A stretch of DNA of 64,000 nucleotides from the NCBI GenBank assembly GCA_944327225.1, contig CALVGZ010000002.1:84579-148578 (forward strand), in the 5' to 3' direction. The position numbers were made by a program, and so were the translations under genes. The notes beneath the pieces were generated by a model that made no database searches, was not told where the DNA came from, and saw only the letters and a program-made list of their open reading frames with translations. Shown here piece by piece: positions 1-64,000 of the stretch; positions within the stretch are counted from its first letter, which is position 1; every line of letters begins with the position of its first letter. Origin of the DNA: Candidatus Gastranaerophilales bacterium. Lineage in GTDB: Bacteria; Cyanobacteriota; Vampirovibrionia; Gastranaerophilales; Gastranaerophilaceae.

Positions 1-19
1 AAAATTTGGTAAATAAAAA

Positions 20-46
20 CCTCTTTCGCTATCGAAAGAGGGATTT
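20..46. terminator. hairpin terminator near window start
   Basis: A perfect 9-bp stem (20-28 with 33-41) with a 4-nt loop 'ctat'. A-rich sequence lies on its left and T-rich sequence on its right, so it could end transcription in either direction. It probably closes a gene lying left of the window. The U-tract is interrupted, so function is inferred. Confidence 0.6.
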
Positions 47-259
47 TAGGTTTTCTTGATATCCTTGGGTTTTATAGTGGTTTACTCTCTTATATATATA
101 AAGTATATATAAAGTATAATATTGCTAAATAAAGTATAATATGTAATATATCTTAACAAAAAACTTAAAATTCCCATTTATCAAGGGTTTAATGATATTA
201 AGTTTCGTAAACACATTATGTTAAAAAGAAATTTATTTTAACATGTCTTAACATTACCC
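47..259. other. AT-rich intergenic region with short repeats
   Basis: No gene is visible here. The stretch holds three copies of an 'aaagtata' repeat starting at 100, 111 and 131, the last two followed by 'at' and spaced 20 bp. There is also an inverted repeat 'atgttaaaa' / 'ttttaacat' (218-226 with 236-244). These could be regulator sites or old -10-like sequences; nothing in the sequence decides between these. Confidence 0.4.
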
Positions 260-310
260 TTGAAAAATGAATTTTAAAATGATATATTAAATATATCATT
301 TATATATCAT
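260..310 (+). promoter_or_regulatory. promoter with overlapping palindrome for the sigma gene
   Basis: TTGAAA (260-265), a 17-nt spacer and TATATT (283-288) give a good sigma-70 promoter, with TGA just before the -10 (extended -10). A 10-bp perfect palindrome with one central base (279-299) covers the -10 and the predicted start site, and a further half-site 'atatatcat' follows at 302-310. That position is typical of a repressor operator; the repressor is unknown. The transcript would have a leader of about 100 nt. Confidence 0.6.
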
Positions 311-393
311 TTTCCATTAAAAAATTTTATAACTACGGTTACAAAAATATGTTTCTTTAGTTTATTTTGTGTTGCAAAAAAGAGGTATCAGAT

Positions 394-1194
394 ATGTTGA
401 AAAAAATTGAAAATCAAATTGAAAATGAAACAGCACTAATTTTAAAAGCAAAAAATGGTGATGTTTTTTCAAGAAATAAAATAATTGAAAAAAATATTCC
501 TTTAATTCAAAAAATTGCTGCTAAATCAGTGGTTTCTTCTTCTTTATCAAATTCGGATTTAGTGCAGGAAGGAATTTTTGGTTTAATTACGGCAATCGAA
601 AAATTTAATCCGTCTTTGGGTTTTAAATTTTCAACTTATGCAACTTGGTGGATTAAACAGGCTATGTTTAAAGCAATATCAGAACAAAGTTATGCTGTTA
701 ATATTCCTGTTTATATTCAAGAAACACTTTCTAGATATAAAAAAACTAAACAAAACATGGAACAAGCTGCTCAAAAAGAGGTTTCCAAAAAAGATGTGGC
801 AGAAAAATTAAATTTAACAGAGGAAAAAATCGATACATTTTTAAACGTTTATACTAAAGCTCTTTCAATTGAATCGGGTGTAACAATGACTGATAATAAA
901 GAATTAACCTTGGCTGAGATAATTGAGGATGAAAAACAAAATGTTGAAAAAGAAGTTATTGACAGTGAATTAAAAAATGATATTAAAAAAGCACTGGATA
1001 ACCTTAAAGAAAAAGAAAAAAATGTTATTGTACTTAGATTTGGACTTGAAAATAATGCCAGAATGACTCTTGAAGAAATCGGTAAAAGTTACGGAGTTAC
1101 AAAAGAATGTATAAGACAAATTGAAAAAAAGGCACTTAATAAAATTGCAAATTTAGATTATGCAAAGATAAATCTGGCTTCTTATATAAGTTAG
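394..1194 (+). CDS. RpoD-family alternative sigma factor (group 2/3)
   Basis: Directs RNA polymerase to promoters. The 266-aa protein has region 2 (about residues 30-105, with the -10 reading block 'FSTYATWWIKQAM'), a region 3 of about 60 residues, and region 4 (about 205-260) with a helix-turn-helix ending 'CIRQIEKKALNKI'. It lacks region 1.1 and the long spacer of a housekeeping RpoD, so it is probably an alternative sigma factor. ATG 394 was chosen because 'agaggt' lies 7 nt upstream; a TTG start at 367 would place that ribosome site inside the gene. It is transcribed alone, from a promoter overlapped by a palindrome. Which stress or stage it serves cannot be told. Confidence 0.9.
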   Translation: MLKKIENQIENETALILKAKNGDVFSRNKIIEKNIPLIQKIAAKSVVSSSLSNSDLVQEGIFGLITAIEKFNPSLGFKFSTYATWWIKQAMFKAISEQSYAVNIPVYIQETLSRYKKTKQNMEQAAQKEVSKKDVAEKLNLTEEKIDTFLNVYTKALSIESGVTMTDNKELTLAEIIEDEKQNVEKEVIDSELKNDIKKALDNLKEKEKNVIVLRFGLENNARMTLEEIGKSYGVTKECIRQIEKKALNKIANLDYAKINLASYIS

Positions 1195-1220
1195 CGGTTT
1201 GACAAAAAATAATTTTGAAG

Positions 1221-1277
1221 TTAATATATAACAATATAATTTATATCAGTAATATAAATATATTTGTTATATATTAA
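1221..1277. repeat. long AT-only hairpin downstream of the sigma gene
   Basis: Arms 1221-1245 and 1253-1277: the outer 14 bp pair perfectly, a 4-5 nt stretch mispairs, and the inner 7 bp pair again around a 7-nt loop. It lies just before the terminator, in the 3' untranslated region of the sigma mRNA. It may protect the transcript's 3' end; this is inference. Confidence 0.6.
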
Positions 1278-1294
1278 TAAACCAAAAACATGAC

Positions 1295-1326
1295 TGAGCA
1301 CAACAGACGGGTGCTCATTTTTTTAT
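1295..1326 (+). terminator. rho-independent terminator of the sigma gene
   Basis: Stem 'tgagcac' (1295-1301) with 'gtgctca' (1311-1317), followed by a run of seven T. The T-run overlaps the last codons of the convergent peptidase gene. Confidence 0.8.
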
Positions 1327-3932
1327 TTTTGTTTAACAACTGTATAGATGTATGGTTTTGAGAAATATTTATTTGCTGTTTCAATTATATCGTTTTGTGA
1401 AACATTTTTTATCATTTCTTTGTATTCGTCAAAAGCATTTAAATTTCTGCCTAATGCACTGTACCAACTTAAAAGGTCTGCTTCATCCATATTGGTTTCA
1501 AGTGATAATAAAAATTTTCCCAATAATTTGTCTTTTGCGTCATTTAATTCTTTTGTCGTAACCATTTCGGTTTTAATTGTTTCAATTTCCGCTAAAATTC
1601 CTTTTTTAGCTTCTTCTATACTGTTTTCATTTGTTCCTATATATGCAACAAAAGCCCCGTCTAAAACATTTGTCATAAGGCTTGAGCCTACTGTGTATGC
1701 AAGCCCTTTTTCTTCTCTTAGTTTAGTAAATAGTCTGGAGGACATTCCTTCGCCCAATATTGAATTGATTATACTTAAAGTTGCAATGTCTTTTCTGTTT
1801 AAAACTCCGCAAATTTTATATCCTAAAACCATCCAATTTGCTTGTACTTCGTTTTTATAAAGAGTTGTTTCAATATTTTTTGTTGGGTGGTATGGGGAGT
1901 ATTTAACATTTGAAAAAGAAAATTTTGAACCATTGGGATTTTGTTTAATTATTGAATTTAATTTTTGGTTTATATATTCTTCATCAATATCTCCAACAAC
2001 ACTTATGGACATATTTTCTGGATTTATGATTTTTGAATAAAATTCGACAATATCGTCTCTTGAAACGTTATTTATGTTTTTTAGTATAAATTCAGAATTT
2101 TGACCGTATATTGAATTTAAAAATGCCAGTTTTCTGAATTCATCAAAGACAAAAGATGAAGGATTATCTGAAATTCCCTTTAATTCTTGTATTTTTCTTT
2201 CTTTTATTTTTTTAATTTCATAATCTGAAAAAACAGGTTTATTAATGACTTCATCCAAAGCACATAAAGCCTTATCCAGATTGTCTTTTGTTGTTTGTAT
2301 TACTATTGCAAAAATATCGTTAGTGGAGCTTATACCTAATTTTATTCCGTTTTCGTCAAGAAAATTGGCAAATTCCGCATTTGTATAATTTTGAGTTCCC
2401 GTTGTGGCACTTAATGCGGCAAGCATAGCACTTGCTGGTTTTTTTTCGAGTGCTTTTGAGCCTTTAATAGTTATATCAATTGCAATAATTGAATTTGTGG
2501 ATTTCTTTTTGGTAATTAAGGTTGCACCATTTTCAAGAAGAACTTTTTTTTCGTTCCCTTTTTGTTCTAAAAGTTTGTTTTCTTGTTTGGGTTCAACTTT
2601 TTTGATATTTGAAATTTCTTTAAAATTTGTTGGTCTTATAATTGAAATTGCATATTTATCAGGTATTAAATATTTTTTTGCAACATTAATTATGTCTTTT
2701 TTTGTTACTTTGTCTATGTTTTTAAGATAATTTTCATAATAAGTATCGTCATTAGCGAAAGTAAAATCATAACCTAAGTCATCTGATATATTTGAAATGG
2801 ACTCTCTTGAATAGTATGTATCTGTTTTAATTGTATTTTTTGCTTTTTGGACTTTAGAATCTTCAAATTGTCCTTCCTGAATTTTTTTTAATTCTGATAT
2901 AATTTCACTTTCAATCATTTTTTCCTTTGAAGGTTCAAAGGTGCTATATACATAAAACATTCCTGAATCTTTTTGTGAGTAATTTCCTGATGAAATTGAT
3001 AAGACAAGTTGTTTGTTTTCTTTTAAATTTTGATTTAAAATAGAGCTTTTGCCCGATGATAACATCGTTGCTAAAACATCAAGAGCGTAGTTATCTTTTG
3101 TGTCTGAAAATTTTGGAGTCAAGAAGGCAATCATCATGTGGCTTTTATTGATGTCCATAGTATCTTCAATGCGTTCAATTTTTTCTAAGGATTTAATTTT
3201 CGGATATTTAATTTTAACTTGTTTCGTTTTTTCTTTTGATGAGAATGCTTTAGCAACTTTGTTTAAAGCTTCCTCTTTATTGACATCTCCTACAATGACG
3301 GTTGTAAAAGCATCAGGAGTGTAAAATTTATTGTAATAATCAAGAATTTCCTCTCTTGTTACGTTTTGAATTATATCTTTGTTACCTATAACATTTCTTT
3401 TGTACGGGTGATTTGATTTTTCATAAAGAGTTTTATAAATATTGTCAAATAATCTGTTTGAGGGACTGTCTTTTGTTTTTGAAATTTCTTCAATTACAAC
3501 GGGGCGTTCGCGTTCAAGTTCTTTTCTTGGAATCATAGGATTTAAAAGCATATCAGCATGCAATTCAAGTGCTAAATCAAAGTCTTTAGAGGGAATTTGG
3601 ATGTAATAATGTGTAAAATCTTTGCTGGTACCTGCATTTACTATTGCACCTTTAGAATCTAAAATTTTATCCATTGTTCCTGTAGGATATTTTTGTGTTC
3701 CTTTAAAGAAAAGGTGTTCTAAAAAATGGCTTATTCCTGATGTTTTATCATCTTCATTAATTGAGCCTGTATTTATCCAAGTGTCAATTTTTACAATATT
3801 ATTATCTCTTACTTCTTTTATTATGACTTTTTGACCTGATGGAAGCACATTTATGCTCATTCCTTCTTCAAGAGCAAAAACAGTTCCGATTGAAAGAGTT
3901 ATAATTGTCAGTACAGTAATTAGTTTTTTCAT
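1323..3932 (-). CDS. secreted M16 family zinc peptidase (two M16 modules)
   Basis: 869 aa with an N-terminal signal peptide (about residues 1-20), so it acts outside the cytoplasm, probably in the periplasm. The first module has the inverted zinc motif HFLEH (68-72), and the third ligand is probably Glu147 or Glu148 in 'VVIEEI'. The second half (from about 460) repeats the M16 fold but has no HxxEH, as in two-module M16 enzymes where the second half completes the chamber. Its start codon overlaps the stop of the upstream radical SAM gene (ATGA, 3929-3932), so the two are translated together. M16 peptidases paired with radical SAM enzymes occur in some peptide natural product pathways. The substrate here is unknown. 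Confidence 0.9.
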   Translation of the reverse strand: MKKLITVLTIITLSIGTVFALEEGMSINVLPSGQKVIIKEVRDNNIVKIDTWINTGSINEDDKTSGISHFLEHLFFKGTQKYPTGTMDKILDSKGAIVNAGTSKDFTHYYIQIPSKDFDLALELHADMLLNPMIPRKELERERPVVIEEISKTKDSPSNRLFDNIYKTLYEKSNHPYKRNVIGNKDIIQNVTREEILDYYNKFYTPDAFTTVIVGDVNKEEALNKVAKAFSSKEKTKQVKIKYPKIKSLEKIERIEDTMDINKSHMMIAFLTPKFSDTKDNYALDVLATMLSSGKSSILNQNLKENKQLVLSISSGNYSQKDSGMFYVYSTFEPSKEKMIESEIISELKKIQEGQFEDSKVQKAKNTIKTDTYYSRESISNISDDLGYDFTFANDDTYYENYLKNIDKVTKKDIINVAKKYLIPDKYAISIIRPTNFKEISNIKKVEPKQENKLLEQKGNEKKVLLENGATLITKKKSTNSIIAIDITIKGSKALEKKPASAMLAALSATTGTQNYTNAEFANFLDENGIKLGISSTNDIFAIVIQTTKDNLDKALCALDEVINKPVFSDYEIKKIKERKIQELKGISDNPSSFVFDEFRKLAFLNSIYGQNSEFILKNINNVSRDDIVEFYSKIINPENMSISVVGDIDEEYINQKLNSIIKQNPNGSKFSFSNVKYSPYHPTKNIETTLYKNEVQANWMVLGYKICGVLNRKDIATLSIINSILGEGMSSRLFTKLREEKGLAYTVGSSLMTNVLDGAFVAYIGTNENSIEEAKKGILAEIETIKTEMVTTKELNDAKDKLLGKFLLSLETNMDEADLLSWYSALGRNLNAFDEYKEMIKNVSQNDIIETANKYFSKPYIYTVVKQK

Positions 3933-5038
3933 TTTAAATCCCCATTTTTAATTTTAAGTTCACAGCACATTTGACATGATGAGAAAATTTTTGAATGTTT
4001 CAAATTCTTTCTAAAACAACGATATTTTGTATTGTTAATTATGTCAATTAATTTTTGTTCTTTTATATTACCCATTTTATATGATAAACAAGGGTAAATA
4101 TCCCCCATTGGATTTATTATTGTGTTTGAATATGGAAAAAGGCATGGAAAATAGATTTCTTTTATATGTTTATTTGGGTTTTTAAAAAAGTTTTTAATAC
4201 TATTAAGTTCAATTTTTGAATTTTTATTATCAAATTTTGGAGCAAATCTGATTTTTGTTTTGGAAAATTTTTTCATTTTTTGAATTTCTAAATAAATTTT
4301 TTCAAATTTTTCTAAATCAAAATATTGTTCAATAGGGTAATCAGGTTTATAAAAAATTTCGTTAAAATCATTGTACAATGTTCCGTTTTGTTTTAAGTTG
4401 TTATTTCTTAAAAAAGAAATAGATAGAAATTCAAATCCTGAATTTGTTGCATATTCATATAATTTTAAAATATCTTCCAAATTATCTTTTAAAACTATTG
4501 TTTTAATGTCAATCATAAGGCGGGATTTGGTTTTTTTTATTTTTTCTTTTAAATTTTCAAGATTATTTGCTATTACATCAAAAATCCCTTCTTTATTTCT
4601 GAATTTGTCATGATTTTTACCCCATCCGTCTAATGAAACACTTAAAAGAAGCATTTTTGATTTGATAATATCATTAATGATTTTATCGTTTAGAAGAAGT
4701 CCGTTAGTAACTACATTTACTTTTCCAAAAGTTTTTTTGGATGATGCAAAAAGAATTTCGGAAAAATCTTTTCTAATTAACGGTTCTCCGCCTACAAGAG
4801 TGATAAAGCTATAAAATGGAATTTGTTTTATCACATTTAGCCATTCATTTAGGGTGAGTTCTTGTTTATTGCGATTATCACCTATATAGCAATAAGGGCA
4901 ATTTAAATTGCAACGGTGGGTTAATTCGAAAAAGTATCTTAAAGGTAAAATTGCACGACCTGTTTTAATCATTGGATTGGTATAGCTCACAAGACCGTAT
5001 AAATTCCTTATGGTATCGAATAATTCCGATTCATTCAT
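3929..5038 (-). CDS. radical SAM protein with SPASM-like C-terminus
   Basis: 369 aa. The AdoMet-binding 4Fe-4S cluster motif CNLNCPYC sits at residues 43-50 (CX3CX2C), followed by a 'GGEPL' strand typical of the radical SAM barrel. The C-terminal quarter has further cysteines ('YPCLSY', 'RCF', 'SSCQMCC') with the 'GNI' turn of SPASM domains, which carry auxiliary Fe-S clusters in peptide-modifying enzymes. Start ATG 5038 is preferred: the alternative at 5092 would put a perfect 18-bp inverted repeat inside the gene and leave no promoter space before dnaA. It is first in an operon with the secreted M16 peptidase, with a 4-nt overlap. A peptide maturase role is inference; no precursor gene was recognised. 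Confidence 0.85.
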   Translation of the reverse strand: MNESELFDTIRNLYGLVSYTNPMIKTGRAILPLRYFFELTHRCNLNCPYCYIGDNRNKQELTLNEWLNVIKQIPFYSFITLVGGEPLIRKDFSEILFASSKKTFGKVNVVTNGLLLNDKIINDIIKSKMLLLSVSLDGWGKNHDKFRNKEGIFDVIANNLENLKEKIKKTKSRLMIDIKTIVLKDNLEDILKLYEYATNSGFEFLSISFLRNNNLKQNGTLYNDFNEIFYKPDYPIEQYFDLEKFEKIYLEIQKMKKFSKTKIRFAPKFDNKNSKIELNSIKNFFKNPNKHIKEIYFPCLFPYSNTIINPMGDIYPCLSYKMGNIKEQKLIDIINNTKYRCFRKNLKHSKIFSSCQMCCELKIKNGDLK

Positions 5039-5039
5039 A

Positions 5040-5084
5040 AAATAAATTTTACTACATTTAATGTTTGTAGTAAAATTTATTTTA
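5040..5084. repeat. perfect 18-bp inverted repeat in a divergent promoter region
   Basis: Arms 5040-5057 and 5067-5084 are exact reverse complements around a 9-nt centre. The inner arm reads 'tactaca ... tgtagta'. It lies between the divergent radical SAM gene and dnaA. It could be an operator for either gene or a hairpin in the radical SAM leader. Confidence 0.75.
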
Positions 5085-5122
5085 AAAAGCATGGGAGAAA
5101 TCTCTGCGATTTTTATGGTTGG

Positions 5123-6553
5123 ATGTTAAATATAGGAATGGCGGCTTTTTTGACGAGTTCATTAAACAAAAAAGAAATTGAAGCTTGGGATAATTTTATC
5201 GGTATTTTATCCGAAAAACTTCCGGGTTTCGTTCGTCCTTGGGTGAATTCTTTGGAGCCTGCACTGCCGTTATTTGAAGAAAGTGAAAATGGAATTTTTT
5301 TAATTAAAAGTTCTCAAAGTTTTGGCATTCAGGTTCTTCAGCAAAAACATTTAAAAGAAGTTGAAGAAGCACTTTTTCAAGTAACTAATATAAAAAGAAC
5401 GCCAAGGTTTATTCTTGATGAAAATGTTAAAACGAAAAAGAAACAAAAGTTAACTCCAGAACAAAAAAGTCATGAGCAAACAGCGATTAAAATGGAAAAT
5501 CTTTCCCAAATGCATTCTTTTTGCGGATTGAATTTGAAATATACTTTTGAGAATTTTGTGGAAGGCGAAAATTCCAAATTTGCATACAAAATTGCTCAAA
5601 TGATAGCAGAAGCTCCTGGACAAAAATATAATCCTTTGTTTATTTCGGGTTCTGTCGGACTCGGAAAAACTCATTTAATGCAGGCTATAGGACATAGAGT
5701 TTTAAGAAATTTTCCAAACTTAAAAATTAGGTATACAAAAGCTGAAGAATTTGGAAATAAATTAATTGAATCTTTGAATACTTGTAAAAATACGGGTGAT
5801 TTGAACGAAAAAATGCGTAAATTCAGAGATATGCACAGAAATGTCGATGTTCTTTTGATTGATGATATCCAGTGGATTGATGGTAAAAAAAGAACCGAAG
5901 AAGAAATTTTTAATACATTTGATGCACTGTATCATGCCGGAAAACAAATTGTATTTGCATCAGATAGACCTTTATCGGCTTTTGAGATGATACCTGACAG
6001 ATTAAGAAGTCGTTTTGAGTGGGGAATAGAAGCAAATATTAAAATTCCTGATCTTGAAACAAGAATGGAAATTGTTAAGCGTCATGCAGTTTTATCAAAT
6101 TTTCCGATATCGGATGAAGTTGCTTTATTTCTTGCAAGAGAATTTTCAACAAATATAAGGGAATTAGAGGGAGCATATAATAAAGCAAGTGCAAGAGCCT
6201 CAATTGAAGGGGTCGAGTTGAGTGTTGAAAATGTTGTTGAATTTTTGGATTTGAAAAATAAAAAGAAGAAGATTACGGTTTCGGATATTTTAAAGATTTG
6301 TGCAAGATATTTTTGTGTGGATGAGGACGAGATTTTATCGACCGCAAGGGCAAAAGAAGTCGTTAATGCAAGAAAATATGCAATATATCTATCAAGAGAA
6401 ATGCTTGATTTAAGCTATCCTAATCTGGCAAAAGAATTCAGAAAAAATCACACAACGATTATGTATCAGCATGAAAGATTAAAAAAAGATATTCAATCCA
6501 ATAAGGCTATGCAAATAATTACTGATGAGATAAAAGAATTATTAAATAAATAA
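5123..6553 (+). CDS. dnaA: chromosomal replication initiator DnaA
   Basis: Initiates replication by binding DnaA boxes and melting the origin. 476 aa with an N-terminal domain I (about 1-85), a linker, an AAA+ domain with Walker A 'GSVGLGKTHL' (about 176-185) and Walker B 'VDVLLIDDIQ' (241-250), and a C-terminal DNA-binding domain IV (about 375-476). In the domain IV signature, the usual 'RDHTT' reads 'RKNHTTIMY', with Asn where the base-contacting Asp normally sits. No good ribosome site precedes either ATG (5123 or 5138); 5123 is kept because it retains the full N-terminus. Neighbours are recN and a radical SAM gene rather than dnaN, and no cluster of TTATCCACA boxes was seen beside it. Confidence 0.93.
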   Translation: MLNIGMAAFLTSSLNKKEIEAWDNFIGILSEKLPGFVRPWVNSLEPALPLFEESENGIFLIKSSQSFGIQVLQQKHLKEVEEALFQVTNIKRTPRFILDENVKTKKKQKLTPEQKSHEQTAIKMENLSQMHSFCGLNLKYTFENFVEGENSKFAYKIAQMIAEAPGQKYNPLFISGSVGLGKTHLMQAIGHRVLRNFPNLKIRYTKAEEFGNKLIESLNTCKNTGDLNEKMRKFRDMHRNVDVLLIDDIQWIDGKKRTEEEIFNTFDALYHAGKQIVFASDRPLSAFEMIPDRLRSRFEWGIEANIKIPDLETRMEIVKRHAVLSNFPISDEVALFLAREFSTNIRELEGAYNKASARASIEGVELSVENVVEFLDLKNKKKKITVSDILKICARYFCVDEDEILSTARAKEVVNARKYAIYLSREMLDLSYPNLAKEFRKNHTTIMYQHERLKKDIQSNKAMQIITDEIKELLNK

Positions 6554-6554
6554 T

Positions 6555-8150
6555 TTATTTGATTAATGTTTTAGCAAATTCAACAGTTTCATTATTAATT
6601 TGTCCACTTGCCAGTTGAGCCAAGGCCCTTAGTCTTTCTTCTTTATTTAAGATTTCAATTTTAATATTTGTATTTTCATTATGTGTTTTAGAAATCCAGA
6701 TAAAATTATCTGCTTTAGCACAAATTATAGGTTGATGACTGATACAGATTATTTGCGTTTCTTTAGATAGTTCTATTAAAGAATTCGAAACGGCAGTCGA
6801 TGTAATTCCGGAGATGCCTGTGTCTATTTCATCAAAAACAACAGTAGATACCTTATCTATGTTTGCAAAAATTGTTTTCATGGCAAGCATTACTCTTGAA
6901 ATTTCTCCGCCTGAAGCGATTTTTGACAAAGGTGCCATTTGTTGATTTTTATTTGTTGAAATTAAAAATTCTACATTATCGCTGCCGTTTTCTCCTTTTG
7001 AAGTTTTTTTAATTGATATTTCGAATTCTGCTTCATTTAATTGAAGATTTTTTAATTGGTAAACAATGGCTTTTGAAAGTTCTTTTGCGTTTTTGTCTCT
7101 GTATTCGTTTAATTTGTTTGAAAGCATATCTAATGAATTTAAAAGTGTATTATAATTTTCTTCGATAGCTTCAATATTATTGTCATTACCTGTTAAATTT
7201 TCAAGTTTTTTTGAAATGTTTTCTCTTTCTTCTTCAAGATTTTCCCCGTATTTTCTTTTTAGTTTTTGTATTAAAGAAAGTCTTTCGTTTAATTCATCAA
7301 GCCTTTGAGGATCAAAATCTAAATTTGAAGAGTAATCTTTTAAATAATTTGCACAATCTTTTAGATTTTCCAATGCGTCGAATAGTGTTTCTTGTGATTG
7401 TAATAAATTTTTATCTAATGACGCACAATTTGAAATTTCATATTTGATTTTTGATATGCCTTCTACGATATTTTCATTGTCTCCGTATAATGCCCAATAT
7501 GCTCCGTATGTTTTTTCTTTTAATTCTTGAGCATTTACTAAAATATCAAGTTCATTTTTAATTTCTTCTTCTTCATTTGTCTTGATTTCTGCGTCATTAA
7601 GTTCTTTTAGTTGAAAAGAAAGAAATTCAATTTCTTTTTGATTACTTGCAAGGTTTTCTTTCAGATAATTTAATTTTTTTTCAATTTCTTTAAATTCAAG
7701 ATATGTTTCTTTATATGTTTTTAAAATTTCTTTAAATTCGGGATTTTTTTTGCTTATGTAATCATCTAATAATGTTATATGATTTTTAGGAGACATATAG
7801 GCATAAGTTTGGTGTTGGGAATGAATATCAACGAGATGTTCACGTTTTTGTTTTATTTCTTCGAGATTTGATAAGATACCGTTTAGTCTAAATTTTGATT
7901 GAGAGCTTATTTCTCTTGAAATTATGATTTCTTCATTATTAATTTCAAAAACAGCTTCTATTAGGGCCGGTTTTTCTTTATTTAAAAGAATTTCTTTTGA
8001 AATTTTTGCACCAAGAACACCGTCAAGAGCTTTTATTATAATACTTTTTCCGGCTCCGGTTTCACCGCAAAGTATATTAAAACCTTTTGTAAATTCTAAA
8101 AAAGCTTCTTCAATAAGTATAAAATTTTTAATATATAGTGATTTCAGCAT
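6555..8150 (-). CDS. recN: DNA repair protein RecN
   Basis: SMC-like ATPase that acts at double-strand breaks in recombinational repair. 531 aa: an N-terminal ATP site 'GETGAGKS', long coiled-coil arms in the middle (about 150-370), then a C-terminal half with the ABC-type signature 'SGGEISRVMLA' and 'VFDEIDTGISG' Walker B. ATG 8150 was chosen; it follows the nadK stop by one base. A TTG at 8168 would overlap nadK. It ends two bases from dnaA on the opposite strand, with no room for a conventional terminator. Confidence 0.95.
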   Translation of the reverse strand: MLKSLYIKNFILIEEAFLEFTKGFNILCGETGAGKSIIIKALDGVLGAKISKEILLNKEKPALIEAVFEINNEEIIISREISSQSKFRLNGILSNLEEIKQKREHLVDIHSQHQTYAYMSPKNHITLLDDYISKKNPEFKEILKTYKETYLEFKEIEKKLNYLKENLASNQKEIEFLSFQLKELNDAEIKTNEEEEIKNELDILVNAQELKEKTYGAYWALYGDNENIVEGISKIKYEISNCASLDKNLLQSQETLFDALENLKDCANYLKDYSSNLDFDPQRLDELNERLSLIQKLKRKYGENLEEERENISKKLENLTGNDNNIEAIEENYNTLLNSLDMLSNKLNEYRDKNAKELSKAIVYQLKNLQLNEAEFEISIKKTSKGENGSDNVEFLISTNKNQQMAPLSKIASGGEISRVMLAMKTIFANIDKVSTVVFDEIDTGISGITSTAVSNSLIELSKETQIICISHQPIICAKADNFIWISKTHNENTNIKIEILNKEERLRALAQLASGQINNETVEFAKTLIK

Positions 8151-8151
8151 T

Positions 8152-8949
8152 TTATTTTTTTGGTGCAATTGACCAATGTAGTTTTTCTTTTAAAATATCA
8201 TAAAATTTATCATTTTGCCTGTTTAAAATTAAAAGTTTTGCATATTTTTCGTTTTTTTCAATTATTATATCGTTATTTGTCGTGAAATCTTCCTGTCCGT
8301 CAAAAGTAATGTTTAGTTTTTCTTTTTTTTCAGCGGCGATTATTTTTACTTTTTCATCTGACGGAATTATGATAGGACGGGTATTAAGTGTATGAGGACA
8401 TATCGGAATAATTAAAAAACAATCTATATTAGGCGAAATAACCGGCCCGCCTGCCGAAAGTGAATAAGCAGTAGAACCAGTCGGAGTTGATATAATTAAA
8501 CCGTCTGCAACATAAGAACATAGTTTTTTATCATTTATATACAAATCAAGGGTCGCAGTTCTGGCACAATTTTGACCTTTAATTACAATATCATTAAGTG
8601 CGGTTTTATTTTTTGATTTTAACATAAGCCGATTTTCAATTTTATAATCACCTTTTTTAAGTTTTTCAATTACAAAATCGGCTTCATTTGGGTGAGCTTG
8701 AGCCAGATAACCCAACCTTCCGACGTTAAATCCGATTATTGGAGTATCTTTTTTGCTGTAAAATCTTGAAGCTTTTAAAAATGTTCCGTCTCCACCTATT
8801 ACAATAGCTAAATCAATATCGTTTTTTAAATTATCGATTGAGAAAATTTTTGCATTTTGAATTTTTGAATTTATTTTTTTCGCAAGAGTTTTTGAATCTT
8901 TAAATTCAGGATTAAAAATTATTCCGATTTTTTCAAAAGTTTTTTCCAT
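8152..8949 (-). CDS. nadK: NAD kinase
   Basis: Phosphorylates NAD to NADP in the cytoplasm. 265 aa, normal for the family. It has the GGDG motif ('VIGGDGTFLKA', about 51-61), 'NVGRLGYLA' and the second conserved block 'TPTGSTAYSLSAGGPV'. First gene of a two-gene operon with recN, a pairing seen in many bacteria. The stop is one base before the recN start. Confidence 0.95.
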   Translation of the reverse strand: MEKTFEKIGIIFNPEFKDSKTLAKKINSKIQNAKIFSIDNLKNDIDLAIVIGGDGTFLKASRFYSKKDTPIIGFNVGRLGYLAQAHPNEADFVIEKLKKGDYKIENRLMLKSKNKTALNDIVIKGQNCARTATLDLYINDKKLCSYVADGLIISTPTGSTAYSLSAGGPVISPNIDCFLIIPICPHTLNTRPIIIPSDEKVKIIAAEKKEKLNITFDGQEDFTTNNDIIIEKNEKYAKLLILNRQNDKFYDILKEKLHWSIAPKK

Positions 8950-9012
8950 AAGTTAATTTTATCAAAAATTAATATAGTTGTAAAAATTTTTAGTTTGTGA
9001 TATCAAATATAT

Positions 9013-10962
9013 ATGAGAATAAATTGTGTTGCTAGGGTTAATGCAAATATAGGTCGTGATGTTGCATTTGAAAGAAAATTAAGGGAAGACGAAAAGTCGG
9101 ATTATTCTGGTGCTATAAATCGAGCGTTAGATTATTTGGGTGTTGTAAATCGTGCTATGGTTATTCATGGGCCAAGTTTTCCGGCTCATGGTAATATTGA
9201 GCAAAATGTAGGGTCGCCTTATGAATCGGAAGAATTTTTAAATTTTATTAAATTACATGGATTTAATTCAGTTCAATTAGGACCTACCGGAAAATTAAAC
9301 GATGGGGATAATTCGCCTTATGTTTCTTCTGTTTTTGCGAAAAACCCTTTGTTTATTGATTTTAGTTTATTGGCGACTCCTGAGTATGCTTCTTTGTTGA
9401 CTGAAGAAGAATTAATGAATTATTTTAATTCACCTGTTGAAACAGAAGAAAATTATACAAGAGCAAACTATGGTGAAGCTAAAAAAGTTTCAAATATTGT
9501 TTTAGAAAAAGCTTATCATAGTTTTTTGGATAAACTATCTCAAGAAGATAAAGACACAAAAAGATTGAATAGGGAATTTAAAACTTTTCAAAGGAAAAAT
9601 GCCGAGTGGCTTAATTATTATGCAGTTTTAGATGTTATTGCCAAAAAATATGGAACTGACAATTTTTTAGAGTGGGATAATAAGGACAGGTTTTTAATAA
9701 AAAAAATAGAAGCCGGAGACACTGAAGCTAAGGATTATTACAGAAAAATAAATGAAGAAAATAGACAACAAATTGAATTTTATAAATTCAGTCAGTTTTT
9801 AATAGATAAACAATCAAATGCTGATGATTCAAATAGGGGTTTAACTTATATAAGTGATTTATTAATCGGTGCTTCAAAATTTGATGAGTTAATATTTGAA
9901 GATGCTTTCTTAAAAGGGTATAAACTGGGGACTGAAGCGGGCGGTCCGTTTGATTCTCCGCAGTTATGGGGGATTTCTCTTTTAGACCCGAATAAATTAT
10001 TTAATAAAGACGGAAGTTTGGGCGAAGCAGGGAAATATTTAAAATTAAAATTAAATAAGGCTCTTCAAAATGCTGAAAATATTAGAATAGACCATGCCCT
10101 TGGTCTTGTTGATCCTTATATATATGATGAAAGTACTGTTGTGTACGCTCAAAAAAGGGATAAAAATGGTGATGTGGTAAGATACCCCGTAAAAGGAAAA
10201 TTAAGGGCATCATATTTATCTAAAACCGGAATAGATAAAAATAAAAATTATCCAAGAATTATTCCGGATATCGTGTTACCTCTTTTAAAAGAAAAAGGTA
10301 TTGATAAAAATGATGTGGTATGGGAAGATTTGGGTCGTGATGCTACGGGTTTGTTTGCTAAAGTGTTTAGAAAAGAAAATCATTTATTCGGAATTAGTAG
10401 GATAGATTGGTCAAAAGGAGAAAACGTTCCAAAAGAAAATTGGGTTTATATTGGTTGTCATGATGATATGCCTGTCAGCCAACTCGTAAAAGTTCCAGAA
10501 ATAAAGGATGCTGACGGTTGGAGTTTGGATTATTTAGCTGGATATTTAAACCCCAGTCCAAATCGTTTAAAAGAAAGAGAAGTATTTAGGAAGAAAATAG
10601 CTAATTCAAGAAAAGAAAAAGTTAAGGCAAAGTTCGCTGATTTATTCCGTTCTGCAAGAAATATTCAAGTATCTTTTATGGATTTTTTTGGAATAGATAA
10701 GCGTTATAATACTCCGGGTACTTTGTCTGATAAAAACTGGACTTTAAGAGTTAATCCTAATTATGAAGATACATATTACAATAATTTGCAAGAAAATGAT
10801 TATGCTATGAATATGCCTGAGATTTTATCTATTGCAGTTCAGGCAAAGAGTGACATGGATTTTGCTAAGGGTGAAAAAACTGAATATCAAGCAAAAAGAG
10901 AAGCTGAACCTATTTTAAGAAAATTGTCATATTATGATAAGGTTTTAAAAGAAAAAGAATAA
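9013..10962 (+). CDS. malQ: 4-alpha-glucanotransferase (GH77 amylomaltase)
   Basis: Transfers maltooligosaccharide segments between glucans in glycogen or maltodextrin metabolism. 649 aa. GH77 motifs are visible: 'SPY' in the substrate loop near residue 100, the nucleophile Asp in 'NIRIDHALG' (about 351-359), the acid/base Glu in 'VVWEDLGRD' (about 420-428), and 'GCHDDMP'. The N-terminus '[10 protein letters not shown]' has no signal peptide, so it is cytoplasmic. The leader has no clear ribosome site. Diverges from nadK across 63 bp. Confidence 0.9.
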
Positions 10963-10970
10963 ATTTTTGT

Positions 10971-10998
10971 TTGACCTTGTGTTTTTTTATGTTAGCAT
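10971..10998 (+). promoter_or_regulatory. promoter of rpsU
   Basis: TTGACC at 10971-10976, a 16-nt spacer and TAGCAT at 10993-10998. The -35 is the closest to consensus in the window, as expected for a ribosomal protein gene. The exact -10 is less certain. Confidence 0.5.
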
Positions 10999-11038
10999 GT
11001 TAAAGCAAATAATCCAAACACCGAAGGAGGTGAAAACA

Positions 11039-11212
11039 ATGCCTGAAGTAAGAGTTCGTGAAAATGAAAATATAGAATCTGCACTTAAAAGATTTAAGAA
11101 AAAAATTCAAAAAGCGGGTATCTTATCTGAAATTAAACGCAGAGAAAGATATGAAAAACCTTCTGTAAAAAGGAAAAGAAAATCTGAAGCAGCAAGAAAA
11201 AGAAAAGTATAG
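11039..11212 (+). CDS. rpsU: 30S ribosomal protein bS21
   Basis: 57 aa, the normal size, very basic, starting '[10 protein letters not shown]' and ending in a run of Lys/Arg. ATG 11039 has a near-perfect ribosome site 'aaggaggtg' just upstream; the open frame extends further left but those codons are leader. It has its own promoter and a strong terminator, so it is transcribed alone. bS21 assists initiation on the small subunit. Confidence 0.95.
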
Positions 11213-11215
11213 AAT

Positions 11216-11247
11216 AAAAACCGACAATTAGTGTTGTCGGTTTTTAT
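11216..11247. terminator. rho-independent terminator after rpsU
   Basis: Stem 'ccgacaa' (11221-11227) with 'ttgtcgg' (11234-11240), extended by A5 on the left pairing with T5 on the right. Symmetric, so it could work in both directions. Confidence 0.9.
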
Positions 11248-11270
11248 TATTTATAAACATTTTGCCTTTA

Positions 11271-11279
11271 TGTTATAAT
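11271..11279 (+). promoter_or_regulatory. extended -10 promoter of yajQ
   Basis: TGT followed by TATAAT (11274-11279), 28 nt before the yajQ ATG. No good -35 is present, consistent with an extended -10 promoter. Confidence 0.55.
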
Positions 11280-11306
11280 AAAGTTGTTAATAAGAAGGAG
11301 AGTTAT

Positions 11307-11807
11307 ATGGCAAAAGATGCTAGTTTTGATATAGTTTCCGAATTTGATAAACAGGAGCTTTTGAACGCTGTTGATCAGGTAAAAAGAGAGTTGTCGACAA
11401 GATTTGATCTTAAGGATTCAAATTCAGATATAACTTTGGATGATGATAAGGCAATTAATATAACTACCAATGATGAAATGAAATTGAAAAATATTTATGA
11501 TATTTTGCAATCCAAATTAATTAAAAGAAATTTAAGTCTAAAAATTTTAGATCCCCAAAAAGTTGAAAATGCTCTTGGGGGCAAGGTAAAACAAGAAATT
11601 AAACTAAAAAAAGGTTTATCGACTGAATTAGCTAAAAAAATTACAGGTTTTATAAAAGATACAAAATTGAAAGTTCAAGCTTCAATTCAAGGTGATTCGG
11701 TTAGAGTAACAGGTAAAAGCAGGGACGATCTTCAAGATGTTATTAAGGCCATAAGACAAAAAGAAGATGAAATTGATGCACCTTTGCAATTTACAAATTA
11801 TAGGTAA
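11307..11807 (+). CDS. yajQ: YajQ family nucleotide-binding protein
   Basis: 166 aa, matching the family length. The N-terminus 'AKDASFDIVSEFDKQEL' and the C-terminus ending 'DAPLQFTNYR' are diagnostic. Family members bind nucleotides, and in some bacteria cyclic di-GMP, and act as cytoplasmic regulatory partners; the role here is not known. ATG 11307 has 'aaggagag' upstream. Followed after 5 nt by the methionine gamma-lyase-like gene, so probably co-transcribed. Confidence 0.92.
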   Translation: MAKDASFDIVSEFDKQELLNAVDQVKRELSTRFDLKDSNSDITLDDDKAINITTNDEMKLKNIYDILQSKLIKRNLSLKILDPQKVENALGGKVKQEIKLKKGLSTELAKKITGFIKDTKLKVQASIQGDSVRVTGKSRDDLQDVIKAIRQKEDEIDAPLQFTNYR

Positions 11808-11812
11808 GTAAT

Positions 11813-13084
11813 ATGAATAATAAAGAAAAAGCTTGCGTTTTAGTTGAAAACGCACATAATTCGCTTGAAAAAATTTTTAAGGAAATTGATGAAATAGCTG
11901 AATATAATCAAAAAAAAGTTCTTGATGCCTTTTGTAAAAATAAAATAGGTGAGGAGCATTTTTATACTGTAACCGGCTACGGGCATGATGATATAGGTAG
12001 AGACGCTTTGGATAGGACTTATGCTGATGTTTTTAATACGGAAGCTGCAATAGTCCGTCCGCACTTTGTTTCGGGGTCTCATACAATAGCTTGTGCTTTA
12101 TTTGGTGTTTTGAGATATAATGACAGGTTAGTTTCTGTTGCAGGTGAACCTTATGATACAATGCAACAAATAATTGGTTCTAGACCCAACACAGATGATT
12201 TTGAAACAAGTTTAATGGGTCATGGTATTAAATATAACGAAGTGCCTTTGAAAAACGGTTTAGATGTTGATTATGAAAATATTGAAAAATATTTGCTACC
12301 TGATACTAAAATGGTTTTAATACAGCGATCAAGAGGATATTCGTTAAGAAAACCTTTAACAATAGACGATATTAGAAGAATAATTAAAATAGTTAAAGCA
12401 AAAAACCCTCAAATATGCTGTTTTGTTGATAATTGTTATGGAGAATTTACAGAAAAACTTGAACCAACCGATGTTGGAGCGGATTTGATCGCGGGAAGTC
12501 TGATTAAAAACCCCGGTGGCGGTATAGTTGAAGCCGGCGGTTATATTGCAGGCAAGAAAAAATTTGTAGATATGGCAGCCAGAAGGCTTACAGCACCGGG
12601 AATAGGAGCTGAAGGTGGAGCTATGCACAATCAGACAAGAGTTATTTTGCAAGGTTTTTTTATGGCACCTAGTGTAACTTCATACGCTTTAAAGGGTTCT
12701 ATCTTGGCTGCTAAAGTTTTTGAGGATATGGGATTTAATACTTTTCCTTCGTCAAATACAAAAAGAACTGATTTAATTCAAACTATTAAATTTAATAATG
12801 AAAAAGAACAGCAGGCTTTTTGCACTATGATTCAAAAAAATTCTCCTGTCGAAAGTTATTTAACACCAATTCCTGATACGGTTCCTGGTTATGATTGTAA
12901 TTTACTTATGGCCGGTGGAAGTTTTATCGAAGGTTCTACTATTGAGCTTTCCGCCGATGGCCCTGTTAGAGAACCATGGGCAATATATCTTCAAGGCGGT
13001 TTAAGTTATTTCCATGTTAAAATTGCACTTAAAGCTGTTGTAGAGGCATTGTTAGAGCAAAGAGAGTTAATTTTTGCCAAGTAA
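11813..13084 (+). CDS. methionine gamma-lyase family PLP protein ('aluminium resistance' type)
   Basis: 423-aa fold-type I PLP enzyme of the family often called methionine gamma-lyase or aluminium resistance protein. The likely PLP-binding lysine is Lys232 in 'GSLIKNPGGG', preceded by the PLP-contacting 'FVDNCYGEF' (about 204-212). Other conserved blocks are 'GYGHDDIGR' and 'RPHFVSGSHTIA'. Cytoplasmic; the physiological substrate of this subfamily is poorly defined. It follows yajQ closely, and its 3' end overlaps the convergent fluoride channel gene by 18 nt. Confidence 0.88.
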   Translation: MNNKEKACVLVENAHNSLEKIFKEIDEIAEYNQKKVLDAFCKNKIGEEHFYTVTGYGHDDIGRDALDRTYADVFNTEAAIVRPHFVSGSHTIACALFGVLRYNDRLVSVAGEPYDTMQQIIGSRPNTDDFETSLMGHGIKYNEVPLKNGLDVDYENIEKYLLPDTKMVLIQRSRGYSLRKPLTIDDIRRIIKIVKAKNPQICCFVDNCYGEFTEKLEPTDVGADLIAGSLIKNPGGGIVEAGGYIAGKKKFVDMAARRLTAPGIGAEGGAMHNQTRVILQGFFMAPSVTSYALKGSILAAKVFEDMGFNTFPSSNTKRTDLIQTIKFNNEKEQQAFCTMIQKNSPVESYLTPIPDTVPGYDCNLLMAGGSFIEGSTIELSADGPVREPWAIYLQGGLSYFHVKIALKAVVEALLEQRELIFAK

Positions 13085-13435
13085 AAATCCGAAATATGTT
13101 GCACCTAAGCCTATTATTATGCTTGAAATTATATAAATTATAAAATGTAAATATTTTCCTTCTTTTAGGAAATAAATACCTTCAAGGCTAAAAGTTGAAA
13201 ATGTTGTTAAACCGCCAAGCAAACCTGTTGTTAAAAAAAACAGTATATTTTGAGGCAGTTGAATTTTATTTAGTAATAATCCTGAGATAAGTCCTATTAA
13301 AAAACAGCCTGTAATATTTATCGTAAATGTTGCGGGATAACCTATTTTAAAATTATCTATGCAGGTTTTTGTAATTAAATATCTTAAAGTTGCACCAATT
13401 CCGCCGCCTACAAAAATTGATAAAATGTTTAACAT
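13067..13435 (-). CDS. crcB: fluoride channel FluC/CrcB
   Basis: 122-aa inner-membrane protein with four predicted membrane helices. Family motifs are clear: 'GGGIGATLRYL' (10-20), 'NITGCFLIG' and 'GLLGGLTTFSTFS', which includes the pore Phe/Thr residues. It dimerises to expel fluoride. It starts 12 nt after macB with 'aagga' in the gap, so it appears to be the last gene of the tolC-macA-macB operon. No crcB riboswitch can fit in front of it. Confidence 0.92.
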   Translation of the reverse strand: MLNILSIFVGGGIGATLRYLITKTCIDNFKIGYPATFTINITGCFLIGLISGLLLNKIQLPQNILFFLTTGLLGGLTTFSTFSLEGIYFLKEGKYLHFIIYIISSIIIGLGATYFGFLLGKN

Positions 13436-13447
13436 TTATTTTTTTCC

Positions 13448-14674
13448 TTATTCATACCTTAAAGCATCAATTGGATTTAATAAAGAAGCTTTATATGCAG
13501 GATAATATCCAAATCCTATTCCAACTAATCCTGAAAAACCAAACGAAAGAAGTATGGGAGCAACAGTTATTTCTATGCTTGTTCCAAATACTCCGCCTAC
13601 TATAAGGGCAATAACGATGCCTGTAATAACACCTATTAAACCGCCAATTAACGATAAAATTAAAGCTTCAATTAAAAATTGTATTTGAATATCTATTGCT
13701 CTTGCTCCTATTGCCATTCGGATTCCAATTTCTTTTGTTCTTTCGGTTACTGAAACCAGCATAATGTTCATTATACCTATGCCGCCTACGACAAGTGAAA
13801 CTGACGCGATAGAAGCCAGTAAAATTGCAAAAGTTCTTACTGTTGATTTCATTTTTTCTTGAAATTCTGCACTATTTCTTATTTCAAAATCATTTTCTTG
13901 CAATTTTCCGAGATTGTGTCTGCGTCTTAAAATTTCTTCTATATCTTTTTCTGCCATGTTTGTGTCTTCAAGAGAAGCAGCTTTTACTATTATTTGATTA
14001 ACGGACCCCGGAAAATCTGTTCCAAAAACTTTTCTTTGAGCGGTTGTTATTGGGATAAATATAATGTCATCCTGATCCATTGGCCCCATTTGCCCCTTGG
14101 ACTTTAGTGTTCCTATGACTTTAAAGGGAACATTACCTATTCTTATAGTTTTATTTATAGAATTTACATCTCCAAAAAGCTCTGTTTCAACCGTAGAACC
14201 TATTATCGCAACTTTTGCTGCGTTTTTGTCGTCATCTTTTGTAAATGTTCTTCCTCTGCTTATTTCATAATTTTTGACATATAAATATGGTGTTGTAACC
14301 CCATATACAGTAGTTGACCAGTTTTGATTTCCATACATAACTTGTTTTGTTGAATTCATAACGGGGGCAACTGCTTCAACGCCCCTTGCTGTTTTTTGAA
14401 TTGCAGTGGCATCTTTTATGCTTAAAGTGGGTTTTGTTCCCATGCCCATCGAAACCCCGCCGGTTTTTGCAGTGGCGGAGCGAATTGTAAGCAAGTTAGA
14501 ACCCATAGATTCCATGTTCTCTTGAACTTGTTTATTTGCACCTGAACCTATGGCAAGCATGATAATTACTGCCGCAACACCTATTATAATCCCTAAAGAA
14601 GTTAAGGCGGAACGCATTTTGTTTACTTTGAGAGAATTTATTGCAATTTTCATTGTGGATTTGAAATCTATCAT
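13448..14674 (-). CDS. macB: MacB-type ABC transporter permease
   Basis: 408 aa: an N-terminal membrane helix ('LTSLGIIIGVAAVIIMLAIG'), a large periplasmic domain of about 210 residues, and three C-terminal helices with the FtsX core ('TERTKEIGIRMAIGAR'). The ATPase is a separate gene, unlike E. coli MacB where both are fused. ATG 14674 overlaps the ATPase stop (ATGA), which argues for coupling; a start at 14701 is possible but unsupported. Together with the membrane fusion protein and TolC-like protein it forms a tripartite efflux pump for macrolides, peptides or other envelope-active molecules. Confidence 0.88.
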   Translation of the reverse strand: MIDFKSTMKIAINSLKVNKMRSALTSLGIIIGVAAVIIMLAIGSGANKQVQENMESMGSNLLTIRSATAKTGGVSMGMGTKPTLSIKDATAIQKTARGVEAVAPVMNSTKQVMYGNQNWSTTVYGVTTPYLYVKNYEISRGRTFTKDDDKNAAKVAIIGSTVETELFGDVNSINKTIRIGNVPFKVIGTLKSKGQMGPMDQDDIIFIPITTAQRKVFGTDFPGSVNQIIVKAASLEDTNMAEKDIEEILRRRHNLGKLQENDFEIRNSAEFQEKMKSTVRTFAILLASIASVSLVVGGIGIMNIMLVSVTERTKEIGIRMAIGARAIDIQIQFLIEALILSLIGGLIGVITGIVIALIVGGVFGTSIEITVAPILLSFGFSGLVGIGFGYYPAYKASLLNPIDALRYE

Positions 14675-15387
14675 GTTTGCCTTGTCCTTTGTTTGAGCCA
14701 TTCTTCTTTAGGAAGATCGGAGACAATTTTACCGTCTTTAAATTTTATAATTCTTTTTGTATATTCTGCAATGTCAGGTTCATGAGTAACCAGAACAACA
14801 GTTTTTCCAAGATTTTCATTTAAATTAACAAAAAATTCCATAACATCAATACTTGTTTTAGTGTCTAGGTTACCTGTAGGTTCGTCTGCTAAAATTAATG
14901 GTGCATCATTTACTATTGCTCTGGCTATTGCAACCCTTTGTTGTTGTCCGCCCGACATTTGAGAAGGCATATTGTTTTCTTTTTTGTCAAGACCGACGAT
15001 TTTTAATGCTTCTCTTGCTCTTTTGTATCTTTCTTCTTCGGGAATTCCTTTATATATCATGGGCATACATACATTATCAATGGCTGATGTTCTCGAAATT
15101 AAATTAAAACCCTGAAAAACAAAACCTATTTTATTATTTCTTATGTCTGAAAGTTGATTAGGATTTAGTGAGAAAACATCAACTCCTTCAAGGTAATATT
15201 CTCCTGAGGTTGGTTTGTCAAGTGTGCCAAGCATATTCATGCAGGTTGATTTTCCGGAACCCGATGTTCCCATAATAGCCACAAATTCACCTGTTTCAAT
15301 AGTAAAAGAAACGTCATTAAGTGCATGGAAGGTTTCTTCTCCCATTTGGTACGTTTTTATTGCATTTTTAACTTTTATCAGTTCCAT
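14671..15387 (-). CDS. MacB-type ABC transporter ATPase
   Basis: 238 aa, of the LolD/MacB ATPase class. Walker A 'GTSGSGKST', Q-loop 'FVFQGFNLI', signature 'MSGGQQQRVAIARA', Walker B 'LILADEPTGNLD' and H-loop 'VTHEPD' are all intact. ATG 15387 is used, with 'gag' upstream; a TTG at 15399 is an alternative. Powers the adjacent permease. The gene lies between the membrane fusion protein and the permease in one operon. Confidence 0.92.
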   Translation of the reverse strand: MELIKVKNAIKTYQMGEETFHALNDVSFTIETGEFVAIMGTSGSGKSTCMNMLGTLDKPTSGEYYLEGVDVFSLNPNQLSDIRNNKIGFVFQGFNLISRTSAIDNVCMPMIYKGIPEEERYKRAREALKIVGLDKKENNMPSQMSGGQQQRVAIARAIVNDAPLILADEPTGNLDTKTSIDVMEFFVNLNENLGKTVVLVTHEPDIAEYTKRIIKFKDGKIVSDLPKEEWLKQRTRQT

Positions 15388-15402
15388 ATTTTTTCTCAAA
15401 AA

Positions 15403-16551
15403 TTACATTCTTGGCGGACGCATGCTACTCGATTGTTTTTTTGATTTTCCACCGATTGATGAAATAACAACTTTGTCGCCTTCTTTTATTTCATTTGAAA
15501 TAATTTGTGTTTTATTTTCATCCGATACTCCAAGCTCAACATTATAGCGTTTTAAACCGCTTTTTGTTTGAATCCAAATGCCTTGTTGTTCGTATTTTTG
15601 GGTATTATCTTCAGGGGTAAATTTAAGAGCTTTATTATCAACGCAAAGAGCGTCTTTGACTTCATCTGTAATAATTGAAACATTTGCTGTCATACCTGGG
15701 ATAACAAGACCTTCGGTATTATCTACAGATACTATAACTGTGTACGTTACAACATTATTTGTAGTAGTTGAAGCAAGACGAACTTGTGTAACTTCGCCTT
15801 CAAAAATTCTATCTTGATAACCGTCAAGAGTGTATTTTGCTTTTTGTCCGACTTCTATTTTTCCTATATCTGCCTCTGAAACGCTTGTTTCAATTTGCAT
15901 TTTGGTTAAATCCTTAGCTACTTCAAATAATGTTGGAGTATTGAAACTTGCAGCTACCGTTTGACCAACATCAACCGCTCTTGAAATAACCGTTCCGTCG
16001 ACAGGGGAAGTAATTTTGGAATATCTTAAATTTGTCATGTTATTGTCAAGCGAAGCTTGTGCAGCACTGACTTCTGCTTTTGCCGCATCAACTTCTGCTT
16101 TTGCCTGAAGGTAATTTGAAAGTGCCAACTCAACATCATCTTTTGAAACATAGTTTTTTTCATAAAGATGTTTATATCTTTGATAATTATTTTTTTTGTA
16201 TGTTAAGGTTGAACTTGCTTTTGAATAAGCTGCTTTTGCATTTCTTAATTTTGCACTTGATTGGTCGACGTTTGCTTGGAATAAACTCGGATCAAGCTCA
16301 GCTAAAAGATCGCCTTGTTTAACTATTGAGTTATAGTCGACATAAATTTTGGCAACCGTTCCTGAAACTTGTGTACCGACTGCGATAGTATTTATAGGTT
16401 TAATTGTTCCCGATGCTTCAACATATTGAACAATAGAATCCTTTTTGATTGGTTTTGTTATGTATTTAACGGTTGTTTTCTTTAAAATAAAAATAAGGAA
16501 AATTATTGCTATTAAAGAAATGACGCCGATTGCTATGTATCTTTTTTTCAT
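15403..16551 (-). CDS. macA: membrane fusion protein, MacA/HlyD family
   Basis: 382 aa with one N-terminal membrane helix (about 5-24), a lipoyl/barrel-sandwich half motif 'VGTQVSGTVAKIYVD', an alpha-helical hairpin (about 90-165, Ala/Lys-rich coiled coil), the second lipoyl half 'KITSPVDGTVISR', and beta-barrel domains. Bridges the inner-membrane permease to the outer-membrane channel in the periplasm. The start overlaps the upstream tolC stop by ATGA (16548-16551). The last residues 'SSSMRPPRM' are a short basic tail. Confidence 0.92.
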   Translation of the reverse strand: MKKRYIAIGVISLIAIIFLIFILKKTTVKYITKPIKKDSIVQYVEASGTIKPINTIAVGTQVSGTVAKIYVDYNSIVKQGDLLAELDPSLFQANVDQSSAKLRNAKAAYSKASSTLTYKKNNYQRYKHLYEKNYVSKDDVELALSNYLQAKAEVDAAKAEVSAAQASLDNNMTNLRYSKITSPVDGTVISRAVDVGQTVAASFNTPTLFEVAKDLTKMQIETSVSEADIGKIEVGQKAKYTLDGYQDRIFEGEVTQVRLASTTTNNVVTYTVIVSVDNTEGLVIPGMTANVSIITDEVKDALCVDNKALKFTPEDNTQKYEQQGIWIQTKSGLKRYNVELGVSDENKTQIISNEIKEGDKVVISSIGGKSKKQSSSMRPPRM

Positions 16552-18137
16552 CTTACCCCCATAGATTTAAGTAAGGTTTCTCTTGCTACATTATAATTAA
16601 ATACTGCTTCAACAAAATTCAACTGCGAATTGTTGTAATTCGCAAGGGCATCTTGTAATTCAACATAGTTATTTAAGCCTACACTGTATCTTCCGTCTGC
16701 AAGTTCAAAATTTTCAAGTGTTGCTTTAACTTTTGAATTCATGAGAGGAATTTTTCGCTCTAATTGCCGCATATTAACATAATTTGTTTGTACTTCCCAG
16801 AAAATATCCGCTTTAGATATATTTACATTATGCAAAGCTATATCTAAGTACGATTCGCCTTCTTTGACCTGATAGTGTATTCCATAAGGGTTAATTGAGC
16901 CTAAACCTACACTTGCTCCAAGTTGCAGCGGACTTGAATATGTAGATTCACTTTTTGTATAACCCCAAGTTAGATCGCCTGTTATTTCAGGCAGGTATTG
17001 TTTTTTGATTGCTTTTAAAGATTCATTTTGAACGAGTACAAGCATTTCATTTGACTTTAAATCGGGTCTGAGACTAAGGGCCTCATCAACCGCTTCTTTT
17101 CTTGTTAAGGTCAAAGGTTTAAATTCAAAATTTTGAATTATATCACGATGTTCAATTCCTGATGATAGCATAATAAGCCCATCAGGAGTTTTTTTAACCG
17201 TTTCTTCGGGTGGTTTTATTGTTGTGAAACTTTCAACTTTTTTTCTGTAGTCTGCTTTTAGAAAACTAAAGTTTTCGGTGTTTTTTACAATAAAATCTGT
17301 GTCTTCTTCGTAATACATTGAATTTTTGAGTGCTATAAGGGCTGTTTCCAGATTATTTTGCCCTTCAACTAGTTGTATTTTTGAGTCTGTCAGGTTTACC
17401 TGTGCATTAACTACATCAATTTTAGATTTTAAGCCTTCATCGAACATTGCTTTTGTACGTTCATAATTGAGGGTGTTGATTCTGACGTTTTGTTCGTATA
17501 TATCAAGATTGGCTAATGCTGATAAAACTTTATAGTAATTTATTTTAACTTCATAAATTACCCCTAAAACATCAAAATCGTAGTCATATTGGGCAGATTG
17601 GGTATCATATTTTGCCATGTTTATTTTCGCTGTTGTTCTTCCGAAATCCCAAATCATTTCAGAAATTCCGACATTAAAACCAAGTGAATTGTCCTGAGAA
17701 TTAACTATCTTTGTTCCATTGTTGTTGTTGTGGTTATAATTTACTCTGCCTGTTAGTTTTGGTGCATAGTTTGCTCTTTGCTGACCTATTCCTGATTTTG
17801 CGGCATTAATTCTTTCTTGTGATACTTGAAGATTGGGGTTATGGGTCATAGCGTATTCTACGCAATCTTCTATTGTCATAACTGAAAGTTGATTTAATGG
17901 GGGCCTTCTTCCTGTTCTTACTTCGGGAAGTTTAATTTCTTGAATTCTGAATTGTTGTTTTTTGGTCTTCTTTTGTTTTTTGTTTTGCTCATCTTCTTGA
18001 TTTTCAATTTTTGTTTTACTTTTTTTGAAAAAATTGAAAAAAGATTTTTTTGTTGTTGTATTATTTTCTTCAATAGCGAAGGTGTTTTGAGCTAATATTA
18101 AAAAAGAAAGTATTATAACCGGTGTTATCTTTTTCAT
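16548..18137 (-). CDS. TolC-family outer-membrane efflux protein
   Basis: 529 aa with a signal peptide (about 1-21, cut near 'NTFA'), a Lys/Gln-rich low-complexity segment (about 30-65), then two tandem OEP repeats rich in coiled coil ('NLDIYEQNVRINTLNYERTK' type). Forms the trimeric outer-membrane channel for the MacAB pump encoded just downstream. First gene of the operon tolC-macA-ATPase-macB-crcB, all overlapping or within about 15 nt. The basic spacer before the OEP domain is longer than in typical TolC. Confidence 0.9.
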   Translation of the reverse strand: MKKITPVIILSFLILAQNTFAIEENNTTTKKSFFNFFKKSKTKIENQEDEQNKKQKKTKKQQFRIQEIKLPEVRTGRRPPLNQLSVMTIEDCVEYAMTHNPNLQVSQERINAAKSGIGQQRANYAPKLTGRVNYNHNNNNGTKIVNSQDNSLGFNVGISEMIWDFGRTTAKINMAKYDTQSAQYDYDFDVLGVIYEVKINYYKVLSALANLDIYEQNVRINTLNYERTKAMFDEGLKSKIDVVNAQVNLTDSKIQLVEGQNNLETALIALKNSMYYEEDTDFIVKNTENFSFLKADYRKKVESFTTIKPPEETVKKTPDGLIMLSSGIEHRDIIQNFEFKPLTLTRKEAVDEALSLRPDLKSNEMLVLVQNESLKAIKKQYLPEITGDLTWGYTKSESTYSSPLQLGASVGLGSINPYGIHYQVKEGESYLDIALHNVNISKADIFWEVQTNYVNMRQLERKIPLMNSKVKATLENFELADGRYSVGLNNYVELQDALANYNNSQLNFVEAVFNYNVARETLLKSMGVR

Positions 18138-18265
18138 TAAAATCTTCCCCTATTGATAAAATTATAATTTAAAAAAGTTAAATTTCATATCATTTTATTG
18201 TTGTATGATTTGCTTGCTTGATATTTGTTTTTGTGCGTTGTAGAATTGGGTTAAACTTGATATTT

Positions 18266-18339
18266 GCGCTTGTAGCTCAGCTGGATAGAGTGTTTGGCTA
18301 CGAACCAAAAGGTCGGGGGTTCGAATCCCTCCAAGCGCG
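18266..18339 (+). tRNA. tRNA-Arg (anticodon ACG)
   Basis: 74 nt. Acceptor stem 'gcgcttg' pairs with 'caagcgc'; D arm 'tagctcagctggatagag'; anticodon loop 'ctacgaa' gives ACG; T arm closes around 'ttcgaat' with one G-U pair. Discriminator G. CCA is not encoded. The ACG anticodon would need A34-to-inosine editing by TadA to read CGU/CGC/CGA. The 3' end is duplicated 132 bp downstream. Confidence 0.97.
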
Positions 18340-18500
18340 TATTAAAAAAAGAAGCTATAAAAATGCTTTTTTTTTCATACGACACTTGTCGGGATGCAAT
18401 CGCTTCGCTTTTGCCATCTCAAAAAACTTGCCCATTGGGGCAACTTTTTTTCGGCAGAGTCTCCAAGCGTGTATTAAAAAAAGAAGCTATAAAAATGCTT
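18329..18500 (+). repeat. direct repeat of tRNA-Arg 3' end with insert
   Basis: A 40-nt segment (18329-18368), covering the last 11 nt of the tRNA gene and its terminator, recurs at 18461-18500 with one mismatch. The 92 bp between copies are more GC-rich and include a hairpin 'ttgccc'/'gggcaa' (18428-18443) followed by T8, itself terminator-like. This is the arrangement left by integration of an element at a tRNA 3' end; no integrase is nearby. Confidence 0.75.
18342..18374 (+). terminator. terminator of tRNA-Arg
   Basis: A-run plus 'gaagc' pairs with 'gcttttttttt' around the loop 'tataaaaat', giving a long U-tract. A second, near-identical copy is at 18474-18505. Confidence 0.75.
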
Positions 18501-18571
18501 CTTTTAGTATGTTATTTTTCGAATTTATATTGTTTAAAGTAGTGTTTTAAAAGTGTTATTAAAAAGTAATT

Positions 18572-19663
18572 TTATTTGATTTCTCCATTTATTATAGCTT
18601 CAACTAATTCTGCTTTTTGTTGGTCTTTATAAAAAGGCGTTTTTTTCCAATTATTTTCAGTAGAGTTCGCTGTCGCAAATATTTGGCTTGCGTCATCATC
18701 TAAAACTTTTGCATAAATTTTTAAAGTGTCGGGATGTTGATCATAGTGTAAAAATGTATTTTTACACCAACCTTCCTTGGATAACGTTTCTTTTAGAATT
18801 TTATGAGCATCATCACCCATTATATTAATCAATGTTTCTGCAAATTCAGGTTCTAAACTATATGTAACAAACCTTTCTTGATTTTCATCATCTGCAAAAT
18901 AATTTTTAATTACTTCGGAAGTTCTATCACCTAAAATTTCTGCTACGGCATTAAATTCTTCAAATTTATTGTTTCTTAACATCTTATCTATAGGTGTTTT
19001 TCCCCATTCGTCTTTAGTAACACAAATTTTAGCGAATACTTCAGAAGCATTATCACCTAAACCTCTAGCGTAAGCTTTCAAAGTTTCAGGATGTTGACTT
19101 TCGTGCAGAAATGTACTTTCTTTATCATTTTTTATTAATAATGTCTCTTTAAAAATTTTAAGTGCATTATCACCCAAAATATCAATAATAGCATTTACAA
19201 ATTCAGGTTCTTTTTCATAATGAGCAAAAGTGTTGCCATTTTTATCTTGCATTGGAAAAGCAATTTTTAATAAATATGGAGTAATTTTATGTTCTTTGCT
19301 CTTAAATTTTTCATAACTACATTTATGAAAGAAAGTTGCACCATTCTCATCTTGTTCTAATAAAGGGGAATTAAGTGCGGTTACGGTATCGATAATAGCA
19401 TCGCTTATTATGTTTTTAAGTTCAAGAGCCGATTTTTCCGATTTATCGGATGTTTGAAGTTGTTTAATTATTTTGTCTATATCAGAATAATCATCACTTC
19501 CCTTGAAGGATATATTATACATTCCTTTTATGTGTTGAAATGAAATTTTCTTAAAATCTTTGGATTCTTGTGTTGTATTTGAAATATTGGAAGAATCGCT
19601 ATTTCTGTTAATTTTGTTTAATTTAAAATTATTTTGATTTAATCTAATTGGTGAAATTCGCAT
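18572..19663 (-). CDS. ankyrin-like repeat protein, function unknown
   Basis: 363 aa with no clear signal peptide or membrane segment. The N-terminus 'MRISPIRLNQNN' leads to an 'ISFKG' motif near residue 54, after a Ser/Asn-rich stretch. The rest is degenerate repeats of about 33-70 residues built on 'NTFLHYDQHPDTLKIYAK' / 'STFLHESQHPETLKAYAR' and 'GDNASEVFAK', resembling ankyrin repeats. Such repeats usually bind proteins. 'aaaggga' precedes ATG 19663. No catalytic motif is recognised. Host interaction or an envelope role is possible but not shown. Confidence 0.75.
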   Translation of the reverse strand: MRISPIRLNQNNFKLNKINRNSDSSNISNTTQESKDFKKISFQHIKGMYNISFKGSDDYSDIDKIIKQLQTSDKSEKSALELKNIISDAIIDTVTALNSPLLEQDENGATFFHKCSYEKFKSKEHKITPYLLKIAFPMQDKNGNTFAHYEKEPEFVNAIIDILGDNALKIFKETLLIKNDKESTFLHESQHPETLKAYARGLGDNASEVFAKICVTKDEWGKTPIDKMLRNNKFEEFNAVAEILGDRTSEVIKNYFADDENQERFVTYSLEPEFAETLINIMGDDAHKILKETLSKEGWCKNTFLHYDQHPDTLKIYAKVLDDDASQIFATANSTENNWKKTPFYKDQQKAELVEAIINGEIK

Positions 19664-19752
19664 ATTTCCCTTTCTTTAATTGTAAATATTTATATAAAAC
19701 CTCTGAAATTTTTTTTTTGCTTTTTGATGTTAATTTAAAATTAAGTTTAATT

Positions 19753-22700
19753 TTAGATAATATCCATATTGCAAAAATCTTTATATGGACAATATACACA
19801 GCTTGATTCTTCATAACTTGGTTCAAAATTGCAGTTTTTTATATTTTCTATTGCTTTATAAAACTCTTGAACAACTATTTCGCATTCTTTTTCGGTTAAA
19901 TTTAAGATTCTTGTTTTTCCATCAAGTAAAAATAAGAAACCGGTCTGTTTTACTTTTTTTCCTGTAATTTTTTCAAAAAAGTATTTATATAAGCACATTT
20001 GGTTATAATAATTTTTATATTTTCCGTCTGATGAAAAAGCTTTTTCACTTTCCGGTTTAGAAGTTTTATAGTCAATTATGTTAAAAGTTCCGTCTGAGTT
20101 CTTTTCCAGTTTATCAATTATTCCTTTAAATTTATAATTTTCTGTTTCATATTCTATTTTATATTCTGCTGCGTACAAGTTTGAAGCGGGTGTATCAAAT
20201 AAATGTTGATAGTAATTATCGAGTTCATTTATTCCCCTTTGAAGGTATATTTTTTTTGTTTCTGTATCTGACATTGGATATGTAGAAAATATATTTTTAA
20301 ATACATTTAATATTTCATCTTTATTTGGGTATTGTTTATTTTTAATTGTTGTGTTAATTACATATTCAAAGGTTCTATGTATTGCACTTCCATAATTTGC
20401 GGCATCCGGTATCGATAATCTTGTATCAAAATTTAAAATTTCACTGTATAGGAATTTTCTCGGGCATTCTTGGTATGTGTTAAATAGTGTTTGAGAGAAG
20501 GCTCTATCTTTAATTTTTGTATTAATTAAAATTTTAAAATCTCTTTTATAATCATAAGGTCTTTTTGTTAGAATATTTTTATTTATTTTATTTTCAATAC
20601 TTTCATCAATTTCATTTTTATAAACAATTTCCATTAAATGTTGAGCATTTGTGATCCATTTGCTTGCGGGAGTTGTTCTTTTGCCTGAGCTAATTGCATA
20701 GGATAGTCTGAGCGTATGTTTTGCTCTTGTCATTCCTACATACATTGTTTTTATTTTGTCCGAAAGTTTATAGGCTTGCCATTGCTCATCGGTTTTATAT
20801 TTATCTATAGCGGTTGGAATTGTTGGTTTGAAGCTTGTTGATGAGCTTTCCCAGCGTCTGGCTTGAAGTGAGGGCATATATACATATTCATATTCTTTTC
20901 CTTTGGATGCATGGTATGTTGTTAATTGAACAGCATTCATATTGGTCAGGGGTTTATTTGTTTTTATGTCTAAATCATTATCATTTTGAATAATTAACAG
21001 GTATTCAATAAAATCATAAAAATGGTTGTTTTTGTGATTTTCGCTAAAATTCGAAGCTTCTTCAATAAGTTTTTTTAACCCTTCAATGTTTTCATTTTTA
21101 TTTGTTTCTTCTTCAAGATAATATTTAAAAATTCCTGTTTTATAGCCTGTTTCTATAACAACGTTTCTTGTGGATTCGGCTGACATATATTTTTTTAATT
21201 CATCATAAATTTTTAGAAAATTATTTATTTTATCTTTTTCTATCCAATCATTAATTTCTTTCATTGATTCAATAAAAGTTTTATTGATTGAAATTTTTTC
21301 ATAAATTTTTCCAAAATCAATAGGATTAATTTCAAATGGTTTTAAAAGAAGAAGTTTTAATATCTTATCCGAGTATAGTTCCGGATTTGCAAGCATTTGT
21401 AAGTAATATAATAGCGTAATTGATGAATTTATTTCAAAAATACTTTTTCCGTCCTTTAATTCTGTTGGAATGTTTTTATCTTTAAATACATCTGCAAAAT
21501 ATTGTAATTGATTGTTAGATGTTGAAATTACTGCAATTTGGGAAAGGTCTTTTTCTTCTTTTTCATTTTTTGGACAGTCATTTGAGTTAATGAGAGTTTC
21601 TATTTCGCTTACAATATCCAGACATTCTTGTTCCGAATTATTATAGATTGTGCAACGGACTTTTTTGTCTTGTTTTATTATATTTTCATTTTTTGCTTGC
21701 AGATCTTTATTTATGTTATATTTTGAAAATTTCGGGTTAATTTCAAGTCTTCTTTCATCTTCTTTAGAGATGTTTCTTGCAATATCCAGAATAGATTGGG
21801 TCGATCGCATATTTTCTTTTAGACAAATAACTTTTGTGTCGGGAAATTTTTCTAAAAAGTTTTGAATAGTATCTAAATTGGCACCTTGAAAAGAATATAT
21901 AATTTGATCATCATCTCCTACGACGAACACATTTTTGCAATTAGAGGTTAGAAAAAAGACAATGTCGTTTTGCGCTTTATTAGTATCTTGGTATTCATCA
22001 ACTAAGATATAATCATATTTTTTTGAAATTTTATCTAAAAAAGCAGGGGATTTTTCAAATTTTTCCAATACAAATATTATCATATCGTCAAAATCAATAT
22101 AGCCTTCTTTTTCCATTTTTGATTTATATAATTCGTAATAATCCCAAATTTCAATAGCTTTATTTATTATTTCCTCTTGTTCGGATAAATTATTTTTTAG
22201 TTTTTCAATCTCTTTTGGTTTTGTATTCGGATTATTTTCAAGTTCTTGAATTTCTTTTATGAGTTTATCTTTTTTGGGTTTCCAAGAGGGGTTCTTTTCA
22301 ATGTTTTCAAAATATTTTTCTTTTGTATAACGATATCTTTTTATTTCTGAGATTTTTTTAATAATTGTATTCAAATAAACATAAGGATTATTTTTGAAAT
22401 TTCTGTAATATTTTGGATTATATTCATCTATACATTCTTTTATTAATTGATTTTTGGCTGAATCTGTAATAATTCTGTAATTTTCGGGAAGTTCAAAACT
22501 TTCTGCAAATTGACCCAGTATATCATTGCAAAAACTGTGGTAAGTGTAAACATTTACGTCAGTGTTGTTGTCATCAAGTATTTTGATGAGCCTGTTTTTT
22601 AGTTCACTTGCGGCAGTTTCCGTAAAGGTAAGACACAATATTCTTTCAGGTTCAATTCCTTTATTTAATATTGCTTTAATCCTTTGAGTGACGGTAAAAG

Positions 22701-22788
22701 TTTTGCCTGTTCCGGGCCCTGCTATTACTAGGTATTTGCCTTCAAGGTTATCAATACATTCTTGCTGTTTTGTATTAGGTTTAATCAT
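19753..22788 (-). CDS. UvrD-like helicase fused to a PD-(D/E)XK Fe-S nuclease
   Basis: 1011 aa. Residues 1-700 are a UvrD/PcrA-type SF1 helicase: Walker A 'AGPGTGKTFTVTQR', Walker B 'YILVDEYQDTN', motif IV-VI blocks including 'LTTYHASKGKEYEYV' and 'MYVGMTRAKHTLRL'. The C-terminal 250 residues are an AddB/RecB-type nuclease: 'FKGIIDKLE', 'NIIDYKTSK', 'QMCLYKYFF', with Fe-S cysteines at 'QECPRKFLY' and the final 'CVYCPYKDFC'. It probably processes double-strand ends, like AddAB/AdnAB but from one polypeptide. Starts with 'aagga' upstream and an extended -10 promoter. Confidence 0.88.
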   Translation of the reverse strand: MIKPNTKQQECIDNLEGKYLVIAGPGTGKTFTVTQRIKAILNKGIEPERILCLTFTETAASELKNRLIKILDDNNTDVNVYTYHSFCNDILGQFAESFELPENYRIITDSAKNQLIKECIDEYNPKYYRNFKNNPYVYLNTIIKKISEIKRYRYTKEKYFENIEKNPSWKPKKDKLIKEIQELENNPNTKPKEIEKLKNNLSEQEEIINKAIEIWDYYELYKSKMEKEGYIDFDDMIIFVLEKFEKSPAFLDKISKKYDYILVDEYQDTNKAQNDIVFFLTSNCKNVFVVGDDDQIIYSFQGANLDTIQNFLEKFPDTKVICLKENMRSTQSILDIARNISKEDERRLEINPKFSKYNINKDLQAKNENIIKQDKKVRCTIYNNSEQECLDIVSEIETLINSNDCPKNEKEEKDLSQIAVISTSNNQLQYFADVFKDKNIPTELKDGKSIFEINSSITLLYYLQMLANPELYSDKILKLLLLKPFEINPIDFGKIYEKISINKTFIESMKEINDWIEKDKINNFLKIYDELKKYMSAESTRNVVIETGYKTGIFKYYLEEETNKNENIEGLKKLIEEASNFSENHKNNHFYDFIEYLLIIQNDNDLDIKTNKPLTNMNAVQLTTYHASKGKEYEYVYMPSLQARRWESSSTSFKPTIPTAIDKYKTDEQWQAYKLSDKIKTMYVGMTRAKHTLRLSYAISSGKRTTPASKWITNAQHLMEIVYKNEIDESIENKINKNILTKRPYDYKRDFKILINTKIKDRAFSQTLFNTYQECPRKFLYSEILNFDTRLSIPDAANYGSAIHRTFEYVINTTIKNKQYPNKDEILNVFKNIFSTYPMSDTETKKIYLQRGINELDNYYQHLFDTPASNLYAAEYKIEYETENYKFKGIIDKLEKNSDGTFNIIDYKTSKPESEKAFSSDGKYKNYYNQMCLYKYFFEKITGKKVKQTGFLFLLDGKTRILNLTEKECEIVVQEFYKAIENIKNCNFEPSYEESSCVYCPYKDFCNMDII

Positions 22789-22837
22789 ATTAATTTATTT
22801 TTTCCTTTAAGAATTTTTTAGTAATAAATATTTTTGG

Positions 22838-22846
22838 ATTATAACA
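22838..22846 (-). promoter_or_regulatory. extended -10 promoter of the helicase-nuclease gene
   Basis: On the minus strand, TGT precedes TATAAT (22838-22843), about 50 nt before the start codon. No -35 match. Confidence 0.5.
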
Positions 22847-22952
22847 TTTTATAAAAGTTAATATAAGGATTATTTTAGTAAATTTTACATATTTTTGTTA
22901 CAGTCATGTTTCATAATTATTTGGTTTGTTTGATTTTCTTTAAAAAAATTTA

Positions 22953-22961
22953 TGTTATTAT
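22953..22961 (+). promoter_or_regulatory. extended -10 promoter of the MATE gene
   Basis: TGT then TATTAT (22956-22961), 18 nt before the chosen ATG. The -35 region is only TTGATT-like with a long spacer. Confidence 0.45.
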
Positions 22962-22978
22962 GTTACTTTGAGGATAGT

Positions 22979-24331
22979 ATGGCAACAAAAGAATTAACTA
23001 TAGGTAATCCTTTTAAATTAATTTTAAATTTTATGTTTCCAATATTGATTGGAAATATGTTTCAACAATTTTATAATTTGGTTGATGCCCTGATAGTTGG
23101 AAGGACATTGGGTATTAAAGCTCTTGGAGCGGTTGGAGCAACTGCACCTTTAATATTTCTTGTGATAAGTTTTATTTTTGCTACCACGCAAGGTTTTTCG
23201 GTTATTACTGCACAAAAGTTCGGTGCAAGAGATTATAATTTGGTTAAAAAATCAGTTAGTTCTTCTTTTATATTGTCTTTTGCTTTAACTGTTATATTAA
23301 CACTTCTGTCTGCTCCTTTTGCTTATCAAATGTTGGATTTTTTAAGAACTCCGTCTGATATTATTGAACCTGCCTATGATTATCTTTTTATTATGTTTAT
23401 TGGGATTTTTGCAACTGTTTTTTATAATGTTTCATCTAATATTTTAAGAGCTTTGGGGGATAGTAAAACACCTTTATATTTTCTGATATTTGCGTCAATT
23501 TTAAATATTATTTTGGATTTAATTTTTATTTTAAAATTTAATATGGGGGTTAAGGGTGCTGCTTGGGCAACTGTTCTTTCTCAGGCTGTTGCTACTGTTT
23601 TGTGTTTAATATTTATGTTTTTAAAATTTCCGATATTAAAATTAAAAAAACATGACTGGAAAGTTAGCTGGAGTTTTTTATATGAACATTTGTATGTCGG
23701 TATTCCAATGGGTTTTCAAATGTCAGTATTGTCTATCGGAATAATTGCATTGCAATTTGTTTTAAATGGTTTGGGTTCTATTGCGGTTGCTGCATATACT
23801 ACGGCAATGCGTGTTGACCAGCTATTTTCGCAGATATATCTTGCTTTGGGAGCTACTATGGCAACATATACTGCACAGAATTTCGGTGCCAAAAAGATGT
23901 CCAGAATTAAAGACGGTGCAAAAGCAAGTATTTTGATAGCTTTTATTGCAAGTGTTTTTGCGGTTATATTTTTAACATTTTTTGCAGGTAATATAATTGC
24001 TTTATTTATGGATGAACCTCATCCTGAAGTTATCAGACTTGCTGTTTTATATATTCATATTATTATGATATTTTTCCTTTTCCTTGGAATTTTGATTATT
24101 TATAGAAACATTTTACAAGGTATGGGAAATGTTACGGCACCTTTGGCTTCGGGAGTCGCTGAACTTATTGCAAGAACAGCTTGTGCCTTTATTTTAGGTC
24201 ATTATTTCGGATATATAGGTATATGTCTTTCAACTCCTGCTGCTTGGGTTGCGGCTGCGATTGTTTTATATGTTGGGTATAAAATTAGTTTGGTAAAAAA
24301 TTTAAAAAAAATAAGAATGATGAAAATATAA
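22979..24331 (+). CDS. MATE family efflux transporter
   Basis: 450-aa inner-membrane protein with about 12 helices in two pseudo-repeats. 'PILIGNMFQQFYNLVDALIVGRTLG' region (residues about 20-45) and 'VTAPLASGVAELIAR' are typical of the DinF/NorM-like MatE domain. Exports drugs or other cationic compounds using a Na+ or H+ gradient. ATG 22979 is chosen because 'gagga' lies 6 nt upstream; the open frame extends 9 codons further without a ribosome site. The EamA-type transporter gene follows after 3 nt. Confidence 0.92.
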   Translation: MATKELTIGNPFKLILNFMFPILIGNMFQQFYNLVDALIVGRTLGIKALGAVGATAPLIFLVISFIFATTQGFSVITAQKFGARDYNLVKKSVSSSFILSFALTVILTLLSAPFAYQMLDFLRTPSDIIEPAYDYLFIMFIGIFATVFYNVSSNILRALGDSKTPLYFLIFASILNIILDLIFILKFNMGVKGAAWATVLSQAVATVLCLIFMFLKFPILKLKKHDWKVSWSFLYEHLYVGIPMGFQMSVLSIGIIALQFVLNGLGSIAVAAYTTAMRVDQLFSQIYLALGATMATYTAQNFGAKKMSRIKDGAKASILIAFIASVFAVIFLTFFAGNIIALFMDEPHPEVIRLAVLYIHIIMIFFLFLGILIIYRNILQGMGNVTAPLASGVAELIARTACAFILGHYFGYIGICLSTPAAWVAAAIVLYVGYKISLVKNLKKIRMMKI

Positions 24332-24334
24332 ATT

Positions 24335-25228
24335 ATGGAAAAAAGCTCGAAGCGTGCATTTTTGGATTTGCATATTTCAATTTTACTTGCCGGTCTGACA
24401 GGGCTTTTTGGGCGTTTAATAACGTTAAACGAAGGTTTGCTTACTTTTTGGAGATTATTTTTTACGGTTGGAATTTTTTGTTTATTTTTATTTTTTAATA
24501 AGAAATTTTATAAAGTTAGATTAAAGGATTTTTTTAAAATAGCTTTGGTGGGTGGACTTTTGGGGCTTCATTGGGTATTTTTTTATGGAAGTATTAAATA
24601 TTCTAATATATCAGTGGGAACGGTCTGCCTTTCTTTAATTAGTTTTTTTACGGCCATAATTGATCCTATAGTCAACAAGCACAGATATTTTAAGCATGAA
24701 TTTTTATTCAGTTTGATTACAATTTTTGGTATAATTTTAATTTTTAATTTCGACAGTGGTTATAAAACAGGTGTTATTATAGGCATAATATCTGCATTTT
24801 TGGCTGCATTATTTACTATATTTAATAAAAAAGTTTCAAAATACAGTCTTGAAACAGTTTTGTTTTATGAAATGGTTGGTGGTTTGATTTGTATAAGTTT
24901 GTTTTTGCCTTTTTATTTATATTTTTTTCCTGTTAAAAATGTTTTTCCGGTGGGGTTAGATTTATTTTATCTTGTGATATTGGCTTTATTTTGCACAATA
25001 TTTTTGTATTATTTTCAAGTCAGCGCGTTAAAAAAACTTTCCGCTTTTAGTGTTAATTTATCGTATAACTTAGAACCTGTTTATACAATTATTCTTGCTA
25101 TGATAATATTTTGTGAGTATAAAGAATTGAACATCGCTTTTTATATAGGATTTTTTGCTATTTTGATTTCTGTTATTTTGGAAAGTCTTTATGTTGCAAA
25201 ATGGAGTAAAAAATTCAGTAAAGACTGA
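24335..25228 (+). CDS. EamA/DMT superfamily transporter
   Basis: 297 aa with ten predicted membrane helices in two EamA repeats ('GLLGLHWVFFYGSIKYSNIS' and 'LSYNLEPVYTIILAMIIF' are the hallmark end-of-repeat blocks). Probably exports small metabolites such as amino acids. Co-transcribed with the MATE gene (3-nt gap). Ends one base before the convergent rubredoxin fusion gene. Confidence 0.88.
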   Translation: MEKSSKRAFLDLHISILLAGLTGLFGRLITLNEGLLTFWRLFFTVGIFCLFLFFNKKFYKVRLKDFFKIALVGGLLGLHWVFFYGSIKYSNISVGTVCLSLISFFTAIIDPIVNKHRYFKHEFLFSLITIFGIILIFNFDSGYKTGVIIGIISAFLAALFTIFNKKVSKYSLETVLFYEMVGGLICISLFLPFYLYFFPVKNVFPVGLDLFYLVILALFCTIFLYYFQVSALKKLSAFSVNLSYNLEPVYTIILAMIIFCEYKELNIAFYIGFFAILISVILESLYVAKWSKKFSKD

Positions 25229-25855
25229 TTAAATTTTTTTAAAAACATTTTTTGGTTGTTTGCATATCGGACAAACAAAATCATCAGGTTCGTTTTCGAT
25301 ATTTCCTTTGTAAATGTATCCGCAGACAGAACATTTATAACCTTGTATTTCTGTTTTTTGTTCAATAAACGTGGGAGCGTTTTTAGGGGTAAGTCCTTTT
25401 TTAATTAAATGATAATAAGCATAGGTCATAGGGGTTTTTTTTGGATTAATAACGTCTCCTTCTGATATTTTTGCAATAAAAATTGTATGGGTTTCGGTTT
25501 CTATTGTATTTATTACATCTAAAATTAAATAGCTTACGCAATTTGGAATTATATTAAGATTTGAGATTGTTATTTTTTCAATATTTTCGAATTTATTAAC
25601 ATTTCTTCCGGATTGAAAACCAAATGTCGGAATTATATTTTCGTCAATATCTTCCGGCAGAATGGAAATTGCAAAATGTTTTGATTTTTTAATACATTCG
25701 TTTGTATAGTTGTTATGGTTAATACTTACTGCAACAGTATTATAGGTTACTTGAATTAAACTGTTTACAATGCAGCCTGTTGATTTATTTTCATCGTTAA
25801 CGGTTGCGGTATATACTCCGTAAGTTAGATTTTTAAGCGATTCTTGTATATTCAT
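25229..25855 (-). CDS. flavin reductase-rubredoxin fusion (Hrb-like)
   Basis: 208 aa. Residues 1-150 are a flavin reductase-like FMN-binding split barrel; residues about 168-208 are a short rubredoxin with 'CSVCGYIYKG' and 'CPICKQPK' (two CxxC iron-binding knuckles). The same fusion is known as high-molecular-weight rubredoxin, which passes electrons from NAD(P)H to FprA-type flavodiiron proteins that reduce O2 or NO in anaerobes. No flavodiiron gene is in the window. The linker between iron knuckles is shorter than in classic rubredoxin. Lies 8 nt downstream of ogt. Confidence 0.87.
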   Translation of the reverse strand: MNIQESLKNLTYGVYTATVNDENKSTGCIVNSLIQVTYNTVAVSINHNNYTNECIKKSKHFAISILPEDIDENIIPTFGFQSGRNVNKFENIEKITISNLNIIPNCVSYLILDVINTIETETHTIFIAKISEGDVINPKKTPMTYAYYHLIKKGLTPKNAPTFIEQKTEIQGYKCSVCGYIYKGNIENEPDDFVCPICKQPKNVFKKI

Positions 25856-25863
25856 CTTTTCTC

Positions 25864-26319
25864 CTATATAGCTTTTTCTATTTTTAAAAGTTTTTCTTGA
25901 TAATTTATTCCTTGTGAATATCCTCTTAATTTATTATTTGAACCGATTACCCTGTGGCAGGGAATAATAATTAAAATTGGATTTTTGTTGTTGGCATTTC
26001 CGACAGCTCTTGAAGCATTTTTATTTTCGATTTTGTTTGCTATATCTCTATATGTTGTATAAGTTCCATAAGGAATTTTAATTAACTCCATCCAAACTTT
26101 TTTTTGAAATTCTGTTCCGTCGGGTTTTATTGGAATATCAAATTTTTTTCTTTTTCCTTCGAAATATTCATCAAGTTCAATAAATGTTTTTTCAATTAAT
26201 GGACTTAAAATAAAGTTTGAATTATCTTTTATTTTATTGAATTTTAATCTGATTATTTTGTTTTTATTTTCAAATATTGTTATATAGCCGATTTTAGTTT
26301 TTTTATAAAAATAATTCAT
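25864..26319 (-). CDS. ogt: methylated-DNA-protein cysteine methyltransferase
   Basis: Removes O6-alkyl groups from guanine by transfer to its own cysteine. 151 aa with the active site 'IIPCHRVIGSNNKLRGYSQG' near residue 119 and the helix-turn-helix 'TTYRDIANKI' before it. Slightly short N-terminal domain, normal for Ogt. First of a two-gene unit with the flavin reductase-rubredoxin fusion. Confidence 0.95.
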   Translation of the reverse strand: MNYFYKKTKIGYITIFENKNKIIRLKFNKIKDNSNFILSPLIEKTFIELDEYFEGKRKKFDIPIKPDGTEFQKKVWMELIKIPYGTYTTYRDIANKIENKNASRAVGNANNKNPILIIIPCHRVIGSNNKLRGYSQGINYQEKLLKIEKAI

Positions 26320-26374
26320 AGTTAATATTTTGACTTATTTTGTAAAATTTAGCAATAATTTTTTTCTTATGTTT

Positions 26375-26380
26375 TATAAT
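26375..26380 (+). promoter_or_regulatory. -10 element of the second TolC-like gene
   Basis: Perfect TATAAT, 30 nt before ATG 26411. No convincing -35. Confidence 0.45.
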
Positions 26381-26410
26381 ATGTATACGGATTAGAGCTT
26401 GAAGCAAACA

Positions 26411-27706
26411 ATGAAGAAAATAATTTTATTTTTAATATTATTGTTATTAAACAGTTCATCTTTTGCACTTGTCGAAAATAAAAAAATCGACTTAAATCAG
26501 GCAATTGATATAACTTTAAGTGCAAATCCGAGGGTGAAAATTGAAAAATTAAATGTTGAAACATCAAAAAATGAAATTAATATCGCAGACAAATTACAAA
26601 ATCCGTCTTTGCATACTTTTCAAAATATAGGAACGGCTGGCGAAGGTAATCCTCAACAGGTTGGGGCTGATTATACAATAGAAATATTAAAAAGAGGGAA
26701 AAGAAAAGATTATCAAAAATCAGAATCAATTGTTGCATATAATAATCAAAAATTTAAAGAACAGCAGTTGATATTAAATGTAAAAAAAGCTTATATAGAT
26801 TTATTGCTCAAAAAATCATATTTAAAAATATTGACCGAACAAAAAGAGCTTTCTAAGGAGTTGTTTGATTTTGCAAAAACAGAATCTCAAAGAGGTAAGT
26901 TACCTAAAACAGAAGTGATACAAGCACAAATTGCCCTAAATAGAGCTATAATGTACACCAATTCGGCTAAATCTGAGGTTATTTTTGCTCAAAATCGTTT
27001 AAATTCAACAATGAATACCAGTGAAATTAATTATGATACAAAAGAAGATTATTTGGATGATAATTATAAGGCACTTAATACAATAAGCCCTTTGGATAAC
27101 GGATTTGATTTTGAAAAAATTAAGGAATATGCACTTTCTCAAAGGTATGATTTGTTAAAGGCTTCTCAAGAGGTTGAAAGTGCAAAGTTTAATTTAAAAG
27201 TGGTTAAAAGTCAGTTGATTCCCGATGTTGAAGTAACAGGCGGCTATGCTTATCAAAATAAGAGTGTTTCCGCTAACGGTAATTATCTTTCGGGGGCTTA
27301 TGTCGGAGCAAGTTTGGTTAATATTCCCTTGTTTTACAGGTATAAACCTGAAATTAAAAATGCTGAACTTGAAATTGAAAAAGCTCAACTCAGATATGAA
27401 GATATCAAGGTTGACGTTATAAGAGATTTGACGGATGCTTGGGAAAAATTTGTTATAGCCAGAGATAATCTTAATTTTTATAATAAAGAGCTTTTGTCAA
27501 ATTCAAGAGATTTGTTAAAGGAATCAAAAATAAATCTTGATAAAAAGGAAATAGATTTAACTTCGTTTTTGGTTTCTAAAAAATTGTATTTGGAACTTAT
27601 GCTTGGTTATGAATCGGCCTTAGCAGAATATTATAATTGCTATGCTGAGTTGTTAAAAGAAATGAACGCGGATAATTTGGATGTAATTAAAGACGATAGA
27701 GTTTAA
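26411..27706 (+). CDS. TolC/CusC-like outer-membrane efflux protein
   Basis: 431 aa with a signal peptide (about 1-19, 'LLLLNSSSFA'). Two OEP repeats follow, with 'FAKTESQRGKLPKTEVIQAQ' and 'SQRYDLLKASQEVESAKFNLK' matching the coiled-coil tunnel of TolC relatives; closest in style to CzcC/CusC metal or drug efflux channels. ATG 26411 is preferred over a TTG at 26399. It stands alone without a fusion protein or pump, so its inner-membrane partner must be elsewhere. The 3' end overlaps the convergent lipoprotein gene by 4 nt. Confidence 0.88.
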   Translation: MKKIILFLILLLLNSSSFALVENKKIDLNQAIDITLSANPRVKIEKLNVETSKNEINIADKLQNPSLHTFQNIGTAGEGNPQQVGADYTIEILKRGKRKDYQKSESIVAYNNQKFKEQQLILNVKKAYIDLLLKKSYLKILTEQKELSKELFDFAKTESQRGKLPKTEVIQAQIALNRAIMYTNSAKSEVIFAQNRLNSTMNTSEINYDTKEDYLDDNYKALNTISPLDNGFDFEKIKEYALSQRYDLLKASQEVESAKFNLKVVKSQLIPDVEVTGGYAYQNKSVSANGNYLSGAYVGASLVNIPLFYRYKPEIKNAELEIEKAQLRYEDIKVDVIRDLTDAWEKFVIARDNLNFYNKELLSNSRDLLKESKINLDKKEIDLTSFLVSKKLYLELMLGYESALAEYYNCYAELLKEMNADNLDVIKDDRV

Positions 27707-28359
27707 AGTTGAAATTGGTATTTTAAACCTTCATATTGTACAATAATCGGATATTTGTCCAAATCTTCAAAGAAAAAATAAAAATACTGACTTTTTCTCG
27801 GGCTGATTGTTGCAGAGTATTTGATAGAATGTTTTAATACTTGATTTCCTATTGTTTCTAATCTTGAAAAGGCAGATTGATTTGATTGTTCAGATGAGTT
27901 TTGAACCATAGATTGATTCATTTCATTATAGTTTGCAGTCATTCCTGTCATATTTGTAATAGTAGCTCCCATAGAACTCATAGCTGCCATTGATGAAGCC
28001 TCTTGATTTTGCCAAATATCAAGATAGTTATTTGAAGTGATAAATTGAAGATTTCTGTCAGGGTTTGACATTGATAAATCTTCGACTTTGAATGTATATG
28101 GCGTTTCATAAGAAAGATTTTCTACTTGTACAAATAAAGCAAGAATTTCAGGAACAGGAGTTTTGGAAATTCCCATTTTAAGATTTATACTTTGATTTGA
28201 TTTTTTATAGACATTAAAAACAAAATCTTCGTTAGTTTTTATAGTTTGCGTGTTGTTGGAATTATAATCATCTCCAACATAAGTTAACGTTGCACAGCCG
28301 CTGAACAAAAACATTGCACAAGTTAAAAGTATCAGTTTTAATTTTTTAATTTTCCCCAT
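27703..28359 (-). CDS. putative lipoprotein, function unknown
   Basis: 218 aa with a lipoprotein signal peptide: basic start, hydrophobic core and lipobox 'LFSGC' with the modified Cys near residue 22. The mature part is beta-rich with a Met/Ser/Asn-rich central stretch (about 120-160, 'SSMAAMSSMGATITNMTGM'). No family recognised. Convergent with the TolC-like gene and downstream of nothing obvious; it has its own leader. Confidence 0.7.
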   Translation of the reverse strand: MGKIKKLKLILLTCAMFLFSGCATLTYVGDDYNSNNTQTIKTNEDFVFNVYKKSNQSINLKMGISKTPVPEILALFVQVENLSYETPYTFKVEDLSMSNPDRNLQFITSNNYLDIWQNQEASSMAAMSSMGATITNMTGMTANYNEMNQSMVQNSSEQSNQSAFSRLETIGNQVLKHSIKYSATISPRKSQYFYFFFEDLDKYPIIVQYEGLKYQFQL

Positions 28360-28397
28360 TTGATATTATAATAGCGTATTTTCTATTTTTGAGCAAT

Positions 28398-28427
28398 AAA
28401 AAATCCTGATAATTATCAGGATTTTTT
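28398..28427 (-). terminator. terminator after pnp
   Basis: Perfect 15+15 bp palindrome with A6 on one side and T6 on the other, centred on 'taatta'. Works in the minus direction for pnp (stop at 28431). Being symmetric it could also act in the plus direction. Confidence 0.9.
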
Positions 28428-28430
28428 ATT

Positions 28431-30572
28431 TTATTGAAATTGAGCTTTTTCTTCTTCTGTTACACCTTTAATTGTAAGGTTTACTCTACCTTTATCATCG
28501 ATTTTTTGAACTTTAACAATAACTTCTTGTCCTATTGTTAAATGTGGTTCAATAGTTTCAATTCTTTCGTTGCAAACTTGAGAAATATGCACCATACCAT
28601 CTTTTCCGGGAGCTAATTCAACAAAGGCACCAATTGGAATAATTCTAACTACTTTGCCTTTGCAAACCATTCCGGCTTCTGCCCTGAAGGTTAAGTCTTT
28701 AATCATTTTTTTAGCTAATTCAGCACCTTCTTTATCATTTGATGTGATTGTAACTTTGCCGTCATCTTGGATATCAATTTCAGCACCTGTTGCATCGATA
28801 ATTCCTCTGATTGTTTTACCGCCGGGTCCGATTACTGTGCCTATGTCTTCTTGAGGAATTGTCATAGATAGTAATCTTGGTGCATTTGGTGAAATTTCGG
28901 GTCTTGGAGTACTTATAACTTCTTTCATACAGTTCATGATATGAAGTCTGCCTTCTTTGGCTTGAGCTAATGCTCTTCTTAGGGTTGGATTGGATATGCC
29001 TTTAATTTTCATATCCATTTGAAGGGCAGTTATGCCTACTTCATTACCCGTAACTTTGAAGTCCATATCACCTAAAAAATCTTCAATACCTTGAATATCT
29101 GTTAAAACAATGTCGGTATCTTCTTCATGGATTAGACCCATTGCAACACCGCCTATCATACATTTAACAGGAACACCAGCGTCCATTAATGCCATGGAAC
29201 TTGCACAAGTTGAGCCCATTGAAGTTGAACCGTTGGATTCCAATACGTCTGATGTTACTCTTATTGTATAGGGGAATTCTTCTTGAGATGGAAGTGCAGG
29301 AACATTAGCCCTTTCTGCCAAATTTCCATGACCTACTTCACGACGCCCCGGTCCTCTTAGAGGTTTAACTTCGCCGACTGAAAATCCTGGGAAAATGTAT
29401 TTGTGCATATAGTCTTTTGTTCTAACAGGGTCAACTCCATCTAGTTCTTGAGCCATGCCGGGACCAGCCAGAGTTGCAACTGATAAAATTTGAGTTTGAC
29501 CTCTTGTAAATACAGCTGAACCATGAACCATAGGTAAAACGCCAACTTCGCACCAGATAGGACGTACTTCGGTTGTTGTTCTTCCGTCTGCTCTGACACC
29601 TTCATTTTTAATCATTGCTCGCATAATTTTCTTTTCAAGAGCTTTAAATTCTTCCGCAACGAAATCAATACCTGTTTCTTCAATCATTTTAGCTATGGGG
29701 TGTTCTTCGCCTAAAGCTTCGATTTTTTCTTTTACAACTTCTTTGATTTTATCAAGTTTTTCGTTTCTTTGATCTCTGTCTGTTGTGTGATATGCGTCAA
29801 CCACAGCATCATAAGCTGTATCTTTAATAATTGAAGCTAATTCTGATGTGTCGTAAGGATTAACAAATTCTTGCTTTTCAATACCGCATTCTTTTGCAAA
29901 AGCTAATTGAGCTTCGCATTGTTTTCTTATTTCAACTTGAGCAAATTCAACCGCTGCCATAATATCGTCTTCGGTTACAAAGTTGCAACCTGCTTCAACC
30001 ATGATAACTGAATCATGAGTACCTGCAATAACGATATTCATATCTGATTTTAAATCTTGACTGTGAGTTGGGTTTGCAATAAATTGACCGTCTATCCTTC
30101 CTACTCTAATTGCACCGACAGGGCCTTCAAAAGGAGCACCTGACAACATTAGGGCAGTTGAAGCACCGATAATAGATAAGATATCGGGTTGTTCTTCTTG
30201 ATCATAAGAAAATAATTGTGAAACAATTTGAACATCATTTCTGTACCCTTTTGGCCATAATGGTCTTATGGGTCTATCTATTAATCTTGATATTAATATT
30301 GCTTTTTCTGAGCTTTTTCCTTCGGTTCTTGTATATCCTCCGGGGATTTTGCCTATAGCAGACATTCTTTCTTCATAGTCAATTAATAACGGGAAGAAAT
30401 CTATCCCGACACGAGGTTCTTTGCTAACTGTTGCGTGGACAAATAGCATTGTATTTCCGCATTTTACTGTTACAGAGCTTGTTGCTTGTTTTGCGTATTT
30501 TCCTGTTTCTACTTCTACGGTTTTCCCACCAACCGTAAGAATCATTTTTTTACTTTCAGGCATGTTTGTCAT
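28431..30572 (-). CDS. pnp: polynucleotide phosphorylase
   Basis: 713 aa, full length. 3'-5' phosphorolytic RNA degradation. Two RNase PH domains ('IPGGYTRTEGKSSEKAILISR' near residue 80 with the FFRR-loop equivalent; the second near 340-540 with 'FPYTIRVTSDVLESNGSTSM' and the catalytic Asp block 'DFLGDMDFKVTG'), then a KH domain ('IGPGGKTIRGI') and an S1 domain ('GMVCKGKVVRIIPIGAFVEL') at the end. Monocistronic between its leader and the 28.4-kb terminator. rpsO, often upstream, is absent here. Confidence 0.97.
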   Translation of the reverse strand: MTNMPESKKMILTVGGKTVEVETGKYAKQATSSVTVKCGNTMLFVHATVSKEPRVGIDFFPLLIDYEERMSAIGKIPGGYTRTEGKSSEKAILISRLIDRPIRPLWPKGYRNDVQIVSQLFSYDQEEQPDILSIIGASTALMLSGAPFEGPVGAIRVGRIDGQFIANPTHSQDLKSDMNIVIAGTHDSVIMVEAGCNFVTEDDIMAAVEFAQVEIRKQCEAQLAFAKECGIEKQEFVNPYDTSELASIIKDTAYDAVVDAYHTTDRDQRNEKLDKIKEVVKEKIEALGEEHPIAKMIEETGIDFVAEEFKALEKKIMRAMIKNEGVRADGRTTTEVRPIWCEVGVLPMVHGSAVFTRGQTQILSVATLAGPGMAQELDGVDPVRTKDYMHKYIFPGFSVGEVKPLRGPGRREVGHGNLAERANVPALPSQEEFPYTIRVTSDVLESNGSTSMGSTCASSMALMDAGVPVKCMIGGVAMGLIHEEDTDIVLTDIQGIEDFLGDMDFKVTGNEVGITALQMDMKIKGISNPTLRRALAQAKEGRLHIMNCMKEVISTPRPEISPNAPRLLSMTIPQEDIGTVIGPGGKTIRGIIDATGAEIDIQDDGKVTITSNDKEGAELAKKMIKDLTFRAEAGMVCKGKVVRIIPIGAFVELAPGKDGMVHISQVCNERIETIEPHLTIGQEVIVKVQKIDDKGRVNLTIKGVTEEEKAQFQ

Positions 30573-30763
30573 TTTCTTCTTCTTTCTTCTTTATATAACT
30601 ATACGAAAATTTTATAATAAATGGTGTTTAAAAGCAATCTCGGACTTTTTTTAAAAATGAAATTTCAAAAAATTAATTTTTTATTAACATAATTATCTAT
30701 TTTTAATTTTGCCGTTATTATAAAGAAGTAAACTCATAAAAAATCAGAAAAATGGAGGATATT

Positions 30764-31048
30764 ATGATTAAACCTTTAGCAGACAGAGTTGTTATTAAAG
30801 TAATCGACGATGTTCAACAAACATCAGGCGGTATTTTTATTCCTGATAGTGCAAAAGAAAAACCCCAAAAAGGCGAAGTTGTTGCTGTTGGCCCTGGAAA
30901 AACTCTTGATAATGGGGAAAAAGAACCTATGGAAGTTAAAGTTGGGGATATAGTTCTTTTTGCAAAATATTCAGGAACTGATGTCAAAATTGATGACGTT
31001 GAGTATAAAATAATTAGCGTAAAAGACGCTTTAGCAATTTTAGCTTAA
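30764..31048 (+). CDS. groES: co-chaperonin GroES
   Basis: 94 aa, the lid of the GroEL chamber. Starts 'MIKPLADRVVIKV' and carries the mobile loop 'QTSGGIFIP'. ATG 30764 has 'ggagg' 8 nt upstream. A TATTAT (-10-like) at 30716-30721 may be its promoter. No CIRCE inverted repeat (TTAGCACTC-N9-GAGTGCTAA) is present in the leader, so HrcA control is not indicated. Confidence 0.96.
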   Translation: MIKPLADRVVIKVIDDVQQTSGGIFIPDSAKEKPQKGEVVAVGPGKTLDNGEKEPMEVKVGDIVLFAKYSGTDVKIDDVEYKIISVKDALAILA

Positions 31049-31063
31049 AAAGTATTGTATTAG

Positions 31064-32735
<1,672 letters not shown>

Positions 32736-32737
<2 letters not shown>

Positions 32738-32764
32738 AACCGTAGCGCGACTGCGCTAGGTTTT
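32736..32764 (+). terminator. hairpin directly after groEL
   Basis: 'aaaacc' and 'tagcgc' (32736-32748, one bulged G) pair with 'gcgcta' and 'ggtttt' (32753-32764); loop 'gact'. It begins on the stop codon. It may be the first groEL terminator or the edge of the GC-rich element that follows. Confidence 0.6.
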
Positions 32765-32885
32765 ACGAATGACCCTATGGTGTGCGAGCTCGTGACGGCA
32801 GAGCGTTGAGCTCTGGCGAACAGAGCGAAACCGTACCTAAGCGACATTTCAAATTCTTGCCGTAGGCGAATTTGACAGGAGCAAA
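32765..32885 (+). repeat. GC-rich structured repeat element, copy A (intergenic)
   Basis: Much richer in GC than its surroundings. The core 32781-32836 matches, in blocks, the minus strand of 56677-56734 inside rseP: 'tgtgcga', 'cgtgacgg', 'agcgttgagct', 'gcgaacag', 'gaa', 'ccgtac'. It contains the hairpin 'cagagc'-'gttga'-'gctctg' (32799-32815), enclosed by a possible 'acgg'/'ccgt' outer stem. A further hairpin 'aaattc...gcc-gta-ggc-gaattt' follows at about 32850-32872. No coding frame is supported. Confidence 0.8.
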
Positions 32886-32913
32886 GTCAATAATCCAAGA
32901 CAACACAAATTAT

Positions 32914-32946
32914 ATAAAAGCCAAGGTGATGAGCCTTGGCTTTTAT
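32914..32946 (+). terminator. second terminator downstream of groEL
   Basis: Perfect 13-bp stem (32914-32926 with 32934-32946) with a 7-nt loop, ending 'cttttat'. About 180 nt after groEL, on the far side of the GC-rich element. Confidence 0.8.
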
Positions 32947-32947
32947 C

Positions 32948-33178
32948 GTCATGCTGAATTTATTTCAGCATCTTACCATGTTTATTTAAGATACTATACC
33001 TATTAAGACCCTGAAACGAGTTCAGGGTGACGGGATTGTTATATTTTGTCATGCTGAATTTATTTCAGCATCTTACCATGTTTATTTAAGATACTATACC
33101 TATTAAGACCCTGAAACGAGTTCAGGGTGACGGGATTGTTATATTTTGTCATGCTGAATTTATTTCAGCATCTTACCA
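32948..33178 (+). repeat. 100-bp tandem repeat of paired REP-like palindromes
   Basis: Two apparently identical 100-bp units (32948-33047, 33048-33147) plus 31 nt of a third (33148-33178). Each unit holds palindrome a ('gtc' then 'atgctgaa'-'tttat'-'ttcagcat') and palindrome b ('accctgaa'-'acgag'-'ttcagggt' then 'gac') in opposite orientation, 34 nt apart. Read on opposite strands, both start GTCA, then a TGAA/TTCA stem. This is the layout of BIME/REP elements. Confidence 0.9.
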
Positions 33179-33189
33179 ACTAACAAAGC

Positions 33190-33480
33190 TCACTTCCAAT
33201 CCAGTGATAAATCTTTAAAATCAGGATTATTTTCTTTTATAAGATTTAACTTCCATTCCCTATGCCATCTTTTTAACTGTTTTTCTCTTTTGATTGCGAA
33301 TTCTATTGAATCAGTTAATTCAAAGTATACTAATTTGTTAACATTATATTTATTTGTAAAACCTTTAACAACTTTATTTTTATGCTCCCAAACCCTTTTT
33401 TCTAAATTGCTTGTAACTCCTATATACAAAGTTGTTTCAGAATAATTTGTCATTATATAAACTGCACAAGTTTTATCCAT
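33190..33480 (-). CDS. small GIY-YIG nuclease-domain protein within a palindrome pair
   Basis: 96 aa, a single GIY-YIG domain of the UPF0213/YhbQ type: 'VYIMTN' and 'LYIGVTSNLEKRVWEH' carry the paired Tyr, Gly and Arg of the catalytic site, and 'REKQLKRWHREWK' is the usual C-terminal helix. The gene lies between palindrome a (33148-33172) and palindrome b (33510-33534), where the tandem units have only a 34-nt spacer. Whether it moves or merely hitchhikes with the palindromes is unknown. No strong ribosome site was seen. Confidence 0.85.
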   Translation of the reverse strand: MDKTCAVYIMTNYSETTLYIGVTSNLEKRVWEHKNKVVKGFTNKYNVNKLVYFELTDSIEFAIKREKQLKRWHREWKLNLIKENNPDFKDLSLDWK

Positions 33481-33509
33481 AGATTGATTATAACATATTT
33501 TAGTTTTCA

Positions 33510-33560
33510 GACCCTGAAACGAGTTCAGGGTGACGGGGTCAAATTCAGTGTGACGGGTTT
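33510..33560 (+). repeat. REP-like palindrome b and decayed copy beside the GIY-YIG gene
   Basis: Positions 33510-33534 match palindrome b of the tandem units exactly. It is followed by a degenerate piece 'tcaaattcagtgtgacggg' that keeps the 'tgacggg' edge. Confidence 0.85.
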
Positions 33561-33604
33561 AAGTTCAGAAAAAAAGAAATTTGATTATTGAATAATATAC
33601 AAAC

Positions 33605-34600
33605 CTAAAGGAAATTATGAGTTACACGTCTATCCCAATTAATTTCTTTTTCAATAATTTTAGCAGGAATACCTGCTATTATAGTATTTTCTTCTAAAAA
33701 CACTTTATTAACAAGTGAACAAGCTCCAATAATTGAATTTGATGGTATTTTTGCTCCTTTTAAAATTACAGCTTTCGCTCCAATCCAAACATGGTCTCCT
33801 ATTATTATATCTTGTGGAATATTTTTTATCTGTCTTGTATTTATATCGTATATTGTATGCCCGTCATTAGGTCTAATTGTAATATCATAACTTAACATAC
33901 AATCTTTCCCCAATATTACTTTAGTATTTTCTGAAGATACGAGAAAAAAATTCGCATCTTTTATTGTAGTATATTCGCCAATTTCAACAATATTATTGCG
34001 TCCGGCTACGATTGTGGTATCTCCATGTACATTAAATGGGTGTATTTTTACCAAACTATTTTCTTTGCAAGAAATATGACATTTTTTTACAACAGTAAAT
34101 GGTTCATAAATCTCCACTCTTGAATTTTTTCCCCATATACTAACCGTTAAATTTTTTATTTTAGGATTTTTAATTATTGTTCCATCTTGTTTTATCAAGA
34201 CAAAATTTTTTCGATATTTCTTTTTCAGAAAATAATTCTCAATCCGTTTTTTGAAAGTTGACCAATATGAGCACTTATTAAGCGAAATTATTTTAATTTT
34301 TTTAAAATAATTATTTAAACTCTTTTCTACAATATTAGGTTTTTCTAAACATATCAAAATACAATCTGCGTTTTGTTTATATATTTCTGATATTCGAACT
34401 ACTTTGTAGCTAAAATCTTCTTTAATGGAACTATTTAGCTCATATTTTTTATCTGCTACCCCAATTATATTTAAATCTGAAAGATTATAATTGTTATATG
34501 TTTCAGTGAAAAATTTTCCTGTTCCATATATTAAAACACGCTTATTTTTTAGTTTTTTCTTTAATCTGTTTATTTTTTTTGCTAATGCATTGCTAAACAC
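33605..34600 (-). CDS. left-handed beta-helix acyltransferase (polysaccharide acetyltransferase type)
   Basis: 331 aa. The N-terminal 90 residues resemble a PglD-like Rossmann segment ('RVLIYGTGKFFTETYNNY'). The C-terminal 180 are hexapeptide repeats, including 'IIIGDHVWIGAKAVILKGAK' with the catalytic-type His ('DGHTIYD') and the ending 'IIAGIPAKII'. Such enzymes O- or N-acetylate sugars of capsule, LPS or glycoproteins. It stands alone among repeats and mobile-looking sequence, suggesting an accessory surface-glycan gene. Acceptor unknown. Confidence 0.82.
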   Translation of the reverse strand: MFSNALAKKINRLKKKLKNKRVLIYGTGKFFTETYNNYNLSDLNIIGVADKKYELNSSIKEDFSYKVVRISEIYKQNADCILICLEKPNIVEKSLNNYFKKIKIISLNKCSYWSTFKKRIENYFLKKKYRKNFVLIKQDGTIIKNPKIKNLTVSIWGKNSRVEIYEPFTVVKKCHISCKENSLVKIHPFNVHGDTTIVAGRNNIVEIGEYTTIKDANFFLVSSENTKVILGKDCMLSYDITIRPNDGHTIYDINTRQIKNIPQDIIIGDHVWIGAKAVILKGAKIPSNSIIGACSLVNKVFLEENTIIAGIPAKIIEKEINWDRRVTHNFL

Positions 34601-34691
34601 TAAAAACCCCGAATATATAAAGCATTAATCTTATATTTTAGTTAATTTTATTGCATCATTTTAACATGAAACCTTATATTTAACAAACTTC

Positions 34692-34755
34692 ATGCGATTT
34701 TTTGCAATTTTAGTTTTTTTAATCAAAAATAAAATATATAATTAGAGGAAAGAAT
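34692..34755 (+). repeat. 64-bp direct repeat, left copy
   Basis: Nearly identical to 35583-35647 (one inserted base, and 'tt' for 'aa' near the end). Ends just before the stop of the HAD gene. The right copy is the leader of the SulP gene and includes its 'agagg' ribosome site, so this left copy is probably the duplicate. The segment between copies carries the HAD and XRE genes. Confidence 0.85.
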
Positions 34756-34756
34756 T

Positions 34757-35095
34757 TTACTTTCTATACCAAGGTTTAAATTCTTCAATTTCATCAAATA
34801 AATTGCAATAATCTCCCTTAAAACAAATACATCTATCATCGATATAAAGATATGAAGATAATTTTGTATTAGTTACATCTTTAAAGAATTTATCTAAATT
34901 ATTATTAATTAGCCATTTTGTTGCAAGCATTAAATTTCTTGATGTAAAAAGATACAATTCAGCTTGTTTTGATAATTTTTCTATAAATTCATAAGCTCCA
35001 ATTTTAATTTCTGGAATATAATTTTCATTAAATTTATCTTTTCCATATTCATTTAAAACGCCATCTAAATCTATGAGTATTTTTTTGGTGAACAT
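34757..35095 (-). CDS. HAD-like phosphatase, small
   Basis: 112 aa, compact HAD fold without a cap. Motif I 'ILIDLDGVLNEYG' (nucleophile and acid Asp), motif II-like 'LYLFTSRN', and a late acidic 'YLYIDDRCI' for Mg2+ binding. Similar short HADs act as 5'-nucleotidases or polynucleotide-associated phosphatases, but the substrate is not evident. It lies with the divergent XRE regulator between 64-bp direct repeats, so the pair may have arrived together. Confidence 0.75.
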   Translation of the reverse strand: MFTKKILIDLDGVLNEYGKDKFNENYIPEIKIGAYEFIEKLSKQAELYLFTSRNLMLATKWLINNNLDKFFKDVTNTKLSSYLYIDDRCICFKGDYCNLFDEIEEFKPWYRK

Positions 35096-35146
35096 ATTTT
35101 TTCTTTACTTTCTAATGGTATTTTTTAAACTAAAATCTATATAATT

Positions 35147-35155
35147 TGTTATAAT
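35147..35155 (+). promoter_or_regulatory. extended -10 promoter of the XRE gene
   Basis: TGT then TATAAT (35150-35155), about 94 nt before the XRE start codon. The region is shared with the divergent HAD gene. Confidence 0.45.
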
Positions 35156-35248
35156 ATTACATAAAAATAAGAATATTATCAATATAGATAACTTTTCAAT
35201 GGATTTATAAAAAATAATATAACCTCTAATATAAAAAAAGAGGTTACT

Positions 35249-35566
35249 ATGGAGCTAAAGAAAAAATTAGGCAAACGAATACAAGAATTGCGTCTAAAAA
35301 ATAATTGGAAGCAAGCAGAGCTTGCAGAAAAAGTCGGCATTGCAAACAAAACTCAAAGTTGTATTGAAACAGGCAAAAATTTCCCTTCATCCGAATTAAT
35401 AGAAAAATATGCCAAAGCCTTTAATGTTAAGTTGTCTGATTTGTTAAATATTTCTCATATTGAAGATACAAGTGTTTTATTAAAAGAAATTCAAAATATT
35501 TTAAATAACGCAAATGACGAGGAAATTAAATTAATTTATAAAATAGTAAAAAGTATAGTGAATTAA
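35249..35566 (+). CDS. XRE family transcriptional regulator
   Basis: 105 aa. Residues 6-62 form a Cro/C1-type helix-turn-helix ('IQELRLKNNWKQAELAEKVG' then 'QSCIETGKNFPSSELIEKYA'). The remaining 40 residues are a helical tail, perhaps for dimerisation. 'agagg' precedes the ATG by 8 nt. Likely regulates itself or a neighbour (HAD or SulP); the operator was not identified. Confidence 0.88.
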   Translation: MELKKKLGKRIQELRLKNNWKQAELAEKVGIANKTQSCIETGKNFPSSELIEKYAKAFNVKLSDLLNISHIEDTSVLLKEIQNILNNANDEEIKLIYKIVKSIVN

Positions 35567-35582
35567 TTTATTTAAGGCGGTT

Positions 35583-35647
35583 ATGCGAGTTTTTTGCAAT
35601 TTTAGTTTTTTTAATCAAAAATAAAATATATAAATAGAGGAAAAATT
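35583..35647 (+). repeat. 64-bp direct repeat, right copy (SulP leader)
   Basis: Right partner of the repeat at 34692-34755, about 890 bp away. Contains the ribosome site for the SulP gene. Confidence 0.85.
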
Positions 35648-37237
35648 TTGATAAAAAAACTAAACACAATTAAAGGTGATTTTTTTGGCGGAGTTATTGC
35701 AAGCATAATAGCGCTTCCGCAAGCTCTTGCTTTTGGCGTAGCATCAGGACTTGGCGCAGTCGCTGGGGTTTGGGGTGCTATAATTTTATCATTTGTTACA
35801 GCTCTTGTGGGTCTAAATTGTCCTGTAATATCAGGTCCAACAGGGCCGAGTGCTATTATTATCGCTCATATTTATGCACTTATGAGTGGTGACATTTCAA
35901 GCGTGTTTTTAATTTTGGCGTTTAGTGCAATAATTCAGATGATAATATCAATAACTTCAATCCCATCATTAATAAAATATATCCCATATCCTGTAATATC
36001 AGGGTTTTTAAGCGGTATTGGAATAATAATTATAATTTTGCAAATTTCTCCGATTTTAGGAGGCGAAAATTATTCATCAGTATTAATTGCGCTAAAAAAT
36101 ATACCTTTATGTATTCAAAATATTAATTTTGATACGGCTTTATTGGGTTTAATTTCTCTTTTGATTGTATTTTTAATTCCAAAGAATATTTCAAAATATG
36201 TTCCATCTCAAATTATAGCCTTAATTTTAGGCAGTTTAATTTGTTATTATTTTAATTTTGAAGCAGAAAAAATTTCTGCTATAACTTTTGAAATTCCAAA
36301 ATTTGCACTTCATAATTTCAATTTTTCGATTTTATCAAATTCATTAGCAATAGCTTTATCCATATCATTTGTTTTAACTTCGGAAAGCCTTTTAACAGGG
36401 CTTGTTATGGAGTCTTTAGCTAAAAAGAAATATAATCCTAAAAAACTTGTTTTTTCTCAAGGTTTGGGAAATTTAATTTGTTCATTTTTTGGCGTTATGC
36501 AGGGTTCTGCTGCTACTATGAGGAGTGTTGCAGCGTATAAGGCGGGTGCAACTACAAAATTAAGCGCTATTTTTTCATCTTTAATATTATTAATTGCCTT
36601 ATATAAATTTTCTTTTTTGATTTCTCAAATTCCAATATGCACTCTAAGCGCTATTTTAATTAAAATCGGATATGATATTTTAGATTTAAAAATATTTAAG
36701 ATAATAAAACATGCACCAAAAGACGATGTTTTAACTTTGTGTATAGTTATATTTTTAACTGTTTTTTATAATTTAATTTTTGCAATTATTACAGGTATTG
36801 TTTTAGCTTCAATTCTTTATGCTAAAAGAATAGCTGACAATACAAATATTAAAGAAACATATAATCCTGAAGGTTATAGTTTAGATGAAGCAAAAGCAGA
36901 AAAAGAATCACACTATAAAATCAGAATTTTACATATAGACGGGCAATTTTTCTTTGGTTCAATCAGCCAAATTGTTTCCCATTTTGATGAAATGCTTGGG
37001 GTTGAATATATAATTTTAACTTATCCTAATTCGCATAAATTGGATATGTCAGCAATATTTGCTCTTGAAGATATAATTTTGAGGCTCGATGCACAAAAGA
37101 TAAAACTTTGTTTTGTGACTTCTTTTGATGAAATATATAATCAGCTTGAAGCTATTAAAAAGGAAGGTTTTGATTTGTTATTGTACAAAAATGAACAAGA
37201 AGCAATAGATTTTGCACTTGAGAATATCAGGAGTTAA
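35648..37237 (+). CDS. SulP family anion transporter with STAS domain
   Basis: 529 aa. The membrane domain (about 1-395) starts with 'GDFFGGVIASIIALPQALAFG' and 'NCPVISGPTGPSAIII', typical of SulP. A C-terminal STAS domain (about 420-525, 'YKIRILHIDGQFFFGSISQ') follows. Carries sulfate, bicarbonate or another anion across the inner membrane. TTG start at 35648 with 'agagg' 8 nt upstream; there is no in-frame ATG before the first helix. Ribosome site and leader lie in the duplicated 64-bp repeat. Confidence 0.9.
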   Translation: MIKKLNTIKGDFFGGVIASIIALPQALAFGVASGLGAVAGVWGAIILSFVTALVGLNCPVISGPTGPSAIIIAHIYALMSGDISSVFLILAFSAIIQMIISITSIPSLIKYIPYPVISGFLSGIGIIIIILQISPILGGENYSSVLIALKNIPLCIQNINFDTALLGLISLLIVFLIPKNISKYVPSQIIALILGSLICYYFNFEAEKISAITFEIPKFALHNFNFSILSNSLAIALSISFVLTSESLLTGLVMESLAKKKYNPKKLVFSQGLGNLICSFFGVMQGSAATMRSVAAYKAGATTKLSAIFSSLILLIALYKFSFLISQIPICTLSAILIKIGYDILDLKIFKIIKHAPKDDVLTLCIVIFLTVFYNLIFAIITGIVLASILYAKRIADNTNIKETYNPEGYSLDEAKAEKESHYKIRILHIDGQFFFGSISQIVSHFDEMLGVEYIILTYPNSHKLDMSAIFALEDIILRLDAQKIKLCFVTSFDEIYNQLEAIKKEGFDLLLYKNEQEAIDFALENIRS

Positions 37238-37494
37238 AATTTTTATTAGTCTTTTTAATAAACAATTAATATATTTGAAGAGTAATTTGGTAAATCAGTT
37301 TATCTAAATATTTTGTGATAAATAAAGGGTATTTATTGCTTTTTGTATTAAAAGTTAAGAAATATTAATCTGCAAATTATTATATAAAGTGATTTTTCAT
37401 TTTTTTTGATTTTAAGTTTTGAAAAAAAGCAATTTTATTTTCTACAAATTTTTTATTTATTTATATTTTGTCATCAAAATGGAAGGAGTTTAAG

Positions 37495-37959
37495 ATGAGT
37501 TTATCGACAATGAAGTTAGCTATGGCAGGTAAAAATTTAACATCAAATGATAAAGGTTCCATAGGAAATAGGGTTGAGTATGGTGTTAAACAAGGTATTA
37601 ATTATCAAAAAGGCGTAATTAAAGATACGTTTACAACAGCTGCTGGTGTTGCAGGTTCTGTTGGTGCTGCTGTTGCAGTTTCAAAATCAAAAGTGGCTCA
37701 AGATGCTATTAGGAATTTAGGTAAAAAGGTTGCTGGTACAAAAATTGTTAAAGATTGTGCAAAATCATTAAAACCTTATGCAACAAAAGCTAAAAATTGG
37801 ATTTCAGCTCTTCCAAAACCGGCAAAAGCTGTGTTAGGAGCTGGCTTAGCTCTTACTGCAATTATAAGTGGTAATAATCAAGCTAGGACAATGTATAATG
37901 CAGGAAAAATTGATCAAGAATATACAGATAAAGCTAATATGCAAAAATTAATAGGTTAA
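37495..37959 (+). CDS. small Ala/Gly-rich membrane-associated protein, unknown
   Basis: 154 aa. Good ribosome site 'ggaagg' before ATG 37495. Basic overall, with two Gly/Ala-rich hydrophobic stretches (about 45-65, 'TAAGVAGSVGAAVAVS', and 115-130, 'AKAVLGAGLALTAIISG') separated by a Lys-rich helix. No signal peptide and no known family. The convergent gene at 38013 has a similar build, which may mean shared function. Preceded by about 257 bp in which I see no gene. Confidence 0.75.
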   Translation: MSLSTMKLAMAGKNLTSNDKGSIGNRVEYGVKQGINYQKGVIKDTFTTAAGVAGSVGAAVAVSKSKVAQDAIRNLGKKVAGTKIVKDCAKSLKPYATKAKNWISALPKPAKAVLGAGLALTAIISGNNQARTMYNAGKIDQEYTDKANMQKLIG

Positions 37960-37972
37960 TTTATTTTATAAT

Positions 37973-38005
37973 ATAAAGACCTCGAGTTTTGCTCGAGGTC
38001 TTTAT
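37973..38005. terminator. bidirectional terminator between the two small-protein genes
   Basis: Perfect 14-bp stem (37973-37986 with 37992-38005), loop 'ttttg'. Ends in A/T runs on both sides and lies between convergent genes. Confidence 0.9.
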
Positions 38006-38012
38006 TATATAT

Positions 38013-38387
38013 TTATTCACCGTACCACATTACTTCGACGGCATAATCAGGTGCATCAATCAAAGCACCAAATTTTGAATACTCCAAATTAGCTTTTTCA
38101 TAGTTTTTATTGCTTGGGAATAATTTAGTTAAAAGTCTTATTCCTGCTGCAACAACAGCACCAATTCCGGCATATTTAACGATTGAGCGACTTGCACCTC
38201 TTGCTTGTGTTGCAGTGTTGGATACAAATGTGTCCACCGCTTCTTTGTTAAAGATCGATGAAAGTTCAGATTTTGTAGGTATTAAATAACGTGCACCTGC
38301 ACCTGCAAGAGCACCTGCACCGGCTGTTAAAGCGTATTTGCCGTACGAATTTTTTGTTTTTTCCGATGTTCTAATTGCTTGAACCAT
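38013..38387 (-). CDS. small Ala/Gly-rich membrane-associated protein, unknown
   Basis: 124 aa from ATG 38387 (a GTG at 38396 is possible). Early hydrophobic stretch 'YALTAGAGALAGAGARYLIP' (about 17-36), a Ser/Thr-rich helix, then 'AGIGAVVAAGIRLLTKLFP'. The C-terminus is acidic and ends 'VEVMWYGE'. No family recognised. Architecture (two Gly/Ala membrane-like stretches, Lys-rich between) resembles the convergent 37495 gene across a shared terminator. A 10-bp inverted repeat with 18-nt loop (38503-38512/38531-38540) lies upstream. Confidence 0.72.
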   Translation of the reverse strand: MVQAIRTSEKTKNSYGKYALTAGAGALAGAGARYLIPTKSELSSIFNKEAVDTFVSNTATQARGASRSIVKYAGIGAVVAAGIRLLTKLFPSNKNYEKANLEYSKFGALIDAPDYAVEVMWYGE

Positions 38388-38561
38388 AATCTTCACACTT
38401 TCTTCACAAGATAATCATGCCAATTCTCTTTTTGAGTTATGACATTAGCTATTTTCTACTCATCTTGATTTGGTCAAAAAAAAATCAAATCACCTGTGTA
38501 GCAAAAATTTGTAATTCCCTAACCGATTTCACAAATTTTTTCTATTTTACCATGTAAAAAT

Positions 38562-38846
38562 TTATATGTCAACACTTATATAAAAATTTTTTGTTTTTTC
38601 TTTATTTTTTTCGATCAAATTATTTTTTTCTTGTTTCGCAAGGGATTTAATTCTAAGTTCTTCTTTTAGTGCAGAAGATTTATCTTCAAAAATATCTACA
38701 TATATAATTTTTTTGGGTTTATGGCTTTTTAAATATTTTGCTCCTTTGCCTTCAAGATGTTGTTTAAATCTTTTAAAAACATCTTTTGCAATTCCGCAAT
38801 ATAGTTTATTATCAATGGTTTGAATTATGTATACAAAGTATTTCAT
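38562..38846 (-). CDS. GIY-YIG nuclease-domain protein (YhbQ/UPF0213 type)
   Basis: 94 aa. 'KYFVYIIQTIDNKLYCGIAK' and 'DVFKRFKQH' supply the GIY-YIG core (Tyr-Tyr pair, Gly, Arg), with the Lys-rich C-terminal helix. Start overlaps the end of the dus gene by 35 nt, with 'aaaggt' upstream, so it is translated from the dus mRNA. Unlike the copy at 33 kb it is not flanked by palindromes. YhbQ-type proteins have been linked to DNA damage, but the role here is not shown. Confidence 0.85.
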   Translation of the reverse strand: MKYFVYIIQTIDNKLYCGIAKDVFKRFKQHLEGKGAKYLKSHKPKKIIYVDIFEDKSSALKEELRIKSLAKQEKNNLIEKNKEKTKNFYISVDI

Positions 38847-39789
38847 CTAATACCTTTAAGATTTCTTTTTCATTTTCTAATCGTACGAGCAGACATCTGT
38901 ATTTTGAAGCATTTTTAATAGAAGAAATATAATAATTATAAAATTTTCGCATGAATTTAATTCCGTTAATTTCTCCCATATTTTTAACTTCAAGGGATAA
39001 ATGTTCTTTTAACATTTTAATTTTTTGGTTTAAATCGGGTTCTTTTATCTCTATTCCTTCATTCAGATATTTTTCAATTCGATATGGAAGTGTGAAATCA
39101 CCCATAATGCCCCTGCCAATTGAAATGCCGTCACATTTAGTTATTTTAAGACATTTTTTAGCATCTTTAAGATTTTTAATATCTCCGTTTGCAAAAACGG
39201 GAATTTTAAGTTCTTTTTTTAAAAGTCCTATTTTCTCCCAGTCGGCATGACCTTCATACATAGCATTTCTTGTTCTTGCATGAAGTGTTATAAAATCAGC
39301 TCCTGCTTCTTCCATAATTTTTGCGAATTCGATATAATTTTCTTCACTTTTTGACCATCCTAGTCTGCATTTTACACTTACGGGCAGTCCGGTTGTGTCT
39401 TTGATTGATTTTAAAATGTCAGAAGCTAGTTTTGGTGTTTTCATCATGGCGGAGCCGTCGCCTGAAACAACAACTTTTTTAACCGGACAACCGCAGTTAA
39501 TATCTATCATACTGGCATAAGGGGCAATGATTTTTGCTGCAGAGGTCATTTTATCAACTTTATGTCCGACTAATTGAAAAGAAAGGGGGTATTCAAATTC
39601 TTCAAATTGAATAATTCTCGGATTAGGATTATTGCACAACATTTCTGATGAAATCATCTCTGTTGTCATAAGGCATTTAGAACCGTATTTTCTAATTAGT
39701 CCTCTAAAAACAACATCAGAAATTCCTGCAAGTGGTGCTTGAATAACTTTAATTTCATTTATATTAATTTTTTTATTTATTGAGGGCAT
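38812..39789 (-). CDS. dus: tRNA-dihydrouridine synthase (DusB-like)
   Basis: FMN enzyme reducing uridines in the tRNA D-loop. 325 aa with 'QAPLAGISDVVFRGLIRKYG' at the N-terminus, the catalytic Cys in 'DINCGCPVKKV' (about 97-107), 'VKCRLGW' and 'GISIGRGIMGDF' for FMN phosphate binding. The start overlaps the upstream TPR gene by 17 nt. Probably one operon: TPR protein, dus, GIY-YIG. Confidence 0.95.
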   Translation of the reverse strand: MPSINKKININEIKVIQAPLAGISDVVFRGLIRKYGSKCLMTTEMISSEMLCNNPNPRIIQFEEFEYPLSFQLVGHKVDKMTSAAKIIAPYASMIDINCGCPVKKVVVSGDGSAMMKTPKLASDILKSIKDTTGLPVSVKCRLGWSKSEENYIEFAKIMEEAGADFITLHARTRNAMYEGHADWEKIGLLKKELKIPVFANGDIKNLKDAKKCLKITKCDGISIGRGIMGDFTLPYRIEKYLNEGIEIKEPDLNQKIKMLKEHLSLEVKNMGEINGIKFMRKFYNYYISSIKNASKYRCLLVRLENEKEILKVLDEILCIHNSNH

Positions 39790-41923
39790 TTAAATAATCT
39801 TTTAATTCCTTAATTCTTGACGTTGCAAAATTTGTCATTTCGTCTTTTTCGGCTCCTTTTAGAGAAATAAATTTCTCATAATTTGAAACAGCTTCTTTAT
39901 AATTTTCGCTATTATCTAAATTAACCGCGAGAGAATAATATGCGGAAGCAAAATTTGGATTTTTTGAAATTAACAGTTTATATTGTTTGATTGCTTCTTG
40001 TGGTTTTTTAAGCTCATCTAAACATAATCCCTTGTAATAAATTCCATATTCATCATTTGGATTTTTATTTAAAAGTTTGTTCAAATCTGCTAATGAATCA
40101 TTGTATAAACCTTTTTCGTATTTATTTATTGAATTTTGCAAAAGTTCAGAGGTTTCTGTTTCTTCAATATTTTTAAGAATATTTTTTGCTTCTTGATTTG
40201 AATTGTTTATAGCAAGAATTTTATTTGCGGTTATTTTTGCATTTTGAATGTCATTCATTGAATAATAAGCCCAAGCACTGCTTGTAAGCGTTTCAATATC
40301 ATTTGGTTCTTTTGATAAAACTTCAAGGTAGTATTTGTTTGCGTTTTTATAGTCGTTCATTTGCCAATAGCAGCTAGCAATAGCAAGGTTTACTTCTTTT
40401 GTTTTGTTTTGGATTTTTGAATATTCGCTTATAGCTTGAGCATATTTTTTTTCGTTGAATAATTTTGTAGCATTTTCATATTGAGTGTTTGCACTTAATG
40501 CTTTAGAGTCAGCCAGATATTTTTTTAATTCTTGGCTGTTTGGAATTATCATTAAGCCTTTTTCGCAAATTTGATTTGCAAGAGGGTAATTTTTTTGCTC
40601 CATATAAATTTGTGCTAAATTTAAGTATGTTTCTTCTTTTGAAGGATTAATATTTTGGGCTTTTTTATAGTATTCAACAGCTCCTGAATAGTTTTTATTT
40701 TTATGTAATTCAAGTGCATAGTTAAATTGTGCTTCATAATTAGTTGGATTGGAATTTGCTTTTGCAAGAAGGTAAGATTGTAATTTTTGACCAGAGAAAT
40801 GGTTTAAAATTATATCATCGGCTAAACTTCTTGCATTTTTGTTGTTTGGGTCAATTGCTAATATTTTATCATATTGTTTGAGTGCTTCATCATATCTTTG
40901 TAACTCTTTCAGGGCATTTGCTTTATATTCAAGAACCTCAATATTGTTTGGTTTTTTTAGAAGTAATTTATCGTATATATTGATTGCTTCTTGGTAGTTT
41001 TTTTGTTGAGTATATAAAGAAGCAAGATTGTATAAACTTGTATCATCCGAACTATCTAAATTTGCAGCTTTAAGATATTGTGTTTTTGCTGCTTCAAAGT
41101 TGCCTTGCTTTTGATAAATCGCACCCAGATTAATATAACTTTGAGCATCATTTGGATTATTTACAATATTTTGTGTCCATTTGTTTTCGAGAATTTCAAG
41201 AAGTTCCGGGCTTTTGTCTCCATATTTTAGGGCAAGATTATATTGTTCCATACTTGCTTCGTAATTTTTTGCTTCATCAAGCATAACACCGTATAAAAAG
41301 TGAAGTTTTGGGTTATCAGGATTAAAACTTATTGCGTCTTTAAAATAATCCATTGCAGAGGATAAGTTATTTAAATTTTTATAGATATTTCCAAGATTTT
41401 CATAGGCAGTTATTTTGTATTGCCCGTTTTTTAAAAGTTGAAAATCATACCCTGAAGCAGCAAGTTCTCCTTGTGCTTTTAAAGCCTTGGCATTTTGCAG
41501 ACGGGCGGTTTGGTTTTGGGCAACGGACAGTCTTTTTTCAAGGCTGCTTATTTCTCCTGTTGCATTGTTTGCAAGGGATATCATAGATTGAGAAGGAGAG
41601 GTTTGTTTCCAATATTTTGCATAAAAAACTGCACTTTTATAGTCATTTAAGGCTTTTTTGTATTCTTTTGTTTCTGTTTTATATTGTTGAGCTCTTGCAA
41701 GATAAGTATTTGCGAGTTTTTCCTGAATGGTCTCGTCATAGGGCGAGAATCTTAAAACTTTACGAAATTCAATAATTGCGGAGCTGTATTGTTTATTTTT
41801 AAAATATTCCATTCCGTTTGAATAGTATGCTGAATACCTTTGGATATCTTCTTGAGAAAACTCTGCTGCCGTTGCGGTGAAAAATAAAAATGCCGCAAAA
41901 ATAATTATGATTTTTCTTCTCAT
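39773..41923 (-). CDS. large exported TPR-repeat protein
   Basis: 716 aa with a signal peptide (about 1-20, 'FAAFLFFTATAA'), so periplasmic or envelope-bound. The body is a near-continuous run of some 15 tetratricopeptide repeats ('EAKTQYLKAANLDSSDDTSL' and similar). TPRs mediate protein-protein contacts; partner unknown. 'aaaggg' precedes the ATG, and a TATAAT at 41953-41958 on the minus strand marks the promoter. Heads the operon with dus. Confidence 0.88.
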   Translation of the reverse strand: MRRKIIIIFAAFLFFTATAAEFSQEDIQRYSAYYSNGMEYFKNKQYSSAIIEFRKVLRFSPYDETIQEKLANTYLARAQQYKTETKEYKKALNDYKSAVFYAKYWKQTSPSQSMISLANNATGEISSLEKRLSVAQNQTARLQNAKALKAQGELAASGYDFQLLKNGQYKITAYENLGNIYKNLNNLSSAMDYFKDAISFNPDNPKLHFLYGVMLDEAKNYEASMEQYNLALKYGDKSPELLEILENKWTQNIVNNPNDAQSYINLGAIYQKQGNFEAAKTQYLKAANLDSSDDTSLYNLASLYTQQKNYQEAINIYDKLLLKKPNNIEVLEYKANALKELQRYDEALKQYDKILAIDPNNKNARSLADDIILNHFSGQKLQSYLLAKANSNPTNYEAQFNYALELHKNKNYSGAVEYYKKAQNINPSKEETYLNLAQIYMEQKNYPLANQICEKGLMIIPNSQELKKYLADSKALSANTQYENATKLFNEKKYAQAISEYSKIQNKTKEVNLAIASCYWQMNDYKNANKYYLEVLSKEPNDIETLTSSAWAYYSMNDIQNAKITANKILAINNSNQEAKNILKNIEETETSELLQNSINKYEKGLYNDSLADLNKLLNKNPNDEYGIYYKGLCLDELKKPQEAIKQYKLLISKNPNFASAYYSLAVNLDNSENYKEAVSNYEKFISLKGAEKDEMTNFATSRIKELKDYLNALNK

Positions 41924-41999
41924 TTATAAACCCTTTAATTGTAATTTATTCTATTATACAACAATTTTTGGGGTTTAAAACAGTAGTTTCGGCAATACT

Positions 42000-42764
42000 T
42001 TATATTAGAGGAATTTTAATAAATTCTTCCGGACTAAAAGCCATAAAAGCTTCGCAATATTGACAATTGTGTTGAATGGAGCGAAAAGCATTAATTCCGG
42101 TTATTTTTTCAATTAAATTAGGGAATTTATCCTCAGGATAGTATATTTTTAACATTTTTTTCTTTGTTTCAATAATTGAACTTATATCAATATAATAGTC
42201 GAGTGTACATAATGGAAAATCAGACTCATACATTAAAATTTTTAATTCCGGTTTAAATTCTTTATCTTTCAACATTTGTTTAAAATGTTGTAATAGGGCA
42301 ATTGTATCAATGTTGTTGTCATAAATATTCGGGATAAAAATGTAGTCAATTTCAGATATATCAATTTTTTTAAATGTTGCATAGTGATTTTTAAGGGTTT
42401 TACTGTCTATATCAAAAATTTTAAAACCTTTTGTGCGGGTCATTTTCATAACTTCAGTGAATTGTTGTTTTTTGATATTTGAAGATTCAATGGGATCGTA
42501 ATTTTCAATCAGATTTGAACCGTTTGTAAGGCATAATATTTCAAAGTTTTTAGGATATTGTGCAATTAAACCGCCTAAGCCTTTGGTTTCTGCTCCAGGA
42601 TATTGTGCAAAAATGAGGCATTTAGTGTTTATATTGATTTTAAATTCTCCGAAACGACTTTTTAAGCCAAAAAGAAAATAAAAAATAAATTTATTGTAAT
42701 TTATTTTCTTAATTATATCGGTTCTTTTAATGAAATCAATTAATTTTCTTTTTAAATTAAGCAT
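42000..42764 (-). CDS. degenerate PIG-L/LmbE-like protein
   Basis: 254 aa. The layout recalls PIG-L deacetylases: a strand then 'FAQYPGAETKGLGGLI' where the family has a HPDDE-type metal motif, then 'LCLTNGSN', 'RQ/KKQQFTEVMKM', and 'IPNIYDNNIDTIALLQHF' where the second metal ligand (HxxH) would be. The His/Asp ligands are missing at both places, so it is probably catalytically dead or has a new activity. A basic N-terminal 40 residues with 'FIFYFLFGL' may contact membrane. Four other Cys near the end ('HNCQYCEAF') could bind metal. Confidence 0.6.
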   Translation of the reverse strand: MLNLKRKLIDFIKRTDIIKKINYNKFIFYFLFGLKSRFGEFKININTKCLIFAQYPGAETKGLGGLIAQYPKNFEILCLTNGSNLIENYDPIESSNIKKQQFTEVMKMTRTKGFKIFDIDSKTLKNHYATFKKIDISEIDYIFIPNIYDNNIDTIALLQHFKQMLKDKEFKPELKILMYESDFPLCTLDYYIDISSIIETKKKMLKIYYPEDKFPNLIEKITGINAFRSIQHNCQYCEAFMAFSPEEFIKIPLI

Positions 42765-42893
42765 GTATCCATCTTTCTGGTGAAGATTATATCATGAATA
42801 ACTTTCATATTAAGCTTATTGTAAATTTTAGTTAATTATTTTGAATAGCAATTTTTCTATAAAAAAATACTTTATATATTTAAGAGAGAATAA

Positions 42894-42902
42894 TGATATA
42901 AT
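42894..42902 (+). promoter_or_regulatory. extended -10 promoter, probable leaderless mRNA
   Basis: TGA then TATAAT (42897-42902), ending 7 nt before ATG 42910. A start site 7 nt past the -10 would fall on the ATG itself. Confidence 0.5.
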
Positions 42903-42909
42903 TTTTGTT

Positions 42910-43080
42910 ATGAGAAAGAATAAAGTAACTTTTTTAAAAGAAAAAAGCATTAAAAAAAAGGCGGAAAAAAATTTTGATGATATGCTCAATTCAGGATATG
43001 CCCAAAATCCTATTGCTGCAAAGTTAATTGCTTTTCAAAAGACTAAAAAAGAAATTAATCCAAAAGATTTATTAGAATAA
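42910..43080 (+). CDS. small basic protein, unknown
   Basis: 56 aa, Lys-rich start 'MRKNKVTFLKEKSIKKK' and the tail 'NPIAAKLIAFQKTKKEINPK'. No family recognised. No ribosome site; the -10 lies right before the ATG, so translation is probably leaderless. The stop overlaps the next ATG (TAATG), giving a three-gene unit with the 43080 gene and prmC. Confidence 0.6.
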   Translation: MRKNKVTFLKEKSIKKKAEKNFDDMLNSGYAQNPIAAKLIAFQKTKKEINPKDLLE

Positions 43081-43583
43081 TGGAAAATATTAAAAGTAGC
43101 GTGTTTTTATATTTAACTTCTCGTCAAAAGTCTCAGCTTTTGGGGACTTTAAAAGCTTATTTTAAAAAGTTTTCTAATTTTTCTGAAATTGAATTAGCTT
43201 ATAAATTTTTAGAAGACGAAAAATATTATATTGATATTAAAAATCCACATTTTGAATTTGTGGGCAAGTATTTTGATGATGATAATTTTTTAAATGATAT
43301 AGTAAAATTTTTTAAATATTGTGCTTTAGAAAAACATCAATTAGAACTTTTGGAGCCATATAGACAAAAGGAAAAAGAGTACGCTAAAATTCAGAGAAAA
43401 AAAGCACTGGATTTCAAAATGTCAAAATTAAAACCAACTAAAAAACAAATTATGTATTATGACAAATTAACAAAAGCTCATGGTATTGAAAAAAAGGAAG
43501 TTGAAGGTGCAAGTAGGCTTGATTTAAGAAATTGGATAATGGAAATAATAGAAAAAAATGAATACAATAGTAAAACAAGTTGA
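43080..43583 (+). CDS. conserved-looking protein upstream of prmC, unknown
   Basis: 167 aa, soluble, highly charged. The N-terminal half is helical ('LTSRQKSQLLGTLKAYFKKF'); the C-terminal half holds 'KPTKKQIMYYDKLTKAHGIE' and 'ASRLDLRNWIMEII', which look like a short helical DNA- or RNA-binding module. No named family. Translationally coupled to the small gene before it (one-base overlap) and overlapping prmC by 26 nt. Confidence 0.7.
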   Translation: MENIKSSVFLYLTSRQKSQLLGTLKAYFKKFSNFSEIELAYKFLEDEKYYIDIKNPHFEFVGKYFDDDNFLNDIVKFFKYCALEKHQLELLEPYRQKEKEYAKIQRKKALDFKMSKLKPTKKQIMYYDKLTKAHGIEKKEVEGASRLDLRNWIMEIIEKNEYNSKTS

Positions 43584-44397
43584 AAAAATACTTTCTAATG
43601 CAGGGATTGAAGAATATAAGCAAGAGGCTAAATTAATTGTTGAAGCAGTTTCAGGACTTTCATCGGATAAAATTATTTTGGGTTTTGAAATAAAAAATGT
43701 TGATAAAATCATTGAAATTGCTGAAAAAAGAGCAAAGTCAAAAGTACCTGTTCAATATATTCTTGGTTTTTCGTATTTTATGGGTGAAAAATATATTGTT
43801 AATAAAGATGTATTAATTCCAAGAGATGAAACTGAGATTTTGGTTTTAGAGTGCTATAAATTGCTTAAAGATAAAAAAGAAAAAATTGATATTTTAGATA
43901 TCGGAGTGGGTTCGGGGTGTATTAGTTGTGCTTTAGCAAAAAAGCTTATTGATAAAGATATTGAAATATTGGCTGTTGATATAAGCTCTGAAGCTATTAA
44001 AACAGCTCTTGAAAATGCTGATAAATTAGATTTAATAAGGAAAATTATTTTTAGGAAGTCTGATATATATTCAAAAATCAGGGGTTGTGAAAAATTTGAT
44101 TTAATTGTTTCAAATCCTCCTTATATTCCCATAAAGGATAAAAATAATTTGCAAAATGAAGTCTGTTTTGAACCTAAACTTGCACTTTTTGCGTCTGATA
44201 TTGATGGAGTTGAATTTTATAAAAAAATTATAAAAGATGCTTGTAAATTTTTAAAATCAGGTGGTTTTTTAGCTTTTGAAATTGGAATAAATCAAAGTGA
44301 AATAATTAAAAATATACTTGTTGAAAATAATTTTCAAGACATAAAAATAATTAAAGATTTAGCAAATATTGACAGGGTTATTATTACTCATTTATAG
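43558..44397 (+). CDS. prmC: release factor glutamine methyltransferase
   Basis: Methylates the GGQ glutamine of RF1/RF2 using AdoMet. 279 aa with the N-terminal helical domain, 'LIPRDETEILV', motif I 'ILDIGVGSGCISCALA' (about 117-132), and the catalytic 'NPPYIP' (about 185-190). prfA is not next to it. Third gene of a short operon of unknown small proteins. Confidence 0.95.
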   Translation: MNTIVKQVEKILSNAGIEEYKQEAKLIVEAVSGLSSDKIILGFEIKNVDKIIEIAEKRAKSKVPVQYILGFSYFMGEKYIVNKDVLIPRDETEILVLECYKLLKDKKEKIDILDIGVGSGCISCALAKKLIDKDIEILAVDISSEAIKTALENADKLDLIRKIIFRKSDIYSKIRGCEKFDLIVSNPPYIPIKDKNNLQNEVCFEPKLALFASDIDGVEFYKKIIKDACKFLKSGGFLAFEIGINQSEIIKNILVENNFQDIKIIKDLANIDRVIITHL

Positions 44398-44418
44398 ACT
44401 TTTGGATAATGTTCTTTT

Positions 44419-44447
44419 TTGAAAAATAAAGCAAAATAAAATATCAA
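44419..44447 (+). promoter_or_regulatory. promoter of the hsp20 gene
   Basis: TTGAAA (44419-44424), 17-nt spacer, TATCAA (44442-44447). Located 26 nt before the ATG. Confidence 0.5.
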
Positions 44448-44472
44448 GTTTATTATTCAAAGGAGAAAAAAA

Positions 44473-44937
44473 ATGAGATTTAGTGTAATAAAAAGAGAAC
44501 CTTCCTATTTTTTTGAAAATATCCATGAGGATTTGAACAGGTTTTTAAAAGATACGTTTGGCGAACTTCCTTATGCCGAAAAGGAAATGTTGTCTGTTTA
44601 TAAGGCTTTTCGCCCTGCTATAGAAGTTAAAGAAAAAAAGAATGAATATAAAATAAAAGTTGAACTTCCTGATGTTAAAAAAGAAGATATAGATGTTGAA
44701 TTGGGTGAAAATTCAATCTCGATTTCGGCTGAAACAAAATTTGAAGAATGTAAAGAAGAAGAAAATCTTAAAACATCAGAATTTAGATATGGTAAATTTA
44801 GCCGTGTTATTCCTTTTGAACATCAAATAAATCCTGATAGTGCTAAATGCGAGTATAAAAACGGAGTTTTGCATATTCAATTACCAAAATTGCATGAAGA
44901 CAAAAAAGATGACATTAAAAAACTAAAAGTAGACTAA
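44473..44937 (+). CDS. small heat shock protein (Hsp20/alpha-crystallin)
   Basis: 154 aa. N-terminal arm (1-50), alpha-crystallin domain (about 52-145: 'YKIKVELPDVKKEDIDVELG', 'YGKFSRVIPFEHQI', 'YKNGVLHIQLPK'), short C-terminal tail without the usual IxI motif. ATP-independent holdase. 'aaggag' precedes the ATG. Monocistronic with its own promoter and terminator. Confidence 0.94.
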   Translation: MRFSVIKREPSYFFENIHEDLNRFLKDTFGELPYAEKEMLSVYKAFRPAIEVKEKKNEYKIKVELPDVKKEDIDVELGENSISISAETKFEECKEEENLKTSEFRYGKFSRVIPFEHQINPDSAKCEYKNGVLHIQLPKLHEDKKDDIKKLKVD

Positions 44938-44977
44938 ATGCCTTAATCTTTTGATATCATGATTTCTTAATATATAT

Positions 44978-45040
44978 AAACCACCTTAAAAAGAACTTAT
45001 GCCTGATGTTTGGGTGTAAGTTCACGGTGGTTTTATTTTT
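44978..45040. terminator. terminator between hsp20 and rpe
   Basis: Outer stem 'aaaccacc' (44978-44985) with 'ggtggttt' (45026-45033), enclosing an inner stem 'gaactta.../...taagttc'. T-run follows in the plus direction; the A-run side serves the convergent rpe. Confidence 0.75.
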
Positions 45041-45671
45041 TTAACAGTTCAATTGCTTGTTTAATGTTTTCGGATTTATAGATATAGTTTCCTGCGACCA
45101 GAGAATTTGCTCCTAAAGATGTGCATAATCTGCCAGTTGAATCATTTATTCCGCCATCTATTTGGATAATTAAATCATTTTTGCGGGATAATTTTTTAAT
45201 ATCAGTAATTTTATAAGCACAATTTTCCATAAATTTTTGTCCGCCAAATCCCGGTTCAACCGTCATTATAAGTATTAAGTCGCATAAATCAATATAATCT
45301 TTTATTTCATTTGGATTTGTTTTTGGTTTAATTGAAAGACCAGCTTTTTTGCCTCTATTTTTAATTTGTTCAATTATTTTTGGAGTTTTATCTTTTGCCG
45401 CTTCATAATGAAAGGTGATTAAATCAGCACCCGCATCAATAAAAGCATTTGTATATTTTTCAGGGTTTTCAATCATTAAATGGACATCAAAGAATAGGTT
45501 TGTAATATTTCTTATGGATTTAATGATAGGAATTCCTATTGAAATATTTGGGACAAAATGTCCGTCCATCACATCTATATGTATCCAAGGTACATAAGGT
45601 TCAACTTTTTTAATTTCTTTTTCTAAGTTTGCAAAATTGCAAGATAAGATTGATGGTGAAATGATTGTCAT
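45033..45671 (-). CDS. rpe: ribulose-phosphate 3-epimerase
   Basis: 212 aa TIM barrel. 'IDVMDGHFVPNISIG' (metal-binding Asp/His), 'VHLMIENPEKY', 'MTVEPGFGGQKF' and 'QIDGGI' are the diagnostic blocks. Interconverts ribulose-5-P and xylulose-5-P in the pentose phosphate pathway. Start overlaps rnc by ATGA (45668-45671). Confidence 0.96.
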   Translation of the reverse strand: MTIISPSILSCNFANLEKEIKKVEPYVPWIHIDVMDGHFVPNISIGIPIIKSIRNITNLFFDVHLMIENPEKYTNAFIDAGADLITFHYEAAKDKTPKIIEQIKNRGKKAGLSIKPKTNPNEIKDYIDLCDLILIMTVEPGFGGQKFMENCAYKITDIKKLSRKNDLIIQIDGGINDSTGRLCTSLGANSLVAGNYIYKSENIKQAIELLKK

Positions 45672-46405
45672 TTTATAATTCCTAAATTGATTAGTGCGTC
45701 TTTAGCTGCGTTTTGAGAGGCTTCTTTTATACTTTTAGCACTACCTTTTCCTATGATATTTCCTTTGTAAATTGCTTCTACAAAGAAAGTTTTTTTGTGT
45801 TCTTCGCCTTCTTCTTTAACAAGATTATATGTAGGAAGTTCTTTTGAAATTCCTTGAGTATATTCTTGAAGAATTGCTTTTGGGTTTAAGGTGTCAATTT
45901 TTTCATTAATTGAGATGATTTCATTTTTAAAATTTTTAATTAAAAAATCAGATGCTTTTTTATAGCCCTTTTCTTTATATTCAAGGAAAATTGCTCCCAA
46001 TAATGCTTCAAAAGAACAGGCCAAAATAGATTCTTTTTTTAATCCGCCCATTTTTTTTTCATTTTTTCCAAGCATAATTAAATCTTCAAAGCCGAGTTTT
46101 TTGGCATAATTGGAGATATTTTTATCTGAAACAATTTCTGCTCTGAGTTTTGTAAGGTCTCCTTCTTGATAATCTTTGAAATTATTATAAAAAAGATTGC
46201 TTATTGAAAGTTTTAAAACCGCATCTCCCAGAAATTCAAGCCGTTCATAGGAGTCTTTTGTTTCTAAATTATTTTCATTTATATATGAAGTATGCATAAA
46301 AGCTTGATTTAGAAGGTTAATATTTGAAAAATTAAGATTATATTTTTGCTGAAATTCAAGGAGTTTTTTTCGTCTTTTTTCATTTATTTGACTAGAAATA
46401 GACAT
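45668..46405 (-). CDS. rnc: ribonuclease III
   Basis: Cleaves double-stranded RNA in rRNA and mRNA processing. 245 aa: catalytic domain with the signature 'ERLEFLGDAVLKL' (residues about 53-65) and second acidic cluster 'ESILACSFEALLGAIFLE', then a dsRNA-binding domain at the C-terminus (from about 170, ending 'KEASQNAAKDALINLG'). Overlaps cdsA by 14 nt and rpe by 4. Confidence 0.96.
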   Translation of the reverse strand: MSISSQINEKRRKKLLEFQQKYNLNFSNINLLNQAFMHTSYINENNLETKDSYERLEFLGDAVLKLSISNLFYNNFKDYQEGDLTKLRAEIVSDKNISNYAKKLGFEDLIMLGKNEKKMGGLKKESILACSFEALLGAIFLEYKEKGYKKASDFLIKNFKNEIISINEKIDTLNPKAILQEYTQGISKELPTYNLVKEEGEEHKKTFFVEAIYKGNIIGKGSAKSIKEASQNAAKDALINLGIIK

Positions 46406-47297
46406 TTATTGCCCCTTTAAAATACCCTAAAAATTCGATAAAAACATTTTTTCCGAGTGCAAAATGTGTGAAAAAATAGTATGCAACCGGAATTGCAAAA
46501 ATGTATCCGTCAAACCTATCAAGCATTCCGCCATGTCCCGGGAGAATGTCGCTTGAATCCTTAACTCCCGCATCTCTTTTTATTAAGGATTCCGATAAAT
46601 CCCCTAATTGTGCGGAAGCTGTTATAATTATGCCGCCAATTATTGCTTGACATAGATTAAGTTTTGTATAAAAAATACCAAAAATTGAAATAAATATGGC
46701 ACATAAAGCTCCGCCGATAGCTCCTTCAATTGTTTTTTTGGGACTTATAACTTCCGCTAATTTATGTTTTCCGAATCGAACCCCAAAATAGTATGCTCCA
46801 ATATCTGTCATAGCGACAGCCAAAAAGACAAACATTAAAAGCCCTAATCCTTCTGAATATGAGAATTGAAAAGCACTAACCCTGCTCATGCCTATTTGAC
46901 GGATTAAAAGCAGGTGGCATGGAAGCCATCCGCAATAAAGTGCCCCTAAAATTGTTGTTGCCACATTTACGATATACGGTTGACGTCCTCTGAAAAGAAC
47001 TATTAAAAAAGATGCCATTATGGTTAAAGTGAGCATAGGGGGTACTAAATCAAATCTTCGAAAGAATATTAGTGTTGCAAAAACAAAATCAGAAAATAAG
47101 ATAATGGTTAGACTCGGATGAAAACCTTTATATTTTAAGATTTTTACAAATTCTTTTGAGCAAAGAGCAATAATCAAAAGTAGCGACAAAAATAAGGGAA
47201 GCGAGCCTAAAATAATTGCTGCTATTGATATGATTGAAATTATGACCCCAGTTATTACTCTTTTTGGCTTATCTTTTTTTACAACAGCATCTTCCAA
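46392..47297 (-). CDS. cdsA: phosphatidate cytidylyltransferase
   Basis: Makes CDP-diacylglycerol for phospholipid synthesis in the inner membrane. 301 aa, about eight membrane helices, with 'SPKKTIEGAIGG' and the C-terminal signature 'SDILPGHGGMLDRFDGYIFA'. The start is TTG 47297, with 'ggag' just upstream; no in-frame ATG is nearby. Follows frr closely in the pyrH operon. Confidence 0.94.
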   Translation of the reverse strand: MEDAVVKKDKPKRVITGVIISIISIAAIILGSLPLFLSLLLIIALCSKEFVKILKYKGFHPSLTIILFSDFVFATLIFFRRFDLVPPMLTLTIMASFLIVLFRGRQPYIVNVATTILGALYCGWLPCHLLLIRQIGMSRVSAFQFSYSEGLGLLMFVFLAVAMTDIGAYYFGVRFGKHKLAEVISPKKTIEGAIGGALCAIFISIFGIFYTKLNLCQAIIGGIIITASAQLGDLSESLIKRDAGVKDSSDILPGHGGMLDRFDGYIFAIPVAYYFFTHFALGKNVFIEFLGYFKGAINVYF

Positions 47298-47300
47298 CGC

Positions 47301-47861
47301 TTATATCTCCATAACCTCTTTTTCTTTGGCACTTACGGTTTCATCAACAATTTTTGTGAATTTATCGGTAATTTTTTGAATTTGATCAAGACCATCTTTT
47401 ATTGTATCTTCAGGCAGATTTTCATTTTTTTCAAGTTTTTTTATTGCGTCTTGCATATCTCTGCGTACGTTTCTGATTGCAACTTTTGCTTCTTCGCCTA
47501 TTGCTTTAACTTCTTTGGCTAATTCTTTTCTTCTATCTTGTGTTAAAGGTGGGAATTGAAGGCGGATAACCATACCGTCAGAATTTGGCGTAATTCCGAT
47601 TTCGGCTTTAACTATTGCTTTTTCTATTTCTTTTATAATTGATTTGTCAAATGGAGTTATAACAAGGGTTGTACCTTCTGAAACAGAAACCTGTGCAAGT
47701 TGGCGAAGTCCGGTTGGAGCTCCGTAGTAATCAACTAAAACTTTATCTAAGATTAAAGGATTAGCCCTTCCGGTTCTGACTGAAGCCAGTTCTTTTGAAA
47801 GTTGAACGGTGCATTTTTCCATTTTTTCGTTTGCTTGTTTTTTAATTTCATCAATTGACAT
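47301..47861 (-). CDS. frr: ribosome recycling factor
   Basis: 186 aa, standard length, 'SVRTGRANPLILDKVLVDYYG' near the start and 'RNVRRDMQDAIKKLEKN' later. Splits post-termination ribosomes with EF-G. Excellent ribosome site 'aggagaa'. Second gene of pyrH-frr-cdsA-rnc-rpe. Confidence 0.97.
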   Translation of the reverse strand: MSIDEIKKQANEKMEKCTVQLSKELASVRTGRANPLILDKVLVDYYGAPTGLRQLAQVSVSEGTTLVITPFDKSIIKEIEKAIVKAEIGITPNSDGMVIRLQFPPLTQDRRKELAKEVKAIGEEAKVAIRNVRRDMQDAIKKLEKNENLPEDTIKDGLDQIQKITDKFTKIVDETVSAKEKEVMEI

Positions 47862-47879
47862 TTTATTTCTCCTAAATTA

Positions 47880-48602
47880 TTATTCGGTTACTATAGTTCC
47901 TATGTTTTCATTGTTTAAAATTTTAATTATGCTGTCCTCAAGGTTAAAATCAAAAACACATATTGGAATATTATTTTGTTTACATAAAGCACAAGAAGTT
48001 AAATCCATAACTTTTAGACCTTTTACGATTATATCGTCATAGCTTATTTTATCATATTTTATAGCATTTTTGTTTATTTTAGGATCGTCCGAATAAATTC
48101 CGTCTACTCCGTTTTTTGCCATTAACATAGCATCTGCTCCAATTTCGGCTGCTCTTAAAGCTGCTGCGGTGTCTGTTGTGAAAAATGGGTTTCCGGTACC
48201 TGCCGCAAAAATAACAACTCTGCCTTTTTCAAGGTGTCTTATTGCTTTAAATCTTATGTATGGTTCTGCGATTTTTTCCATGTTAATTGCAGATTGAACT
48301 CTGCAGCTTACTCCTATTTTTCTTAATTCGGATTGAAGTGCAATAGCGTTCATGACGGTTGCGAGCATACCTACATAATCTCCTGAAGCTTGGTCCATTC
48401 CGAGTTTTTTAGAATTGTTCATACCTCTAAAAATATTTCCGCCTCCGACCACAACAGCAATTTGTACTCCCAGATTATAGGCTTTTTTTATTTCTTTACA
48501 TATTTTTTCAACAGGTTCAGGATCTATTCCAAATTGTTGAGAGCCTAAAAGAGCTTCTCCGGAGATTTTAAGAAGAATTTTTTTGTATTTTAAATTGCTC
48601 AT
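47880..48602 (-). CDS. pyrH: UMP kinase
   Basis: 240 aa amino-acid-kinase fold. 'LLKISGEALLG', 'VVVGGGNIFRG', 'MDQASGDYVGMLATVMNAIAL' and 'GTGNPFFTTDTAAALRA' are all present. Makes UDP. First of the operon; 'aaaaaggtg' precedes the ATG, and a minus-strand TATAAT at 48647-48652 is the likely -10. rpsB and tsf, often upstream, are absent. Confidence 0.97.
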   Translation of the reverse strand: MSNLKYKKILLKISGEALLGSQQFGIDPEPVEKICKEIKKAYNLGVQIAVVVGGGNIFRGMNNSKKLGMDQASGDYVGMLATVMNAIALQSELRKIGVSCRVQSAINMEKIAEPYIRFKAIRHLEKGRVVIFAAGTGNPFFTTDTAAALRAAEIGADAMLMAKNGVDGIYSDDPKINKNAIKYDKISYDDIIVKGLKVMDLTSCALCKQNNIPICVFDFNLEDSIIKILNNENIGTIVTE

Positions 48603-48667
48603 TTAACACCTTTTTCAAAACATAATTCAAAAAATAATATAAATCAATTATACACAAGATTTTGTCA

Positions 48668-49891
48668 ATGTGTAATAATTTAATCATGCCATTGCATAAT
48701 TTGTTAAAAAATATTACTTCAAAAGACATTAATCTTTCAAAAAGTACAATAAAAGAGCTTATAAAATCAGCCGATTTGGCTAATTTTAACGAGTTGGTCA
48801 AGAATTCTGATTTTATTTTTTCTTTTATAAAAGAAAGAATTATTAATGATTTTGTTAAGTTAATTAACAAAAATGAATTGGATTGCGTTTTTGAATTTGC
48901 AAAAATATATAATTCTGATTTTGAAGATTTAATTGTAAAATCGTGGTTGAAGTTTGCGGATGAAGATTTGACGGACAGGATATTAGAATTATTTGAAAAC
49001 GGTTCTAATGATGAAAAAGCTTATTGTGCTAAATATTTTGGCTGTATAAAAGATACATTGGCACTTGAAATATTATATAAGAATTCTTATTCGGATTTCC
49101 TGCCTTTAAAAATTAATTGTGCAAAGACATTGAATCTGTTTAATGATAAAAAAATTATAGATGAGATGAAAAATATAATATTAAATTCAAATGATGAATT
49201 TGAAAAAGTTTCGGATTATATTTTTATTTTAGCGTATGGCGGAGTTGATGCAGTTAAGTTTTGTCTTGCAAATTGTTTTAATAGTCCTTTTTTGCCTGAT
49301 ATAATATCTAATTTGTTGGATTTTAATGATTTTTACTTTCTAAAAAATAATTTAAACGAAAATTTAATAGTTAGGGTTTTTAGTGTTTTGGTGGAAAATT
49401 ATCCTGAAAATATACCCTTAAACACCTTAGTGTATTATCAAGTTTTTGATTTTATCAAATATATATCAAATTTAAAAAGTCAGTATGCAAAAAATGTTTT
49501 GGCAATTTGCAAGCTTGATTTTAAAGAATATATAAGTAATGAAGTTTATAATTATGATTTGGATAAAGATTCAAAATATGAACTTAAAAAAATTGTTGAT
49601 TATTTGAATTCGATTAATATTGATTTTAGTTTTTTAAAAGAAGAAATTAATGTCGGTTATTCTTCTTATCGTTTTGAAATGGCTTTAAAAGTTATAAATG
49701 AATATAAACTTAAAGAATACGCTGAACAATTGGCTGATTTAATTAACGCTAATAAACTTTCTTTAGAGTATTTAAGCCGGTCGACTCAGGTATTAAAAAC
49801 TCTTAAAAAAACTGATTTAATTAAAAAGGAAGTTATAGAAGATATTAAAAACGATAATATAAAAGCTTTTATTGAGGATTGTTGCCGTTAG
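48668..49891 (+). CDS. HEAT-like helical repeat protein, unknown
   Basis: 407 aa, all-helical and very rich in Asn/Asp/Leu/Ile; repeats such as 'SNDEKAYCAKYFGCIKDTLALEILYK' resemble HEAT/PBS-lyase repeats used for protein binding. No signal peptide. ATG 48668 is used (48686 is possible); neither has a ribosome site, and the AT-rich promoter overlaps that of pyrH, so the message may be nearly leaderless. The 3' end overlaps ftsQ by 23 nt, tail to tail. Confidence 0.7.
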   Translation: MCNNLIMPLHNLLKNITSKDINLSKSTIKELIKSADLANFNELVKNSDFIFSFIKERIINDFVKLINKNELDCVFEFAKIYNSDFEDLIVKSWLKFADEDLTDRILELFENGSNDEKAYCAKYFGCIKDTLALEILYKNSYSDFLPLKINCAKTLNLFNDKKIIDEMKNIILNSNDEFEKVSDYIFILAYGGVDAVKFCLANCFNSPFLPDIISNLLDFNDFYFLKNNLNENLIVRVFSVLVENYPENIPLNTLVYYQVFDFIKYISNLKSQYAKNVLAICKLDFKEYISNEVYNYDLDKDSKYELKKIVDYLNSINIDFSFLKEEINVGYSSYRFEMALKVINEYKLKEYAEQLADLINANKLSLEYLSRSTQVLKTLKKTDLIKKEVIEDIKNDNIKAFIEDCCR

Positions 49892-50852
49892 AAATATTTT
49901 CTTCCCGTTTGTTTTCTTCTGTATTTTGTTTTTCTTGTTTTTTATCTTCTTGGGTTTCAATATTGTTCGATTTGTTTTCGTTTAGTTTATTTTCGGACGG
50001 TTTAACTTCGGTTGTACCTTCAAGTCTTAAATAACAAGAATCTTCCCATCTTAAATCTATGTATTTTAATTTGTCTGTATTTTTCTTTGCAGCAGGTAAT
50101 ATTGAGGCTATTCTTTTTGCTCTTGAAATTGCTGAGTCATTTATTTCGCCGAATCTAATCAAATAATTATCCAGCATGATATAAACATCTTTTTGATTTC
50201 TTATATCTATGTATTTAACAATAAGTCCTGAGTAGGCTTCCATTGCTTTTGTTAATTTTAAAATTTCTTCTACTTTCTTTTTGTCCCAAACCTCGTCATG
50301 ACCGTTTCTGACGCCATAGGTTAAAAGTTTTTTAGCTTTTATATTAGGGCTGAAAGGCAGATAATCATGGTCAATCAGGATTCCATCCGAAGATAGTGCA
50401 GAGTTCGGTTCCGATTCAAGATTGGGTGCAAGTAAAAACGCGGGTGTTCTTTCTTCAATAGTAATAACTAATCTTGCAGGAAACCAATAACGTCTTACAT
50501 AAACTTTTTTCACAGGTTGTAATTGTCCAATATTATTTTCAAGTTCGGATGTATCGAGTCTAAAAATTTGAGTATATGGAAGTTGGGTTTGACGAACCAT
50601 ATTTATAATTTTATAGTTAGGTGTGATAATATTGCCTTGAATTTTTAAGACCGCGGGGTCCGCTTTTGCGAGTTTATTAGAATCAATGTACCATTGAGGC
50701 AGTTTTAGTGCTTTAATTCCGAAATACGAAATTAAAATAATCATAATTAAAGATAAAAGTATGCGTAATCTTTGTAAATTTGCACGATTAGCAGCAATTT
50801 GTCTTTTGATTTTATTTGCTTTGAGTCTTCTTTTTTGATAAAGTAGTCCCAT
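49869..50852 (-). CDS. ftsQ: cell division protein FtsQ
   Basis: Bitopic divisome protein. 327 aa: basic cytoplasmic start, one membrane helix (about 30-48, 'ILLSLIMIILISYFGIKAL'), POTRA domain ('LKIQGNIITPNYKIINMVRQ', about 70-140), then the FtsQ beta-domain ('VKKVYVRRYWFPARLVITIE', 'YIDIRNQKDVYIML'). The last 45 residues are an unusual Lys/Glu/Asn-rich tail. Final gene of the murC-murB-ddl-ftsQ operon; ftsA/ftsZ are not here. Confidence 0.88.
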   Translation of the reverse strand: MGLLYQKRRLKANKIKRQIAANRANLQRLRILLSLIMIILISYFGIKALKLPQWYIDSNKLAKADPAVLKIQGNIITPNYKIINMVRQTQLPYTQIFRLDTSELENNIGQLQPVKKVYVRRYWFPARLVITIEERTPAFLLAPNLESEPNSALSSDGILIDHDYLPFSPNIKAKKLLTYGVRNGHDEVWDKKKVEEILKLTKAMEAYSGLIVKYIDIRNQKDVYIMLDNYLIRFGEINDSAISRAKRIASILPAAKKNTDKLKYIDLRWEDSCYLRLEGTTEVKPSENKLNENKSNNIETQEDKKQEKQNTEENKREENISNGNNPQ

Positions 50853-50856
50853 TTTA

Positions 50857-51816
50857 TTAATTTAGCTCCGATGTTTTTAAAATTATATCAACTAATTGAT
50901 TGTAGTCTATTCCCATTGCATTGGCTTGAGCAGGTAAATCAGAAGTATCTGTCATTCCGGGATTAGTGTTTATTTCTAATACATATGGTATGTTATTGTG
51001 TACTAAAAAGTCAACTCTTGATAAACCTTTGCAGCCTGTCATTTTATGAGCAAGTATGGCTATATTTTGTATTTTTTCTGTTAATTGTTTATCAAAATCT
51101 GCGGGAAGTATAAATTCCGTTAAACCTTTTGTATATTTTGCTTCATAGTCATACCATTCGGTTTTTGTTTTAAAACCTAGTATTGGTGTTGCAAAGATTT
51201 TATATTCATTGTTTTCATTAGTTTCAAGTACACCTACTGTTGCGGATTTTCCTTCTAAATATTCCTCAATTAAGATTTCTTTATCACATTTAAAAGCTTT
51301 ATTAAGTGCTTTATTTAGAGTTTCATCGTTTTTATTTACTTTTGTCATTCCGATTGATGACCCTTCTCTTGAAGGTTTTATTATAATCGGGAAATTTAGA
51401 TTTTTAACTTTTTTAATCGCTTCTTCTTTTGATGTTGCATTTTCTGATTTAATTAAAGGAATTTCTTTATTGGTTGATAAAATTTTTTTTGTCATAATTT
51501 TATCCATACAAATAGCACTTGCCATAACATTGCAACCTGTATACGGAATGTTAAGAAATTCTAAAACACCTTGTACGCAACCGTCTTCTCCGTATCTTCC
51601 ATGGAGTACGTTAAAAGCATATTCTATTTTGGTGTCGGTTAAAGTTGATGCGATATTTCTATCTACATCAATTAAAGTTACATCTTTGTAGCCTAATTCA
51701 ATTAATGCTTTAAAAACATTTCTTCCTGAACGAAGGGAAACTTCTCTCTCGTTTGAAAGCCCGCCGCAAAGAACACCGATTTTTGAATTTTTATTTATTT
51801 TTTTAGTATTTTCCAT
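50857..51816 (-). CDS. ddl: D-alanine--D-alanine ligase
   Basis: 319 aa ATP-grasp enzyme. 'VLCGGLSNEREVSLRSG' (N-terminal D-Ala site), 'FPIIIKPSREGSSIGMTKV', and the Mg2+ site 'YVLEINTNPGMTDTSDLP'. Makes the D-Ala-D-Ala dipeptide for peptidoglycan. Overlaps murB by 22 nt and sits 4 nt before ftsQ. Confidence 0.96.
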   Translation of the reverse strand: MENTKKINKNSKIGVLCGGLSNEREVSLRSGRNVFKALIELGYKDVTLIDVDRNIASTLTDTKIEYAFNVLHGRYGEDGCVQGVLEFLNIPYTGCNVMASAICMDKIMTKKILSTNKEIPLIKSENATSKEEAIKKVKNLNFPIIIKPSREGSSIGMTKVNKNDETLNKALNKAFKCDKEILIEEYLEGKSATVGVLETNENNEYKIFATPILGFKTKTEWYDYEAKYTKGLTEFILPADFDKQLTEKIQNIAILAHKMTGCKGLSRVDFLVHNNIPYVLEINTNPGMTDTSDLPAQANAMGIDYNQLVDIILKTSELN

Positions 51817-52724
51817 TTTTCTTTCTCGCTTTTGCTCATTTTTCCAATATATATTATTTCAGGAGTAAGTTCTATATTAAATTTTTCTTTTACTCTTGAA
51901 TACATTTCAAAAATAACATCAATATAGTCGTTTGAAGTTGCTTTCCCTTTGTTTATTACAAAATTGCAATGATTTTCCCAAACTTGTACATCGCCTATTT
52001 GAAATCCTCGAAGTCCGCATTTATCAATTAAAGCACCTGCAGATAGTTCGCAATTTTCGGGATTTTTAAAGACTGAACCTGCATTTGGCATGGAAAGATT
52101 TGGTTGTCTGTTTTTTCTAAAAATTATATTTTCATCCATTTTGGATTTTATTTCTTCTTGTGAAGTTTTTTTAAGTTTAAATTTGGCACTTAAAAGAATA
52201 TATGGTTTTTCTTTTAAAATTGAATGCCTGTATGAAAAATTCATATCTTCTTTTTTTAAGGTTATAATTTTATTTTTTTCCAAATCATAAATTTTTGCAC
52301 TTATAAAACTGTCGCTTATTGAACAACCATGTGCTCCTGCGTTCATATAGCAAGCTCCGCCAAGTGATGCCGGAATGCCGATTAAAAATTCAAATCCGCT
52401 TAATTTTTTATCAAGTGCAAGTTTTGATAGTGTTTGTACTTTTATACCGGCTTGAGCTTCAACAACATCACCTACGGTAATTACAGATTTTATTTTGCCT
52501 GTATATATTAATGGTTCGTCTATTCCCTTTGAAGAAAAGAGAACATTTGATCCATTTCCGATTATGATGGGGTTTGAGTTTTTGAATTTTTTTAAAAGAG
52601 TAATTAATTCACCATCATTGTCGGGTATGTAAAATAATTTTGCAGTTGATTTAATTTTTAGAGTGTTATAGTTTGTCAATTGAAAATCATTATAAAATTT
52701 TATATCATTTTGTGAGCAAATCAT
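51795..52724 (-). CDS. murB: UDP-N-acetylenolpyruvoylglucosamine reductase
   Basis: 309 aa FAD enzyme that makes UDP-MurNAc. FAD-binding 'IIGNGSNVLFSSKGI', 'GIPASLGGACYMNAGAHGC' and the catalytic 'NAGSVFKNP' (Ser as proton donor, type IIb-like) are clear. Overlaps murC by 20 nt and ddl by 22. Confidence 0.95.
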   Translation of the reverse strand: MICSQNDIKFYNDFQLTNYNTLKIKSTAKLFYIPDNDGELITLLKKFKNSNPIIIGNGSNVLFSSKGIDEPLIYTGKIKSVITVGDVVEAQAGIKVQTLSKLALDKKLSGFEFLIGIPASLGGACYMNAGAHGCSISDSFISAKIYDLEKNKIITLKKEDMNFSYRHSILKEKPYILLSAKFKLKKTSQEEIKSKMDENIIFRKNRQPNLSMPNAGSVFKNPENCELSAGALIDKCGLRGFQIGDVQVWENHCNFVINKGKATSNDYIDVIFEMYSRVKEKFNIELTPEIIYIGKMSKSEKEKWKILKK

Positions 52725-54081
52725 TTATTATACCGCCAATTTTTGTTATGTCTCCGGCACCCAATGTTAAGACAATATCATCTTTTTTTAATTCAGGTGT
52801 GATTTTTTTAGCCGCTTCGTTTATGTTTCCTTTTATGTATGTTGCATTAATTCCTTTTTTTGAAATTTCAACAGCAAAATTTTTGGAGTTAAAGTCGTCT
52901 AAGGGCTTATCTCCGGCATTAAATACGTCAACTATATATAATTTATCGACCACATTAAAACTTTCCAGAAATTCATTCCACAAACTTTTTAGTCTTGTAT
53001 ATCTATGGGGTTGGAATATTGCAATTTTCCTATTTTTTATGTTTTTAATTGCATTTAAAGTTGTTTTAATTTCAGTTGGGTGATGTGCATAATCATCAAT
53101 TATTTTTATTCCGTTTGTGTTTGTTATGATTTGAAATCTTCTTCCCATTCCACTAAATTCTTCGAAATATTTTCCGTATTTTTCAAAATTTAATCCTAAG
53201 AAATCAAGTACGGCAGTTATTGCAAGGGCATTATAAACATTATGTTCCCCAGGAATTATAAGTTTAATTTTTCCTAATAATTTATTTTTTTTGTATATTT
53301 CAAAAGAGGTTTCAAAATCATCAAAAATAATGTTTTTTGCTTGGTAGTTTGCATTGTTTTTAATTCCATAAGTTATTATGTTGTCATTTTCGATGATTTT
53401 TATAAGTTTGTTGTTTCCTTCATTATCAATATTTATAAAAATTTTTCCGTTTGATTTTAAATTTTTTGTTGTCGTTTCAAAAGTTTTTAAAATGTCTTTA
53501 AGTCCGTTTTTGTAGAAATCAAGATGATCTTCTTCAAGATTGTTGATAACAAGGTAATTAGGGTGATATTTTGTAATGGAACCGTCTGATTCATCAAGTT
53601 CTGCTATAAAATATTTAGAATTTTTATATGAGTTTGCATTTGTATTGTAATGAGGAAGTATCCCTCCTATTGCATAGGCAGGATTTTTTTGAGTTTTTTC
53701 TAAAATGAAAGCTAACATTCCGCTGGTTGTAGTTTTTCCATGGGTTCCGGATAAACCTATGAATGTTTCAAATTTTTCGGAAATGAACTTTAAGCAATCT
53801 GAGCGGTGCATAATTTCAAGATTAAGTTCTTTTGCTTTGATAAGTTCAGGGTTATCTTCTTTTATGGCAGAAGATATTACAATTATGGGATTGCCTTTAA
53901 TATTTTTTTCATTTTGGCCAATAAAAATTTTTGCTCCCAGTTTTTCAACGATTTTTGTATATTTACTTTCCGATAAATCTGAACCTGATACTTTATATCC
54001 TTGCTGTAGAAGAATTTTGGCTAATGCACTTTGTCCTACTCCGCCTATTGCTATAAAATGAAAGTCGTAATTCTCCATCAT
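52705..54081 (-). CDS. murC: UDP-N-acetylmuramate--L-alanine ligase
   Basis: 458 aa, normal size. 'FIAIGGVGQSALAKILL' (Rossmann), the ATP loop 'LSGTHGKTTTSGML' and 'DDYAHHPTEIK'. Adds the first L-Ala of the peptidoglycan stem. ATG 54081 overlaps the upstream glycosyltransferase stop by ATGA with 'aagga' before it; 37 further in-frame codons upstream belong to the glycosyltransferase gene region. Confidence 0.96.
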   Translation of the reverse strand: MMENYDFHFIAIGGVGQSALAKILLQQGYKVSGSDLSESKYTKIVEKLGAKIFIGQNEKNIKGNPIIVISSAIKEDNPELIKAKELNLEIMHRSDCLKFISEKFETFIGLSGTHGKTTTSGMLAFILEKTQKNPAYAIGGILPHYNTNANSYKNSKYFIAELDESDGSITKYHPNYLVINNLEEDHLDFYKNGLKDILKTFETTTKNLKSNGKIFINIDNEGNNKLIKIIENDNIITYGIKNNANYQAKNIIFDDFETSFEIYKKNKLLGKIKLIIPGEHNVYNALAITAVLDFLGLNFEKYGKYFEEFSGMGRRFQIITNTNGIKIIDDYAHHPTEIKTTLNAIKNIKNRKIAIFQPHRYTRLKSLWNEFLESFNVVDKLYIVDVFNAGDKPLDDFNSKNFAVEISKKGINATYIKGNINEAAKKITPELKKDDIVLTLGAGDITKIGGIINDLLTK

Positions 54082-55388
54082 TTTATTCCTTTTATGCTGA
54101 CTGTTGCAACACCATGTTGTGTTTTTCCCCAGTCCATGGTTTTTTTGGTAAAAATTATTTTGAAAATGATAAACATAGCAATAGGAAACCAAATGGTAAT
54201 AAAGTAAATTGATGTTACTATTGATTCATAGCATGAACGCCAAAAGCTGTAATGAGAATATTTTTTTAAACTGTATATAAATCCGCAGGTGAAGAATATT
54301 CCTGTTGCAACAACCACAATAATTGATGAAAGTATGCTATTTTGATAACCTTTGACGAAATGAAAAGCTTGGATTATAATTTCGGCTATTAACCAGAGAG
54401 GAAGCAGGAACTCTGTTATATATGCTATTAAGTCAAAACCTACCCTAAGAGACATATCTTTTGAAGTAAATACGTCTTTAGCGTATTCAAGATATCTTCT
54501 TATTGAGCCTTCAACCCATCTTCTTCTCTGGCGTATTAGAGCGGAAAAAGTTATAACACCTTCTTCATATACTTTTATTTCAGGGCAAAATCTTATATCC
54601 CAACCTTTTACGTGCAGTCTTGTTGACATATCCAAATCATCAGTTATTGTGTCTTCGTTCCAACCGTTAATACTGTTAAGTGCTAATCTTTTAATAAGTT
54701 CACCGTTTCCTCTGAGTTCTACCGCACCTCTTACTGCATCTCTTCCTGCTTGTAAGTGAGTATCCAGAATGTATTCATTGCATTGACATTTGGTTAAAAA
54801 GTTTTGCTTAGCATTTATTATTACTTTCTGTGCTTGAACCGCTCCGACATCAGCAGGAGCAAGTGCTGCTATCATGTTTGACAAAAAATCTTTCTCAACT
54901 TTTGCATCTGCATCAAATACAAGTATAGCTTCACCTTTTGCAATTTTCATTGCATCATTTAAAACAGCTGATTTTCCGGGTGTTGCACTTTCAAGTCTTA
55001 TAAGAGTTTTTATTTTATCATATTTTTCAGAAAGTTCGTGGATGATTTTTGCTGTATCATCTGTTGATCTGTCATCAATTAAAATTATTTCAAAATCTTT
55101 ATAATCCAGATTTAAGATATTTAAAGCGGTTTCTTTAATAACTTCGTGTTCATTATGACATGGAATCAGGATTGATACAAAAGGATGATAAGTATAGTCA
55201 ACAATAGGAGGGCATTTTTTTAGTTTTCTTTTGCGGTATTTCATTGCAATGTACATATAAAAAGTGTACAAAAACATGAAGCCGATTAGAAATATAATTG
55301 CCCACATTGTATTAAAATAGTTTTGGAATATAACTAAAAATGCGATAAGAAATGAAATTATAATTAATAAAGCTATTCTTTCTTTCAT
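54078..55388 (-). CDS. processive family 2 glycosyltransferase (membrane)
   Basis: 436 aa. Two N-terminal membrane helices, cytoplasmic GT2 domain (about 50-290) with 'IPCHNEHEVIKE', 'ILIDDRSTDDT', the DxD 'VFDADAKV', the acceptor-site 'TDDLDMSTRL' and the processive signature 'QRRRW', then four C-terminal helices. Similar to cellulose synthase/poly-GlcNAc synthase type enzymes; makes and probably extrudes a surface glycan or lipid-linked sugar. It opens the operon leading into murC (ATGA overlap), an uncommon pairing that suggests coordination with the cell wall. Confidence 0.88.
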   Translation of the reverse strand: MKERIALLIIISFLIAFLVIFQNYFNTMWAIIFLIGFMFLYTFYMYIAMKYRKRKLKKCPPIVDYTYHPFVSILIPCHNEHEVIKETALNILNLDYKDFEIILIDDRSTDDTAKIIHELSEKYDKIKTLIRLESATPGKSAVLNDAMKIAKGEAILVFDADAKVEKDFLSNMIAALAPADVGAVQAQKVIINAKQNFLTKCQCNEYILDTHLQAGRDAVRGAVELRGNGELIKRLALNSINGWNEDTITDDLDMSTRLHVKGWDIRFCPEIKVYEEGVITFSALIRQRRRWVEGSIRRYLEYAKDVFTSKDMSLRVGFDLIAYITEFLLPLWLIAEIIIQAFHFVKGYQNSILSSIIVVVATGIFFTCGFIYSLKKYSHYSFWRSCYESIVTSIYFITIWFPIAMFIIFKIIFTKKTMDWGKTQHGVATVSIKGIK

Positions 55389-55469
55389 TATCTTTTAATG
55401 TAACAATCTCTCTATACTATGTTTAGATTTTATCAAAAAAAAATTTAAAAATATACTGTTGTGAATTTA

Positions 55470-56996
55470 TTATAACTTTTTCGTAATAAGAGCAAAAATG
55501 TCGTTATAACAAATGCTTATCATTAGTATTATTAATAGGATAAAGAAAAAGTTATTAATTTTTTCACTAAATTCTCTGTCGGGTTTTTTGCCTGTAAATT
55601 TTTCGATTAATAAAAACATAACATGACCGCCATCCAATGCCGGTATTGGAAGGAAATTCATAATTGCTAAATTAATGCTAATCATTGCTGTTAAAAGAAT
55701 TCCGTTTAACATTCCTTTTGAGGCTATTATATCTCCTCCTACTTTAACAACTGCTATAACTCCATGCATATCTGAAGCTGAGACTTTACCTGTAATTAAT
55801 TGCCATAAGCTATATAGCATTGTAGTTGTAGTTGTGTATAGATAATCTATTGATTTTATTATTATTTGTTTTGGTGTTTTTGTTTCTGTATAAACATCTT
55901 CTATTTTTAACATTACACCTAGCATACCTTCATTATTAACTATGATATTTTTATATGTTATTTCTTGATTATTTCTTAAAATAGTTATGTTTAGCGGTTT
56001 ATATGTGTCTGAAAGTGCTATTGCAACGTCATTTAGATTTGTTGCGGTTTTTAATTTATATGTTTTTTTGCCGTATAGTTCATTTCTCAGTTCAATTTGG
56101 TTTTTGGTCAATTCAATTCCTTCTTTTTTATATTTTTCAAGACCTTTTAGGACGTTTTGATTTACTTTTAGGGGGTTTTCAGCTTCGGGCGAAGGTAGTT
56201 TTATTAAAGTGTTTGTGTTTATTTCTTCTTTTATATTTGGATTTAGCCTTTTCAATTCTTCAAGATTTTTTTCAATTAGGTCTTTTTCAGCGTAATCATC
56301 AAAAAGTTTTGAATTTTTTGCAAAAAAGGTGAGTTGATATAGAGTGTTTATTTGTTCGTCATTTATTTTAAGAAATTTATCACCTTTTGCGATTCCCGAG
56401 TTTTTAATATTAGAAGTTGTTTTGTTTGAAAAATTATCAACATATATATTTTGTGTTGAGGCAGGAAGCTTATGATAATATGTTGCAGCAAACATAACAA
56501 GCACTATTGCAAAAACTATATTCATAATGACACCTGCTGAAACTATTATCAGTTTTTGCATTATGGTTTTATTTTCGTATAATTCCGGTGAGTCTGCGGG
56601 TAAAGTTTCCAAATCTTCTTCATCTTCTGCCCTCGAGCCGTTCGCTTCGCTGTCGCTTGCTCCTTGGCTCTCGGGAGTACGGTCTTCGGGCTGTTCGCTG
56701 AAGCTCAACGCTTCACCGTCACGCCCTTCGCACACTTCTGCCCTCGAGCCGTTCGCTTCGCTGTCGCTTGCTCCTTGGCTCTCGGGTTCTGCAAATGAGA
56801 CGTACCCGCCAAATAAAAATGCGTGCAAGTAAAATACCGTATCACCCCATTTAAAAAGTTTCCAAGATGGACCAACAGGCATGCCTATTCCAAAACGTGT
56901 AACTCTTACATTGAAAATTCTTGCAGCAATAAAATGCCCGACCTCATGCACAAGAACAAGCAAGCTTATTAGTATAATCATTATTAATTGGTTCAT
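55470..56996 (-). CDS. rseP: RseP-type site-2 protease (M50) with in-frame GC-rich insert
   Basis: 508 aa, intramembrane zinc protease. First helix carries 'HEVGH' (17-21); the third metal ligand is in 'NFLPIPALDGGHVM' near the C-terminus; a PDZ-like region lies between. Residues about 71-124, in the cytoplasmic loop between 'FGGYVSFAE' and the second helix, are foreign-looking: two copies of 'PESQGASDSEANGSRAE' around a Glu-rich spacer, encoded by GC-rich DNA (56624-56786). The frame stays open and the catalytic motifs are intact, so the enzyme is probably active. 'aaaggagc' precedes the ATG; the coiled-coil gene lies 16 nt upstream. Confidence 0.92.
   Translation of the reverse strand: MNQLIMIILISLLVLVHEVGHFIAARIFNVRVTRFGIGMPVGPSWKLFKWGDTVFYLHAFLFGGYVSFAEPESQGASDSEANGSRAEVCEGRDGEALSFSEQPEDRTPESQGASDSEANGSRAEDEEDLETLPADSPELYENKTIMQKLIIVSAGVIMNIVFAIVLVMFAATYYHKLPASTQNIYVDNFSNKTTSNIKNSGIAKGDKFLKINDEQINTLYQLTFFAKNSKLFDDYAEKDLIEKNLEELKRLNPNIKEEINTNTLIKLPSPEAENPLKVNQNVLKGLEKYKKEGIELTKNQIELRNELYGKKTYKLKTATNLNDVAIALSDTYKPLNITILRNNQEITYKNIIVNNEGMLGVMLKIEDVYTETKTPKQIIIKSIDYLYTTTTTMLYSLWQLITGKVSASDMHGVIAVVKVGGDIIASKGMLNGILLTAMISINLAIMNFLPIPALDGGHVMFLLIEKFTGKKPDREFSEKINNFFFILLIILMISICYNDIFALITKKL
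56624..56786 (-). repeat. GC-rich structured repeat element, copy B (inside rseP)
   Basis: Two exact 52-bp direct repeats (56624-56675 and 56735-56786, period 111 bp = 37 codons) flank a 59-nt core. Core 56677-56734, read on the minus strand, matches copy A at 32781-32836. It contains the hairpin 'tgaagc'/'gcttca' (56699-56715). Each 52-bp repeat has imperfectly complementary ends ('ccctcgagcc' / 'ggctctcggg'). Confidence 0.88.
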
Positions 56997-57012
56997 TTTG
57001 CTCCTTTAAGTT

Positions 57013-58014
57013 TTATTTATTGGGGTCTACTTTTTTATAGAGTCCAAAAATGCTTGGTTTGTAGGAATTTAAATTTTTGTTTGATTCTGCGAGTAATAGT
57101 CTTAATTTTTTGTTTTGCTCTTCAAGTTCACGAGCTTTTTGAGTTAGTTTTTTATTTTCTTCTTTAACATTTTCTAATTGTGTGGCACTTTTAGCATCAG
57201 CAGAAAAGATAGTATTTACATGTTTTGCTATTTTTTTAGCCATGGTTCTAGCTATCATATTGATTGTTCTTTCTGAGATATCTAATTTAAATTCGTTATT
57301 TTTTGGGTTTAAATCCACATTTTTTTTGACTAACTCAGATACAACATATTGTCTGAATTTTTCTTGTGCTTCCAATGACTCTGAAAGCAAACTTATATCA
57401 TCAAAATCCCCGGATTCATCTGATGGAGGAAATAATTGAGCTTCATTTGTTTGAGGCAGATTAAAATCAATTCCAGTTGCTTGCATAGCTCCTTCTAGTA
57501 TTCCGGGTTTATTTTCATTTGATTTTTCTTCTTCTTTTTGTATGGCTGGCTCAATTTGCGGTGCAGTTTGTTGTTGTTCGACATTGGTGTTGAAATTTAT
57601 ATTTTCTTGTACTTTTTCAATTAGTGGAGTGCCGTCTGATAAGGATATATTATTTAAAATATTTACCGTTTCTTGGTCATCAATGTTGAGTTTTTCTTCT
57701 TGAATATTGATATCTTCATTTTTTTTAACAATATTTTCCTCAGGAGATGAAGTTTCTTGTATTTTTTCTTCAGTAGTTTGAGTTTCCGTTTTATTGTTAT
57801 CTTTTTTTTCAGGTTCATTTTCAGCACTAAAAAGATTTTTTAAAACTAAATCCAGTGCATTTTTATCATAAAATTCACTTCCTTGTTCATCTTCAAATAT
57901 TGCTTCCACTTTCCATTTTTCAAAAAAAGTATCAAGGGTATAGGTATCTATAAAATAACCTTTTGAAGCTAAACTCTGTAATATTTCATTTTTAGTATAT
58001 ACATTTGATGTCAT
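57013..58014 (-). CDS. coiled-coil protein upstream of rseP, unknown
   Basis: 333 aa, no signal peptide or membrane helix. The N-terminal 70 residues ('YTKNEILQSLASKGYFIDTYTLDTFFEKWKVEAIF') look like a small folded domain; residues about 75-195 are low-complexity Glu/Gln/Asn/Lys; a helical region and a Lys/Glu coiled coil (about 275-315) end the protein. No family recognised. Co-transcribed with rseP (16-nt gap), 'aggttga' before the ATG. Confidence 0.72.
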   Translation of the reverse strand: MTSNVYTKNEILQSLASKGYFIDTYTLDTFFEKWKVEAIFEDEQGSEFYDKNALDLVLKNLFSAENEPEKKDNNKTETQTTEEKIQETSSPEENIVKKNEDINIQEEKLNIDDQETVNILNNISLSDGTPLIEKVQENINFNTNVEQQQTAPQIEPAIQKEEEKSNENKPGILEGAMQATGIDFNLPQTNEAQLFPPSDESGDFDDISLLSESLEAQEKFRQYVVSELVKKNVDLNPKNNEFKLDISERTINMIARTMAKKIAKHVNTIFSADAKSATQLENVKEENKKLTQKARELEEQNKKLRLLLAESNKNLNSYKPSIFGLYKKVDPNK

Positions 58015-58060
58015 AATTCAACCTAAAATTATTATACGAAAAAGTCATGTTCTAGTCTAG

Positions 58061-58092
58061 CAAAATAAAAAGAAGCCCCTTATTAAAGAGGC
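58061..58092 (-). terminator. terminator of the AMIN-domain gene
   Basis: On the minus strand, 'gcctctt' pairs with 'aaggggc' (one G-U) around 'taat', followed by 'ttctttttatttt'. Lies just past the stop at 58114. Confidence 0.7.
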
Positions 58093-58113
58093 ATTTATTG
58101 GTTGAGTATTATA

Positions 58114-59271
58114 TTAAATTGATTGTTTTGCTTTTGAAATTGAATTTTTTAAACCTACCGCAAGGTCTTTTCTTCCTGATTGTTCGTATATTTTTGTAAC
58201 TGACTCAAGAAATTTGCTTGAAGTTGTTTTTTCGTTTGGCTTTGGAATGTAGTTAATTTTATTGGTTTGTCTTTGAATGTAAGGACTTGTAAAATTAGTT
58301 TTTGATGGTTTTCTTGGTCTGGGCGGGATTTGAAAATTTCCTTGTGGTACGTTATTTGATATATTATTAATTTTTATTACTTCTTGATCCAGATATGGAT
58401 TTTGTGTGCTTTTTTGATATTGGTTCAAAGCAATACCTTTTTTAATGGCATCAATATTAATCGGCGGTTTGCTTTTAAAATTGTCTTTGTATTTGTTTTG
58501 CAGATAGTTTTGATATTTTTGGTGAGCTTTGTTAAGTTCATTTTGTGCATTTTTTAGCGTTTCAGATCTGTTTGAAATATTTTTAAATTCATTATTATTT
58601 ATTATTTTTGAAGCATTTAATCCTATTAAAGGTTCTGCATCTTGTGAAATTTTAGAAGTTAAGTTTTTGATTATTATTGCTCCAATTGTAAATAATGAAA
58701 GCAATATTAAGATTATACCCGCAGCACCTTCTTTTAAATTTGATAGCAGTTCGCTTAAAAGATGTGAAAAATTGAATGAATTATCATTCCAATCTTGAAT
58801 ATCGTCTTGACTATCCAAGTCGTTTAAACGGTTTGTCGGCTGGTATTCGTTAATCGGACGGTTTATTATAATTTTTTTTGATGATTCTTTTGAGGTTTCA
58901 AATAATGAATTTACGAAAACCAGTTCGGTGTTTTTTGCATTTTCGCCTTTTACATATATTCTTACTTTATTATTTTTAAGTTGTTTGATTACAACGTTAT
59001 CAATACTTGAAACATCGTCATAAATTGTTCCTAAGTCCTCTGATACTGTTGAATTTTTTAAATCAAAATATATACCTTCTTTATCTGTGCCGACTTTATA
59101 GTCTACTGTTTCTGTTGAGTCGACATTTAACTCATAAGCATTGGGTTTTTCTTTTGATTTAGAAATCACAACCGATGAAATTATATTTTCTTGTGCCAAG
59201 ACAGGCAAATATGTTGTGCAAACTATAATTAATGCTGTTAAAAGACCCGTTTTTATTTTAAAGGAACTCAT
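58114..59271 (-). CDS. exported AMIN-domain-like membrane protein
   Basis: 385 aa from ATG 59271. Signal peptide (about 1-26, 'LLTALIIVCTTYLPVLA'), then an AMIN-like beta domain (about 30-125: 'NAYELNVDSTETVDYKVG', 'VVIKQLKNNKVRIYVKG'), a membrane helix ('GAAGIILILLSLFTIGAIII', about 185-205), and a basic Asn/Lys/Gln-rich cytoplasmic tail with helices. AMIN domains target amidases and secretin partners to the cell wall; this protein has no enzyme domain. Alternative starts upstream have weaker support. Stands alone. Confidence 0.7.
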   Translation of the reverse strand: MSSFKIKTGLLTALIIVCTTYLPVLAQENIISSVVISKSKEKPNAYELNVDSTETVDYKVGTDKEGIYFDLKNSTVSEDLGTIYDDVSSIDNVVIKQLKNNKVRIYVKGENAKNTELVFVNSLFETSKESSKKIIINRPINEYQPTNRLNDLDSQDDIQDWNDNSFNFSHLLSELLSNLKEGAAGIILILLSLFTIGAIIIKNLTSKISQDAEPLIGLNASKIINNNEFKNISNRSETLKNAQNELNKAHQKYQNYLQNKYKDNFKSKPPINIDAIKKGIALNQYQKSTQNPYLDQEVIKINNISNNVPQGNFQIPPRPRKPSKTNFTSPYIQRQTNKINYIPKPNEKTTSSKFLESVTKIYEQSGRKDLAVGLKNSISKAKQSI

Positions 59272-59381
59272 CCCTAAATACTCTCCCATCAATCTAAATA
59301 AAAGTCTATACTAATAATGTATTTGTTTTATTGTGATGGGGCATTAATCCCAAGGTTGCTTTCGGGTGATTTTATATTAAT

Positions 59382-59855
59382 CTAAAGATTGATTTTTTTT
59401 AAAACATTTGCCATTTCTATTGCAGCTTTGGCACATTCAGAACCTTTGTTGCCTGCTTTTGAACCGGCTCTTTCAATTGCTTGTTCGATTGTGTCAACTG
59501 TTAAGACTCCAAATAAAACCGGAACACCTGAATTCATCGATACTGTCGCAATGCCTTTTGAAAGTTCGGCACAAACGTAGTCATAATGGTCAGTAGAACC
59601 TTTTATTATTGCACCGAGGGCACAAATTGCGGAATATTTTTTGGAATTTGCTGCGTATGAAGCAATCAGGGGTATTTCAAAAGCTCCTGGAGTCCAGATT
59701 ACATCAATGTTTTCTTCTTTAACATTTAATCTTTTAAAAGTGTCAATTGCACCTTCTAAAAGTTTGCTTCCAATAAAATCGTTAAATCTCGAAATAACTA
59801 TACAGAATTTATCATTATCGCTTGAATATAATTTTCCTTCAAAAACATTTACCAT
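59382..59855 (-). CDS. ribH: 6,7-dimethyl-8-ribityllumazine synthase
   Basis: 157 aa, usual size. '[19 protein letters not shown]', '[13 protein letters not shown]' and '[20 protein letters not shown]' define it. Penultimate step of riboflavin synthesis. ATG 59855 has 'aaggaga'; the frame extends upstream without ribosome site. No other rib gene is nearby. Confidence 0.96.
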
Positions 59856-59897
59856 AATTTGTCTCCTTATAAAAAGAGGATAGCACAAAATAAAAAA

Positions 59898-60344
59898 TTA
59901 ATCTTCTTTCGCGTATGTAACGAATGATGGTGGTTTAATAACCGTTCTTGCAATTAATTCACCTTTTTTATTGTATGTTGTTAAAATAATCATGCTTAAA
60001 TTATCATCATATTCAACACTGTTGCAACCTTTGCAATTAAGTTCAAAGGTGTATGCCGGATTTTTTTTATAATAAGGATTAATACTTGTTTGATTTAGTT
60101 CATCTGCAACTTTTTGAGCAACTTGTGAGGATTTTATTGTTTTATCTTTTGCAAATTCTTCAAGGGCTTTTGAAGTAAAAATTGCGTTATCTGCCTTTAT
60201 TTTGGCTGCTTTCATTACTTCTTGTTTATGCATAAAATTAGGAGAATAATAAATTCCTATAGCAACAAAAGCAAGCATAATTGTTGTAAGTTCTATTGCC
60301 GTAATTTTTTTTATTTTGCAAAGATTAATTTTTCCTAACTTCAT
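59898..60344 (-). CDS. single-helix exported protein with pilin-like N-terminus
   Basis: 148 aa. Residues about 15-40 ('KKITAIELTTIMLAFVAIGIYYSP') resemble the class III/type IV pilin helix, including a Glu at the fifth position after the would-be cut, but Lys replaces the required Gly. The outer part has a CxxC-like pair ('NCKGCNSVEY'). ATG 60344 chosen for 'aaagg'. Follows the phosphodiester glycosidase gene by 4 nt. It could be a minor pseudopilin or a plain membrane-anchored protein. Confidence 0.65.
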   Translation of the reverse strand: MKLGKINLCKIKKITAIELTTIMLAFVAIGIYYSPNFMHKQEVMKAAKIKADNAIFTSKALEEFAKDKTIKSSQVAQKVADELNQTSINPYYKKNPAYTFELNCKGCNSVEYDDNLSMIILTTYNKKGELIARTVIKPPSFVTYAKED

Positions 60345-60348
60345 TTTT

Positions 60349-61161
60349 TTACCTTTCAATTATTAAAAATGATTTAACTTTTCTTTGATATTTTCCAAGA
60401 GAGCCGATTGAAACTCCTTTGCAATTTATTGCCGTTGAAATTCCGCCGTCAAATGTCATGGCTTTGTCAACTTTAAGATTTTTTTTCATGAAATTTTTTA
60501 ATTCTTTGGCGTCAACTTTATGGTCCTTGGTAAATATTACAATATAAAGACGTTTCCCCTTTAGGCCGATTGCTGTTCTTTCTCGTCTTTTTAAAATATC
60601 TGCACTTTGTGATTTTACCATATCATCTTCATAAGTAACAAACCCTTCGTCGACTAAATCCATAGTAGGATAAAGCATAGGACCTGCTTGTAGGGAATGT
60701 TTTATTTTCCACCCTTTTTTAATGGGGTCTGTATGGCGGGCTATATCAAATTTTAATTTATGTCTTTTGTTTTCAAGTATTCTTAACTCTGTTCTGGATA
60801 ATACTTTGTCTAGTCTGTTTTCTTTTTTTAATGATTCAATCAAGTCGGTGTGTAAATTCGGGTCTGCAACAATGACTCCATCTATTACTACGTAAGAAAC
60901 ACTTTTTGCGTTTTTAACGTCATAATAACCGCCATTAACAACAAGATCAAAACAATTATCTTCATATACTTTCTGTGGAGTTGTGAGTTTTTCTGTTACG
61001 AAAGGTTTTATTTTTGAACCGTATTTATTAGTATTTATTTCAAAAATCCATATCCCTGTTTCATCATTGTTTATTTTTATTTTTTCAGCTGAATAAGCAG
61101 GCAAAATTGAAAAAATACAGAATAAAAATAATAAAAACAGATTAAAAATTTTCTTTCTCAT
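60349..61161 (-). CDS. exported phosphodiester glycosidase (NAGPA-like)
   Basis: 270 aa with a signal peptide (about 1-24). Domain blocks 'DLVVNGGYYDVKNAKSVSYV', 'SLQAGPMLYP', 'RRERTAIGLKG' and the active-site 'TFDGGISTAINCKGV' place it in the NAGPA/phosphodiester glycosidase family, which cuts sugar phosphodiesters in the envelope. Stop-start overlap of one base with lptF upstream (61161). Substrate unknown; its place after lptF suggests work on the envelope. Confidence 0.85.
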   Translation of the reverse strand: MRKKIFNLFLLFLFCIFSILPAYSAEKIKINNDETGIWIFEINTNKYGSKIKPFVTEKLTTPQKVYEDNCFDLVVNGGYYDVKNAKSVSYVVIDGVIVADPNLHTDLIESLKKENRLDKVLSRTELRILENKRHKLKFDIARHTDPIKKGWKIKHSLQAGPMLYPTMDLVDEGFVTYEDDMVKSQSADILKRRERTAIGLKGKRLYIVIFTKDHKVDAKELKNFMKKNLKVDKAMTFDGGISTAINCKGVSIGSLGKYQRKVKSFLIIER

Positions 61162-62288
61162 TATAAGTCCTTTACTTTTTTAATAATAAAAATTGAAATT
61201 ATAAATAGTATTATTGGAAAACCCGCAGCAAGTATTGGCGGAAGAACACCTTTTTGTGCCAGTAAATCAAAGAAAGGTAAAGTTATATAGTAGCCGAAGA
61301 TTATTCCGACTGCTATTGTAAAACCAACAAGTCTTTGAGACCTTGGCGGTGCAAAGCCAAGAAGACATCCTATTATTGCAAATAAAATACATGTTAGAGG
61401 ATGAAGATATCTTTGGTATAATTTTGCTCTAAAATATCTGTACTCATCAGAAAAATTAGCTTTTTTGAGTAGTTTGGAATATTTTGAAATTTGATGATTT
61501 GTAAATACCCTTTCTTTTCTTGTTGTGTTTAGCATAAGGTCGAAGACTTCTTGTGCTTGATTTTTCTCTTGTAAAATAGGGTAAAAATTTTCATGGATTA
61601 TTTTTTTATAAATCCCGTTTTCATCTATTTTATAAATCAGGGCGTCTTGAAGCATCCAACAATCTTTATGTTTTTTTGCAACGGGTGCAAAAATAATACT
61701 TTCAAATGTAGTTGCATCGGTGTAATCTTCTCGTGCAAAGTTCATTACCGTGATATTAAAAATAGTTGTGGGACTAAAATTTGAAACAATAATATTTTGT
61801 TTTGGACTTTTGTCAGGATTTTCGACAATATATACAAAATGGCTTCCGCCGCCTTTGGATTCTCCCAGTTTTTGACTTGCAATGGGTACAAGTTTGTCGT
61901 TTACCATATAACAAAAAACAGATAAAATGCAACCGAAATAAATAACAGGGAGCATTATGCGATTAAATGAAATTCCTATCCCTCTTAAGATGGAGAGTTC
62001 AGAGTTTTTAGACAGTCTGTCAAATGTAAAAATTGAACCTAATAAAATTCCGACAGGTATAGCTTTAGCCAGAACTTTAGGAATTTCCAAGATTAAAAGT
62101 TTAACTGCCATTGAAAGACCTATATGATCATTTAGAACTTTTTTAATTATTTTAAAAAGAGTTTCCGGAGCTATCCAAACGATTATAAATAAAATTAAAC
62201 AGACTAAAGTAGCTCCTATAACTTGGCTTAAAATGAATTTATCCAAAAGACTTAATTTAAAGTTTTTAATTTTGTTTATAAATTCCAT
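61161..62288 (-). CDS. LptF/LptG-type lipopolysaccharide export permease
   Basis: 375 aa, YjgP/YjgQ family: three N-terminal helices, a periplasmic beta-jellyroll (about 135-265, containing the 'HFVYIVENPDKSPKQNIIVSNF' type strands), three C-terminal helices ('LTCILFAIIGCLLGFAPP'). Lifts LPS out of the inner membrane with the LptB ATPase encoded 4 nt upstream. Only one permease gene is visible here; whether F or G cannot be told. Confidence 0.9.
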   Translation of the reverse strand: MEFINKIKNFKLSLLDKFILSQVIGATLVCLILFIIVWIAPETLFKIIKKVLNDHIGLSMAVKLLILEIPKVLAKAIPVGILLGSIFTFDRLSKNSELSILRGIGISFNRIMLPVIYFGCILSVFCYMVNDKLVPIASQKLGESKGGGSHFVYIVENPDKSPKQNIIVSNFSPTTIFNITVMNFAREDYTDATTFESIIFAPVAKKHKDCWMLQDALIYKIDENGIYKKIIHENFYPILQEKNQAQEVFDLMLNTTRKERVFTNHQISKYSKLLKKANFSDEYRYFRAKLYQRYLHPLTCILFAIIGCLLGFAPPRSQRLVGFTIAVGIIFGYYITLPFFDLLAQKGVLPPILAAGFPIILFIISIFIIKKVKDL

Positions 62289-62292
62289 AATT

Positions 62293-63033
62293 TTAGAGTA
62301 CGAAATCTTTTCCTAAATAAAATTCTTTTGCAACAGGATCAACTGCAACATCTTTAGATTTGCCTGAAATTTTTATTTTGCCGTCAAATATTACATTTGC
62401 TCTATCTGTAATTGAAAGAGTGGCTTTTGGGTTATGGTCTGTAATTAAAATTCCTATATTTTTTTCTTTTGCAAGTTTATAAATATTTTCTTTAATTTCT
62501 CCTATTGCTATAGGGTCAATTCCTGTAAACGGTTCATCAAGAAGTATAAAAGAAGGAGTTGCTGCAAGTGCTCTTGCAATTTCTACTCTTCTTCTTTCTC
62601 CGCCTGAAAGTGCTACAGATGGTGCTGTTCTTAGTTTTGCAACACCAAATTCTGTTAATAAATTTTCCAATAGTTCTTTTTTTTGTTCTTGATTTAATTT
62701 GTCATTCATTTCAAGAACAAGTTTTAAATTGTCTTCAACATTTAATTTTCTAAAAATTGATGTTTCTTGCGGAAGGTAACCTATTCCCAGTTTTGCCCTT
62801 TCATTCATTGGAAGATGAGTAATTTCTGTTCTGTTTTTGTCATCATCTTCAATAAAAACCTTGCCCGAATTTGCTTTGACTAATCCTACAACCATATAAA
62901 AAGTTGTGGTTTTTCCGGCTCCGTTGGGTCCTAAAAGCCCAACAACTTCACCTTTATTGACATCAAAAGATACATCATTTACAACTGACCTATCCCCATA
63001 TATTTTGACCAGATTTTGTGCAATTATTTTCAT
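62293..63033 (-). CDS. lptB: LPS export ABC transporter ATPase LptB
   Basis: 246 aa. Walker A 'GPNGAGKTT', the LptB-typical 'GIGYLPQETSIFRKLNVEDN' Q-loop, signature 'LSGGERRRVEIARALA', Walker B 'FILLDEPFTGIDPIA' and 'ITDHNP' H-loop. Ends '...AKEFYLGKDF', as in LptB. Operon lptB-lptF-phosphodiester glycosidase-pilin-like gene. Confidence 0.95.
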   Translation of the reverse strand: MKIIAQNLVKIYGDRSVVNDVSFDVNKGEVVGLLGPNGAGKTTTFYMVVGLVKANSGKVFIEDDDKNRTEITHLPMNERAKLGIGYLPQETSIFRKLNVEDNLKLVLEMNDKLNQEQKKELLENLLTEFGVAKLRTAPSVALSGGERRRVEIARALAATPSFILLDEPFTGIDPIAIGEIKENIYKLAKEKNIGILITDHNPKATLSITDRANVIFDGKIKISGKSKDVAVDPVAKEFYLGKDFVL

Positions 63034-63089
63034 AAAATCTCTCTTTTACTCTTTTGATTAATTATAGTATAAAAATTTGTCAAATATAA

Positions 63090-63959
63090 TCATTTGTAGA
63101 GTTTTATTAAAAAATTTGAGCCTTTTAAGATAAAGAAATTTGAATTATTTTCAATTAATTCATAATTTTTTTTATTTTTATATTTTTCTTCCAGTTCAAT
63201 AAATTCGTAGTTTTCAATTTTTATGTATCTTCTCAAAACTTTAACATAAGGTATCGCCCATGGATATAATGCTCTTAAATGTCTTTGTACGTCTTCTTTT
63301 GGTTTATTCAGGTCAATTATAACTTCTTTATCGGTTAATTGCGGTTCATAACTTGCAAATTCTTCTTGTTGTTTTATTGGCTGCAGTTGTTTTTTATCAT
63401 ATAAATCCAGAAATTCTTTTACCATGATTTTTGCAAGCTGGGTTGTTTTTTCTTTTAAGCTTGCTCCTGTTTCATTTTCGTCTATTGTAATTGCTTCTTG
63501 AGCTATAATATCTCCTTTGTCAAAAAATTCATTCATAAAATGAATGGTAAGGCCGGAGACTTTTTGATTTAGATAAATTGACCAAAAATATGGGTTTGGT
63601 CCTCTGTTTTTAGGTAAAAGTGCCGGATGAAAATTTATACAGGGAATTGTATTTAAAATTTCATTTTTAAATTTTTCTGCCCAAGAACCTACAATAATAA
63701 GGTCAGGGTTGAGTTTTTTAACTTCTTTTAAGAATTTTTCGCTATTTACACTGTTTGCTTTTATGTCGTGTAATTTTTTAGATTTTATTATCGTATAGTC
63801 TTTTGAAGGGTTAAAGATATCTCTTAAAAAAAGTTCTATTTTAGAATATTTAATTCTATCGTTTCTAAAGACACCCACAATTTTGTGGTCTGAAGCTTGT
63901 ATCCCTTCAATTAGGGAAAAGAGCATTTTTCCGTATCCTACTAAAATAACTTTTGCCAT
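63090..63959 (-). CDS. formyltransferase family protein (Fmt/ArnA-like)
   Basis: 289 aa. N-terminal Rossmann-like formyl-THF domain with 'INFHPALLPKNRGPNPYFWS' (catalytic Asn-His pair and HxSLLPxxRG-type loop) and 'MNEFFDKGDIIAQE' (catalytic Asp). A C-terminal OB-like domain of about 90 residues. 'HPALLPKNRGPNP' is nearer sugar N-formyltransferases/ArnA than methionyl-tRNA formyltransferase, and a def gene is not adjacent. A role in LPS sugar formylation would fit the lptB neighbour, but tRNA formylation is not excluded. Confidence 0.8.
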   Translation of the reverse strand: MAKVILVGYGKMLFSLIEGIQASDHKIVGVFRNDRIKYSKIELFLRDIFNPSKDYTIIKSKKLHDIKANSVNSEKFLKEVKKLNPDLIIVGSWAEKFKNEILNTIPCINFHPALLPKNRGPNPYFWSIYLNQKVSGLTIHFMNEFFDKGDIIAQEAITIDENETGASLKEKTTQLAKIMVKEFLDLYDKKQLQPIKQQEEFASYEPQLTDKEVIIDLNKPKEDVQRHLRALYPWAIPYVKVLRRYIKIENYEFIELEEKYKNKKNYELIENNSNFFILKGSNFLIKLYK

Positions 63960-64000
63960 AAGAAAAATTATACATAAAAAAAAGATATATAAACCATGTT

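Follow-up and report, generated by a model that had tools for sequence, protein, structure and literature searches.

Palindromic repeats that invade genes without breaking the reading frame have been described above all for Rickettsiales. A genome of the Gastranaerophilales, uncultured bacteria of the gut, designated G000, contains a GC-rich repeat inside an intact protease gene, which raises the question of whether this segment is a DNA element that landed in the gene or an old part of the protein. The gene lies in a 64-kb stretch of one contig, called the window here, and was compared with orthologues and repeat copies from related genomes.

The rseP insert and its relatives

The gene at 55470–56996 (minus strand) is an intact open reading frame encoding an RseP-type site-2 metalloprotease of 508 amino acids, and its product matches Peptidase_M50 (PF02163) with an E value of 6.6e-52. 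As originally predicted, the catalytic motifs are intact (HEVGH at residues 17–21 and PALDGGH at 452–458), two exact 52-bp repeats occupy 56624–56675 and 56735–56786 with a start-to-start distance of 111 bp, and the repeat region reads through in frame as residues 71–124, PESQGASDSEANGSRAEVCEGRDGEALSFSEQPEDRTPESQGASDSEANGSRAE, adding about 54 amino acids. An exact 52-mer repeat has a negligible chance expectation within 64 kb. The GC richness claimed for the repeat was also observed, at 57% over 56601–56800 versus approximately 30% across the window.

On the coding strand the insert has the layout H1-H2-H1, in which the 52-bp repeats hold the hairpin module H1 and the spacer between them is a different hairpin, H2. 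The 5' copy of H1 (56737–56786, minus strand; 50 nt, CCCGAGAGCC...GGCTCGAGGGCAGA) is part of the 52-bp repeat and is identical to the 3' copy (56626–56675, minus strand). The H2 module (56676–56736, minus strand; 61 nt, AGTGTGCGAAG-stem-CGAAGACCGTACT) scores 85.2 bits with the H2 covariance model, R1. An early reading, that H1-H2-H1 is always a plain target duplication, was dropped, as H1 is a module of the family and in the rseP gene of G013 a partial H2 continues after the second H1.

A search of 58 relatives recovered RseP in 56, and the protein alignment comprised 28 same-genus sequences. Only four of these carry the insert: G000 itself, G013 with a nearly identical insert, G001 with a linker of 132 residues, and G023 with a different subtype in a linker of 107 residues. 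In the remaining 24, the linkers are 14–46 residues long (median 25) and rich in E, D, K and N. Comparison of the DNA of filled and empty sites placed the start of the filled sites at the same codon. An insert present in all close orthologues had been named in the original prediction as the outcome that would speak against an insertion. Because 24 of the 28 same-genus orthologues are free of it, the comparison confirmed, at the level of sequence, the predicted in-frame insertion of a palindromic repeat, here a dispersed one, and the protein-domain reading was ruled out by this distribution.

All four carriers fall in one six-species clade of the RseP tree (support 100/99), which also contains two empty sites, in G003 and G020. 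The tree requires three changes, so that one gain followed by two losses and several separate insertions would both be compatible with it. Outside this clade, the linker of G005 begins with CCCGAGAGTCAAGTAGT, which by eye resembles a decayed H1.

The AlphaFold model of RseP, built from a 28-sequence alignment, has a mean pLDDT of 76.6, with values below 50 exactly over residues 74–125, between beta strands at 32–68 and a helix at 145–174. The insert had been placed in the loop after the HExxH helix; the model agrees and predicts that this loop is disordered. We take the loop to be cytosolic by analogy with E. coli RseP, whose topology is established. The suggestion that the insert is "tolerated or even used" is plausible in its first half, given the predicted disordered loop and the intact motifs, and found no support in its second. 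We infer that the insert peptide is made and is tolerated rather than useful.

The inserts of G000 and G013 show 2 differences over 161 sites, compared with 218 over 1368 in the remaining gene (Fisher p 3e-9). An element occupying an orthologous intergenic site is 97–98% identical over most of its length, and its flank 77–95%. Since this intergenic copy is equally conserved, the conservation of the insert is at the DNA level, and its slow divergence belongs to the DNA element, through gene conversion, recent spread or structural constraint, and not to the RseP peptide. An old RseP domain maintained for its amino-acid sequence would account for the preserved frame and for the near identity of the G000 and G013 inserts, but such a domain is very improbable in view of the orthologues without it, the conserved intergenic copy, the predicted disorder, and the identity of the insert as a DNA repeat found mostly between genes.

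A dispersed family of paired hairpins

Repeat copies resolve into H1 (50–59 nt, CCCGA...TCGAGGGCAAA) followed by H2 (57–61 nt, with consensus ends GGTGTGYGAAG...CGNAGNCCGTACC). The resulting H1-H2 unit of about 108–120 bp is often tandem, and a third hairpin (GCGACGT...CAGGAGCA) or further H1-H2 units often come after H2. Further GC-rich palindromic families are nested with the repeat at four loci (L002, L022, L026 and L147), namely a GCGACGT-hairpin-CAGGAGCA family and one with the ends GCGATAACGAGC...GTTAAGCACTACG.

The H2 stem comprises 18 pairs, with 97.1% of cells paired and 10 pairs changed on both sides. Cells with changes on both sides numbered 52, versus 13.6 in shuffles (0/500), and sliding the alignment by 1–3 columns reduced pairing to 29–49%. 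For H1, with G-A allowed at positions 4–5, all 8 outer positions were paired in 44 of 127 copies (35%), representing 24 different arm pairs, versus 5.6% fully paired when the arms were dealt anew among copies. This stricter test replaced a first, lax one, which was discarded for a control rate of 48%.

A BLAST search with the insert gave 8 matches in G000 and matches in 16 of 39 relatives, all of the same genus. The covariance model detected H2 in 24 of the 26 same-genus genomes searched first and, with the later addition of G041 and G042, in 26 of 28; the two genomes with zero copies by the model are G009 and G022. Copies per same-genus genome range from 0 to 45, with 7 in G000 and high numbers in genomes including G020, G040 and G017; these counts derive from BLAST and model searches and not from full genome scans. 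G044, which represents a different genus of the same family, has 7 copies, and G034 gave a single weak match; six other genera of the family yielded no H2 by the model (1 of 7 other genera positive). The model was seeded with BLAST matches to the rseP insert, so divergent subtypes are undercounted, and its E values are rough. Among the genomes searched, the repeat was found only in Gastranaerophilales. No Rfam family matched it over the cut-off and a literature search returned no description of such repeats in Gastranaerophilales or Melainabacteria; it is apparently an undescribed dispersed family.

In total, 178 H2 matches were located in 96 loci. Most copies are intergenic, and many lie at the 5' ends of tRNA genes. 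The second H2 copy in the window (32779–32837, plus strand; R1, 70 bits) is in an intergenic block just downstream of groEL. This multi-hairpin block spans 32728–32893, directly after the groEL stop codon, and in G023 (L014) the same groEL-side place is occupied, with a 58-bp duplication that includes the groEL end. In several species, copies stand beside GTCGGCTGATAATTGCG (L003, L020, L025, L035 and L140), apparently on the 5' side of rnpB, an identification made by eye on the subsequent sequence in L020.

Among approximately 105 distinct units sampled, the only convincing coding copies are those in rseP and in one prepilin. The latter, in G017 (L153, approximately 1120–1330), is an antisense H1-H2-H3 in frame in a prepilin-like leader, flanked by the initial residues MKKNSKVLS and the cleavage motif GFSLVEILVAL; the leaders of three related prepilins are short. 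The 105 distinct H1-H2 units have 56% GC. Their sense frames are open in 17, 15 and 6% of units, versus 18% for shuffles, and their antisense frames in 45–57%. Since the sense frames are no more open than expected by chance, the family is not made for translation in the orientation used by rseP, and the rseP copies are a stop-free subset. Tandem periods in rseP are 111 bp (G000 and G013) and 114 bp (G023), whereas spacings elsewhere, including 109, 110, 113, 115, 116 and 145 bp, show no regard to three.

Two other explanations bear on these data. A structured RNA with a function, such as control from within mRNA or tRNA leaders, that owes its spread, also into rseP, to its usefulness would fit the strong covariation with conserved G-U pairs and the copies beside tRNA genes, rnpB and groEL. 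We consider it unlikely, since copy number swings from none to dozens among same-genus species, Rfam is silent, and hairpin-templated mutation or gene conversion may also keep stems paired. An assembly or binning artefact could be suspected because the related records are metagenome assemblies in which repeats stand at many contig ends and short-read assembly may have collapsed tandem arrays. It is hardly credible for the insert itself, as the same rseP site is filled in four separately assembled species by different but in-frame sequences.

Target duplications and candidate routes of movement

No host-sequence duplication is visible in rseP itself to show how that insertion took place. Elsewhere, direct duplications of 20–112 bp flank 21 of the 86 clusters with enough flank, counted as AT-rich direct duplications scoring at least 18, versus 0 of 2725 random positions; the random positions were all drawn from the 64-kb window, and repeat modules themselves make up several of the 21 duplications.

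The clearest structure is at L131 of G020 (1085–1329), where a perfect 62-bp duplication abuts a 121-bp H1-H2 on both sides and its second copy extends 10 nt into a tRNA-Leu(tag) gene that remains intact. At the orthologous site, G000 and G001 carry H1-H2, G003 and G007 have no insertion, and G013 carries a different repeat that is accompanied by a 33-bp duplication of its own. Starts of tRNA-Pro, -Met and -Thr genes show a similar pattern at other loci, and the duplications repeatedly cover the upstream region together with the first 9–16 nt of the tRNA gene. This recurrent position hints at a specific nick, on a small sample. The long and variable duplications are compatible with staggered nicks that are filled in, or with template switching in repair, with or without a specific enzyme.

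Candidate enzymes were sought in the genomes. A repeat of REP/BIME type mobilized by RAYT (the REP-associated tyrosine transposase, Y1_Tnp) would explain palindromic, dispersed, mostly intergenic GC-rich hairpins in tandem arrangement. This reading is improbable, since Y1_Tnp (PF01797) is absent from G000 and present in only 1 of 19 same-genus genomes searched, and since the unit consists of two different hairpins totalling 108–120 bp with long target duplications. Genes for RVT_1 and DDE_Tnp_1 are likewise absent from G000; RVT_1 occurs in 8 of 18 same-genus genomes searched, a set that excluded the high-copy G020 and G040. With no consistent presence in the genus, RAYT, RVT_1 and DDE_Tnp_1 were rejected as drivers. 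There were no phage, plasmid or viral-contig matches, the viral pattern being one exact subtype and thus a weak test.

Taken together, the insert is very probably one copy of a mobile but non-autonomous Gastranaerophilales repeat that forms hairpins, a copy that landed within the gene, in the RseP linker, and survived as an in-frame floppy peptide. The repeat would spread by copying into nicked or stalled DNA, through staggered nicks with fill-in or through template switching, either of which would leave the long duplications; a trans-acting enzyme may be involved in this movement. In the ancestor of the six-species clade holding G000, or within that clade, a copy would have inserted into the linker, acidic and unstructured, that joins the beta-sheet following the HExxH helix to the next membrane helix. 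It probably survived as one of the repeats free of stops in the frame concerned, with a tandem period divisible by three (111 or 114 bp), which keeps RseP open and lengthens only a floppy peptide. Gene conversion or structural constraint may then keep the copies alike.

Relation to known repeats and significance

The original prediction likened the insert to Rickettsia palindromic elements. The likeness holds for the outcome, in that these elements and their Wolbachia counterparts are dispersed palindromic repeats of approximately 100–150 bp that sit in frame in genes without destroying them; here the H1-H2 unit measures 108–120 bp, has 7 copies in G000 by the model, and left the gene intact. 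Kinship beyond this analogy is not supported: the present repeat belongs to a different phylum, being found in Gastranaerophilales only, is overwhelmingly intergenic with no sense coding bias, and is a two-hairpin unit with long target duplications. Its coding copies are rare, and the large in-frame share in protein genes that marks the Rickettsia elements is reduced to rseP and one prepilin among about 105 units. It is provisionally filed as a separate repeat family with a similar effect in this one gene.

Other known systems share some of these features. REP/BIME sequences with RAYT are also extragenic palindromes, many per genome and in mosaic arrangement, but the present unit is longer and bipartite, and G000 has no RAYT. 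Pneumococcal BOX, ERIC and other MITE-like repeats are modular, non-autonomous hairpin repeats with occasional in-frame fusions (PMC10969869); unlike classical MITEs, with terminal inverted repeats and a short target duplication of fixed length, the present family shows no one terminal inverted repeat that covers the whole unit, and its duplications are long and variable (20–112 bp). PARCELs, 25-residue amphipathic repeats often found in membrane proteins (PMC2996958), are likewise palindromic in DNA, tandem and protein-coding, whereas the present repeat is mostly non-coding and hydrophilic when coding.

A bolder proposal, which we put forward tentatively and regard as rather less probable than its opposite, is that this lineage of non-photosynthetic cyanobacteria harbours, in the repeat, a new class of mobile element that is structured and non-autonomous. 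Such an element would insert about 10 nt inside tRNA genes as well as elsewhere, duplicating tens of target bases and thereby rebuilding the tRNA gene together with the region upstream of it, and would occasionally donate an in-frame peptide to proteins.

The rseP case extends the outcome known from Rickettsia palindromic elements to a phylum far removed from Rickettsiales, in which closely related species show both occupied and unoccupied sites. It gives a rough base rate for this outcome, which is rare, and a clear reason for tolerance in the disordered linker. The clean insertions with unusually long duplications at tRNA starts make the repeat's mode of movement testable.
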